Below, in pieces: positions 1 through 64,000 of a stretch of DNA of 64,000 nt (within the stretch, counting starts at the first letter, position 1; each line of letters opens with the position of its first letter). A program made the translations under genes and the position numbers. The notes beneath the pieces are model-generated. The model made no database searches. It saw only the letters and a program-made list of their open reading frames with translations, and was not told the origin of the DNA. Source of the DNA: Hygrocybe punicea (taxonomy: Eukaryota > Basidiomycota > Agaricomycetes > Agaricales > Hygrophoraceae); the NCBI GenBank assembly GCA_963556145.1, contig OY744471.1, forward strand, positions 1,047,590 to 1,111,589. Reading direction: 5' to 3'.

Positions 1-60
1 CTATTAGGGGCAACTCAGCGCTGATCTCTTTCATTGAAATACGAACATTCATGGGCATAC

Positions 61-616
61 CTGTGTTAACTTTACTGGCAAATCATGGGGCTTTGCTCCT
101 CGAAATATGACTGGTGTCGTTCTTGTTGCTGGCACTCCCATTGCATCCGCAAGCTGGTCCAGAAGAGAATATTGGTTCACAATTTCTGCGGCGGCGCTGA
201 TGTACACTGCTGGCGAAGATGACCATCTTCTGGGATTGCCAACAGTCGCTAGAGCACCATGAGGTCCACATGCTGCATTCAGATTGAAGAATTCCTTCAA
301 GAATCCTGTAACCCTGTCGCCATACACTCGATGTGGTGAAAAAGCGTCAAGGCTTTGCGCCATGTTCTGGTTCATGTTCAACTTTGGGTTGATTGCTCAT
401 CGAACAGAATCATAAACTCACCAAGAGCAGCTGGCCTTGGGAAATGGGGCAGCTGGAACCTAATAGAGCCAAGCGAAGCTGATCCTTCATAGCGCCTCGA
501 ACAAGGAGAGTGCCATTGGTCCATGGAAAATCACGCAGAAGAGCAGTATTGTGTCGAAAAGATATGGCCAACGCTGAGGAAGAGGCTTCAGTTGCTTGGC
601 TGCCACTGCTTGACAT
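61..616 (-). CDS. Unrecognised protein, partial (runs off window start)
   Basis: Two minus-strand exons join cleanly. The first starts at the ATG at 616 (MSSSGSQATEASSS) and ends at a GTGAGT donor near 422. A 40-base intron follows, and the second exon runs from about 381 to a GTATGC donor at 60. The rest of the gene would lie beyond base 1. The first exon has a small Ser/Ala-rich start and then a hydrophilic stretch with RDFPWTNG. The second contains GDRVTGFLKEFF and the sequence IVNQYSLLDQLADAMG. I recognise no domain. The gene sits in transposon-rich sequence, with CACGTG-type motifs just upstream (about 668-696). It may be part of the same gene as the remnant at 871-1189, which is on the same strand 255 bases upstream. 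The open frames and splice sites make a real exon pair likely; the function is unknown. Confidence 0.45.
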
Positions 617-870
617 GTTTGAACAGAAAATATTGGTGGTTAAAATGTTGAATTGACGCGTCATGACATCACGTGTTGTCACATGTTGTCACGTGGAAAA
701 CCAAATGTGGAAATGGCAGCATCACTATTAAACTATTAAATAAACTATTCATCTACTAGAGCTTGGAATGTGCAGATATTCCATGCCCGAGTGGTTTCCT
801 GTGCACTATTTATTTGTTGATACATTATAGATTGACAGATGAAATGGAGGGAAGAAAATTTGACAACTTA

Positions 871-1189
871 CTTTAGCCTTTTAGACTGGCTAGGAGCAAA
901 TGCATCAGACAATGATTCCACCAATGCAGCATATTCATCATGAGACCACTCTCGGTGTTCAAAGTCAAATGAAAATGACACAGTGGTGTTCAAAATCTCT
1001 GCTGGAAGTTCTCTCAGTTTCCTGCATAGGATAAGTTCACCTGCACTAACTCGCTTTGCCTCCCTTCAGCCTTGCATACTCAAGTTGCCATTCACAAGGT
1101 TTCGCAATGTCTAAATCTAATTGAATGATGACTCGTCTTGGGCTATCCAGCGCAGGATCAGTATACTGCATGCGATCAACTTTTCGCAT
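871..1189 (-). pseudogene. Frameshifted coding remnant, unrecognised
   Basis: A minus-strand frame opens at an ATG at 1189 and reads MRKVDRMQYTDPALDSP, then IIQLDLDIAKPCEWQLEYA. After about 45 residues it needs a one-base shift near 1060 to continue. The downstream part then reads through SAGELILCRKLRELPAEI and FDFEHREWSHDEYAALVES to a GTAAGT donor at about 871. Both halves have protein-like composition and none of the low-complexity seen elsewhere in the window, so I read this as one exon with a frameshift. No domain is recognised. It may be the 5-prime part of the gene at 61-616. Confidence 0.4.
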
Positions 1190-1506
1190 GATATCCTGTT
1201 ATATAGCAGCAGGACTTACCCTCCATGACAAAACCTCACATTCAATTCTCAGTTCCAGAGACAACTTGTCAGTCTCAAAGTTTAGGAGACATCTATTATG
1301 GTCAGCCAGGGACCATGTAATGAATAATTTAAAATTTACCTGGACAACACCCATTCATAGGTCAAAACCCCCTCCTTGACTAAAATCGGTGTTCCTACGC
1401 CCAAATGGTAATGCTTGACAGGGAGGGGAGACATGTGAAAGAATGATTCGTGGTTCATGAGAAACCTGTGACGAACCTGAGGACAAGGTCACATGCTTTG
1501 TGAGTG

Positions 1507-2749
1507 GTCACGCCCGACGAATCGGCCGTGACGAGGTTATTGACCATTACCCTATTCGGTTACAGTTGCCAAATATGGAAACGGCTTCCAAAACGTTCTT
1601 GCTGTTCTAGAGAGCCAAAGAATGGCTATTGGACCATTGCAACAGTCCCAGAACTGAATGTCAACTGGTAGTAGGATGTGAACAACTTGGGGTATTTTTG
1701 GTGCAAATATATGGAGCGATATTCATGTTTTGTTGACACCCCTCCGCCAAAATAGGACCCTGAAACTTATATATCTCTCTTACACCGGAAATAAAATGGC
1801 AAAAAAATCCGAGGTAGCAGCTTTGGAAAGGTGTGATGCATTGGAATGCCCTGTTCATGTGTGCCTGGAGGTTTATGACATGTGAAGTTATATACAGCGA
1901 ATGATGAATTGGCAGGTAACATGACCTGGAATTTGCATGATCATCACGTTTGTTTGACTTTTGATAATTTGGCATCCATGGCCAAACTGTAACCAGGTCA
2001 GCTTGCAAACTCAAGGCACACATGAAGAATGCATTGCAATGCATCATAACTGTCCAAAGCTGCCAGCGTGGATTTTTTTGCCATTTTATTGCTGGAGTAA
2101 GAGAGATATATAAGTTTCAGGGTCCTATTTTGGCGGAGGGGTGTCAACAAAACATGAATATCGCTCCATATATTTGCACCAAAAATACCCCAAGTTGTTC
2201 ACATCCTACTACCAGTTGACATTCAGTTCTGGGACTGTTGCAATGGTCCAATAGCCATTCTGTGGCTCTCTAGAACAGCAAGAACGTTTTGGAAGCCGTT
2301 TCCATATTTGGCAACTGTAACCGAATTAGGCAATTCGATCATCCAATTTTCCACTTGTTGTCCAGAAACACATCTTGTTCTCCAATCTAAAACCTTGCTA
2401 TTTAATTTGGAACCTCTTCCATCCTGTGGTGCTATGCCCAATCCTCCCTGCATTTTGTCTCAGCTAACCCTCCAATCTTCTTTTCTCCTCCTACGCTCTC
2501 ATCTTTAGGCAACATTTTAAACCCTCTCCGGTTTCAAATGGCATGGACTTCAATTGTCGTTCTTCATCCACTGAATCTCGCCTGCAACTGAATTGATTTC
2601 CCATGCGCCACTCCTTTTTGGTGGTAGGAATCTTTTCTAACAATTTTTTCTAGTCAGATTATCTACTTTCTCTGTTCTATTTATGTGTTCATGGACTTCA
2701 CGCTCGGGCAGCTATGTGACCATGTCACGGCTGATTAGTCGGCCGTGAC
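1507..2749. repeat. Interval bounded by two 26-bp near-palindromes
   Basis: A 26-base near-palindrome of the form GTCACG..CGA..TCGGCCGTGAC occurs at 1507-1532 and again at 2724-2749. A third, more diverged copy lies at 6617-6641, upstream of the KDZ transposase gene. The first two bracket the foldback element at 1551-2330. They could be termini or subterminal motifs of a larger non-autonomous element, or binding sites. No target duplication was identified. Confidence 0.35.
1551..2330. mobile_element. Foldback/MITE-like inverted repeat
   Basis: Bases 1551 to about 1875 and about 2015-2330 are inverted copies of each other, arms of roughly 320 bases around a spacer of about 140. The outer ends pair CCTATTCGGTTACAG with CTGTAACCGAATTAGG. 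The two arms encode the same short peptide ending in CQQNMNIAPYICTKNTPS, which is why a minus-strand frame (1661-2047) and a plus-strand frame (2022-2219) look alike. This is repeat structure and not two genes. No transposase and no clear target duplication are present. The structure suggests a non-autonomous foldback transposon. Confidence 0.6.
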
Positions 2750-3898
2750 ATTTTAACCCCAACCCAAACAATAGTTATGGCCAGACATCCCCATGTATAT
2801 TTCCGCGACATCAGAGTTTACGCCAACAAACCCCACGTTAAACGGAGGGTCATCCGCGATGTGCAGGCTGCCGTGGTCCGCCAGAGATGGGGCGCGTCTG
2901 GGGTTGAATGGGCGGAAATCCGGTAATGCACCATGACTTGATGACTTTTTTTTAGTGCTCGTTAACTTGCTCATAGTGGTCCGGCGCATTATGGCGGGAC
3001 GCGCCGGACCGAACCGCTACATACGACAGTCCGGCTCTACACAAGAGAAGGATATCGTGTCACCACTTTGCATGTTTACCATGCAAGGAGGGGCGTTTTG
3101 AATACTTGAGGTAAGTCTCAATATTTCCATAGTCTCTCTTCCAGAGGCTAAGAACTACTTAGATATAACAAATTAGGACCTGTATCTAACATTTAAATGC
3201 TTCATTCATCTGTTTTTCCTCCAAATATTTATCGGCATGTTCATATTGATAGTTTTTTTTTGTGTTGTAATGGACATGCTAATCATTAGAACTACTATAA
3301 AGATCGATCGATCGCTTATGTAATCATAGGGAGCCGGGAATCCCCTCATCCAGCGATTGTTCCAAAGGTTGACTTATCCAATTATGTAATCATTCAAAAT
3401 TAAAATAATTTCATTTATTATTTCCAAAATAAAGTAAATTAAAGAAGTCCTCAACCGCGGGCCCGCCCCAACCAACCAATAGCTGTTTCCCATCAATCTT
3501 GATTCAGCGTCGTTAATTTGGATGACCTGGAAGAGAGTCTGAATGTTGCTGCGTTGTAGGGGCCCCTACTTCACAGCAAATTCAAGCTCTCTGGAAAAAA
3601 CAAAGATGCGATGATAAGCATCCATTTAAATGGCAAAGAAAAGAAGGATTTTGCTTAGCGGATAACCCAAAAGCCGAAATTGATACATTGGTGTTCTACA
3701 AGATCAAAGCAAACAATAAGTTGAAAATTCAGGTCCCAATTTGAGCCGCTTACGAGCACACCCTGCTGGGCATTGAATTTGAGGCAAATGGCAAGGAAAG
3801 GGACTGCAAAAACGAATTGAAGTCAATCTGAAGCTAAAGTGTTAGTGTGAAAAGGAGTTTTAAGCATAACTTACGATTTTGCGACCTCTGCCAAACTA
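2331..3898. other. No supported gene
   Basis: Apart from the near-palindrome at 2724-2749, this stretch holds only short frames in shifting phases. A 78-codon minus frame at 2753-2989 starts MRRTTMSKLTSTKKK but has no intron structure or recognisable motif. AT-rich sequence dominates 3120-3460. I see no gene. Confidence 0.5.
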
Positions 3899-4404
3899 TG
3901 TTGCCGCGCAGGATGCTGGCAAACGCGGATAGAGCCCCCAGTACCCAATGATGCCGCGCAGGATGCTGGCAGACACCGATAAAGCCCCCAGTACCCAATG
4001 GTGCCGCGCAGGATGCTGGCAGACACCGATGAAGCCCCCAGTACCCAATGATGCCGCGCAGGATGCTGGCAGACACCGATAAAGCCCCCAGTACCCAATG
4101 GTGCCGCGCAGGATGCTGGCAGACACCGATGAAGCCCCCAGTACCCAATGATGCCGCGCAGGATGCTGGCAGACACCGATCAAGCCCCCAGTACCCAATG
4201 GTGCCGCGCAGGATGCTGGCAGACACCGATAAAGCCCCCAGTACCCAATGATGCGGCGCAGGATGCTGGCAGACACCGATAAAGCCCCCAGTACCCAATG
4301 GTGCCGTGCAGGATGCTGGCAGACACCGATGAAGCCCTCAGTACCCAATGATGCCGCGCAGGATGCTGGCAGACACCGATAAAGCCCCCAGTACCCAATG
4401 ATGG
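3899..4404. repeat. 50-bp minisatellite, about 10 copies
   Basis: Ten tandem copies of a 50-base unit run from about 3901 to 4400. The core is GGATGCTGGCAGACACCGAT followed by AAAGCCCCCAGTACCCAATG. Units tend to alternate between ATGCCGCGCA and GTGCCGCGCA junctions, giving a weak 100-bp higher-order pattern. The first copy is the most diverged. Because the unit lacks stops, frames of up to 188 codons appear on the minus strand; these are artefacts. The array lies upstream of the TET/JBP gene. Confidence 0.95.
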
Positions 4405-4773
4405 TGCTGTAAAAGTGGGCTTGTTGGCGAGCAGCTAGAAATTGCGGAAGTAAGTAATGCAAAAGATATATGCAGAATGGAAGACTTATCGGCTTATGAA
4501 ATTGTAACCAATTTCAACCATTCACTGAGGTCTTTTGGCATGTCGCGATTCATGTCAAAACATCCCAGTGATGATGGTTGATGATGGCTGATAAGCATCA
4601 GGTCGCGAAAGATGACATGCCTACCTTTTATGGCAATCAACCAAAGCATGTGATCTTGTTTGCTTGCAGGTGACCGCGTTCTTCACATGTGATCTCGTGC
4701 TGATCGCGTTGTTTGTTTCTATTGACGTGTATCGTTGTGTGACGTGTATCATTGTATAGGACTTTTTTACCAG
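4405..4773. other. Upstream region of the TET/JBP gene, no gene seen
   Basis: No coding frame is supported here. It contains short direct repeats such as GACGTGTATC (4721-4750) and TGATGATGG (4571-4590). It would contain the promoter of the gene starting at 4774. Confidence 0.4.
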
Positions 4774-6145
4774 ATGGTCTCCTCAAAACCTATGGGCTCA
4801 AAGCACGAAAACTCACAAAAATCGCGGCGGCGCATTGGCAAGCGAGGTTCACCAAGTCTGTGCAAAAGGTATTTATTAAATTTATCCTTTGGCATCCAAT
4901 CTGAATGTAATGCATGCAGATTGCGACGACGTTTTCTTTTGGTCACCCGCGCCCAGTTGGGTGCAGGTGAACAATTAGATGACCTAAGAGCTGCCCGGAT
5001 CATCACAGAAGCTCTGCTCAATCCGAGTAAGTCATGGTGATTCCAATGGCCCAATCTAATTGTTTCTCCATTGTAGTTTATATTCAGTGGGACCTCGAGG
5101 ATTACGCCACCCGCGTCAAAAAAGGCCTGGGTACCCCGGCCTCAATCGCCCAATTACAGCGCAAGTTCGCAAATCCCCAACTCGGCAGGGTGAATAGACC
5201 CGCAACAGTGGTGGACATGTGTGGACGAATAATAATCTGGTATCTTCCAGGGTTGATATCAGCCCAGCAAGCTGTAAGTCGTGTCATGATCTAGGAGGTT
5301 TAATTCAATAGTAGAGACAAATTAGGATGTTATGCTGAATGGCAGTGAAAGCATACAAGTCATCGGCTCAAAAAAGATTCCTCGTAAACAAACAAGCGGG
5401 AAGGTCAATTGGCGAGTCGACCCAAAACATTTTCGTTTTGATTCTGTGGATCAGAATCTACTGCCGGGAAGTGATGAGTATTCGGCAGGGTGGTTCGCAC
5501 AGGCTCATACTGTGAGTTCCGAAATCCGCCAACATTCCGGTTGCTGGGCTCATTCACATTTTAGAGACCAAGTGACCCTTTGAAGCCTTCTGCGAACCAT
5601 CTTAAGCGGGGTACTGGAGAATGGATGTCTTCAATAGCTGACGTAGAATCGTTCATCAATCGGGTCTTATGGTTCATCCATCACTGCAACAAATCAGCAG
5701 CGAAGCTTTGGACAAGCTTAGGTCGGCCAACCTGACGGCTAAAGTTGCAGGATCCTGGACATCCCATTTCACTGGGATCGCGGTTATCATCAACCGGAAG
5801 ACATTGGCACATCGTGATGGGAATGGTATGCCACCTTGGTATGACTTCCTCCTGGGTATCGGAGACTATCATGATTGCACTCTTGATATGCCCGACCTTG
5901 GACTGCAGCTCGATTACGGGCCCGGAACTGGCATCTTCCTATGTGGCAACAGCATCAGACACGAAGTCACGGACTGGAGTGGTGGGGATCGAGTTTGCTA
6001 TGCTCATTTCCTCAGGAAGAAAGTCTTGGAGCGTCTAAATGTAGAATTGTCAGGGTGGTCTGAGCAGAAAGAGATTTGTACCATCATTCCAGAGGTGAAA
6101 TGTCGTGAATTGGGTATTAAAAACTCGGCACATGTAGCAGCGTAA
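4774..6145 (+). CDS. TET/JBP-like 2-oxoglutarate/Fe(II) dioxygenase (fungal)
   Basis: The family oxidises methylated pyrimidines in DNA. The first exons splice cleanly: 4774 to about 4868, 4919-5027 (joining as LLNPIYIQWDLEDYATRV), and on to ISAQQA at about 5273. A further exon near 5325-5514 contains DQNLLPGSDEYSAGWFAQAHT. The last exon carries the catalytic domain. It has FTGIAVIINR, the metal motif HRD in LAHRDGNG with PWYDFLLGIGDY, then LGLQLDYGPGTGIFL, the distal His in IRHEV, and an Arg in DRVCYAHFLRKKV that would bind 2-oxoglutarate. This order matches fungal TET/JBP proteins. Between about 5600 and 5670 the frame feeding into the last exon (VHPSLQQIS) is blocked by a stop unless an extra splice or a one-base shift is assumed, so the copy may be broken. 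It lies directly upstream of, and in line with, the KDZ transposase gene. Confidence 0.75.
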
Positions 6146-6718
6146 ACATCATTCATAAAATATGTACCCTTGTCCTGAACTTACAAAATATTACTTTTGT
6201 AACATTGCCATCAGCCTATCAGCAGGTTATAGTTCAGATTGTCCACCTTGAGTTGCAATAACAGGAATGAGAGCATCTCAATTGCGTATCTAGGCACTGA
6301 AAGGGAGGTCTGATCTTGGTTGTCTCAAGTTCACGCTTGCATGCTGCAAAAGCACTGCGCCTGGTATATGCCAGGGGGTCAAAGGTGGATAATATAACAT
6401 CGTTCCAAAGGTTGGTGCACACCGGTGCAGGTGGGGACTGGTATTCTGGTTGACCATACTGGCGGGGTAACACTGATCTGCGCAAGTATGAGAAAACAAG
6501 GTGGTATGAGAAAACAAGGTGGTTGTCAGTATTGTCAGGCATGGCTGCGAACCATAAGACCTGCAGAAGAGTTGATGGGAGCACGTGACATGTGTTTCAG
6601 AGCCATGATGTGACATGTCATGCTGACTCGTCGGACGTGACACATCACACATCACGTGTCACATCAACATCAACCATTTGTAAACATCAACCAATTTAAC
6701 ATCAACCACCTCCCAACA
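6146..6718. promoter_or_regulatory. Intergenic region between TET/JBP and KDZ genes
   Basis: No supported coding sequence. The last 130 bases before the KDZ start are dense in CACGTG-type motifs: GCACGTGACA near 6582 and ATCACGTGTCAC near 6650. They also hold the third copy of the GTCA..CGTGAC near-palindrome (6617-6641). Similar CACGTG motifs lie upstream of the minus-strand gene at 61-616. These may be promoter elements or terminal motifs of the element; that is inference. Confidence 0.4.
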
Positions 6719-9700
6719 ATGCCCAAGTTGTCCAAAGAGAAACATGGGAAGAAGAGGACAGCTCAAGAAGTCATCTTTGTTGAGAAAAAGATGAAAAATC
6801 GCACAAAATGGGTATCTAAACCAGTCGCAGGCGAGCTTCCCAAAAGTCCACAGAAATCCAGTCCAAAAAAGTCACCTTTGGATTCAAACCGTCAGCAAAG
6901 CATGTCCCCAGATGTGCCTCCCGACTCAGGTACACCGCAACCTCCAAAGCGCAAGACGGCAAAAGGCAATGTCAGCTATTCCTTTACCTGCTTTGTAGTC
7001 ACTCTGAATTATTGGCAGACCCAAAATTGTTACCTCAGGGAGTGGATTCCACTTCGCAACGAATATCTGAGGGAGATGTTGAGCATGGAAGCTCCTCCTA
7101 TTCCTGCCACCTGTCATATCTGCAAGAAGCAAGGTGGCCCCATTCGCTGCTTGAGCTGTCTCCGTTGTCCATTATTCTGTAAAGAATGTTGTCGAATCTC
7201 CCACCAGGGGACTCCATTCCACAAACTCGAATCATGGAATGGAAGCTGCTTCACCCCATCCTCATTACATGACATAGGATTCTGCTTGCATCTTGGGCAC
7301 GGTGGTGATCCATGTCCCTCCAATTCCGTTCAAGATGTCTGGGAGGATGTTGGGGAAGGCTCATCTTCAATGTCACAGATCGAGAATGATCAGCTGCTAG
7401 TTGACTTGAACCAGGAAGATGATGATAACAACTCGGATGACAGTGTGCTGGTTATGGTTGATATTTCCGGAATCCACCGGCACCGTGTTCGCTGGTGTCA
7501 TTGTCCGTCAAAAGAGGAGCCACAATGGCAATTGTTCAAGACCGGTCTCTTTCCGGCAACATTCAAACATCCTCGCTCGGCATTTACCTTTCAAGTCCTG
7601 GATTACTTTCATGTCGATCAGGTTGAATGTAAGACTTCTGCCAACAATTTCTACTCAAAACTGTGCCGGCTTACAAATAATGCCTTTCCTGACACCGTAT
7701 CGGTGAGTCTCCATCTTAAAGGCTGTATTTATGGATGGTGATGGTGGAATGGACCTGTCAAATAGGACCGCTATAGAGAGCTCATGAGGGTCTCACGGCA
7801 ATGGCGTGACATCAAAGTTCGGAAATGGTTTGGTTATGGCCACGACACCGACAAAGAACCAGGCAACGGCGACCTCGCTTTCTTCTGCCCAGCATGCCCA
7901 CAGCCGGGCATCAACCTCCCTGATAACTGGAAGGAATTGCCTAATCCGTTAGTAAAATGGACCTGCCAATGTTTATTGAAAATAACATTTTCACAGGTGG
8001 TTGTATCGGAGAAGCCTCGTGGTGGATGGAAATTTTACTGCGGAACACATGCACATGAGGAATCCCAGCGATAATGTGGAGCTTACAAATGGAACTGGGT
8101 ATTTTGTGCAAAGAGCTTCCTATGAAGAGCACATCAAGGAAGCCGTGGAGGTCAAACAGGTGCAAAATTCATTTGTTGTGGTCTTAGGTTCCAAACTCAA
8201 ACTTGCATTAGAAATCATCATGTTCCAAGCACAGAGCAGTCACCCAGAGCAATGCAAACAATAAGAACCTGGAATCCACAGGGGTTGGTGCCTGTGCCTG
8301 TGCGAGGCATGGATGCTTCGTTCCACACAGCATGGTGGATTTTCAGAAGGGTGAAAGGTAACGAGGTCAGGTCAGAATGTCCTTGACGTGACCTGAAATC
8401 CTCGTCAGGCAAATGAACATAGACTACTCAATATGTGAAGCCCTCAAGTACAACACCGAAGGCATGCGGCAAGCTCTCTTGTTCTATGATGTGATATGTG
8501 AGTGGGCGGTGAATTTTGGTAGACGTGTGAAGCAGAGTAGTTTTTTGGATGCACCTACCATGGAATTGATCTTTGGTATCGGAAAATTCCATTTAAATGC
8601 TCACAAGGATGACTGCTTTCCAAAATTCTCACCCAACTTTATTCGTGGTGCTGGGCAGCTGGATGGAGAACAGATGGAAACTCTGTGGGCGATCATCGAG
8701 TTGATCTCACGCATCACAAAGTACATGAGCAAGGCTCACCGGCGGGAGATTTTGGATGACATGATGAGACATTCAAACTGGAAAAAGTTGGTTGGAATGA
8801 GTAAGCAACAACCATCACCCTTCTCCTGGTTTGATACTCATCCTCTGAACAGTAAAAATGTTGATAGCAAAACATAAAACAGCCATCAGGGTCAAACGAG
8901 AAAGCAAGGAGGCATATCAAGATTTGTCAAGTTCATTGGATCCCAAATTGGTGAAAAAGTGGAGTGAAAGCCAAACTTTTGCTGAATCACAGCGTGGGGA
9001 TGCACTGAAAATTTATCAAGTTGCTTTGAAGCAAGGTCAGTGATATTTCCTCCCCATAGTAGTGATGAATGAACAGTTCATAGCACCAACTATGGCGGAA
9101 ATATGTCTGAAACTGGGGAGGAACGCCAAGGGGGAAGCAGGAGATTCCAATGCAGTGGCCTGGTTAGTGTCCGGGCTAAATATTGAACAAGCTCAGTATG
9201 TTCCTCACATTATATCATCACTTTCCTGTTCACAATTCTGAATTTCAGGGACAATCTCACTCATGATATGCGAAAGCTTAAAAAAGCCGTTTCCATAGCG
9301 GAACAAAACAAGATTATGGATCGACGAAAACGGTTACAAAGCAGGATTGATGCCTTCCAGAGGAAGACAACCTTTCTACTCAATGGGCATGACGTGGAGG
9401 AAGAGGATTGGGAGGAAAAGGATAAAACATCCCCGGATGTTGGCATGTCCGATGATTCACAAGATTCCGCATCAGATGAGGAAGGAACAGATTATGAAGA
9501 AGATTGTGATCCTATCCTAGCAGAAAACGCTCGTATCAGTTTGCCTTCTAAAATAGGAAAGGAGGTATGTAAAAGGGTGGGATGGATTGAAATGGCTTCA
9601 CAAGAAATGGAGCTTCGAAAAGGACAAGCTAACGAGTCCCTGGAGAAAATACGTTTTGCTCTGGGACATAAAGCATTGCTTTATCGAACAAGGATTAGGA

Positions 9701-10298
9701 AGGCCAAAGGACAAAAGGCCAAGACACGGACTTGGGGAGCCATTCATCATGCAGATGTGGCTTTGTGTGAATGTGTGAGGTCTTATGGTCGAGCTCGTAG
9801 GGCATTGGTAAACCTGGGTGCGGACAACGAAACATTGGCACATTACCAAGAAATTCGTAGAGAGGATTTGAAGCTTAGTGGAGATGTTGTGGAAGAAAAC
9901 AGATTTGGGCAAAAGAGTGATGCATTGGCATGGTTTTGGAGAATGGGTGACCAGAACAAGGAACAGGAGGACAACTGGATGTCAGAATGTGAGTTATCAA
10001 ATGAGATCTACCACAATACACCATTGAAGTTGTAGTAGTTTACAGAGTGAACTGGTTGAGAGCGAAGGCTAGAGCAGAGAGAGCAGGGGAAGAGGAAACA
10101 ACGGTGTTGGCAGAGATGAAGTTTACCATAAGATGGTATAGGTTTCAACAACGACTGTGGCAGGAAAGAGCGAGACGAGCACTGCAGTCTTCAAGGCAGG
10201 GAAGGGGACATCACGCATATGCTGAGAAGCAAGTTGTAATGTGGAAAAGATTTCCAGAAGCGGTGAAGAAGGGTTTTCCAGTGGATGTTCTTGAATAG
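6719..10298 (+). CDS. KDZ-family transposase with CxC2 cysteine cluster
   Basis: DDE transposase of the Kyakuja-Dileera-Zisupton superfamily. The start is taken at MPKLSKEKHGKK (6719); an in-frame ATG at 6656 is possible. The N-terminal CxC2 cluster reads CHICKKQGGPIRCLSC, FCKECCRISHQ and FHKLESWNG. After several introns comes LVVDGNFTAEHMHMRNP (first catalytic Asp, about 8020). ACACARHGCFVPHSMVDFQKG splices at about 8359 to MNIDYSICEALKY at 8413. Next come FYDVICEW (second Asp), the typical GIGKFHLNAHKDDCFPKFSP, GAGQLDGEQMETLWA (acidic third position) and MSKAHRREILDD. The C-terminal exons (about 9268-10298) are charged and helical, ending FPVDVLE. I found no stop or frameshift in the conserved blocks, so this copy could encode a working protein. 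The element's ends were not found. Confidence 0.88.
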
Positions 10299-10560
10299 TA
10301 ACAGGCAAATTTCTTTCGGAGTCAAATATTGGTTTTATTTAATGCTCATTGCATATGAACATCATGTCCAATGAGGCACATCCGATATTGTTGGGCAATA
10401 AATATCCAACACATGGTAGACGGGCTAACGTGATTGGTGCCCCCATGTCAGCAAATCCAATGGAAATGGGAACCTAATATCCTGCTGATGTTGTCGTAGT
10501 GTGTCATAAATAGCCCGCTTGTCCGAGATGGGTTGGATAAGAAGATGGGTGGGATCAAAT
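10299..10560. other. Spacer between KDZ gene and satellite
   Basis: No gene. The 3-prime flank of the transposase gene passes without an obvious terminal repeat into the first satellite monomer near 10561. Confidence 0.4.
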
Positions 10561-13500
10561 ACAAGTGGGGAATAAATATCACACCCAGCTCGGCCCATTC
10601 AATGCCAGTGGGAAACAAATATCCCACCCCATCTCGGCCCATCCAATGCAATTGGGGAATAAATATCCCACCCCATCTCGGCCCATCCAATGCCAGTGGG
10701 GAACAAATATCTGAACCCATCTCGGCCCATCCAATGCCAGTGGGGAACAAATATCTCGGCCCATCCAATTCCAGTGGGAAATAAGTATCTGAACCCATCT
10801 CGGCCCATGCAATGCAATTGGGGAATAAATATCCCACCCCATCTCGGCCCATCCAATGCCAGTGGGGAACAAATATCTGAACCCATCTCGGCCCATCCAA
10901 TGCAATTGGGGAATAAATATCCCACCCCATCTCGGCCCATCCAATGCCAGTGGGGAATAAATATCTGAACCCATCTCGGCCCATCCAATGCAATTGGGGA
11001 ATAAATATCCCACCCCATCTCGGCCCATCCAATGCAATTGGGGAATAAATATCCCACCCCATCTCGGCCCATTCAATGCCAGTGGGAAACAAATATCCCA
11101 CCCCATCTCGGCCCATCCAATGCCAGTGGGGAACAAATATCTCGGCCCATCCAATTCCAGTGGGAAATAAGTATCTGAACCCATCTCGGCCCATGCAATG
11201 CAATTGGGGAATAAATATCCCACCCCATCTCGGCCCATCCAATGCCAGTGGGGAACAAATATCTGAACCCATCTCGGCCCATCCAATGCAATTGGGGAAT
11301 AAATATCCCACCCCATCTCGGCCCATCCAATGCCAGTGGGGAATAAATATCTGAACCCATCTCGGCCCATCCAATGCAATTGGGGAATAAATATCTCACC
11401 CCATCTCGGCCCATCCAATGCCAGTGGGGAACAAATATCTCGGCCCATCCAAGTCCAGTGGGAAATAAGTATCTGAACCCATCTCGGCCCATCCAATGCA
11501 ATTGGGGAATAAATATCCCACCCCATCTCGGCCCATTCAATGCCAGTGGGAAACAAATATCCCACCCCATCTCGGCCCATCCAATGCCAGTGGGGAACAA
11601 ATATCTCGGCCCATCCAAGTCCAGTGGGAAATAAGTATCTGAACCCATCTCGGCCCATCCAATGCAATTGGGCAATAAATATCCCACCCCATCTCGGCCC
11701 ATTCAATGCCAGTGGGAAACAAATATCCCACCCCATCTCGGCCCATCCAATGCCAGTGGGGAACAAATATCTCGGCCCATCCAATTCCAGTGGGAAATAA
11801 GTATCTGAACCCATCTCGGCCCATGCAATGCAATTGGGGAATAAATATCCCACCCCATCTCGGCCCATCCAATGCCAGTGGGGAACAAATATCTGAACCC
11901 ATCTCGGCCCATCCAATGCAATTGGGGAATAAATATCCCACCCCATCTCGGCCCATCCAATGCCAGTGGGGAATAAATATCTGAACCCATCTCGGCCCAT
12001 CCAATGCAATTGGGGAATAAATATCCCACCCCATCTCGGCCCATCCAATGCAATTGGGGAATAAATATCCCACCCCATCTCGGCCTATCCAATGCCAGTG
12101 GGGAATAAATATCTGAACCCATCTCGGCCCATCCAATGCAATTGGGGAATGAATATCCCACCCCATCTCGGCCCATCCAATGCAATTGGGCAATAAATAT
12201 CCCACCCCATCTCGGCCCATCCAATGCCAGTGGGGAACAAATATCCCACCCCATCTCGGCCCATCCAATGCAATTGGGGAATAAATATCCCACCCCATCT
12301 CGGCCTATCCAATGCCAGTGGGGAATAAATATCTGAACCCATCTCGGCCCATCCAATGCAATTGGGGAATAAATATCCCACCCCATCTCGGCCCATCCAA
12401 TGCAATTGGGCAATAAATATCCCACCCCATCTCGGCCCATCCAATGCCAGTGGGGAACAAATATCTCGGCCCATCCAAGTCCAGTGGGAAATAAGTATCT
12501 GAACCCATCTCGGCCCATCCAATGCAATTGGGCAATAAATATCCCACCCCATCTCGGCCCATTCAATGCCAGTGGGAAACAAATATCCCACCCCATCTCG
12601 GCCCATCCAATGCCAGTGGGGAACAAATATCTGAACCCATCTCGGCCCATCCAATGCAATTGGGGAATAAATATCCCACCCCATCTCGGCCCATTCAATG
12701 CCAGTGGGAAACAAATATCCCACCCCATCTCGGCCCATCCAATGCCAGTGGGGAACAAATATCCCACCCCATCTCGGCCCATCCAATGCAATTGGGGAAT
12801 AAATATCCCACCCCATCTCGGCCCATCCAATGCAATTGGGGAATAAATATCCCACCCCATCTCGGCCCATTCAATGCCAGTGGGAAACAAATATCCCACC
12901 CCATCTCGGCCCATCCAATGCCAGTGGGGAACAAATATCTCGGCCCATCCAATTCCAGTGGGAAATAAGTATCTGAACCCATCTCGGCCCATGCAATGCA
13001 ATTGGGGAATAAATATCCCACCCCATCTCGGCCCATCCAATGCCAGTGGGGAACAAATATCTCGGCCCATCCAATTCCAGTGGGAAATAAGTATCTGAAC
13101 CCATCTCGGCCCATGCAATGCAATTGGGGAATAAATATCCCACCCCATCTCGGCCCATCCAATGCCAGTGGGGAACAAATATCCCACCCCATCTCGGCCC
13201 ATCCAATGCAATTGGGGAATAAATATCCCACCCCATCTCGGCCTATCCAATGCCAGTGGGGAATAAATATCTGAACCCATCTCGGCCCATCCAATGCAAT
13301 TGGGGAATAAATATCCCACCCCATCTCGGCCCATCCAATGCAATTGGGCAATAAATATCCCACCCCATCTCGGCCCATCCAATGCCAGTGGGGAACAAAT
13401 ATCTCGGCCCATCCAAGTCCAGTGGGAAATAAGTATCTGAACCCATCTCGGCCCATCCAATGCAATTGGGCAATAAATATCCCACCCCATCTCGGCCCAT

Positions 13501-16500
13501 TCAATGCCAGTGGGAAACAAATATCCCACCCCATCTCGGCCCATCCAATGCCAGTGGGGAACAAATATCTGAACCCATCTCGGCCCATCCAATGCAATTG
13601 GGGAATAAATATCCCACCCCATCTCGGCCTATCCAATGCCAGTGGGGAATAAATATCTGAACCCATCTCGGCCCATCCAATGCAATTGGGGAATAAATAT
13701 CCCACCCCATCTCGGCCCATCCAATGCAATTGGGGAATAAATATCCCACCCCATCTCGGCCCATCCAATGCCAGTGGGGAACAAATATCTGAACCCATCT
13801 CGGCCCATCCAATGCAATTGGGGAATAAATATCCCACCCCATCTCGGCCCATCCAATGCAATTGGGGAATAAATATCCCACCCCATCTCGGCCCATCCAA
13901 TGCCAGTGGGGAATAAATATCTGAACCCATCTCGGCCCATCCAATGCAATTGGGGAATAAATATCCCACCCCATCTCGGCCCATTCAATGCCAGTGGGAA
14001 ACAAATATCCCACCCCATCTCGGCCCATCCAATGCCAGTGGGAAACAAATATCCCACCCCATCTCGGCCCATCCAATGCAATTGGGGAATAAATATCCCA
14101 CCCCATCTCGGCCCATCCAATGCCAGTGGGGAACAAATATCTGAACCCATCTCGGCCCATCCAATGCAATTGGGGAATAAATATCCCACCGCATCTTGGC
14201 CCATCCAATGCCAGTGGGGAATAAATATCCCACCCCATCTCGGCCCATCCAATGCCAGTGGGGAACAAATATCTCGGCCCATCCAAGTCCAGTGGGAAAT
14301 AAGTATCTGAACCCATCTCGGCCCATCCAATGCAATTGGGCAATAAATATCCCACCCCATCTCGGCCCATCCAATGCCAGTGGGGAACAAATATCTGAAC
14401 CCATCTCGGCCCATCCAATGCAATTGGGGAATAAATATCCCACCCCATCTCGGCCCATCCAATGCAATTGGGGAATAAATATCCCACCCCATCTCGGCCC
14501 ATCCAATGCCAGTGGGGAACAAATATCTGAACCCATCTCGGCCCATCCAATGCAATTGGGGAATAAATATCCCACCCCATCTCGGCCCATCCAATGCCAG
14601 TGGGGAATAAATATCTGAACCCATCTCGGCCCATCCAATGCAATTGGGGAATAAATATCCCACCCCATCTCGGCCCATCCAATGCAATTGGGCAATAAAT
14701 ATCCCACCCCATCTCGGCCCATCCAATGCCAGTGGGGAACAAATATCTCGGCCTATCCAAGTCCAGTGGGAAATAAGTATCTGAACCCATCTCGGCCCAT
14801 CCAATGCAATTGGGCAATAAATATCCCACCCCATCTCGGCCCATCCAATGCCAGTGGGGAATAAATATCTGAACCCATCTCGGCCCATCCAATGCAATTG
14901 GGGAATAAATATCCCACCCCATCTCGGCCCATCCAATGCAATTGGGGAATAAATATCCCACCCCATCTCGGCCTATCCAATGCCAGTGGGGAATAAATAT
15001 CTGAACCCATCTCGGCCCATCCAATGCAATTGGGGAATAAATATCCCACCCCATCTCGGCCCATCCAATGCAATTGGGCAATAAATATCCCACCCCATCT
15101 CGGCCCATCCAATGCCAGTGGGGAACAAATATCTGAACCCATCTCGGCCCATCCAATGCAATTGGGGAATAAATATCCCACCCCATCTCGGCCCATTCAA
15201 TGCCAGTGGGAAACAAATATCCCACCCCATCTCGGCCCATCCAATGCCAGTGGGGAACAAATATCTCGGCCTATCCAAGTCCAGTGGGAAATAAGTATCT
15301 GAACCCATCTCGGCCCATCCAATGCAATTGGGCAATAAATATCCCACCCCATCTCGGCCCATCCAATGCCAGTGGGGAACAAATATCTGAACCCATCTCG
15401 GCCCATCCAATGCAATTGGGGAATAAATATCCCACCCCATCTCGGCCCATCCAATGCCAGTGGGGAACAAATATCCCACCCCATCTCGGCCCATCCAATG
15501 CAATTGGGCAATAAATATCCCACCCCATCTCGGCCCATCCAATGCCAGTGGGGAACAAATATCTCGGCCCATCCAAGTCCAGTGGGAAATAAGTATCTGA
15601 ACCCATCTCGGCCCATCCAATGCAATTGGGCAATAAATATCCCACCCCATCTCGGCCCATCCAATGCCAGTGGGGAACAAATATCTGAACCCATCTCGGC
15701 CCATCCAATGCAATTGGGGAATAAATATCCCACCCCATCTCGGCCCATCCAATGCCAGTGGGGAATAAATATCTGAACCCATCTCGGCCCATCCAATGCA
15801 ATTGGGGAATAAATATCCCACCCCATCTCGGCCCATCCAATGCAATTGGGCAATAAATATCCCACCCCATCTCGGCCCATCCAATGCCAGTGGGGAACAA
15901 ATATCTGAACCCATCTCGGCCCATCCAATGCAATTGGGGAATAAATATCCCACCCCATCTCGGCCCATTCAATGCCAGTGGGAAACAAATATCCCACCCC
16001 ATCTCGGCCCATCCAATGCCAGTGGGGAACAAATATCTCGGCCCATCCAAGTCCAGTGGGAAATAAGTATCTGAACCCATCTCGGCCCATCCAATGCAAT
16101 TGGGCAATAAATATCCCACCCCATCTCGGCCCATCCAATGCCAGTGGGGAACAAATATCTGAACCCATCTCGGCCCATCCAATGCAATTGGGGAATAAAT
16201 ATCCCACCCCATCTCGGCCCATCCAATGCAATTGGGGAATAAATATCCCACCCCATCTCGGCCCATCCAATGCCAGTGGGGAACAAATATCTGAACCCAT
16301 CTCGGCCCATCCAATGCAATTGGGGAATAAATATCCCACCCCATCTCGGCCCATCCAATGCCAGTGGGGAATAAATATCTGAACCCATCTCGGCCCATCC
16401 AATGCAATTGGGGAATAAATATCCCACCCCATCTCGGCCCATCCAATGCAATTGGGCAATAAATATCCCACCCCATCTCGGCCCATCCAATGCCAGTGGG

Positions 16501-18290
16501 GAACAAATATCTGAACCCATCTCGGCCCATCCAATGCAATTGGGGAATAAATATCCCACCCCATCTCGGCCCATCCAATGCAATTGGGCAATAAATATCC
16601 CACCCCATCTCGGCCCATCCAATGCCAGTGGGGAACAAATATCTGAACCCATCTCGGCCCATCCAATGCAATTGGGGAATAAATATCCCACCCCATCTCG
16701 GCCCATTCAATGCCAGTGGGAAACAAATATCCCACCCCATCTCGGCCCATCCAATGCCAGTGGGGAACAAATATCTCGGCCCATCCAAGTCCAGTGGGAA
16801 ATAAGTATCTGAACCCATCTCGGCCCATCCAATGCAATTGGGCAATAAATATCCCACCCCATCTCGGCCCATCCAATGCCAGTGGGGAACAAATATCTGA
16901 ACCCATCTCGGCCCATCCAATGCAATTGGGGAATAAATATCCCACCCCATCTCGGCCCATCCAATGCCAGTGGGGAATAAATATCTGAACCCATCTCGGC
17001 CCATCCAATGCAATTGGGGAATAAATATCCCACCCCATCTCGGCCCATTCAATGCCAGTGGGAAACAAATATCCCACCCCATCTCGGCCCATCCAATGCC
17101 AGTGGGGAACAAATATCTCGGCCCATCCAATGCCAGTGGGAAACAAATATCCCACCCCATCTCGGCCCATCCAATGCAATTGGGGAATAAATATCCCACC
17201 CCATCTCGGCCCATCCAATGCCAGTGGGGAACAAATATCTCGGCCCATCCAATGCCAGTGGGAAACAAATATCCCACCCCATCTCGGCCCATCCAATGCA
17301 ATTGGGGAATAAATATCCCACCCCATCTCGGCCCATCCAATGCCAGTGGGGAACAAATATCTGAACCCATCTCGGCCCATCCAATGCAATTGGGGAATAA
17401 ATATCCCACCCCATCTCGGCCCATCCAATGCCAGTGGGGAATAAATATCTGAACCCATCTCGGCCCATCCAATGCAATTGGGGAATAAATATCCCACCCC
17501 ATCTCGGCCCATCCAATGCAATTGGGGAATAAATATCCCACCCCATCTCGGCCCATCCAATGCCAGTGGGGAATAAATATCTGAACCCATCTCGGCCCAT
17601 CCAATGCAATTGGGGAATAAATATCCCACCCCATCTCGGCCCATTCAATGCCAGTGGGAAACAAATATCCCACCCCATCTCGGCCCATCCAATGCCAGTG
17701 GGAAACAAATATCCCACCCCATCTCGGCCCATCCAATGCAATTGGGGAATAAATATCCCACCCCATCTCGGCCCATCCAATGCCAGTGGGGAACAAATAT
17801 CTGAACCCATCTCGGCCCATCCAATGCAATTGGGGAATAAATATCCCACCGCATCTTGGCCCATCCAATGCCAGTGGGGAATAAATATCCCACCCCATCT
17901 CGGCCCATCCAATGCCAGTGGGGAACAAATATCTGAACCCAACTCGGCCCATACAATGCAATTGGGGCATAAATATCCCACCCCATCTCGGCCCATCCAA
18001 TGCCAGTGGGACATAAATATCCTTCCCCATGTCGGCCCATCCAATGCTAATGGGACATAAATATCGGACCCCATCTCGGCCCATCCCATGCCAGTGGGAA
18101 ATACATATCTGACCCCATCTCAGCCCATTCAATTCTAGTGGGCAATCCTTATTTCTAACTTTATGGGCCCATTCAATACCAAGGGACAGAAATATCTCGG
18201 CTCATCTCGGCCCATCCAATCCTATAGGTCTGGATAATATCTCGGCCCATCTTGGCCCATCCACTGGGATTGGGGGTTTAGCTCATGGGC
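10561..18290. repeat. 44-bp satellite array, about 7.7 kb
   Basis: Roughly 170 tandem monomers of 44 bases. The shared core is CCCATCTCGGCCCATCCAAT. Monomers fall into classes by the other half: AATGCAATTGGGGAATAAAT with ATCCCACC; AATGCCAGTGGGGAACAAAT with ATCTGAACC; a form with GGGAAACAAATATCCCACC; and AAGTCCAGTGGGAAATAAGT. A shortened 34-base class lacks 10 bases (GAACCCATCT). Blocks of classes recur in the same order, showing higher-order amplification. From about 17940 the units decay, and the array fades out by 18290. The unit has no stop in any minus-strand frame and 44 is not a multiple of 3, so minus frames of up to 953 codons cycle through a 44-residue pattern (GWAEMGWDIYSPIALDGPRW). 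These are not genes. Confidence 0.95.
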
Positions 18291-18960
18291 TCCCCCAATG
18301 TTACAGGTCGAAAATCCGATGCAAGGTGTGACCCATTCACCATCACTGAATGGTCTGATACCTTACAACAATGCATGCAATGTGTGTGAGGTTAGCAACC
18401 AGGATGAGGACAAGGTGGGACAACAGGACAATGGAATGGAGACAAAGGGACGGGTACCATCAATGATGACAACAACAGAACCATGATGACAACGAGCACC
18501 CCCCACCCTTAAAACACCTCACGAACCATGTCGGCCATGTCAATTGACACAGTGCCGCATTCATGAGGTTGCAAGTGGGTGGTGGGATGTGACAAGAATA
18601 CCCACATAGCACCCACAAGTCATATGGGTCATGGCAGGTACTACCCGTCATGGGTACGGTTTTCACGGGTGGGGGTGCGGTATTGGTAATCCCAACCCGC
18701 ACCACACCTGTGGTCAACCCTACACAAGATGGGAATGCATGGAGTCGAGCTACGGAAAGAGTTCAATGACCTTTGTGTTCAATAGCTAGTCATCATTTTC
18801 AATAACACACAATTTTCCGCCCAACATATATTTGAGTACAAAAAACAAAGAAGTACGTTGAGCACTTGACATTGTGAGTGTAAAAAATGAAGGGGTGTGT
18901 TGAAACACCATCGGACAACCAAAAAATCTAAGTACAAGAACAGAAAAGAAAAGCAACACA
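18291..18960. other. Gene-free stretch with a hAT-type end remnant
   Basis: No supported gene. Bases about 18590-18724 are rich in ACCCGT/GGGTACGG words and end ACCTGTGGTCAACCCTA, close to the right end of the hAT-type MITE at 58036-59010 (ACCCGTGGTCATCCCTA). I could not find a matching left end next to it, so it is probably a truncated relative. Confidence 0.4.
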
Positions 18961-18996
18961 GGCAGGGATGATCGACGAGGAAAACTTTTGTGATAC

Positions 18997-20737
18997 TCAG
19001 GCCTTCGCCACTGCCACCAACCCTCTAGCCAATTCCATTCTGAATTCACCAGCGGCAATGAGCTGGCAATCCTCCTCTACATATCTGATGATCAAGTCAG
19101 CAGTTCCTGGACCAACCGAGAGCCATTCCAAAAGATTATCAATTGTGACACAATTGCCGGTGAGTTGGTTGACATATCGAAAACCTTGACCTTGAAATTT
19201 CAGAAGCAGAGCATTGAAATGGGCCCCAGCACGTTCAGGGTGTCGGTTGCAATATTCAACCCATTCTTGGATCCCAAGGTATCTTGGTGCTTGCAAAGGG
19301 ACAACGGTGGCAGTGGCAGTGGGTGGAGTGGGTCCCTGAGGTGGGAGAAAAGTTGTGGGCCCGTGAGGTGGGAGAAAACCAGTGGGTCCTTGAGGTGGGA
19401 GGAAACCCAGCCCAGGGGGAATCTGAGGGAAACCCATTGACAAATAGTACATGGCAGGTGTCATGAATGGCGGCAGATAACACCCATATGGGAAGGCTGC
19501 TGGTTCATTGACATTCACGGTGGGTTTAGTGGTGGGCCGCCCACATGCAGAATTGCCTAGGACATTTATTTGAACTGGGGGCTTATCAAGTGGGTATGCT
19601 ACAGGATCAGTGATCTAGAGAATTCTTTTTGGTTAATAGATGAGCGCAGTTAAGAAAATACTCACATGTAGCGAAGCCCAAAGGTACATGTTGTTCTCAG
19701 TTATCAGATGGCATAGGTCAGTCATAGGGTTCTTGAAGCACAAGAACGGCTTGTCAGGAAGACTGTGGATGTCACAGGCCCATTTCTCTGAAAGGGTGTG
19801 GCGGATTTCGATGCGTTGTTCATGGGCGGCACTGACTGTGGATTTGGTTTGCTCCTTTGCAACCAAATCGGCCTTGGCTTTCGCTGCAGACTGAAAGGAA
19901 TCTGAATTTAGTAGCGGTAAGAACGTCAATGAATATCCCACCTTGCTTTCTCCAGCGAAAGGAGAGTCCCCTTTGGTGAACACTTGAAGCGTGTATGCCT
20001 TCAGGTTGCGAGTTGAATGCTTGCCCAAAGCTGTTAATCCAGGGGTGGAGCGATGGCGTAGGAGCATCATTAGCGTGTTGAAATGGCCGTGGGTTGTCAA
20101 GTCACATGGAAGGGTATCTTTTGGATCTGAACTAAAGCGATATTGAAGATGTAAAGATTGGGGGTGGATGTTCAATGTGCGAGCGATTTTTTCTTGCAAT
20201 GAAAAGAATGTGATCTCAGATGAGACGACACTGATATCGCAGGTTTGCTTTGCAACACTGAAAACCTCGAGGGTGAATTCAAAGGGAGCTGTCAACAGAG
20301 TGAGTACTAGTAGTGCCTTATTACAAGGGATGTTACTCACCGTCTGATTCAGAAGATGAGTCATCATTGCTCTTTACAGTGGGCAATGGTAACTTGACTT
20401 TCACAGCGGCAGCAGTAGCTTGTGAAATTTTTGCAGCGGTAGCAGCAGCTGTTGCCCACACAGTTCCTGGAGTGCGCTTGACACGACTGATTTCCTCAGC
20501 AGCACTGGAGTGAGCTACATCATGAATATCAATATCCTCCTCATATTCATCAACGTCCTCGTCGTTGGCATAGCCTTCTTCAGCTTGAAATTCCTCAAAT
20601 GCGGTTGTGCTCCCAGGTTCGTTGTCCTCATGCAACTGAATTTCCTGTAAAAGGATCTCAGCAGCTTTAGCAGACTTATGAATGGGTCGTTGACCATTCA
20701 TGCTTTGTTCCTCAGCCTCACGTGGCACTGGCTCCAT
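18997..20737 (-). CDS. Unrecognised multi-exon protein with acidic N-terminus and PPQGPT repeats
   Basis: The four blocks read on the minus strand splice in frame. Exon 20737 to about 20340 encodes a highly acidic region (EEGYANDEDVDEYEEDID) and an Ala-rich stretch. The next starts APFEFTLEVFSVAKQTC at about 20290 and runs to FAGESK at about 19943. The next (about 19890-19665) contains AHEQRIEIRHTLSEKWACD and DKPFLCFKNPMTDLCHLITE. The last starts ITDPVAYPLDKPP at 19616, carries GFLPP(Q/H)GPT repeats, then YLGIQEWVEYCNRHPER and a helical C-terminus ending at 18997. All three introns are about 50 bases with GT-AG ends. I recall no named domain, though the EKWACDIHSLPDKPFLCF block looks like a conserved motif. 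An upstream exon near 20740-20940 is possible. Function unknown. Confidence 0.6.
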
Positions 20738-20939
20738 GCTACCTCAGCTGCAACTGAACAGGTCTTGGAAGAATGAGTACCTGACTTAGCAGTGGAAGCA
20801 ACTGGTTGGCCAGGCTCTGGAGCAATACAATTAGCACTGCATACATGTATAGAAAGAGTAGAAAACTTACCAACTGTAATTGCCTTTTGTTTGGCCTTTG
20901 CAGCATCCTGTCACTTCTTTTCTGCTCCACAGCCCATGG

Positions 20940-21259
20940 TGTTTGTTGTGGTGGAAAAGAAAAAAGGTACAGCCAACGTGCAATGCTTGTCTAATATATT
21001 TTTTCTGCTTAGTTCAGGGGGCATCAATTTCAAGTTCAGTTGGGGTGCGGCAACCAGCAGTGGCTAAGATGGGTGAATACTTACCTTCTAAGCAAGCAAA
21101 GATCCCACCCACAGAATGAGATTAACCTAGATTCCATAATATTAGAACATAGCTGGCTGGGGAGGTGATGGGAATGGGACCCGGTACCGGTACCTGGACC
21201 GGAAGAGTGGTTGAGTGTCAAATCAAGTAAGCGATTGTTGAACGTTGAACGCTCACCTC
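20940..21259. other. No supported gene
   Basis: Short frames only. Contains the small palindromic stretch CCGGTACCGGTACC near 21181. This flanks the Tc1/mariner remnant, but I could not define inverted terminal repeats. Confidence 0.4.
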
Positions 21260-22441
21260 ATGGTTCAAGGCAAAGCCGTCTCCAAGCCTGTACAATGGAT
21301 TATTATTCGTCTAACGGCAATGATGCCAATCGATGATGTCTGTATGTTTACCAATCTCAGCAAGCGTACAGTTGAGCGAATAATGGCTCACTTCCAGTGG
21401 ACTGGTGATATTGTGGTTCATGGTTCGAAAGTGAAGCATCACCTTCATCAGGCCCTTTCTGACAATGATGTTGAGGTAAGTGAATAGTTCTTTCTAGTGA
21501 TCTCTCTAATCAAATACAAATCAGCATCTCTTCGCGACAATGGCCAACACCCCAGATCTTTACCTCGACAAACTCCATTTGGATTTAGAAGCAAAATGTG
21601 GAGTGTCGGTGTCTCTCAACACTGTGTGGCGAACGCTGAAGAGGGGTGGGTTTACTATGAAGAGGGTATGCATTTATATATTCCTTTCCATTGCTACTAA
21701 TATCCTCCAGTTGACAAGGCAAGCAATCGAACGAAGTGCAGAACTCTGAGCAGAGTTTGCAGCTCAAATCGGAAGTTACAATGCTAACCAACTCGTCTTT
21801 GTTGATGAGAGTGCGGTTGACTGCCGCACCACATACCGAGGGAGAGCTTGGGCACTCTGGAAAACCAGCAACTCACAAGGCCTTTTTCTGCTGTGGGTGA
21901 TGGCAAGTTTTTTTCTCTGTTTTGCCCAAATGAGTTGCTAACTAGTACCTTTTTTATAGCTACTCTGTCTTGCCAGCGATGTCCTTGAATGATGGGTTCC
22001 TCCACTGTGATATCGTGGAGGGCTCATTCAACTCCGATCTTTTCTATGATTTTATCTCTCGTTTATTGGACCACATGACTCTGTATCCTGGCCTGAATTC
22101 TGTCATTGTCATGGACAACTGCCGAATCCACAAGCATCCTTCAATCTTTGATCTCATTACATCTTGGTAAGTGATTTATACTGAGTTTGTCTTCCTCTCT
22201 GACCCATCTTTCATGCCAGAGGCATGCAATATGAATTCTTACCACCCTATTCGCCCAATTACAACCCGATCGAACTCGCATTCTCCACCATGAAGTACAA
22301 CCTCTGCTGCAAGGGAGAATATGCCCACCTTGCCATGTCTGAATTCTCTTATAATGAGATAACTTGCATCTTGCTGGAATCACTATTCGAATGCTCGACA
22401 AGTGATGTCTTTGGATGGTTTTGTCACTGTGGGTATGTGTA
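21260..22441 (+). pseudogene. Tc1/mariner-type DDE transposase, broken
   Basis: Helix-turn-helix half: MVQGKAVSKPVQW at 21260 through LSKRTVERIMAHFQWTG, then splicing at about 21475 to a second exon with VSLNTVWRTLKRGGFTMKR. Catalytic half: QLVFVDESAVDCRTTYRGRAW (first Asp), NSVIVMDNCRIHKHP (second Asp) and PPYSPNYNPIELAF (Glu). This is the pattern of fungal Tc1/mariner (DDE_3) transposases. Three lesions are visible. An in-frame TGA follows RSAEL (about 21747), where relatives have Arg. A frameshift near 21860 falls between GRAWA and KAFFC. A TGA is formed across the splice at about 22167/22222, just before GMQYEF, where Arg is expected. Both nonsense codons fit CGA to TGA changes. Terminal inverted repeats were not found. 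Confidence 0.8.
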
Positions 22442-22942
22442 GACAAGGGCATTTGTACCAATTCAGTTGTTGTCTTTTCTTTTTCTGATTGACAAGGAGA
22501 CAGACTGGATTCTGTGATAGTTCAGACACAAAACCTTATGGACTGCATGTTGTAGTATACCCTGCTGTTACAAATACTCTATATTTTTCTCTTTTTGCCA
22601 TTCAATACAGGGCAGTAATGTGTCGCATAAGGCAGTATAGACAGAAGGAGAAAGGGGGTGTTCAAAATGCAAATTACGAAGCTGGAACTTTTGATACCAC
22701 TCATAGCAGCCTAGATACCAATGAAATGAGACTGAGGGATTGCTGGGGGGGACATACCGCAGTTGATTCAGGTGCTAGGTGTTGTCCAAGATGATAATGA
22801 GGGCTGGAAGGCAGTGGGTCAAGAATGGTGGCCTTAGGTCTGCATACCAGGTGGAAATTGGTTAGACACCAAGAAAATATCATAGACAATGTAAATGTAC
22901 CGTTTGCTGGTTGCTGGGTTGCTCCTGCTGGCTGTAGGGGGC
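22442..22942. other. No supported gene
   Basis: A 101-codon plus frame at 22489-22794 has no intron signals or recognisable motif. Nothing else is seen. Confidence 0.35.
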
Positions 22943-22950
22943 ATTGCATG

Positions 22951-24961
22951 TAGTGATGGTACAGTTCAGTTCTGAACCTGGGTTCAAACCTGAACCTACA
23001 TGAACCGAACCTAAGTTCAGTTCAAGGTTCAGGGCAATGCCTGAACCGAACCTAAGGTTCAGTTCAAGGTTCAGTCAAGGAGGAAATCTTGTGAACCTGG
23101 TTCAAACTGGTTTGAACCTGAACCTAATCTTTCATATATTAGTCTAATTTCTGCTGAGTAGAGACTGGGTGCCTTTCCATAAGAATAAATATATTCTGGG
23201 GAATAAACGCGGTTCCAGTCGGGGTTGGAACCGCTATGATTACAAATAAGTCAAAAGGTATCATAGGATCAATCAAAGGTAACGTGGGAACAAGAAGTGA
23301 CAGGCCAAAGGTTGGCAAAGATCAAATCTGGTTACTTTGGCAGGTCGGATCTTGAAAACATATCTTGTATGCTATTCAGAGGGGTACCTCCCCCTGTACA
23401 GATTTCATGTTTATTCATTACGTATATAGCCTGCTTTTGGAAACGGAGTCTAAATACTTTTCCAGGGTCTTTGCGGTATTGGAATTGTGTCCCACTATGG
23501 TGAAAATCTATGATTCCTGAATATATTTATTGTTACGGACAGGCACCCACTTAGTTTTGGTCCAACTATTTACTGACTTGAAATTTCAGAACTATTAATA
23601 ACAGAATCTAGATTAGTTAGAGTTTATACTGTTGCAATTAGTGCTTCTGTAACAGGAATATCTGCAAACTTACAGCCATTTGGGTAATTGTTGTCAGTAA
23701 CTCAGCTTTTTTCAATCAATTAAGAAATTTGGACTTGGGAGAAATTTGAGTGCTCTATTTTGTATCTCATGAAGTACTGCATGGATTGAGATGGTTATGG
23801 AGGGAAAGTTGTACTATTTATTGAGGGCTATCTACTCCTCTAATTACATTTGGACAATATTTGATCTATGGTGAGTTATGGATGAAACAAAAGGTAAACC
23901 AGTGCTTTTTGACACTCAAAATGATATTGTCACATTATGGCATCAAATGAGCTCCTATGAAGAAGATTGTAGGGAGGGAATTGTTCAGTTTTTCAAGGGC
24001 TAGAAGTACATATACCGTGTTTTTTTTTTCTTTTGTTCTTGAAGCCAACATTACAGCTGGACTACATTTGGCTGCATTGTGATAAAAATATCACAAGAAT
24101 CATACATGTTGGCTCAAAGAAGAAAAACACGGTATATGTACTTCTAGCCCTTGAAAAACTGAACAATTCCCTCCCTACAATCTTCTTCATAGGAGCTCAT
24201 TTGATGCCATAATGTGACAATATCATTTTGAGTGTCAAAAAGCACTGGTTTACCTTTTGTTTCATCCATAACTCACCATAGATCAAATATTGTCCAAATG
24301 TAATTAGAGGAGTAGATAGCCCTCAATAAATAGTACAACTTTCCCTCCATAACCATCTCAATCCATGCAGTACTTCATGAGATACAAAATAGAGCACTCA
24401 AATTTCTCCCAAGTCCAAATTTCTTAATTGATTGAAAAAAGCTGAGTTACTGACAACAATTACCCAAATGGCTGTAAATATGTACAGTTGAAATTCAGCC
24501 TAGGATGCCATGTTGTCTGATTCAGTTATACTGATTGCAAGGTCTTTCCTTCCTGTTAAAATATTGCAAAACATTTGCAATGACCGTCTGAACAGTTTTC
24601 CAGGATATTTTATGCTTACTGTGCTTTAGACACATCTAACACAAGATTCTATTGATTCAGTCACAGTGAACATGGACACAGTACATGTGATTGAAGAGTC
24701 AAACCATTAGCACAACAACAATGTAGAGTGGTAGGAAATAAAGGATAAATTTGGATTGAGAAAATTGATTAGCTAGTATACTTGTATTTTCACAGGTTCA
24801 GTTCAGGTTCAGCCTGGCCTGAACCTGAACTGAACCTATCTGAACCTGAACCAAATGTTCAGTTCAAGGTTCAGCATATGAGCTGAACCAAACCTCAGGT
24901 TCAGTTCAAGGTTCAGATTTTTTTGGCCTGAACCGAACCGAACCGAACCTTACCATCACTA
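22951..24961. mobile_element. Non-autonomous hAT-like element with GGTTCA subterminal arrays
   Basis: The ends are inverted: TAGTGATGGTACAGTTCAG at 22951 and its partner ending TTACCATCACTA at 24961. The flanks ATTGCATG (22943-22950) and GTTGCATG (24962-24969) match at 7 of 8 bases, fitting the 8-bp duplication of hAT elements. The first 170 and last 170 bases are packed with GGTTCA/TGAACC words in both orientations, which look like subterminal transposase-binding arrays. No transposase is encoded. An 806-bp palindrome (23671-24476) is inserted in the middle. Confidence 0.75.
23671..24476. mobile_element. Foldback element copy 1 (806-bp palindrome, TA-flanked)
   Basis: It starts TACAGCCATTTGGG and ends CCCAAATGGCTGTA. 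Arms of about 354 bases (23671-24024 and 24124-24476) are identical in reverse complement as far as I can read. They enclose a loop of about 100 bases that itself contains a short stem (GCCAACAT with ATGTTGGC). A TA at each end is consistent with a Tc1/mariner-type insertion, which copy 2 supports better. The transcript of such an element would form a long double-stranded RNA. It is nested in the hAT-like element at 22951-24961. Confidence 0.85.
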
Positions 24962-25267
24962 GTTGCATGGGGATGGGAGGTGCGAAAAAAATGAAAATTT
25001 AAATTGGCGATCTGGGGTCTGTAGAGTCACTTGCACTGAGCGTATGGGTGGGGGATCTCATGGTTCGAAGGGCTAGTCGATATGTTGAGAATTGAGGGAG
25101 ATATGTCAAATACATTTCTGGGCTATTTTTTGACGTGTTTTCGCGTGACCGTCAAGTCACGTGACAAGCACAATAATGTCCTGAGGTCTAGCCTTCCCGC
25201 TATGTATATTATTTATTGTGCTGCTCCCCAAATATTTAGAACCTGAGCTTAAAAGGGGGACACCCTC

Positions 25268-26328
25268 TATGGCAACAGGGACTGGTCAGCCCTAAAAATG
25301 GAATGAGATAAGCGTGCCGTTCACACTTCCGACGCGGCATTGCATTAGGACCCGGGACACTACTCCTCTATCAATTAGTTTAGATATTCCTATGCCTGTT
25401 GACGACAGTGGGCTTGCCCAGTATCTTTTTCATACTTTTTCATACTATATATATTATATATTCATCAATAATAGACTACGATACATGATAAACTGAGTGG
25501 AAAGGATAAAATGGGTGGGGTACAGTTGAAACCACTAAGAAAGGTGAGGTAGCATGGTAATAGGATTTAGCAAGGGTAGCAGGATGTACCTGAGGGGCAG
25601 GGGGTAGCGGAACACACCCAGGAGTAGCGGGATGTGCCCAAGGGGCAGCAGGGTAGCGGGACAGATCTGAGGGGCCGTGGGGGTAGCAGGACATGCCCAG
25701 GGGGCAGCAGAGGGTAGCGGGAGGGTGATGGGACGTACCTGCGAAGTGGCGAAGTGAAGGTGAGAGGGGCCCGCAGGTCGGGGCACTCTGAGGGGTTGGG
25801 GAGTGGTAGGAGGGTACTTACTCGGGTGATTTAGCCCGGTTCCATCGTCAGAGACAACGGCCTCGCCCGCGATATCCTTACCCCCATCCGAGGCGGCCCA
25901 TCATCATCGTCGTTGCTGCTGTTGTCATCGTCCGCTTCTGCATTCGTTGTCGTTGCTGCCACCGGTTCCTGGCCCCGGCACCCTTGCCCCCACCCGAGGC
26001 GGCCGTCATCATCGTTGCTGCTGCCGTCCGCTTCTACTTTTGTTGTTGTTGCTGCCATTGGTTTCTGGCCTTGGCATCCTTGCCCCCATCCGAGGCGCGG
26101 CCCATCGTCATCGTCGTTGCTGCTGCCGTCCACTTCTGACTTTGTTGTCATTGTTGCTGTCGGTTTCTGGCCTCGGCATCCTTGCCCCATCCGAGGCGCG
26201 GCCCATCGTCATCATCGTTGCTGCTGCCGTCCGCTTCTGACTTCGTTGTCGTTGCTGCCGTCGGTTTCTGTCCTCGGCATCCTTACCCCCATCCGAGGCG
26301 GACTACAGTAGTTCACTCTGCAACGGAG
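25268..26328. repeat. Left terminal inverted repeat of the alpha-kinase element
   Basis: The reverse complement is found at about 31599-32562. The outer part holds an AT-rich stretch (ATATATATTATATATTC near 25448). The inner part has 4-5 repeats built on TCCGCTTCTG..GTTGTCGTTGCTGC. The right arm has fewer of these units, which accounts for the length difference. Confidence 0.9.
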
Positions 26329-26826
26329 TCGGTTATGGAACAGGCGTGAGTTTTTCCATCCGCTTTCACTAATAGATGCACTCACTACGATTTCAAAAAG
26401 TGTGGCGTGGTGCGCTAGTTTTCTGCTTAGAGTGACCGTCATGACAATTGCTAAGTCGCTTTGTAATGACAATGATGTTTGTACATTATTTGGATGGACT
26501 GCTTGGACAGTGCGCCCAAATAAACAACCAGATTAGGAAAGGGCGACAGACAATTTTATATGGACGATTTTAAGATGACACGACAAAGGAATGACTACGG
26601 CAATTATCGAGAAAACGAGTCCAAATGAGTGAGTGTCATAGCAGACAGGGCAATGAAATAACCAGGGTATAGTGCACCGAAAGGAGGTCCAAAACGATGA
26701 TTCCGGAGCATGGTCAATGGCCGCAAATTGGCCGCAATTCTGTCTGGATGCTGTCAAAACAAGTTTGAGTTCTTTTCCGAAACAGCAAGGGTACGAACTC
26801 ACATTATTTAATAGTGGGAATCACCA

Positions 26827-29543
26827 TTAGGTGGTTTGGCTAGGATGAATGGATATAGCTGAGATTGACATTTCGCGAGTTTCAAGGCCTGGGTCAATTA
26901 AGACTCTACCGGATCTGGGTTGTCCTACCGGTATGTTCATCAATGAAGAGCCTGAAGTCTCGTACCCCTTCTGAACATCACCAATGGGTTCAGGACCTTC
27001 GGGTGCGGCCACTGTGGGCTCGGTGTATTCGGTAGGCAAGTCGAAATAGTGACAAAATTTGTTACAAAAATGATCGTTCTTGAACTGATCATGTGCTTCA
27101 GCGAGATTTCCAGATGCAAACAGCATGCCAAGGGAACTAGCAGATCTCGGTCAAGCATATTCAAGATAAAGTTAATAAATACTCACCTGTCCGTCACGAT
27201 TTGTGGATCTGACAACAGATGATCGCCTCCTGCCAGGGACAATGGAGTGTGAGCATGCTCGAAACTGTTGAAAAAATACACACGCACCCTGATAGTCTGT
27301 CACAAACACGAGTTCGCTTGTCTTCCAGTACTGAACATGCTGGGAAAATGCAAGAAATTCTGCCCGCTCGACATCCTCATTGTGGCCGAAGAAGAGCAGA
27401 GATGCTGATCCATTATGAATGTACTTTCGAAACGGTCCTTCAGTCTCAGCTGCGACAACTTCTTCAACAAGGAAAACCCTCTTTTCCCCTCCCTTATCAT
27501 AGGCTAGTGCTGACTGAACGAACCGCATATCAGGGATTGACATCGGTGGTTTTCCACGGATTGCAATCTGCTTATCGATGAATCGGTAAACCAATTCTAA
27601 CAAGGCATGGGCCCAAACGAAACAAGTGATTTCAGTGGTGAGGTCCCTCAGTTGTAAATGGCTATCAACGGCAATCTTCTGTTCAACGAAGACACGACAT
27701 CCAAATGAGTTGACCACTTCCTTCTTTTTCGATGTGAATATCTGCTTAACGCAAACATCCACACTCTCCCCAAATACAGTTTCACTCGCCGTTCCAAGAT
27801 AAGCCATTTTGAAACCTCCTGATAACTGTTGCCCAGGACTCATATTTAGGTGCAGGTAAACCTGCTTTGGCCGATTCCAGTCCAAATTGTCCCGGTAGTG
27901 GGATTCTTTCATGAGTTCCTCAAGATTCTTTTGCTTGACGAAATAAAGACAGACTGGTATTAATTTCATGTCCACTGTTCATTTTGTCAGAATGATGTGC
28001 AAATGTACGCTGAAGGCTTGAAACTTACAAAGCTGCCGAATCTCCTTCTTTGAAGGACGATGCTGAGCACGAAGGGCTGATCAGAGGACTGTCTTATCAG
28101 GGGACACTAGGTCTGGAGAGTTGTCCCCTACATATCGGAATCGCTTTTGTGGAGGTGTCTTCGGAGGACTTTGAGTGGATACCTCTGTGGGGTGGGAGAT
28201 TGTCCTGCAGCGTTTGTTATAGCTTTGCAAATCCGGTCCAGTTGCCTCAGGAAGAAAAAGAGGCTCATCCTGTGCCAATGCAGGTTGACTCGGTATGTTT
28301 TCCTGATGTGCTGTAGTTGCCAGCGCCGGATCTGGGTACTTGTCACCTGGTATGTTAGGGCTTTTTTCGGCAGCCTATTCTCATACTTGCGGTAAGCAAG
28401 CATCCACATGAGGTATAACTGATTACACATACATCTTTGTCATTTTCAAGCGCATCACTCCATACTTCGAAGTTGGAAAATATCTTGTCTGGCACATGGA
28501 GATAGATCAAACATTTCCCGGTGCGGAATTTTGGTGCACCGTTCTTTGCTTGTCTAAAGAATTGGGTAGAAATGGCACCTCTCTCCTGGGTTAAAGGCAC
28601 CCAGTCTTTGTTACGCAATATAACATCGGCACTGTGCAAGGGGAAACCCTTTGAAAAATCCATCCATAGCCGCTCTATCGCCATGAACGCCATATCTTTT
28701 AAGTCTTTTGCTCCAATATGAACTGGAATATTGTCGATTGCTTCAAAAATTCCCTGTTATTCAGCATGAGGAGGGTAATTGCTCAAAAAGTTATGACATA
28801 CACCAAGTAAGACTTTTGTCGTCTTTCCGAGAGGAATGTGCACTAATTGGCATTCCACTGTCACTACCTCACCGGCATTATTTGCGTATGCCTGCTTTGC
28901 CATCTTATCTCGCAACAAGGCATAGACAGCGTGGTTACTCGTATATCCAGCTGGCAAAACTTTTGACATCGCTGGAACAAATGATGGTTGCTGTCCTGGC
29001 AACTGTATGGTAGGGTATGTCCCGCTACTTTTCTGGGGAGCGTGATATTGCTGAATAAATGGAAGAGCCGGGGGAGGCATCAGCAGATGAGGATCTCCGA
29101 TGGCTTGCACAGGGTGAGACGGCCCTGAAATTTGATTCAATTTGGAGAAAGGGTAAGGAACGGATTGAAAAGATATACCTCCTCGTTGTGCTTGTGCGAC
29201 CTGGGTGTGAACCTCTTTTTTTTTAATTTGCAACCCATTCTGATCTTCATCTAGAATGACAGGAAGGGTGAAGAAGATTTAGAGAATTGAATGACAGATA
29301 CAGACCTCTACGTATTGTGGTTGTCTTTTTAACATAATAAGAATAACATTCACTGCAAACAGCTCTTCCAGGACGAGTAGGATCGGCACTGTACAGATAC
29401 TCGAGACTGGTGCCTGGTGGGAAGACCCTTACTCGGCATTCCTTCTGACCACAAATAACGGCTTGGGTTGAGTCAGGATTAGTGAAGCATGCAGCATACA
29501 TGATGATAGAATGAAGCCAAAATCCAGTCAAATTTTCACACAT
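26827..29543 (-). CDS. Alpha-kinase (atypical Ser/Thr kinase), multi-exon
   Basis: The first exon (29543 to about 29300) has a cysteine-rich, probably zinc-binding module: CGQKECRVRVFPPGT, then CSECYSYYVKKTTT. A low-complexity linker, a block with MAFMAIERLWMDFSKGF, and a Pro/Ser-rich linker follow. The kinase domain begins near 27890: LSGGFKMAYLG, VCVKQIF (candidate nucleotide Lys), FLVEEVV, FRKYIHNGSA, AEFLAFSQHVQYWKTSELVF and VTDYQG. Splicing an intron at about 27237-27295 gives GGDHLLSDPQIVT. The last exon gives LGMLFASGNLAEAHDQFKN and HFCNKFCHYFDLP. These are the ordered motifs of the alpha-kinase family, including the Gly-rich loop and the C-terminal His/Cys zinc site. No stop was found in the domain. 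The gene lies tail to tail with neither TIR and directly downstream of the transposase gene. Confidence 0.82.
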
Positions 29544-29590
29544 TGGTAATTTCCCTCGGTTAAAAAGATTTTTTTTATTGTCATAAGAAA

Positions 29591-31470
29591 CTATGAGGAA
29601 TCTTCAGATGGCGTGAAGTAGGCGTATTCCCGCATGTCTATATTACCCTCCTCATCCATGGTAGGAGGATTGGCTAATCCACCCATGTAACAATAGCCAA
29701 GCTCACCAACATTACTGTCGCCATGAGGTAAATCCCGTAGGCCTGAAAGAAGCTCAATTTCATCGACTTCGGCTTGTACGTCACATAGAGATTCATCCAG
29801 CAATGGGTTGTCTGGAATATTTCGGAATCCAGCCAGTATTGCGGCATATATGTCCCAAAATGTTGTCGAAGTAACTCCTGGCCATCCAATGCCATTATAG
29901 ATGGGAACCACACATGCTTCGAAGGCCGTTGGAACAAGTAAAAAGACAGGATTGTTTGGATTGGCCCATTCCCTTTCCATCTCGTCAAACAACTCCGGGG
30001 GCACGATAATCTTGCCAAAGTAATTCAGTTTACATTCCATGTGATGTAGAAGACACTACCTTAAAATCACATGTGCCATACAGATGCGGTTTGGCAGCAA
30101 TGAGGTCAGGGATTCCACAAGGTAAAACTTTATTCTTGTCAGCTCGTCGAGGTGTTGAATTGAACCTTCGCATCCAAGCATCAAGCTCAGCTTGAAGCCA
30201 GGGGATGGCAAGCCAACGGAAGATAAGTCTATTCTCATAAAAGTACATTAGATTCACTTAAGAAAATAACCGTACTCACCGCTCAAGAGGGTCATCGGCA
30301 TTATATAAGCCACTATTAAAGCCAGAATCTAATATGTCCTCAAATCCAGGTGTAAACTGGCGCCATAACTGAGACCAGCCTGCTTCAGGCTTAACATTCA
30401 TCTTATCCCGTTTCCAACGATGTTGAATAGTGTTGGAGAGGGCAGGATCGAGGCGGTGGCGGATGAGAGTGTGGCAATTTGCAATGCCATAGTTTTCCGA
30501 GCCCAGATCACTCTGTGTGATGAGTGGAACACCTGATAGTAAAGTGTCAGCCACAAATAATTTGAAAAGAAGGCCATACCACCCAACGCTCGTCCTGCTT
30601 CCAGATAATAACTTGTGATGAGACGAGGATTACGATTAGTCCACCAGATCTTCAACCATGCCAACCGGCCAGAAAATGGGTCAAGGCCCATGTGCAACCA
30701 CAGTCCAAAGCGTTTCCATTTGTCATGTTGATCAAACACAAGAAGATCCATTACTCCAGCTGCCCAAAATCGCTTTCTCTTAAACCGATGTTTCAAGTGC
30801 TGCTTGACAGCATCACGTTCCACTAAGTTGAGCCAATCCAAAAGTGTTTTCCTTGTGAACTATCAGTATTGGAAGTCAACGGTGATTTTAAGAAAAAAAC
30901 TAAACGCACTCAGCAACCTTTATATTGTGGTCTTGCCTCAAAACAGATACCATCTGGCGGGCTCCCATGGTTGGAAACCGCGAGCGAATTTCGGCAACAA
31001 AGGGTGCAATAGTCTCAGGTGAATGTTGCTGCTGCCGTGCACTCAATAGCCCCCATTTCTTTCGGAGTCGTTTGAGGGATTTGAGGCTGGCGGAACAAGA
31101 TATCCAAGTCAGCTAATCTAGAATGATACAAAACACGGTACCTAAGCCCATAGATGGCTGAATCGTAATGGTCCCGAACATGTCTGAGGATGGCTGTGTC
31201 AGGCAAACCGAGAGACCAGTAGTGGCGAACAAATGGCTCTAAGACCTGCTCAGGAGCTAGAATGTGGCATGAGATTCATGGACGGGTGACTCTTGCCTGT
31301 ACGTACGCAATGGTTTGTGTTGGTTCGAGTGAGACATCGTTGAAAGCACGAACACGTGTCACTTGCTCAGTCACTGCCTTGTCATGATGCTAACTGGCTG
31401 CTATACATGTATCGCTGCTACAACGACCACGGTGGCCGGGATTCGATTGAACCACCTTAAGCGGGCCAGC
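29591..31470 (-). CDS. Integrase-fold (rve-like) DDE transposase
   Basis: N-terminal part: PEQVLEPFVRHYWSLGLPD and TAILRHVRDHYDSAIYGL (about 31250-31140), a helical DNA-binding-like region, then ETIAPFVAEIRSRFPTMGAR. Catalytic core: FKRKRFWAAGVMDLLVFDQ, HDKWKRFGLWLHMGLDPF (first Asp), WLKIWWTNRNPRLITSYY, PLITQSDLGSENYGIANCH (second Asp), and NVKPEAGWSQLWRQF (Glu about 41 residues further). Then come LIFRWLAIPWLQAELDAW and FNSTPRRADKNKVLPCGIP, and a C-terminal exon ending at 29591. The whole is a family I recall from many Agaricomycete proteomes, usually annotated as an integrase core-domain protein. At least five introns are needed. The exact start is uncertain. No lesion was seen in the core. 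It is inside the long-TIR element and is its likely mobilising enzyme. Confidence 0.75.
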
Positions 31471-31598
31471 GTACATCAACGGAGATGGGTGGGGCAATAC
31501 CTCGGAACGACGACGAGATGATAGCAGGATGGCGTCAAACGCCGTCCATGGCTGCAATCTTCCCTAAACTCAACAACCATGATTGGAGGTCTGAATGC

Positions 31599-32562
31599 TC
31601 TCCATTGCAGGGTGGACTACTGTAGGCCGCCTCGGATTGGGGTAAGGATGCCGAGGACAGGGCCAGAAACCGACGGCAGCAATGACAACGAAGTCAGAAG
31701 CGGACGGCAGCAGCAACGACGATGACGATGGGCCGCCTTGGATGGGGGCAAGGATGCCGAGGCCAGAAACCAACGGCAGCAACAACAACGAAAGTAGAAG
31801 TGGACGGCAGCAGCAACGACGATGACGGCCGCCTCGGGTGGGGGCAAGGGTGCCGGGGCCAGGAACCGGCGGCAGCAACAACAACGAATGCAGAAGCGGA
31901 CGACGACAACAGCAGCAACGACGATGACGATGGGCCGCCTCGGATGGGGGTAAGGATATCGCGGGCGAGGCTGTTGTCTCTGACGATGGAACCGGGCCAA
32001 ATCACCCGAGTAAGTACCCTCCTACCACTCCCCGACCCCTCAGAGTGCCCTGACCTGCGGGCCCCTCTCACCTTCACTTCGCCACTTCGCAGGTACGTCC
32101 CATCACCCTCCCGCTACCCTCTGCTGCCCCCTGGGCATGTCCTGCTACCCCCACGGCCCCTCAGATCTGTCCCGCTACCCTGCTGCCCCTTGGGCACATC
32201 CTGCTACTCCTGGGTGTGTTCCGCTACCCCCTGCCCCTCAGGTACATCCTGCTACCCTTGCTAAATCCTATTACCATGCTACCTCACCTTTCTTAGTGGT
32301 TTCAACTGTACCCCACCCATTTTATCCTTTCCACTCAGTTTATCATGTATCATAGTCTATTATTGATGAATATATAATATATATAGTATGAAAAAGTATG
32401 AAAAAGATACTGGGCAAGCCCACTGTCGCCAACAGGCATAGGAATATCTAAACTAATTGATAGAGGAGTAGTGTCCCGGGTCCTAATGCAATGCCGCGTC
32501 GGAAGTGTGAACGGCACGCTTATCTCATTCCGTTTTTAGGGCTGACCAGTCCCTGTTGCCAT
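31599..32562. repeat. Right terminal inverted repeat of the alpha-kinase element
   Basis: Inverted partner of 25268 to about 26328, ending CCCTGTTGCCAT before the ACACCCTC duplication. Apparent proteins in this stretch (up to 180 codons, reading ATTTTKVEVDGSSNDDDG) are translations of the internal repeat and have mirror images in the left arm. Confidence 0.9.
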
Positions 32563-32575
32563 ACACCCTCACACA

Positions 32576-34593
32576 TCAGGACTTTCCACATTTAGTCAGG
32601 ATCTAAAGTGATTTCTAAAGTTAGCACCAAAATATAATCTTTAGATTTACATTTAGGCCTAGCCTAAATATTGAATTTAAGTCACAAATAAATGTATATC
32701 TAAATTATTTATTTATTTTCATCTTTAGGTTATTCTTGCAATCAAAATAATTATCAGATCTATATTGTAAGGGGAAAGTATAATTTAGTTCCAAGTTTAC
32801 TCAAATTTCTAGTCCAAATTTAGGCATCACCTAAAGGCAGGCCAAAATTAAAACTTTCGGTAGCGTTAAAATAATAAATTTAATAATTATCAAAATGTAA
32901 GATTTTCGGCAGCTATTTAAATTCAAAGTTGTTGTTAGATCTAAAGCTATTGCCCGCGCCATTGCCCGCTCATCGCCCGCCCGTCGCCCACCCATTGCCC
33001 ACCCATCTCCCAATCTTACCTCACGAGCCCAGCTCCAACGTCAATTGACATGGTGGTGGGGTTCGTGAGGTGATGACAGAGGTAGGGGGAGAGGCAGGTG
33101 GGGGAGATGGCAGGGGCGACAAGGGTGTACGGGGGCACGACAGAATGAGAGCGAGATGGCGGGGGCACGATAGGATGGGAGGGTGACGAGCGTGGGTGAT
33201 GAGGGTGTGGGAGATGGCGGGGGCACGATAGGATGGGAGGGCGACGAGGGTGTAGGTGATGAGGTGTGGGAGATGGCGTGGGCATGGCACGATGGGATGG
33301 GAGGAGATGGCGTGGGGGACGAGGGAGTGGGAGGGTGAGGAGATGGCGTGGGCGTGGGCGACAAGGGTGTGGCGTGGGCGACGAGGGTGTGGATGACGAG
33401 GGTGTGGGAGATGGCGTGGGGTGTGGGCGAGGGAGGTGATGGCGGAGGTGGCTTGGCAGAGATGGCGTTGGCGATGAGGGTGAGGGAGATGGCGTGGACA
33501 TGGGTGAGGGAGATGGCGGGGGCACGATGGGAGGGCGACGAGAGGGTGTGGGAGATTGCGTGGTGATGGGATGGGATGGTGGGGAGATGGCGTGGGTGTG
33601 GACGAGGGAGATGGCGCGGGCATGGCCATGGGGGATCCAATTTTGGATGGGTTAGATGTGGGCGACGAGAGCGTGGGCGATGAGAGTGTGGCGATGAGAG
33701 CGTGGGCGATGAGAGCGTGGCGATGGGAGCGTGGGCGATGAGAGCATGGCGACGGCGTGGCGATGAGAGCGTCGCGTGTGCGACGAGGGTGCGGCGTGGG
33801 CGACAAGGGTGTGGGAGATGGCGAGTGTGAGGAGAGATGGCGACGACGACGAGGGAGATGGGAGATGGCGTGGGTGTGGACGAGGGAGATGATGGGGAGG
33901 GCGGAGGTGTGGGCGACGGCTTGGCAGGAAATCGAGGGTGGGAAATGGCGGCGAGGGCAAGGGAGATGGTGTGGGGTGTGGGAGATCGTCATACTTGGGC
34001 AGGGGAGATGCCGGGGATGGGATGAGCGGGAGCGGGAGAGATGGCGAGATGGCGTCACGGTGGGTGTGAGGTCGAAAAAAAAAAATTGATTGGTTTTGTC
34101 GACGTCGGAGCTGGGTTCAGGTCATGATTGGGAGGTGGGCGACGGGTGGGCGATGGGTGGGCGATGGGTGGGCGATGGGTGGGCGATGGGTGGACGACGG
34201 GTGGGCGATTGCGCGGGCAATAGCTTTAGTTCTGATTGAAATTTGGAATGTTGATAACCGCCGAATTTTTTTTTTTGATAACTATTAAATCCATTATTTT
34301 AGTCACACTGAAAGTTTAAATTTTGGCCTGCCTTTGGATGATACCTAAATTTAGACTAGCAAATTTGAGTAAACTTGTAGCGAAATTCTGTTTTCCTTCC
34401 ACAATCTAGAACAGGTCATCATTTTAATTGTAAAACTAGTCTAAAGATGAAACTAAATAAATACTTTAGATGTACATTTATTTGTGACTTAAATTCAATA
34501 TTTAGGCTAGGCCTAAATGTAAATCTAAAAATTATATTTTTCCGCTCACTTTAGAAACCACTTTAGACCCCAACTAAATGTTGGAACTCCTGA
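32576..34593. mobile_element. Non-coding long-TIR element with GC-rich minisatellite core
   Basis: The ends TCAGGACTTTCCACATTTAG (32576) and CTAAATGTTGGAACTCCTGA (34593) are inverted. Inverted similarity continues for about 470 bases on each side, through AT-rich sequence into GCCCACCCATCGCCC-type repeats and the word CCCAGCTCC(A/G)ACGTC. The centre (about 33060-34060) is a purine-biased minisatellite of GGGAGATGGCGTGGGCG and GACGAGGGTGTG words. No transposase is encoded. The 345- and 199-codon minus frames (Pro/His/Ser-only) are repeat artefacts. No target duplication was found. It begins 5 bases after the target duplication of the preceding element. Confidence 0.6.
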
Positions 34594-34809
34594 GGTGTCA
34601 GCAGTGCTTCAATCTGCTGCGTTTTGGCGGCGGGATGGTGCACGTCATCGGAGATAAGACCTTTACTCCGAATATTCCACAAGTTGAGCGCTAGGGTATG
34701 GCCGGAGCGAAAGCGAAATGGTCAGCGCTTGGGCAGAAGCGACACGATGCAAAGAACCGTTATTTGGCTGGAGCCCCGTTATCCCATCTGCGCCTGATCT
34801 CCAACACTC

Positions 34810-37112
34810 ATGGCTCCCTACTTTTTGAACAATCTCATCCCCCGCCGTGAAAAGCGCGAGTCGTCAACACCACTGTTCACCGTCTTGGCAAATCTCACGG
34901 CGACCCAGTGGCTTCTCTTCTTTTCTGGGTGAGCACCGACCGAGCACTGCCAATTTTTCTTGTTTTTGACTGAGTGTACTCAATGATTATCGGCAAGCTG
35001 GCTGGCATGGACTTGCGATGCCATTGACTTTTTCAGTGTCTCGCTCAGCGTGACCCACCTCGCTCAGCAATTCGATCGTTCTATTCACGACATCGTGTGT
35101 ATTTTTACTCAGATGGTCATCCTCGGTTCCTGATCCTGTTGTAGACAACAGCTATCACTCTCACCCTCTTGTTCCGAACAGTTGGTGCTGTGCGGCCATC
35201 TTTCTCACTTTCTCACCTTTTCACACTGACTGACACTCGTCCCCACTGGTCCCAGGTGATCTTTGGCATGCTCTCCGATCGCATGGGGCGAAAATGGCCG
35301 TTGGTAGCGAACTTATTGCTCATCTGCATTCTTGAACTAGCCGCCGGGTTCGTGCACAACTTCCACGAATTTCTTGCCTTGCGCTCTCTCTTTGGCATCG
35401 GGATGGGGGGCATCTGGGGCCTCGCAACTTCCACAGCCCTCGAGAACCTACCGATGGAAGCTCGTGGCATCGCAAGCGGTGTTCTCCAGCCGGGATACCT
35501 TGTTGGGTATCTCATCGCTGCTGTCATCAACCTGAAACTCGTGCCCGAGACCAAGTCTGGCTGGCGGAGTCTGTTTTGGACAGCTGCTGGCATTTCCCTT
35601 TTTGCCGCCGCTTTCAGGGCGGTTCTTCCGGAAAGCGGATATTTCCTCAAGGCTAGGGCTCTCGAGAAGGCTAAGGGCAATACAATGAACAAGACAGTGA
35701 TATTTATCCATGAACTGAAAGCAATGCTCAAGAAGCACTGGCTCTTGTTTATCTATGCGGTTCTGCTCATGACTGGTGGGTGACAATATTTTCCATACTA
35801 GGAATTGTGCAAAGCGTTCACCTGGCTCCCAGGCTTCAACTTCTTGTCGCACGGATCTCAAGCGAGTGTTTCACTGACGATAACATCAATAATTTGTCCG
35901 AATGATGACCTTCCAGGATCTGTATCCTACTTTTCTTCAAACGACGAAAGGCTTCAGCTCTCGTGATGCGACAATTGCAACCATCATTGGGAATTGCGTA
36001 TGCATGCTATATTATTTTAGTGCCTGTCGCTGATGCCATCATGCAGGGCGCTATTTCGTGAGTTGGTAGCGTTTCAAGCTTTGTGAGCTTCATCTTTCAA
36101 ATTGATTTCCACAGTGGCGTTATTGCGGGTTGGGCGAGTCAGTACATTGGTCGTCGTTTCACCATCATGTATGTGTGAGGCACATTTCATAGAAAGATGC
36201 TTTCTGAGCTACTTTTCGTCGCCCAGCCTCTCTGTGTTGCTCGTCGGGGGTTAGTCGGTCATCCTTCCGCTCGGCAACATCCGCATCTGATATTCGATCC
36301 AGCGTTCATCCCACTGTGGATTCTCCCATCTACATTCGGTGCTCTGTCCGCCGGGGCATTTTTCCTTCAAGTTGGCGTCCAAGGTGCCTGGGGCATCGTA
36401 AGTATAGTAGTTGGGGTGTATGTGCTTGATGGTGTGATAACTTAGTTCTCATTGTTAGATCCCAATCCAGCTGGCGGAGTTGTCCCCACCTGCATTCCGT
36501 GCGACATTCCCCGGCGTAGCTTACCAACTCGGAAATGTATGCTGCGTAAACATGACATGCTCATCGACGGATGCTCAATCAATCTTTGTTTCAATAGATG
36601 ATCTCCTCTGCCTCCGCCCAGATCGAAGCCAGTACGTCCCCCCCCCCCTGGGCATCCCTACCTTTCTATTTATTCATGACCCGATACCGCAGCTGGGGGC
36701 GATAACCTCAAGACCACCATCATCGTCAAAGGCGTTCCTACCGTAGTTGCTGATTACGCTACAGTATGTGCCATCATTTATGCGTAAGCCTTTTTTTTTG
36801 CCGTGTTTTGACTTTTTGTCAGGTACAAGGCATCCTGATCGGCGTCGTTTCAGCCTTTGTGATCTTCATTACCATCATCGGGCCCGAGTTCGTACCGTTT
36901 GTATTTTTTGTTGTGGAATGTTGGTTTGATGCGTGGCGTCTGGCAGGAACCACGGGTCACACTTCGAGAACCACAAGGCGGCGTTCGAAAAAGGCGCGGC
37001 GGACGACGATGCCATGTTTGACGACGAACTGAGCTCACCAAACGAGAAGAGTGGTGAAGATTCATCACGCTCTGAATCCGAGGTACGGGAAAACCCCAGC
37101 GCGGGTGTTTGA
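34810..37112 (+). CDS. MFS carboxylate (lactate/pyruvate) transporter, JEN1-like
   Basis: Plasma-membrane proton symporter of the major facilitator superfamily for monocarboxylates. Start at MAPYFLNNLIPRREKRES (34810); the first exon ends LLFFSG and splices to WLAWTCDAIDFFSVSLS. The signature between helices 2 and 3 reads FGMLSDRMGRKWPLVANL. Then come GIGMGGIWGLATSTALENLP, GVLQPGYLVGYLIAA, IIPIQLAELSPPAFRATFPG, YQLGNMISSASAQIEA and ILIGVVSAFVIFITIIGPE. The tail NHGSHFENHKAAFEKGA and an acidic, Ser-rich end with stop at 37110-37112 match the JEN1/lactate permease group. About ten short introns, all with GT-AG ends where checked; one contains a run of 12 C. No stop was found. This is one of only two clear ordinary host genes here. 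Confidence 0.88.
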
Positions 37113-38439
37113 TGGTATGTATCGCAATGACAACTAACTGAGCATCTGGTTGTGGAGGAATGGAAAGAAGGTTATATGTAGTGTGCATTGGCTGTCGATA
37201 TGGACATTGGATGATATGTATGCACTATTAGTGGAGGCATGAAGGACAGTTCGGTGTCAACCGCACCATTAACCACACAAGAAGATCTCCCAGATATTGC
37301 GACTAATATTCATTTCTCGCACACGGTTGAGCTCGAGGGAAAGGCATGCACTGGTTGTATCCCTCAATAATCTGCTCATGGCATGATGACGGGGAGTACA
37401 ACATCTTCGCCGCCACCGTATGGCCCTGTGGGCGCAACTGAGCACATATTTATACATGTGAGTAACATGTCTGTCTATTTTTGGCACTGTACGTATGTTT
37501 AATTTTTGCATTCACTTGGCTACCACAACGAACACATTCGTCACCTGCCTTCTTATTTAAGTGATGTAAACTATGCGTGACAGAGACTGCGTTCCGTCAC
37601 CAACAGAGTCAAAACTGGAGGTGACGCTGGAAGACAGATGAAAGGCCATTGCAGTCGGTTCTTTGCTCTGCTTTTTACAACGATGGATCCAATGCTAACA
37701 GTCGCCCTGTTGGCTATTATCCTCATAGCGCTGGGCAATCCGCAGATGTTCCTCGACCAGTGCAAGGCTACTAATTCGGCGACGTTTCGTCCGGCATCGA
37801 CGTCGTTATGCCACTTTGATTGCTTAGTGCGAATCCATTCTCTTTTACAACAACAATTCTCGTGTGTCTTTGGGAACACATGATCATGACGGTGAAACCG
37901 ACTTGTTCTATCTAACTCTCCCCCCCGGCGTCGGCTACTTTGATTGGTTATGGCTTCATCGGATGCCTTCGTGGTTGTCATTATTACACCATCCAACCGG
38001 GATCATCGTCTGCTTGCTGGGGAAATGTCACGACTACCTATTCCTATGCACACTTCACGACAAATTTTTAATCCTACACTCTCCGTCTGGCAACTCTTCG
38101 TACTCAACATTATTTCAAGGGTCCCATTTATTTTCTTCAATGACAGCTGCAAAGGGTCTTTCCTGTTTCTCAACATATACTGTTCGTTCATACATATTTC
38201 TAATGAATATTGCCAAGCATTCATTTACATACTACTGAGTTTCACACCTGCAAGCTTTATGAGATATCAGCTAATATTAATGATGTCAAGATGTTTACAG
38301 TACAGTTTGAGGATATCAGGTGTCGCTACAATTAAGACCATGGCACGAACGATGTGAACCCCCCCCCTCACCCCCTCCTCACAATCTTTGACATAAACAA
38401 TATCCCCAACCCCAACCACCACTATCTGAATATCCCCGT
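37113..38439. other. Intergenic, no supported gene
   Basis: Several frames of 60-141 codons exist on both strands, but none has consistent splice signals or a known motif. A run of C (CCCCCCCTCACCCCC, about 38361) lies just past the stop of the next gene. Confidence 0.45.
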
Positions 38440-40445
38440 TCAAACCTCCAACATATCGGCCCCAAACTGCTCCATCCCAATAACCCTAAACCGCTCCTTG
38501 AATGGGCCCTCTCCGAACTCCCGCATCCATGCCTTGCTAAGCCCCTCCTCCCAAGCATACAACTCGACTTTCCACCCCTTCTTCAACGCCGTCCTGACGG
38601 GCCCCAAGAACCCGTCTTCGTTGAACTGCCCAACGTTGCCATCGCCTGTTGCGAGCACGATCGTGGCGTTTGGTGGAGGTACATCAATGTCAGCGATGGC
38701 CTGGTGGAGCTTAAGCTGGAGCAGTTCATCGACGCCTTGTTCACGGTACCGAATACGTGTCGCATTGGTGGAGGTTGCATTGGTGGAGGTTTGTACATTG
38801 CAATTGCCGTTGCCCGTTGCGTTCGAAGATGATGTGGGATTAAGCGCCGGCCGGCCTGATCCGAGACTGCGAGCGAATGCTTGAGAGAAACTGGCTGTAT
38901 TGGCAGATGCACTGGTTTCAGACTCGGTGGAAGTGCCACCCGAGATCGTCCGGGAATGTGTCTTGGTGTAGGATTTCCGCCACTGGGTTTTGCTCGATTC
39001 CCCACTGCCGGCACTACCGCCGCCTGTGGTGGCGATAATAACCTGCCGCCGATCTTGTCCATCGCCCATGTCAGGCACTCGTGCATACACACGCACTTCG
39101 TAGCCTAGCTGCTCTGCAGACTCTATGGGCTGGTACAGAGGAGACGATGTCACTAAGACTCGTCGAGTAATCGGACGACCACGTTCAAGAATGAGCGCAA
39201 GGGCTGCATGTGAGAGACGTTTCGGTTTGCGTAGGGGATGTCGGAGATATCGTTTCATGTACGTCAAAAGTCCAATTAGAATATTAGAGCTGATCAGATA
39301 GAGGAGTTTGGCGGCGATAAGAAAGAAATCAGATCTGGGACGCACTGGTCAATAAACACGTGTATCAACGTGTCCTGAGATTGAGGTACAGGTCCTCGAG
39401 GATCAAGAAAGTCAGCACTGTCGGGAAAGTCACTTGACAATATCGCAGTGAGTTCGGCAGCATTTTCAGGGAAAAGCAGACGTAATTTGTGCGCAAGTGA
39501 ACGAAGTTGAAGGATACGAGGGTCAGAAGGGATAGTTAATGATAGACGGAGACTTGGTGTAGATTTGCTATGGCTGAGCTTTGGATTGCCATCAACGGCT
39601 AATGAGCGCTGTTTCTGCTTCTCCTTCCTGGTCCTGGCAGGAGTGGTGGGAGTAGATTTAAAATAAACGGAAGATGATAGTTCAAAGGAAGAAGACGAGT
39701 CGTCCGCATCCTGGTCCGCTTCTACGGTCGCCTCGGTTGTTTCGACCGGAACCAGTCCTTCAGACACGTCCTTTGTAAGCAGTTGGAGGACCTTTCGCTT
39801 TCGACGACGTTTCCTCCGGGGCTCAACGACATGTCGCCAGGCACTCTCAGAAAGGGTTCCGTTACCTTTGGTACCCGCCTCTCGCTGTAGGGTGAACTTT
39901 GCTCGCTCAGCCGCTATAAAGCTAAGGGCTTCGTCCAGGTATCCCAGAGAAGGTTGGTCGGCCTCTTCGATATCAGAAATGTCCTCGATTTCTACCGTCT
40001 GACCCTCGGCCTCTCCTTCGGTATCAGAACCTGAAGCAGAGTCATCGTCGGAAAGGGTGATAGAAGTGGAGTTTCGTGAGCGGCTTTCGTGGATGTTCTG
40101 ATCGTTTGACAAGTAAGACGCGATTGGTCGATGGGTCCAAACAGTTGAACCACCGGGAGCATCGGATTCGATTTCGGACGGCGAGAACGGGGTGACGGTG
40201 CCACTCGGCTGGGGAGGAAGAGCGAGGGCGCGAGGGGTTTGCAGGTGATTCAAAGCACGAAAGACGGTGGTGAAAGCACCAAGATCAGGAAGTTCTGCTC
40301 GAATTTGGGATAGTGAGTGGCGTCAGGGAAATGAGATTGACGTTACTTTACCATCAGATGTAGCCTCGCTGCGTACAGAATAAGACGAGAAAGGACTGAT
40401 TGGCGTTGGCGAGGTGGTGGTTGTATCCGAGCTGGACTGAAGCAT
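38440..40445 (-). CDS. NYN-domain (PIN-like nuclease fold) protein
   Basis: NYN domains are PIN-like folds that often act as RNases. Start at the ATG at 40445 (MLQSSSDTTTTSPTP); the first exon splices to ELPDLGAFTTVFRALNHL. A long Ser/Asp/Glu-rich region follows, with a basic patch (PRRKRRRKRK) that could be a nuclear signal. The NYN domain starts at LIHVFID, and an intron at about 39345-39298 joins it to HSNILIGLLTYMKRY. It continues with RRVLVTSSPLYQP, EQLGYEVRVYARVP, TIVLATGDGNVGQFNEDGFL and KGWKVELYAWEEGLSKAW, holding the expected acidic residues at FID and GDG. A Ser/Thr/Asn-rich insert separates the two halves. No damage was seen. It is convergent with the transporter gene. Confidence 0.75.
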
Positions 40446-41142
40446 TATACAAGGTTGAATAATGAGAAGGAGAAATAAAACTAGGGAGTCGAGCCTGAGC
40501 TAGTGAACGTGTTCGAGGTGTGTAAATGAGTCATGACATCAACATGTCAGCCACCAGCGCTCTGGCGCTGGCGGACTCGACAATATTGCATTCCACCTGC
40601 AAGGCATTCCACCTGCAAGCTCTTGACCACACCACCATTGGGAACTCATACCCGGGCAAAATGGTGAGAAATTGTCCAGTTGCTGAGCCCTGCCTCTAAT
40701 TTACAAATAAAATAAGATGGGCCTGCAATAATTGTAAAATCGGTTGGCTGGTCGCCATGCCACAAGAGAATAGCCATCCGTACGGCGGCCCTCGCAAATC
40801 ACAGAATCCGATGACTACCCCCATCCCTCATCCCCTTCTTGGGAAACGTCACTGCAATCGACAACTATCTCCCGATGAATTCCTTTCTCTTGCTTGCCAA
40901 AGAGTATTGGCAAATATATCAACTCGATCGCCTAGGTCTGTCGATGGGTTATTCTTCACCCCGAACGATCCGTTGAATGGATAACAGGCAGGAAGATGAT
41001 TTGCGTGAATTCGTATGCACTCTTCAAAGAGCTCGGAAATGAAAAGATATTCCACAAGACTGTTGGACCAGTCTTAGAACAGCTCAGGAATGTTGCTGGG
41101 GATGGCCTTGTCACTGTGGGAGATACTTTGTTTCATGTAATA
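40446..41142. other. Intergenic, no supported gene
   Basis: Two short plus frames (75 codons at 40757 and 107 codons at 40996) could be remnants, but they show no recognisable motif. The second runs into the hairpin at 41143. Confidence 0.35.
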
Positions 41143-41258
41143 TCATCTGAGTGTTGCATTATGTGGTGTTCTATTTGCACTTTTATTATCACAGAGCTTC
41201 TAAACTCTGTGATAATAAAAGTGCAAATAGAACACCACATAATGCAACACTCAGATGA
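41143..41258. repeat. Perfect 54-bp inverted repeat with 8-base loop
   Basis: Bases 41143-41196 and 41205-41258 are exact reverse complements, separated by CTTCTAAA. The arms begin TCATCTGAGTGTTGCATTAT. Such a sequence can form a cruciform, or a hairpin if transcribed. It may be a tiny MITE or a small-RNA precursor. No clear target duplication is present. Confidence 0.95.
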
Positions 41259-41862
41259 ATCAATCCACTCCTCAATAACTGAGTGTGGAGGACAGGCATG
41301 TAACAATGAACCCAACTAGGCTTTAGTGCATGAGTTGGGAATATATACTGTGGATGGCTCATTCATCTATGATCGCTGTCTACAGACCACATTCTCATGC
41401 CTGCTTTTGGTCCTGTTTCCATTCCCAGGATGCTTTGGAGCAGTTGCTGCTTAAATGGGAATGGTGAGTGGTGACCATAGATATGGCATCAGCAAAAAAG
41501 CAAAAACATTGTAATGTCAGGTGACGATTGTATGTGATGGGCAAACCAGCGATCTCTAGTATGCGAAGGCAACGCAAGGCAAGCGAGTAACAGACGGGGT
41601 GGTCTTGCAGGGAGACACCTCAATGGCAGAGTATTGCAGCGTCTGGCAAGGGAGAGTGCAGAAAGATGTTAACAATACAATAAATGATAATATATAGGCC
41701 GACAGGTAGTTTCTTCTAAGCGGAAGCGCAGGAAGGCATTGACATTATTATACATGGGATGTCGGGGAGCTTCTTGCATTCCTATGTCAGGCTGTCGGTA
41801 CAATATATTACGGTGCACTGGCAAGGGGGGCGGAGCAGGCTGCAGTAGACAATCCGAGTCCA
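41259..41862. other. No supported gene
   Basis: Flank downstream of the Plavaka gene. Only short frames are present. I looked for a CACTA-type terminus here and did not find one I could pair with sequence beyond 48308. Confidence 0.35.
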
Positions 41863-44800
41863 TTAAAGCCGTGCATACCCCTCTGTATAATACAAATCCT
41901 CAATCCCATCGTTGTCCTCTCCATCCTCGGGTCCCAAGTTCATGTCCTCCGAGACTGCGTCGTCGTCGCCTTCATTTCCGTCGCCTTCGTTTCCGTCGCC
42001 TTCATTTTCATCATCGCTGGCCTCACAGTAGCCATAGTCTTGTTCTTCTTGTTCTACATCCTCACCTTCCCTCTCCAAGGCGACATTGTATGCCTCACCC
42101 TCTTCCTCGTCTTGCTCATTCTGATCTGGCTCTACTATATCCTTCTCCGCAAATCGAGTTGCCTTGTGACCGATCCCATCGCCAAGGAATTGCATAAACA
42201 TGTCTCGATCGACGAACCTAACCTCTTGGATGTTAATTCATTTCGGGAGCTAGAAAAGAACCTCACGTACATATTCACATAGTAGTAAACCCAGTCCTCA
42301 TCATTTTCACATGGTTGGCGTGCAATTGATTGCCCCAAGAGGTGCGAGGTGCGTCCATATGCAAAGGCAGGAATAAGGTGCACTGCCCGGATGACTTCTT
42401 TTGGATCTAGGAATCCAAATGCGTCTGGAACACCAGACTCGACAAAGCCGACACAGTGGAGACGACGAGTTTTGAAGCCGCCTGGACTACTGAGGTCACG
42501 ACCGAACCACCGTACCCACAAAAACTCCATTCTCCACGCTTCAGCCAGGGCGGTGTGCCTAACGTTGACGTGAAAAACACCAATGACACGAGCATACCAA
42601 TATGGATGTGGATCAGTGTCGTCCTCGTCTTCATGTGCAAGGACCATGATGTCGGGGTGTGTCCGAGGGTTGATGGAATCTTGATCACGGCGCATATCGT
42701 ACGTCGTGTAGTTGATGCGTACAACTTTGTGTCGATAGATGCGATTGTTGATAAACTTCGATTTGTCACGTTCAGCATCTGTGAAAATTTGCTCGTCGCC
42801 ATCATAGGGACGGTGTGTGATGCGTGCAAGTAGGTGGTCTTTCAGCTGTGGGATGAAGTTCTGAATGTTGTTACACGTCAACACACAATACAATAGATCC
42901 AAAAGAAAATACCTTGAGTGCCCGATCGTTTTGCTTCTTGCTAAGCCATTGTGTTAGATTGTCATAATAACGCTGAGAGTCGGCAATATGATGGTGATCC
43001 TTAGGTGAAGTGAAAGGAAGTGGTTTGTTGTCAGTAAATTCCAGTGATACTTCAGCACAGTTCTCTGGCGATCCGGTTGCTTCAGCTGCCTTTTTAAAAT
43101 CTTCTTCGCGCTGTTTGATTCCTCGCAAAAGTGCCTGTCGTCGTTGGTGTCTCGCAATCTGGAACTCGTAGTTGTTTTTGTTCGTTAGTCCATAGAACCG
43201 CTTGACACGGCGGTGTTCCAGCTCGCCCTATGAATAGATTTGAATGTTAAACCTATTTAATATTAGAAAACTCACCACTTGAGTAGTATAATTGTCGGTT
43301 GGGCCAAATTGACGAATTGTATTGACATAATCACCGAAGGAATGGAGCTTATAGGTGGCGAGGTTGAGGTACTTCTGATGCGGACCAGCTTTGCTCTTTC
43401 CTTTTGCTTCCGACATACCTGGGCCCTTTGAAGTGCCCTTGGCCACCTCCTTGGCCGCCAAAGCTGCTTTTCTTTGCCCACGTGCTGCTTCTTCCTTTGG
43501 TAGCTCCTTTGTAACGTAGAATCTGCAAGTTGTTCTTAGAAAGCGTCGCAGAGTGGCCCTGAGTGTCCTTGTTGAATTTTCAAATTGAAGAAGAGTTTTG
43601 TCGGTATGAAGACGTAGCTTTGCATATGCATGCCAAACTAAGAGTTCGAAGAGAAGGTCTGATATAATTTTGTTGTGAGCTGGTGGTAGGAGGCCCTCAA
43701 TCACCGGTAGGATGCACTATAGGCAATACAGCGTCGGTGAACAAGCAAGGTTTAGAAGGGTACATACCTGAAGAATATCCTCAAAATCACGCGCCGCTAG
43801 CTTCTTCATTGCAGATACATTTTTTCCAAACCGGCGAATGGTGTCATGGCCAAAAGTTGGAACCATTCGGAACCTTGCATCACATAAGTACTTGAATTTA
43901 TTGAGAATAACCTGTATACCTTTGGTTGAAAATCTGAACGACATCATTTCCAACAGCATGTAGAATGCGAAGTATATGAGTGAAGATTGCCCTCCACACG
44001 CCAAGTTCAAATTCATGCATCAAATCAGGAACCAACATTCGATAAACAGAGAAACCGAATTCAGACAGGCGTGTTGAAAATGCACTCTGTGTCAATGTCA
44101 GGCTGTTGGTAGTAAGCAGCAAAAGACGAGAGACTACCTGATTTACATGTAGGGACTGCTCGTCTAACAGTCTCTCAATTTTCACACTGTTTAATCCAAT
44201 TCCCTTCTCAAATATCCATGCACGGACCCTTGAGATTGTTGTCCGAAACCAGTGATCATCCTTCCGAAGATTGGAACGTCTTTGGTCATCTACAAATGTG
44301 CCTAAAGCTGGAATTTGCTCCTTTTTCACGAGACAACGTGGGCATGGGCACTCGGCAAGGTATTTGATACACGCAATTAGTACCCTGTTGATGTCAAGTT
44401 AGATCTTGCCATGTTGTAAATAAAACAGCTCACTTCTCAGGATAATCTGCGGCATATGTGAAGAATTGAGGAAAAAGACGCCGCAACACACCATCACCAC
44501 ATAAAATGATGATGCCGTGGACGTAAGCATGCATGAAGTCGTCGTCCAGTAAAAGTAGCCAGATTGCTTGCATAAGTTCATGTTTGCAGAATCGAAGCAC
44601 ATCGGCAGACGCAGGGATGTTGAATATAGACAAATAGTAATCTTGAATTGTGTTGGGGAGCTTTGGTATATAAGCGAGATGGTGGGAAGCAAAACATGTT
44701 GGTTTACCGTGGAAGTACTTGGAAAGATTGCCAAAGAAGAGATAGATTGGCCACAAGGAGGCGGTACCGAAGCTAGCAAGATGTGTCGAGTCTGACCACA

Positions 44801-47800
44801 CCAAGATTGGCGCAACTGCGATTTCGACATTAGGGTCATCACCAGGTTCTTGTGGTCGAGTGCGAATTTTTGCATCTTCTTCAAGCATAGCATCAGAGTC
44901 ATAGATTTCGCTGTACATACGGATGTTGTCTCGATCTCCAGGATTGTCCAAGTCTGGTTCCGAGTCTGGTACTGAGTCGTTTCTACAAAAAAGTTTGAAG
45001 GGTATCCAGTGGAATTTACATGCACCTGCACCCTAATAAGCTGCCTTGATAACTTCCAGCAAGCGTCGATAGTAGATCCCCTTGACCTCAAACTCGGGTG
45101 CCTCAGCTTCGGATTTCAACTTGACCTTTTCGTTAGGTAACCGGATCTTGACTGAACCTGCATGCCAGCCATCTTCTGCAGAAAATGTCGCATTTGTCTT
45201 GTCGTATTTATCAAGGCGGTCGAGTTCACGTTGGAGTAGTGGGACCTGCCAGTCACGTGACCAGGCTCCCACGGTTGACCTAGTTAGTAGCCTTCCCGAT
45301 GTAGTAGTCAGTCCATCCTTCTCATCCAGTCGACCTTTCCCTCGAGTCCTGCGTGAGCCCCCGGAGTGGTACCTCGGTACCACTCCAACGTGGTGATGAG
45401 AGTGTTCTTCGACTCCACGCCTCTCTCTTTTTTCTCTCGGGTTCCCACTCCTTACGACTTTCTCGCGAGACGACCTTTTTTCGGCCTCAGCTGCGCAACC
45501 GCGCATTTTCTCTTCACTCACGGCCGTACAACACTCAAATTACCCCCCGGTGCACATGTTCAACCCAATAGGGCCCCGCGTCGCCCCCCGTTGACCCAAA
45601 AAACACGCCCGCGACCCTTCTCAGCACCCAAGCGGCAGGCCACGTCACTTTTTTCGACCCCCCAAATTTTCACTTTCCCTAGACCCAGCTATGTCCACAC
45701 GACCCCCCGCAACTTCGTTCGACGTTCCGGAGCCCCGCGTTCCCCATCAGGATCCCACATGGCCCGCTACTGCGAGTTTTGGACAACCCAACGAAAATCG
45801 CATCGCCGCCGCGCGGACCCCGTTTTTTTCATGCACCCCGGACCCAAAATGCACGCGTTCGACTCCCCGCACCCTTGGCTCATCTGCCAGAACCCCCCGT
45901 CGCGCCTCGTCGTCTCAAACGAACCGCCCCGCACCTTTTGGTCGCCCCATGGATCTGCCACGTCACCATTGTTAGACCCCCTGTTTCTCGTCACCCCCAC
46001 CCCTACACGGACCCATTCGACTCCCCGCACACTCGTCCCACCGGCCAGGACCCCCCGTTCCCCTCCATTGTGCCAAACGAACCCCCACCGTCGTTTTCGG
46101 ACACCCGAGCCACGCGCCACGTCACCTCGCGCGGCCCCGTTCTGCCAGCACAACCGGCCCCAGACCAGCTCACCAAACTCGCGGCCCACCCCCCAGAGCA
46201 TTCTGCGTCTCGCTAACGCCCCGAACGAGCCCCCACCGCCGTTTTTGGTCACACCACGGATTCGTCGCGCCCCCCCGCCGGACCCCAGTTCTTTCGTGTA
46301 CCCCAGCCCCACACGGACCCATACGACCTCCCGTGCCCTCGTTCCACCGGCCAGGACCCCCGTTCCCTTTCGTCGCACCAAACGAACCCCCGCCGTCACC
46401 TCCAGACACCCCAGCCCCGCGCCACGTCACCACCGCGCGGCTCCATTCTGCCAACGTAGCCGGCCCCGGGTCGACTCACGACACTCGCGGCCCACCCGTT
46501 CACCATCCCGGAGCACCCCACCTCCCTCCAATACCGCGAGTGGACTGTGCCCGCCGTTCCCAGACCCCCACCGCGTTCCGCCACGTCACAACCCTCCGGC
46601 CAGTTCCTAACACCATACCTGGCCCCGCGAACCCTCGTTCAGCTCCCTGCGGCATCGTTCTCGACCTGGACGAGCCACCCCGATCTCTTCGCGTGATACG
46701 CCAACCCCCTCCGCGTCGGGATACCATGCCCTTGTTAAGTACAACCCTATGCCCCGTCAGTATTATAGCTTTTATTATAGCCTCGTCCCCCGTTCCCCCG
46801 ATACTGGATGTCAATCACAGTCTACCTACACGCCGTCACTACACTACGTTCACGCACCCGTTTACCCGATCTCCGCCAATACAGTTATATTTTGGACCAC
46901 CTGAACCTCCACACTGTGCTAAGTACTTGCTAGGACGATTCGAGGGATCTTTGGCCTTGCGTTGTGAGCCCGAACCCTTGCGAGGGAGGCATTCGAAGAG
47001 TATTGAGTTTGAGGAGAGTCTTGTATAGTCTGGTCATCTACCGCCCCCTGCGTGAGGACGACTTCCCGCTTCACGATATAAGGCCCTGGCCTTGATTCGA
47101 GGCATTCTGAGGGACTGGGAGTTGTGGCTTGAGAGTTTTTTGGTCAGTTTTGTTTGTTTCATGTTCTTTTCTGTAGCAGTTGGCGACGAGGGCATCGCCA
47201 TGAGGAAAAGGGGCACTTGGAGTAGTGGGACCTGCCAGTCACGTGACCAGGCTCCCACGGTTGACCTAGTTAGTAGCCTTCCCGATGTAGTAGTCAGTCC
47301 ATCCTTCTCATCCAGTCGACCTTTCCCTCGAGTCCTGCGTGAGCCCCCGGAGTGGTACCTTGGTACCACTCCAACGTTTGGTGCTAAATCCACGAAGGTG
47401 TTCGCGATCAAAATCTTCAGCCAGAAGAACATCGTTGACAAGGCGATCGACCTCTGCTACAGATTTAGTTGTTGAGACCCCGTAAAACCAGTTCATAAGC
47501 CGAAAGCGAGTGACATTGAGAAAGGGCAAGAAGTAATCGTCTTTGATATCTTGCATCACCCGACCAAGTCCATGTAGAATACCAGACCCATGACTGTGTT
47601 CATCGCCTGGAGAAGCCACTGCGAGATTTGGAGAATCACAAAGTATATCCAGGGTATGTTCATCTTCTGGATCCATTTTTGGCTTTGTTGTGTACTGCCG
47701 ATAGACACCAAAATGATTTGGTTCTGTCTGGAAAGTGGTTTCTGAGTCAATGACTTCGATGTCAGGTGGGCCTGGGCTGGGAGATGAAACGTGGACCAGT

Positions 47801-48308
47801 GGAGCTAGTACAGCCTGAGGCAGCAGCACAGTAGGTTGCTTTCGAGGTCGTTGACGCTTGGTGATATATGATGGTAGACCTGATACACCCTCCGGCACGA
47901 AGTCCTTCAGAATTTGAGGTATTTTGCGTGGACGCCCAGCTTGGCTCAGGTATTTTGATTGTGGGGGTTCGACATCTTCTCGTACTTGAACTAGTGGTTC
48001 ATTGTCACCCTTGTGTTCCAATGTAATATCCTCAAACACACAAAATGAAATCATATGGCCGGACAAGGGGATAGGTTGCGCACCTCATTGGCATGGAATT
48101 CCTGCAACACTTCACGTTCCTTCTCCATATTCTGAACCTCCTCCGAGTCATGTTGTTGTATTTTCATTGCCTTTGACTTCTTCACATTTTCTGTCCGCTT
48201 CTGTAATGATGCTGCCGTTAGTTCTATGTTTTTCTTGCAATACCGTAGGTGTGCCTTGATTCCTTGGGTACTCGAATAGGTCTTCCGACAGGCAATACAG
48301 AGTACCAT
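41863..48308 (-). pseudogene. Plavaka-type (CACTA-like) transposase, interrupted
   Basis: Starts at the ATG at 48308 with a C2HC finger (CIACRKTYSSTQGIKAHLRYC). Plavaka blocks then follow: NHFGVYRQYTTKP, FLNVTRFRLMNWFYG, EDFDREHLRGFSTK, then after the insert ELDRLDKY, AEDGWHAGSVKIRLP and YYRRLLEVIKAAY. The core has VWSDSTHLASFGTASLWPIY, LFFGNLSKYFHGKPT, HELMQAIWLLLLDDDFMHAY, CPCPRCL, RMLVPDLMHEFELGVW, FRMVPTFGHDTIRRFGK, LLFELLVWHAYAKLRLHT, YWYARVIGVFHVNV, FLWVRWFGRDLSSPGGFKTR and VHLIPAFAYG. The C-terminus is very acidic. Two lesions stand out. A 2.14-kb LTR element (45232-47373) splits the frame between Lys-Arg and Glu. A TAG sits right after VIKAAY (about 45034), where relatives read through. 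Terminal repeats of this element were not found. Confidence 0.87.
45228..47377 (+). mobile_element. Miniature non-autonomous LTR retrotransposon (TRIM-like)
   Basis: Direct repeats of 156 bases at 45232-45387 and 47218-47373 begin TGGAGTAGTGGGACC and end GGTACCACTCCA. They differ at one position that I can see (45374 against 47360, C/T). ACGT flanks the element at 45228-45231 and 47374-47377. A purine tract GAGGAAAAGGGG (47202-47213) sits just before the right LTR, as a polypurine tract should, which sets the plus orientation. TGGTGATGAGAGTG, 3 bases after the left LTR, is a candidate primer-binding site. The 1.83-kb interior is C-rich with roughly 300-bp internal repeats. It encodes no protease, reverse transcriptase, RNase H or integrase; the 414-codon Pro/Thr-rich frame is not recognisable as Gag. 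The near-identical LTRs imply a recent insertion. Removing it restores the Plavaka frame. Confidence 0.92.
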
Positions 48309-48559
48309 GATGATGAGAAGTAGCCTGAGGACTTCGATGAGGACAACCCTCATAACCTCAATTTGGCACCGGCAATTCGGGGTTAGTACTAAGTCAGTCA
48401 GTTTTTTAGTGTGACTTGAACTTGGACCAAAGCCATAACTTATTGTCGGCAACACACAAAATCTATGCTCTTAAAACCACGCGTACCCTTGTATATTACA
48501 ATTTCTCAATCTGTGGACATGCGCCACAGTGGGCTGTAAGACAAAGTTCTGAGTATCAC

Positions 48560-48870
48560 CTCAGTGAGTCCAAATTGTCAAAATGGTATCAACAACATAC
48601 ATTACAGTCCTCCAGCAACAACTTGAACCTTCCGAGTCTCAGGCTCTTCCCTAATTTTGAGTCCTTTCGAAAGTGCCTGGTCCGAGTCTCTGGGCCGGGC
48701 AATCCTGTTTGTCATGCTGTAAGATTGTTTGATGCGAGAGTGTTCTAGCTCTGAGTTAATCTAGTTTATGTCATTAAAAGTATAACTGTGCTGCAGCAAC
48801 ATTCAGGAGACTCACCAGCTGTGCCGTATAGTTTTCTATCACAGTTAGACCAGTCATGGCCATTTTGGTT
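48560..48870 (-). pseudogene. Fragment of a second Plavaka-like transposase
   Basis: On the minus strand, TGLTVIENYTAQL is followed by a GTGAGT donor and then AELEHSRIKQSYSMTNR. This parallels the Plavaka block at about 43170-43310 (TDNYTTQV, intron, GELEHRRVKRFYGLTNK), including the same intron position. Only about 300 bases are preserved. It is diverged from the neighbouring gene, so it is a separate old copy and not a duplication of that gene. Confidence 0.6.
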
Positions 48871-49499
48871 GTGATCGGTAGCGGTAACTTTCTGATTACC
48901 GGCTAAAATCACGTGTCAGATTACATCTTGCTCGTCACCAATGCCTGAAAATACATTTTCGATACATCTTCCAAGCCCCTGGTCTTTTGTATCCAGGAGA
49001 GAGCACAGCATCCAGTTTGAGTTTGAGCCCAATAATCCTGGGCCAATTGTAAGTACTACCAGCCTTGCACTTCCCCCAATAATCTATGACTGATCGTGGA
49101 TCTAGACCATCATTATCACATTTCCACCTTCTATCGAGGACCAATACCCTTTCGATGATGGTCCTACGCTTACCAGTATTGATGAAAAGCCCCTTGATCT
49201 CTCACCAGCCTCAAAATACTCTGCAAAGACGGCAAAACTTGATAAAGTGCACACTGGGAGTACAACTGAACCCGAGTCGGAGATTGAGACTGAATCTGTG
49301 ATTCACACCTATATCGGTAAATGATCTCTCAAATCTTTCTTAGATCTCAGTAACATTTGCTAGATGTACTACCGAAACTTGAACTTGCTGTGAAGAAAAG
49401 GCGCCTACAGTAGCTAAATTAATAGTGACGTCATGGAATTGTAACTTCGTACTTATATAACTTGAGTACCATCAAGTCCCCTCTTCGCTAACTTCCCCC
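48871..49499. other. Upstream region of the DUF6698 gene, possible lone exon
   Basis: Bases about 49127-49316 keep an open plus frame (PPSIEDQYPFDDGPTLTSID, then KYSAKTAKLDKVHTG, ESEIETESVIHTYI) that ends at a GTAAAT donor. It may be an exon of a lost gene. TATATAACTT near 49454, about 45 bases before the next ATG, is a plausible TATA element. Confidence 0.35.
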
Positions 49500-51175
49500 A
49501 TGCCATTTCACCCACCAAACCCAAAGGCTCCTACTAAAACAAAGAAGTCTAAACTGGCAGCTCCTGAATCCAAGCGAACCACAGCAAAGCCTCGTCATGT
49601 AAGCGTGGTCGACAGTGACTCCGAATCACAAGATGGCGACTTGGAAACTCAGAATAACAACGACAACGAAGAATCCGAATCTGATGTGCACGATAAACAC
49701 AAACGCAAACTCACCGTATTACAACTTACTGACATGCTTGCAAATGCATCTACACGAAAGCGACCTAAGTAAGTCAAATTTATAATATAGTTTCTACTAA
49801 CATTGTTCTTTCTTTCAGAACCCAGTCAGATGGCCTCGACATCTTCAAGAAATCAGCAAGATTCATTCCGCGTGCCATAAGTCCGTTTGCCAATGTATTA
49901 CAGGCGATGCAGATTGGCTTGCGACTTGATGGCAACGGCAGAGATAACATTAATGATGACGACGAACTTTTTCGAGACCTGTGAGTATCACAAGCTGATT
50001 TGGTCGATGAATACTTTCATTTTCACGGCATATAGGGACGGTGGTACTATTGAAGAGGCCGGCATCATTTATCGTGCTATCCTCAACATCACTCCAGGCT
50101 TGAAGGAAGCTGTTTTGGACTTGGGTGAGCACCAGGACGTATCTCTTTTCCATGACTTGGCCAACTTTGTGAGTGTTCACTTGCACATTCAATTTTCATT
50201 GTGATTTCTGAGGGATTTTCTACAGTTTGACACAAACTCCCGTTTTGCACGGACTGATAATATCGGCTCTTTATGTTACGCTGCAATGGCATATGTCCCA
50301 ACCCTTGACAACAATCAGATTAGCACCACAAACCGCAACAAAGGTGATCATGGATTCACACACCTAGCCTCTGCCTGCCTACTCTGTCCTCGAAATATGC
50401 TCAACAACTTCAAGGCTAACCCTGAACAGTATGTTCATTTACTAACATTTTTCATGTTGGAACACTATGACGACAGGCATCATTTTTTTTGTAGGTTTTG
50501 CCGCGATGTTCAGGAAGGAAAGATAAGTGTAGTTGCTGATGATTGGCCGACTTTCCTTTACCCTGAAGATGACTACGATCCCAATGCTATCGACGTGGGC
50601 CTTCTCCAGGGGCCATTTCTCCTCTCAGTAAGTATCTTAGCCTATTTTGATGTGATCTAATGACTGTTGCTAGTGCTTCCGGCATATTTTCACTGGCCGT
50701 CGCACTGCGATGAAGACGACACCTGGAAAATCGGCGGGGAAGAAGGGAATTGCCGATTTGTATTTAATGACTCGAGTCAGTCCTCGGAACATCGCATATG
50801 TGGCCATTTTAGTAAGTGTGGCATTGGCATTTTGAGGACTGACATCGCTCATGACACTCAAAGGCTCGTTATGTGCTCAGTAGCCAAGAAGGCTGGGGAA
50901 TCGAGGATGGCGAATTTAGTTCCATCGAGTTCTTCGATGTCATTGTGGACCTCTTCAACGATCCTGAATGGAGTGAATCAACACTGGAGTGGTGGGATCA
51001 GTGCGTTTGTCCATATTGCTCCTATCCGTTCTCACTTCTTTGCGTGGAAAGGCAAATCTTTGGCGCGGCAGCAACTCATCGCAAAGGAAAAACCACCCGA
51101 ACCAATGTCTCTGGTGTCTCAAAACTGGCCGCTCAACGTGCCACTCGCAAGGCTACTCAAGATCATCTGAACTAG
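49500..51175 (+). CDS. DUF6698-like basidiomycete protein
   Basis: Function unknown. Starts MPFHPPNPKAPTKTKKSKL with a basic, Ser/Asp-rich leader, then KLTVLQLTDMLANAS. Later exons, joined at GT-AG introns, carry DGLDIFKKSARFIPRAISPF, AGIIYRAILNITPGLKEAV, DPNAIDVGLLQGPFLLS, CFRHIFTGRRTAMKTTPGKS, ADLYLMTRVSPRNIAYVAIL, ARYVLSSQEGWGIEDGEFSS, EFFDVIVDLFNDPEWSEST and LEWWDQ. The series FRHIFTGR..A, ADLY.MT.V.P..IAY, AR..LSS and L.WW matches the DUF6698 family common in Agaricomycetes. No stop was found in the conserved part. The C-terminus is Arg/Thr-rich and ends at 51175. The family often lies among transposons, as here. Confidence 0.72.
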
Positions 51176-51540
51176 TTTTCAAATGGTGAGCATTGTCAGC
51201 ATGTACAGTGATTGCCAGTGAATAATAATTTACAGGCCATGTGTTATCACCGCAAATTCTCAATGTCCCGCTCGCTTTCGTGTGTCTTGGCCTGCCCCCT
51301 GCATTATTTCTCTTCGCTCTTGCAACATGTCCCTGATCTCAACCCTGCTCCACATCGCTGCCCTTTTCTCTTCTGTTACCTGCTATCTGCTGCTCATCGG
51401 ATGTAATTGCTGCTTTCTCAATGAACACTCTTTTGGTGCCCAGTCTGAAAATCATTGAGGTTCTTGCCTGCGTCGGCCTCTCCTTCACTGTTCTCATATT
51501 ACATTGCATGTACCGTCTCCATGGTGATACAAGACAAGAC

Positions 51541-51790
51541 AACACCATTCCGACAACCTCTTCGCAAGACGCAACCATCTTGGCAACCTCATCGCAAGAT
51601 AACGCCATTCCGATAGCATCTTCGCAACACATCGTGATCCAGGCAACCTCTTCGCAAGATAACGCCATTCCGATAGCATCTTCGCAACATACCGTGATCC
51701 AGGCACCCTCTTTGCAAGACATTGGCCATTCTGACAACATCTTCGCAACACATTGTGATCCAGGCACCCTCTTCGCAATGCAAGACCCTT
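51541..51790. repeat. Minisatellite of about 63-66 bp
   Basis: About four imperfect copies of a unit containing TCTTCGCAAGATAACGCCAT, TCCGATAGCATCTTCGCAAC and GTGATCCAGGCA. Frames on both strands through it (for example repeats of ITMCCEDAIGMALSCEE) are artefacts. Confidence 0.85.
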
Positions 51791-52199
51791 CTGTCTGCCA
51801 GGTTGCAAGAGGTAACATTCAGGTGGTCCTTGCGAAGAAAGCAGAGTATTGTCAATAGAGACCAGGTGACTGAAACCGCATATAATATTGTTCACATTGT
51901 GCTGGATGTTACAAGGAAGCTAGAGATTATCATACGATATATCCTCTTGTAATGAAAATACGGTTTCGCTGATGGGGCACGTTGGTGCTGAATCATATCT
52001 GGATTGTCAGTTTTGGTGCCAGGGCTATCATCGATCCCACAGACAACTTGCCTAGGCTGACTTTAGACATCATTGTGCTTTCTGCCATGGCATATAGGTT
52101 TTTATATATCTATTCTGTGGGCCTTGTGTTTAAAGATTGACTTTATTCTACATGGTTTGTGCCATTCATGTTTCTCAAAACATAACCTGTGTTGTGAAT
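51791..52199. other. No supported gene
   Basis: This is where the N-terminal half of the P450 would be expected. I could not recognise P450 sequence upstream of about 52200, so the 5-prime part is either lost or beyond recognition. Confidence 0.35.
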
Positions 52200-52608
52200 T
52201 TGATATCCTCTAGGAAGGGCATCCTCCATTTGCCGATGCAACTGTTGACTTTCAAAGGGAAAACATTCACTCGTGCGACTCAGCCATATATAATCCAGGC
52301 CTTCATGATGGGTAGTAATGCAAAGTACGAAGCAGGCACCAAAGTCATCGTAGACTTGGCCCGCCAGAATAAGTATAACTCTATTTTCCCGCAAGTTATC
52401 TTTGACCAACTTTGACCAGTTATCGTGGAACATAAAGCCAACCCTATTGACAAGAAGGATTTGTTGAACGCGATGTTACACACTAGGTGCAAAAAGGCCT
52501 TTGGGGGTGACACAAATAAATTACCCATACAAAACAAAACCCTAAATTTAGGCCATGTGAAATAGATATCTAAATACATTACTGAAGATCATATTTCTCC
52601 ACACCTTT

Positions 52609-53425
52609 TACAGCTGTTTGTGGTGAGCTTGACACTTGTGGGAAATTTTTTGATCAATTAAAATAATATGGACTTGGTGAAAATTTCTGTGCTCTACCTT
52701 GTATCTCATGAAGTACTGCATGGATTAACATGGTTACAGAGGGAAAGTTGTACTATTTCTTAAGGGCTATCTACTGCTATAATTACATTTGGACCATATT
52801 TTGTATTTGGTGACTTGTGGATGAAACAAAAGGTAAACCAGGACTTTTTGACACCCAAAATGATATTGTCAAATTATGGCATCAAATGGACTCCTATGAA
52901 AAGAATTGTAGGGAGAAATTTATTCATTTTTTCAAGGGCTAAAAGTACATATACCGTGTTTTCCTTTATTTTTGTCCTTTGAGCTCATAATCATGATTCT
53001 TGTGGCATTTCAACCCTAATGTGGACAAACTTAGTACAGATGAAATATTGCCTCAAAGGACAAAAATAAAGAAAACACGGTATATGTACTTTTAGCCCTT
53101 GAAAAAATGAATAAATTTCTCCCTACAATTCTTTTCATAGGAGTCCATTTGATGCCATAATTTGACAATATCATTTTGGGTGTCAAAAAGTCCTGGTTTA
53201 CCTTTTGTTTCATCCACAAGTCACCAAATACAAAATATGGTCCAAATGTAATTATAGCAGTAGATAGCCCTTAAGAAATAGTACAACTTTCCCTCTGTAA
53301 CCATGTTAATCCATGCAGTACTTCATGAGATACAAGGTAGAGCACAGAAATTTTCACCAAGTCCATATTATTTTAATTGATCAAAAAATTTCCCACAAGT
53401 GTCAAGCTCACCACAAATGGCTGTA
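52609..53425. mobile_element. Foldback element copy 2 (817-bp palindrome, TA target)
   Basis: Starts TACAGCTGTTTGTGG and ends CCACAAATGGCTGTA. The arms match each other almost base for base apart from the first few positions. Compared with copy 1 (23671-24476) the arms differ at a rough 20 percent by eye. The CACTA right arm keeps the empty site (AATTCTTAAAAGGTGTGG at about 60481-60498), showing insertion at TA with TA duplicated. That supports a Tc1/mariner-type origin. Confidence 0.88.
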
Positions 53426-53858
53426 AGAATTAGAAATAACAATCAAAAGGTCATATGTAGATTCAAAAAAAATCCAAATGTTTCATATCTTGTGAAGAAT
53501 CTCGAATCATAAAGCAAATCGCAATTTCTCAAACACTCACATTTGGAATTTGGTATCATATTCAGGAAACTCCAAATCTGAATTTTGAAGCTTTCCAGAT
53601 ATGTAATGCATTTGAGTCTTTCAAGTCTCTCAAAGTCAATAAAATATTTGAATTTTGAATTGGAATTCATAAAATTTGAAAGGCAATCTCACATTTAGTA
53701 TTTGTAGAGTCCCAAATACATTAACCAGTAGTTCCCAGTACTTGACTGGTATTTGACTAGTACTGGTCCAGTAGTTGACCAAGACAAAGTCAGTCAAAAC
53801 AAATGATGTGATTACTTGAGCCACAGGATTGCCTGTGAATTGCCTGGATTTCTGTGGA

Positions 53859-53958
53859 NNNNNNNNNNNNNNNNNNNNNNNNNNNNNNNNNNNNNNNNNN
53901 NNNNNNNNNNNNNNNNNNNNNNNNNNNNNNNNNNNNNNNNNNNNNNNNNNNNNNNNNN
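53859..53958. other. Assembly gap (100 N)
   Basis: Exactly 100 N. It falls inside the repeat-rich left arm of the CACTA-type element. The round length suggests a gap of unknown true size; the palindromic surroundings would be hard to assemble. Confidence 0.99.
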
Positions 53959-54760
53959 GATACAGATCCTGAGCCACTGGATTGCATGTGCATTGCCTGG
54001 ATTTGTGTGGAATTGCTGCAATTCATCTTGGGATACAGATCCAGAGCGACTAGATTGCATCTGCATTGCCTGGATTTGTGCGGAATTCCTGCAATTCTTT
54101 GTGGGATACTAAGCATGAGTCACAGGATTCCACATGAATCCAGGCAATGCACATGCAATCCAGTGGCTCAGGATCTGTATCCCAAGATGAATCGCAACAA
54201 TTCTACAAAAATCCAGGCCATTCACATGCATTCCACTTGATCAGGATCACTATCCCAAGAACATTCACAGCAATTCCACAGAAATCCAGGCCATACACAT
54301 GCAATCCAGTGGCTCAGTTGAGGATCAGTATTGGATGATGTAGAGATTGATATCTCGGTGGTCCCTGATTCTCATACTTTCCTTTATATCCCCATTCTCC
54401 TACTCTCCTTTCTATTCCTTCCTCTCTTCCCTTCTTATTCCCTCTCCTGACATTCCTTTCTTTTCATACTTCACCATGTCTTCAGTACAGTCCCTTTATA
54501 CATATGATATAGTACGTATATAGTGTTCCCTGTATATACATACAAAGAAGTTGAGTTTGGGTTCTGACCCCATAGACAAAGGACTTGCCAAAACACCATT
54601 GGCACCTACAAAGGCCACATTTACTACAACAAAGATTTGCAGCAATCCCACACAAATCCAAGCCATTCACATGCAATCCTGTGGCTCAGGATCACTATCC
54701 CACGAAGAAGTGCAGCAATTCCACAGAAATCCAGGCAATTCACAGGCAATCCTGTGGCTC
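53959..54760. repeat. 73-bp subterminal repeats in inverted orientation
   Basis: Two tandem 73-base units (GATACAGATCCTGAGCCACT to TTCATCTTGG) read forward from 53959. From about 54120 the same unit appears reversed (ATCCAGGCAATGCACATGCA..TGGCTCAGGATCTG), about three copies to 54340, and again at 54640-54760. A pyrimidine-rich unique stretch (about 54360-54480) lies between. These look like transposase-binding repeats of the CACTA-type element. Confidence 0.8.
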
Positions 54761-54984
54761 AAGTAATCACATCATTTGTTTTGACTGACTTTGTCTTGGT
54801 CAACTACTGGACCAGTACTAGTCAAATACCAGTCAAGTACTGGAAGTAAATCCGCAGCCCAAATCCGAAACCATGACCTAGATACAACCCTTTCTGGGTT
54901 TTAAAAATACAACTAGATTTAGGTTAATGCAACAGCGTAAACCATAGGCCAAATTCTAGCCTTATTGTTACCCTAGTACCAACC

Positions 54985-56332
54985 ATGTATGACGACAGTA
55001 GTGGTACCATCATCCTCCACATGGCTGAAGAAGATGACGACGCATTCGAAGCTTATCGCCAACTTGTGGTAGCATGTGTTGGCCTCATAGGGCACGGTGT
55101 CCTTGAATCACGTCGGGTCAAGAGGGAACGCCGCCAGGTCACCCGACATTACCTCCGCCAACCAGACCTCATCCCCAATCCTCATAGAGACACCCCTTGG
55201 CAGCAACTCTATGAGAGCTGCAATGATAGTGCCTTCATCACCATTCTTTCCATTGATGTCGACACCTTTTTCCTCATACTTACCAGTGGATTTGCAGCTT
55301 CGTGGGATAGTAATACCATTCTCCGAGCTGACATGAAAGCCAACAGTGTCCCTTGTATTACACACCGGTCCCTAGATGCTGCCGGGGCACTTGTGTTAGC
55401 CCTTCATCATGTCACTTCCACCGGTTCCCCACAGTCACTTTCCCTTATCTTTGCATTGGTTCCAGCTACCATTCAACGTTACATCCAGTTTTCCCTCTCA
55501 ATCTTGCTACAGACCCTCCAGTCTATGCCTAATGGCCATGTTGTGTGGCCCAAAGGCAGCCAATTCGAAGAGTTCAATGAACTCATCGTTTACCGCCATC
55601 CTCTATTAATGGGGGCCTTCGGGTCAATGGATGGGCTTAATTTACCACTACAGGAGTCGACAGATGAGGAGTTTGAGAATTCAACTTACAATGGGTGGCT
55701 ACATGCACATTTTATCACTAATGTCTTTGTCTTTGCGCCAAACGGTGAGCTGCCTGCTAACTGTGTCAAATGATTTGTTCTGAAACTAATCAATAAATGA
55801 CAGGTGAGATTCTTGCATGCAAGATTAATGCCCCTGGTAGCTGGAACGACTCATGGAACTCTGAGGGAATCTACCAGACGCTCCTTCATGATACTCCTGA
55901 TGGTTACTATCTCATTGCAGATTCCACATTCCCGCGTGGCTGCGCCAACATTGATGGTCGGATCCATGTACCTCTGACCATCCACAGCAATCTTCCCTCT
56001 GACGAGCATGACCGCGCCTGAGTCCTCGCATTTGACAGACAAGTATTGTCCTATCGTCAGATGGCAGAGTGGGGTAACCACATCCTGCAGACAACTTTTG
56101 GCCAGCTCCGGCTGCCACTCTCATCCAAGGATCATCAAGGCCATGTGGAACTCATACAAATATGTGTTCGGCTGCACAATGTCCGGACCCGTTGTGTGGG
56201 GCTGAATCAAATTCAATCGGTCTATATGCCAGCTGACTTAGACAAAGAGTGGAGGAACTTCGAGGACAGGATTTTTCCTTCAGACGTCCGGAATAGTCAA
56301 GTCTTGCGTTTCCAGGCTGTAGCTTCTGCATA
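54985..56332 (+). pseudogene. PIF/Harbinger DDE transposase, premature stop
   Basis: Starts MYDDSSGTIILHMAEEDDD (54985). DDE_4-type core: AFGSMDGLNLPLQESTD (first Asp), then an intron at about 55745-55802 joining FAPNG to EILACKINAPGSWNDS, DGYYLIADSTFPRG (second Asp), and VLSYRQMAEWGNHILQTTFG (Glu in the R-Q-M-A-E-W-G motif). The C-terminus ends FQAVASA at 56332. Between the second Asp and the Glu an in-frame TGA at 56019-56021 follows HDRA and no intron can remove it. The CGA-to-TGA type of change fits. The catalytic Glu lies beyond this stop, so the copy should be inactive unless read through. Confidence 0.85.
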
Positions 56333-56520
56333 GGGTATCTTTTACTTTGTTTCAGCACTGCGCAATCAATTTTTTTGGGGCTCGGATCATATATACAGTC
56401 CAGCTAAGGAATTAAAAGAGTGGTAAGGGAGAAAAGTAATTTTAAAGAGGCAAGGGAGCGGGGGTTTGTTAAACTTTATTTACAAGTCGGAAGGGGGGGT
56501 ACAACTTAGTGATGACAGCT

Positions 56521-57972
56521 TCATTCAATCGGGATTGGGTTCTTCTTCTCCAGGGTGTTCTCGCGAGTGATGCGCTTCACTGATGGGGAACCACCCTTGC
56601 GATCAGAATCATCGCTGTCGACCCAAATGAGTTCACAGTGGCGACAAGGGGTGTGCCTTCGAGTTGGTGCATGTATGAGAGCCCTTATCTCTTGAAGATT
56701 GAGCTTCCGGTTGGCATCGTTCCGTTCACGTTCGAGATTGGAGATGCGAGTTCGGAGAGTTTCGATCGTGGCCTGGGAATCACGAAGCTGGGTTGTGATG
56801 CTGAGGATCTGGGTTGTCTGGAGGGAGTGGGAGGCCCTGTCTTTGGCAATGGAAGCTTGCAAGCGAGGATCGAGGGCATTTGAGATCGTCCTGAGAAATT
56901 CGTTGCCAGCATTTTTGGCCGGGCGGGGCAGGGTTGCTGCCTGCGAACGACGAGAAACTGTCATGCCAACGTTGGCCTCTCCAGGTTCCTGCTTCACAAC
57001 CACCTTCTCAGCCTTCCTATCGATGATCTTGTCATACGTCGCAGCATCATCGCTATCACTGATCTTGATCACTGGCACCTCCTGCTCATCGTCCTCGACG
57101 TCTTGCGTCATGTATTTGCCATCCATCTGCTCGTACATCTGATGGGTGCGATCGATGTAGGATGGGCATTCCCCGTACCCAGTTGGTTTCTCCATCCAAA
57201 CAAGCTGAGTGAATTTCTTTTTAAGTGACTTCGCATCGCGCTGGGGCCTTTCATTCGTGATTGCCCATTCCTTGAAGTTGGTGGCAACAGTGTTCCAGGC
57301 CTTCTCCCTGGTTGGGATGACCTCCTCCATAATATCCAGTAAAGCTTCAAGGTCCTCGTCGGAGTAGTTGGTTGCACCAACCGCACGACCACGCTGCTTT
57401 TTCGCTGGGCCAACGGGAAGGGCCTCGTACGCTGGCTCGCGCTTGAGCCCACACTTGGCAGGGGTCTTGGCGACCTGTTTCGCCTTTCCCTTGACAGCAG
57501 TAGGGCGATGTGTGCCAGCAACCTTCACGACAGGTGCTGGCTTCCCCCCTTTCCTGCGAACTGGTGCAGGGATGTTGTCGGATGAAGTGACATCAGTTAG
57601 GACTGCAATTGGGGGGTGCTTGGGTAGGCTCGGCTGGACTTGTTTGGTCAGTGGGGCGACATTTTTGTACATGTGGTGGTTGGTGGGCAGCTGTAGCAAA
57701 GTTAAATTAGCACCGTTTGTGTACAATGCAAGGTGAGATGACTCACGAAATGATACATGTTCTCTTGATCTTGCCAACCCTGTTGTTGAAGCGGAGGTAG
57801 TGTAAACTAAATAATTGTCAGTTACATGTGTGAATAGTTCAATGGGAAAACTTACTGAAGGTACTTGTTGCACAGGAGCAGGTGCCCACGCTGAATCAGA
57901 ACTGATCCGAGAAAAGTGTCTTCTGGATTTGTCAGTGAGGTACTGGGGAACTCCTTGGGCTGACAAAGACAT
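56521..57972 (-). CDS. Harbinger Myb/SANT-like DNA-binding partner protein
   Basis: In Harbinger elements this protein binds the transposon ends and helps bring the transposase to the nucleus. Start taken at MSLSAQGVPQYLTDKSRR (57972); the longer frame upstream is translation of an inserted MITE. Two short introns (about 57856-57808 and 57746-57691) join PVQQVPSV, TLPPLQQQGWQDQENMYHF and LPTNHHMYKNVAPLTKQ. The centre has a basic region, then NYSDEDLEALLDIMEEVIPT, AWNTVATNFKEWA and RDAKSLKKKFTQLVWMEKPT, a trihelix/Myb-like fold. An acidic stretch (EDDEQEVPVIKISDSDD) and a coiled coil (ATIETLRTRISNLERERND) follow, ending at 56521. No stop was found. It converges on the transposase gene, with 188 bases between the stops. 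Confidence 0.8.
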   Translation of the reverse strand: MSLSAQGVPQYLTDKSRRHFSRISSDSAWAPAPVQQVPSVSFPIELFTHVTDNYLVYTTSASTTGLARSREHVSFRESSHLALYTNGANLTLLQLPTNHHMYKNVAPLTKQVQPSLPKHPPIAVLTDVTSSDNIPAPVRRKGGKPAPVVKVAGTHRPTAVKGKAKQVAKTPAKCGLKREPAYEALPVGPAKKQRGRAVGATNYSDEDLEALLDIMEEVIPTREKAWNTVATNFKEWAITNERPQRDAKSLKKKFTQLVWMEKPTGYGECPSYIDRTHQMYEQMDGKYMTQDVEDDEQEVPVIKISDSDDAATYDKIIDRKAEKVVVKQEPGEANVGMTVSRRSQAATLPRPAKNAGNEFLRTISNALDPRLQASIAKDRASHSLQTTQILSITTQLRDSQATIETLRTRISNLERERNDANRKLNLQEIRALIHAPTRRHTPCRHCELIWVDSDDSDRKGGSPSVKRITRENTLEKKNPIPIE

Positions 57973-58027
57973 GACGGATACTAGGGGCACTGAGAGAGCG
58001 AATGAGACAATGAGAGAGAGAGGGAAT

Positions 58028-59018
58028 GAGTTGGATAGGGATGACCACGGGTTTGGGTCAACCTGCGGTATTACCAAAACGGGTTGCGCGGGTACGGGTA
58101 GGGCGTTTGGTTTCGTCACCCGTGACCATACCATGACCCGTACCCGCGGTTTGGCGGTGTGTCATGGGTTCATCACACAACCACCACAACCACCTCGACG
58201 GCTACGACCAAGGGCGAGCAAGGGCGCGGCGACCAGATGACCGACCGGAACAGTCAAAGGAAGGAGCAGGGAAGCGGCTGGGGGGTGGTGCTCCCACTTC
58301 CCGGCCTAGGTAAGTCTCAATTTCTGATCAAGTAATGAACTGTAGCTAACTATGCTATGACAACAACAACAACAGCATGGGGCAACAGCATGCAACGACA
58401 ACGATGCGTCGCCCTCTCGTCCACCTCGCGGACACGCAACAACAACAATGCGTCGCCCTCTCGTCCACCTCGTGGACACGCAACAACAACAACGCGTGCC
58501 CCTCTCGTCCACCTCGCGGACAAGCAACAACAACGACGCACCCCCTCTTGTCCACCTCGTGGACACGCAACAACAACAACAACGTGTCCCCCGGCCCGGG
58601 CCTTTGTCCACCTCGCAGACACGCAACAACAACGTGTCCCCCTTCGTCCACCTTGCGGACATGCAACAGCGACGATGGCGACGCGTCCCCCTCTCGTCCC
58701 CCTCTTGTCCACCTTGCAGACGCGCTACAACGCGTCCGACGGCACATGCCCCCCTCGTTCCCCATGTTGATCACCTCGCGGACAAGCACGTCGCGTCAAT
58801 TGATGCCGGCGCTGCATCTGCGAGGTTGCAGAGCGGAACGGGGGCTGTGGTGGACGGCAGGACGCGACGGTACACCACAGGTAAGGTGTACCGTCGTGAC
58901 CCGTGGATGTTCGGGTGCGGTGCGGGTCAAAACCGCCCCGGGTAAGGTGTTCACAGGTACGGGTGCGGTGTCAGCCGAGCCAACCCGTTCAAGACCCGTG
59001 GTCATCCCTAGAGTTGGA
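58028..59018. mobile_element. hAT-type MITE in the Harbinger element
   Basis: The ends TAGGGATGACCACGGGT (58036) and ACCCGTGGTCATCCCTA (59010) are perfect 17-base inverted repeats. GAGTTGGA is duplicated exactly on both sides (58028-58035, 59011-59018), the 8-bp hAT hallmark. Harbinger B keeps the empty site (GAGTCGGATGGGGG at about 59745). The interior is rich in ACCCGTACCCG-type words and holds a minisatellite of CTCGTCCACCTCGCGGACAC and CAACAACAACAA (about 58375-58760), which makes many false frames. It lies 64 bases upstream of the Myb gene start and may alter its promoter. Confidence 0.92.
58375..58760. repeat. Minisatellite inside the hAT-type MITE
   Basis: About seven imperfect units of roughly 45-60 bases, built from CGTCCACCTCGCGGACACGC and (CAA)n followed by GTGTCCCC or GCGTCGCC. 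Frames on both strands (for example repeats of CPRGGREGDALLLLRVREVDE) are artefacts. Confidence 0.85.
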
Positions 59019-59459
59019 TGGGGGGAAACAAGGCAAGTCTTGACTGTTTATATGGCCTCTGGAGGCACTAGTGGAGAAGTCATAAATGAGAGCGCTCATA
59101 ACAGGCAAGGTACGCGATGGCGCCTGTACCTGTTTCAGGACTAAGGGAGGATGCGGCTCAGGTGGGGAGGGATATCGATGACGAACGCGCATGCAGAAAA
59201 ATTGTAGGGAATTAGCCTGGCTAAATTGGGACCTACCCCTGCTAAAAACGGACGTCTGGGCTCAAAAATCTGGTTTGGAGCGGATTTTTAGTCTGGATGG
59301 GGGGGGTCGACCCCCCTCTTCAGACTAAAGTTTGAAAACGGTTGACCAATCACTCATGGACCCTTGATGCACCAGCACTTCGGCTTGGCAACTCGGCATC
59401 TTACATTACAGCTCAGTTTTATGTCTAGGAACCGTCCTAAAAGCTACGGATTTACTTCC

Positions 59460-60175
59460 ACTGGAAGTAAATCCACAGCCCAAATCCGAAACCATGACCT
59501 AGATATGACCCTTTCTGAGTTTTAAAAACACAACTGGACTTAGGTTAATGCAACAGCCTAAACCGCAGGCCGATTTCTAGCATTATTGTTACCCTAGTTA
59601 TACCTACCTACAATAATGTATGATGACAGCAAGCACCATCCTCCTCATGTTGATGGTGCATTCCTACTCCTTGGGCTGATGAAGACATGCTGGTGACAGA
59701 TACTAGAGCAAATGATGAATGAGACAATGAGAGAGAGAGGGAATGAGTCGGATGGGGGCTGTTTATATGGCCTCTGGAGGGCTAGCGGAGAAGCTGTAAA
59801 TGAGAGCGGTCATAACAGGCAAAGTGTGTGATGGCACCTGTACCTGTTTGAGGTCTAAGGGAGGATGCAGCTCAGGTGGGGAGGGACATCGAAAACGAGC
59901 GTGCATGCAGAAAATTTGCCGGGAGATACCCTGGCCAAATTGGGACCTACCCTGGCCAAAAACGGACATCTGAGCTCAAAAATCTGGTTTGGAACGGATT
60001 TTTAGTCTGGATGGGGGGGTCGACCCCCCTCTTCAGACTAAAGTTTGAAAACGGTTGACCGATCACTCATGGACCCTTGATGCACCAGCACTTCGGCTCG
60101 GCAACTCGGCATCTTACATTATGGCTCAGTTTTTTGTCTAGGACCCGTCCTAAAAGCTAAGGATTTACTTCCACT
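59460..60175. mobile_element. Harbinger element B, 710-bp deletion derivative
   Basis: Starts GGAAGTAAATCCACAG at 59463, ends GGATTTACTTCC at 60172, with ACT before (59460-59462, shared with element A) and after (60173-60175). Its first 170 bases match the left end of A (CATGACCTAGATATGACCC), and its remaining part matches the right end of A. Both coding regions are deleted. It lacks the hAT-type MITE, so it branched off before that insertion or from another copy. Non-autonomous. Confidence 0.9.
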
Positions 60176-62870
60176 GGGCAACTACTGGTTAATGTATTTG
60201 GGACTCTACAAATACTAATGTGAGATTGCCTTTCAAATTTTATGAATTCCAATTCAAAATTCAAATATTTTATTGACTTTGAGAGACTTGAAAGACTCAA
60301 ATGCATTACATATCTGGAAAGCTTCAAAATTCAGATTTGGAGTTTCCTGAATATGATACCAAATCCCAAATGTGAGTGTTTGAGAAATTGAGATTTGCTT
60401 TATGATTCCAGATTCTTCACAAGATATGAAACATTTGGAATTTTTTTGAATCTACATGTGACCTTTTGATTGTTATTTCTAATTCTTAAAAGGTGTGGAG
60501 AAATATGATCTTCAGTAATGTATTTAGATATCTATTTCACATGGCCTAAATTTAGGGTTTTGTTTTGTATGGGTCACCCCAAAGGCCTTTTTGCACCTAG
60601 TGACACGGAAGGGATCCGAAGACAGGCCAAGGATTTTCAGATGAAAATATTACTAGCAATGTCTGCTACAGTATCCTGAGTTATCTCAACCTCGCCTATA
60701 CTTCATTGCATCAAGCTTGTCACGGTTATTGTTGCAGGTGATGTCCACCGACGATATTTGTAGACGTCGTGTTGACATTTCTCATTTTCTCAAGGACACA
60801 TATTGGTTGCTCGCTCGACAAAGTATCCATTGAATGACAGGGACCATCACCTTTGTCCTCTACTTCCTTGTAAAAATATCCCAACGTCATGCGTAAATTG
60901 CAAACGGAGATTGGGGATTGACTCGGAGAATATGAGGACTTCAACAAGATGTCTTATCTGAAGGTATGCTTCTGAACGGTCCAATTCACGACTGAATTCA
61001 CAGAGAATCTCTCAGCTTTCTTACGCGAGACCCTGCGTTTAAATCCAGTCATCACGATGCGTTCCACGGCTCCGTATCAGGACACGATCCTCGGGGGTAG
61101 CAAGTATAGCATAAAAGCCAACATGACTATCCCTTGTCAAACCATGGTCATGCAGAGAGATACCACGGTTTGAGGCACTGATGCGTTTTTTCGTATATTT
61201 CTTTGTCTCTGATGAAGTTGCATCAAAAGCCGCGGGCTTGGCAACCCTTTGGACAAGGCATGCGTTCTTGCCTCGTAAGTAAAATACTGACAACTGTCTC
61301 TTCTGACATTGATATCGTATTACTGCAGGGACAGCCGTTCGCCTAGCTAGTAGCGCAATTAACTATCACCTCAATTTTGCAAAGATTCGATTTGTCGATG
61401 GTGGATCCATCATACAATTTACAGCTCTTTCAGGCCGTCACTATCAGGCCGAAAGATTTTTAGATTCGGGCATCGCCCCGTAGTGCCAAACTACGCCTTT
61501 TCGCTGCTCCCTCTTCGACGCTGAGTCGAACATACGGGCATTCCAATGCCTCTGCGTCAATGGATCAAACCCACACAACCAGTCAAGCCAAGCATCCTCT
61601 TTATGTGCGTTGTGGTTCCAACACAGGCACCTCGGAAGGGTTTGCTCAGAGAATTGCCAGGGATGCTCCATCTTACGGTTCGTCTCCAAAAAATACTTAC
61701 TTTTTCTGCGATTCACATGAACTTTCCCATCAGGATTTCGCCCATCGACGGGGACATTGGATTCTGCTGTTGAGCGCTTACCTACCGACGGACCAGTTAT
61801 CATCGTCACTGCTTCCTTCGAGGGTCAGATCAATTATCCTCCTATCTTAGAGGAGCTGTACTGAACTCAAAACAGGAGAGCCAGCGGACAATGCAGGTCA
61901 TCTCGTCGGCTGGCTGGAAAGCCTCAAGGGAAATGAGCTCGCCGGAGTTCGTTATGGTGTTTTTGGATGTGGCAACCATGACTACTTTCCAGCGCATTCC
62001 AAAGCTCTGTGACGATGGGTTAGAACGGCGGGGTGGAATCCGGCTGTTGGTTCGCGGTGTAGGTGACGCCGCGGAAGGCAATTTCTTTCAAGCATTCGAT
62101 GAATTTGAGTCAAATCTATGGACAGTCCTCTGCAAGGTATGGTCCGTTTGGATGCGGTTTGGGCGGCGCTGGCTCTGTGGTTGCTCACGAAACACCGGCG
62201 ATGATATAGGGTTATCAGACCACACGAAATGAGTCTCCCGAGACTGGATTTCAAGTCAAAACCATCGATTCTGGCCAAGAGCGAGCTGCAACTCTTCGTC
62301 AACCCGATGCAGTGCTGACCCGTGTTGTTGAGAACCGCATCTTAACAAGGCCTCATTGGTTAGAACTTCCACAGAGCTTCTGGACATCATGCGTGCCGAA
62401 TTTGAGTTACTTGAAGGGATGACTGCATGCGCAGGGGACTGAGCAACGCCGAATTTGGTAGACGTATCATCTGACATAAAATTCCAATAAGCTTGCCTCA
62501 TTGCCCTCCTCGTGATATCCATCGAGCTTCAACCTGTCCTTCGAGCACCAGGTGAGCACTGCAAATATGGCATCCAAACCCTTTCAAACGATCCTGCCTC
62601 GTTTAGGTCATTATGTCGTCTGCTTCCCCAACGCCTCTTCCAGTCAACGTCACGTTATCATCACTCCTCGGTGGTTATGTCGAACTCTCCCAACCCGCGA
62701 CTTACGCACATTGATGGACGCGGCGGGCTCGGAGGCGACACGCGCTGCTCTGCATGACTTCTCTACAGCCTATCCAGAGAAAGTGCTCGCAAAAAGATTG
62801 AGCATCTTGGATATTCTGGAGACGTCACCGAGCAAGCCGGTCGACTCCCGTGATAGTTGTGTGATTCGTC

Positions 62871-63169
62871 ATCTTGTCGGCTGGGGCCTGATGCCTGATG
62901 CCTGATGCCCTCATCAGTTCGAAAGAAGGGGTTTAACAATGATTCCATATGCCATCAAGTTGTCCGGACATGGTGCCCGAATTCGCGAATGTTCCCGAGG
63001 TCTGGCCGCGCGTCAGTGGCGTCACTGCTTTGTAAGAACTTGGTGGGTTACGCCTTCAGCATGTGGTAAATGTCTCCAATTACCGCCGTTCCACAAGGAA
63101 AGGAACCAAATTGTGTCGTGCCCGAGCCCGAGAGCCAAAAGGTCAACTTAACTCGGGCCGACCCACCTT
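62871..63169. other. No supported gene
   Basis: Beyond the last recognisable reductase sequence. A 70-codon plus frame at 62939-63151 has no recognisable motif. The NADPH-binding part of the P450 reductase was looked for here and not found. Confidence 0.35.
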
Positions 63170-63179
63170 ATGACTGAAA

Positions 63180-63320
63180 CTTTTTTTTCCGCTTAATCAA
63201 AGTCTACAATGGTTGCCTTTCCAAAACCGTATTGGGGCGTATATCATGATGAATAATGCCGGCTGCATGGATAGCTTTCAACGTCCTGAAATGTCCTCCA
63301 GGTGAGTCTAGTTATCGCTG
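63180..63320 (-). pseudogene. Protein-kinase-like catalytic-loop fragment
   Basis: On the minus strand the sequence reads LKAIHAAGIIHHDIRPNTVL, then after a one-base shift KATIVDFD and a stop. The blocks HAAGIIHHDIRP and IVDFD resemble the catalytic loop and the DFG-like motif of a fungal protein-kinase-like family. The frameshift and the stop right after DFD mark it as a remnant. The minus frames at 63522-63710 and 63744-63962 may be upstream parts but are not recognisable. Confidence 0.45.
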
Positions 63321-64000
63321 CAATTCTGACCAGTTTATCCATCAATCCTCCCATCTTGTTTTCCCTCTCGTGTCCTTTCGTTCCCCAATTCATCTCACAA
63401 TCGCTTATTTGCGACCTTGCGTCTTTTACATAACCCTGTCCTTGCCCTCGCTGTCAGCGCCTTGCATCACCTCGAATGTATCCTTTCAAAGTTAACGTTC
63501 TTGCCCTTCTGCAAACCAAATCTAACACATCGGTATGCAATCGATCTTGTGGTCTACTGACCAACGGATCCAAGATGAAGCAGCAGGTGTTGTGATCAAG
63601 TCAAATAGATCTGGTGGATGAACTCCCTTAGCGCGCGTGTCCATGTCATCATGTACGGGACAAAGCCAGCCGTCGCCAAAATCACCTGATCCGAGTTTTG
63701 AGTGAGGCACATCTACACCGATCTCCAGTTTTTCCCCTTCACATCACCTCGCGTTCTTGGCTCCTCGTTTCAACTTATCCTTAATTTGCGATCCACCAGT
63801 TTTCACCCGAGTTCGCCAACGTTTCTTCGAGCCCAAACCGTTTCTTTGGCCGCTAGAGCGTGTGTTCCGACGTGCACTCCACAGGGCCTGCGCGTTCGGG
63901 CACCCTTTAAAATGCTCGAGAATCCCTTCCTCGGTATATATTTGATCGCGTTGACCTGCCAAAGTGATGTGCTGGCGGAATGATAGCGTGTGTTCCGAGC
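63321..64000. other. No firmly supported gene
   Basis: Short frames on both strands. The minus frame at 63744-63962 (GQRDQIYTEEGILEHFKGCP) has protein-like composition and could belong to the kinase-like remnant, but I recognise no motif. Confidence 0.3.

Follow-up and report, generated by a model that had tools for sequence, protein, structure and literature searches.

A locus in the genome of the basidiomycete Hygrocybe punicea raises the question of why an alpha-kinase gene is enclosed by the same terminal inverted repeats as a transposase gene. The initial annotation of the 64,000-nucleotide stretch of DNA analysed here (hereafter the window) proposed a new type of transposon, with the kinase as its passenger. 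Our analysis instead favours, with a probability of about three in four, an intact-looking, full-length copy of an IS3EU element in which the kinase is a second core gene, inherited together with the transposase and kept by selection.

Boundaries and gene content of the element

The features of the DNA transposon in the window are collected in Table 1. Its outermost inverted-repeat arms (25268-26097 and 31734-32563) comprise 830 nt at 98% complementarity and are prolonged by additional arms to approximately 26328 and 31600, in agreement with the ~1-kb repeats originally described; the left repeat also holds an array of four ~100-bp repeats (25886-26285). The sequence ACACCCTC, found at 25260-25267 and 32563-32570 (8 matches in the window compared to 1.7 expected by chance), had been taken as an 8-bp target duplication. 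However, the first A of the right-hand copy is the final base of the inverted repeat (CCATA). The duplication of the window copy is consequently 7 bp, CACCCTC; where other copies have exact duplications, these measure 6 or 7 bp.

Table 1. Coordinates of the element in the window and of related elements elsewhere in the genome. Introns of the gene models were inferred from GT..AG and frame.
Feature	Position	Strand	Description
Whole IS3EU-type element	25268..32563	.	7,296 bp, TATGG...CCATA
Left target site duplication	25261..25267	+	CACCCTC, 7 bp
Right target site duplication	32564..32570	+	CACCCTC, 7 bp
Left terminal inverted repeat	25268..26328	+	~1.06 kb; repeat analysis of window
Right terminal inverted repeat	31600..32563	-	~0.96 kb; repeat analysis of window
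Transposase gene	29591..31337	-	7 exons, 478 aa, Pfam rva_4
Transposase exons	31337-31307, 31256-31142, 31086-30910, 30851-30580, 30532-30280, 30228-30060, 30010-29591	-
Alpha-kinase gene	26827..29543	-	9 exons, 763 aa
Alpha-kinase exons	29543-29306, 29250-28802, 28753-28466, 28418-28347, 28302-28132, 28062-28029, 27974-27288, 27229-27187, 27136-26827	-
Element of the tail-to-tail family	C7:7284161-7290050		TATGG ends, 34-bp repeats, 5-bp duplication
Related element	C1:240674-249910		TATGG ends, 276-bp repeats, duplication 6 bp with one mismatch
Related element	C34:497441-504539		TATGG ends, 930-bp repeats, no duplication

None of seven unspliced open reading frames tried against Pfam matched rva_4 or Alpha_kinase. 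The predicted spliced models are both open frames, with GT..AG introns of 44-69 nt, and matched rva_4 (transposase; 'Integrase core domain', E 2.3e-8, 34.4 bits, cut-off 26) and Alpha_kinase (kinase; PF02816, E 1.1e-13, 52.1 bits, cut-off 21.3). Two intact-looking genes on one strand, encoding an integrase-fold transposase and an alpha-kinase within one bounded element, are thus retained from the initial annotation. An apparent premature stop in the kinase, a TGA at ~28083, was dismissed as it falls inside an intron of the final model. The kinase ATG is located 47 bp downstream of the transposase stop, suggesting that the two genes may share a transcript in the window family.

In the transposase, the motifs DQHDK and QSD.G.EN and an E motif align in most families, the choice of catalytic residues being our own; a search of the PDB with this protein gave no meaningful match. 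The kinase comprises a Cys-rich N-terminus, a conserved middle and a C-terminal alpha-kinase domain (Pfam match at residues 543-689). It could be aligned to 1ia9, the kinase structure solved for a transient receptor potential-related protein (E 1.4e-6), and D.QG, DP.I and HxCN..C are visible in comparison with both 1ia9 and myosin heavy chain kinase A, in keeping with the catalytic and zinc-binding residues of the PF02816 family. Across the aligned families the motifs K, DxQG, DPQI and HxCxxxC are visible with some exceptions: the conserved lysine is replaced in E18 and one zinc cysteine in C40_2074. Among six families compared, the Cys-rich N-terminus could be aligned in five and the middle region, at least partly, in all.

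Copies of the element and evidence of mobility

Searching the 92-Mb assembly with the terminal 200 bp gave 44 matches, some of them partial, and 13 copies with both ends, including the window copy (E1). The ends, TATGGCAAC, are constant in all 13. Exact duplications of 6 bp flank seven copies (E3, E4, E5, E7, E8, E13 and E14) and of 7 bp four (E1, E2, E6 and E9), while those of E12 and E15 match at 5 of 6 bases. The 11 exact duplications differ between copies, and varying duplications around fixed ends, for which the initial annotation had proposed a test, are thus observed.

Both genes are carried by E1-E5, whose aligned bodies are 96-98% identical at the nucleotide level; one in-frame TGA is present in the kinase core of E4. 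E7, E8, E10 and E12 are derivatives of 1.7-2.3 kb without the genes, the outermost bases being missing from E10. As the short derivatives E7, E8 and E12 lack both genes, neither gene appears to be needed in cis. The matching ends of E6 and E9 lie 53 kb and 41 kb apart, with exact 7-bp duplications, and transposase and kinase pieces are situated between them (DNA of the interiors read from 3-kb end loci). Giant cargo transposons were rejected as an explanation, since the kinase of E6 and both genes of E9 are split into pieces, which nested insertions explain; we read the two as copies of the window element with nested insertions.

Empty sites were searched for with joined flanks, using 13 constructs at first, four of which were searched again. 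With 40 of 1194 candidates scored in the first search and 40 of 221 in the second, absent empty sites carry little weight. Uninterrupted related sites with a single copy of the duplication were found for six of the 13 constructs (E3, E4, E7, E12, E13 and E14), and the second search added an empty related site for E2 (one of four constructs), giving seven of the 13 copies. As the empty sites of E2 (84%), E3 (98%) and E4 (87%) belong to copies with both genes, the two genes evidently came in one insertion. No spanning empty site was found among the candidates scored for E5, E6, E8, E9 and E15. An empty site for the window copy itself, which the initial annotation had suggested looking for in strains, was likewise lacking among the candidates scored, even after bridging the neighbouring insertion.

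Linkage of transposase and kinase across the genome

Of the 48 matches to the kinase core that were kept, 40 had a transposase of the window type no more than 3.4 kb away, at one of 44 such loci (the 25 left out of a total of 73 were additional exons of loci in the list). With 8 kb on either side these 44 loci make up <1% of the genome. The transposase count used 108 of 138 matches; 29 of those left out were exons of listed loci, leaving the 44 clusters unchanged, and one match is unaccounted for. As a control, 0 of 96 TET/JBP matches over the cut-off (out of 138) were within 20 kb of 42 transposases of the window type, the nearest lying at 23.9 kb. Counted from the transposase, a kinase was found within 8 kb at 39 of the 44 loci, one of the five without being the split copy E9. 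The repeats of the element enclose five of the eight far kinase matches (E6 with two; E9, E13 and E15 with one apiece), and three are outside any recognised element. At least 75 other rva_4 loci, clustered from part of the matches listed, had no kinase of the window type within 8 kb. The pairing thus seems specific to the window transposase type, and the idea that it is a trait of the whole rva_4 family was discarded.

The linked pairs occur in several arrangements. Opposite strands were found for 26 of the 40, all tail to tail, and the same strand for 14, comprising 11 with the transposase followed by the kinase (the window clade), two with the kinase first and one for which the nearest transposase may not be the partner. 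The same linkage in differing arrangements indicates that it outlived rearrangement. Terminal sequences in other families are TATGGAAACC and TATGGCAACAG. A 3.6-kb unit with a tail-to-tail transposase-kinase pair is 99.9% identical between two loci (842-4443 of L051 and 770-4371 of L052), with no TATGG ends at the points where the similarity stops.

Not all alpha-kinases of this genome belong to such pairs. Eleven of 30 Pfam alpha-kinase matches are at window-family loci and 19 are elsewhere, the latter being, among the matches listed, at least 28 kb from window-type transposases and at least 16 kb from rva_4 loci. Two loci of this second family, located on two contigs (L075 and L076), were read; they share 98.6% identity across 1,071 bp, and comparing them with the window kinase gave no useful similarity. 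The second family is itself repeated, IS3EU does not account for it, and another repeat is possibly its carrier. The initial suggestion that transposition drove the expansion of alpha-kinases thus explains one family but only part of the expansion, 19 matches being away from such a transposase.

Co-divergence and selection

Trees were calculated from 11 loci, obtained by removing near-duplicates from 19 that had been aligned; the 19 represent about half of the linked loci. For these 11 loci the distance matrices of transposase and kinase gave a Mantel r of 0.815, and 0 of 20,000 permutations were as high (largest 0.737). The maximum-likelihood trees of the 11 families disagree at a single node, where the transposase tree joins C7_7286 with C35_833 (support 88) and the kinase tree places it with C7_4529 and C6_595 (support 66). 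Values of dN/dS were obtained from 14 pairs, three between-family pairs being saturated. Between E1 and E18 the ratio was 0.10 for the transposase and 0.15 for the kinase, between E5 and E18 0.11 and 0.15, and between C7_4529 and C6_595 0.08 and 0.19, respectively. By these ratios, purifying selection acts on transposase and kinase alike when families are compared. Among young copies, eight pairs with few changes gave values from 0.29 to 1.95, once undefined, a spread expected if many individual copies drift.

The transposase and kinase have thus apparently evolved side by side, and the kinase seems to be a functional part of the element rather than a stowaway. The passenger originally proposed would be a host gene captured and amplified by the transposon, with no role in transposition. 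Such an origin is in line with the drift of individual young copies, the five of 44 transposase loci without a kinase within 8 kb and the presence of a second, unlinked alpha-kinase family. However, the near-congruent trees of 11 families, the purifying selection on the kinase between families and its retention through three gene arrangements argue against it. We consider a passenger unlikely, and a kinase that has co-diverged with the transposase under purifying selection is better called a core component.

Relation to known transposons

The families in the IS3EU/GingerRoot paper (PMC10045372, 2023) have TA..TA termini, duplications usually of 6 bp and an integrase-like DDD/E transposase, all of which are shared by the window element; the word kinase is absent from the main text of that paper. 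Judged by termini, duplication length and transposase, the window element fits the IS3EU superfamily on every feature tested: TA..TA termini in the 13 copies with both ends, duplications of exactly 6 bp in seven, exactly 7 bp in four and matching at 5/6 in two, and an rva_4 match. A new superfamily with an 8-bp duplication was accordingly rejected, and the claim of a new transposon type was given up, as a kinase has already been mentioned in TET-bearing IS3EU families (PMC12730594).

The latter, from Pucciniales rusts and the truffle Tuber indicum, also encode an alpha-kinase according to a passing remark (Kojima 2025, PMC12730594). As described there, they resemble the window element in their TAYGG..CCRTA ends, 6-bp duplications and the presence of transposase and alpha-kinase in one element, but the genes are in opposite orientation with TET/JBP in between. 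In the window element the genes are head to tail and 47 bp apart, a gap too small for a TET/JBP gene, which is absent; the repeats are ~1 kb long and exact 7-bp duplications occur. Other families of the H. punicea genome share the opposite (convergent) orientation with the published elements. Styx of Zymoseptoria (PMC10853768; 7,927 bp) likewise has several accessory genes and a DDD/E transposase, linked by its authors to IS3EU, but its four listed frames are transposase, GATA, CCHC and DUF3577 proteins, with no kinase among them, and its repeats are 36 bp.

Only PMC12730594 combined 'IS3EU' and 'alpha-kinase' in the literature searched, and no title or abstract start dealt with the head-to-tail, TET-less form or the co-evolution of the two genes; subscription papers and Repbase were mostly outside this search, so priority is not certain. 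The superfamily and, from that one remark, the kinase in its TET-bearing members are known, and the new part is quantitative, i.e. linkage, tree congruence, selection and empty sites.

KDZ transposons with TET/JBP are similarly fungal DNA transposons with an accessory enzyme. They have a different transposase and an 8-bp duplication, whereas the 11 exact duplications found here are 6 or 7 bp, and their accessory gene encodes a dioxygenase rather than a kinase.

Possible role of the kinase

The ends, the staggered insertion, the joint insertion of both genes, their linkage, co-divergence and selection are evident at the level of sequence. In the mechanism that we propose, the transposase would recognise the TATGG-ended inverted repeats and insert the element with a 6- or 7-bp stagger, transposition presumably being carried out by this integrase-fold enzyme. 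The kinase, seemingly co-inherited with the transposase through 11 families and three gene arrangements, most likely boosts transposition or protects the element. It could do so through phosphorylation in trans of the transposase or of a host factor involved in silencing or repair, and the Cys-rich N-terminus may target it. An anti-silencing role is plausible because TET/JBP sits between the two genes in the other fungi described (PMC12730594).

Purifying selection and stable linkage alone do not specify what is selected, and the kinase could also maintain the element as a selfish or addiction module, or as a gene of benefit to the host, without acting in transposition. This appears improbable to us, as copies without both genes persist (E7, E8 and E12) and the 47-bp gap separating transposase and kinase is too small to hold a partner gene, although neither observation is decisive. 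The genome has many nested insertions (E2-E6 and E9), but there is next to no chance that kinase and transposase are unrelated neighbours joined by accident or nested insertion. This is contradicted by the copy structure, as five copies that differ in site and in duplication have both genes between the same ends, and by related empty sites for three of these five.

The reading of the kinase as a second core gene can be extended, tentatively and with slightly less than even odds, to an ancestrally two-component fungal IS3EU. The kinase would then act in transposition or against silencing as a factor that is required or of strong benefit, co-diverged with the transposase since before the rust/mushroom/truffle split, with TET/JBP slotted in later. 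If the two-component reading is true, one of the genome's two large alpha-kinase families is a transposon protein and not part of host signalling. A high degree of expansion in rusts has been ascribed to alpha-kinases (PMC4469406); a wheat-rust comparison has them in a domain table (PMC5295586), and one is among the rust genes listed as under diversifying selection (PMC4150398). We propose that, if many rust alpha-kinases are IS3EU components, their counts reflect transposon load, not signalling. In addition, the element provides an example, open to experiment, of a eukaryotic DNA transposon in which a protein kinase is a conserved component.

Neighbouring features in the window

The right target duplication is adjoined by a 2-kb repeat (32573-34597) bearing CAC..GTG termini and a TCA duplication of 3 bp, which we read as CACTA-like; the left repeat of E2 contains an inserted copy of it with 96% identity. 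A very long tandem array at 10448-18132, composed of repeated MGWDIYSPIALDGPRW-like units, is open in several minus-strand frames. At 5738-6019 and 6656-7741 there are a Tet_JBP domain and, close to it, an open reading frame with a Cys-rich region that we take to resemble the CxC domains of KDZ transposons, and the open reading frame at 54985-55773 presumably resembles a Harbinger-type transposase.
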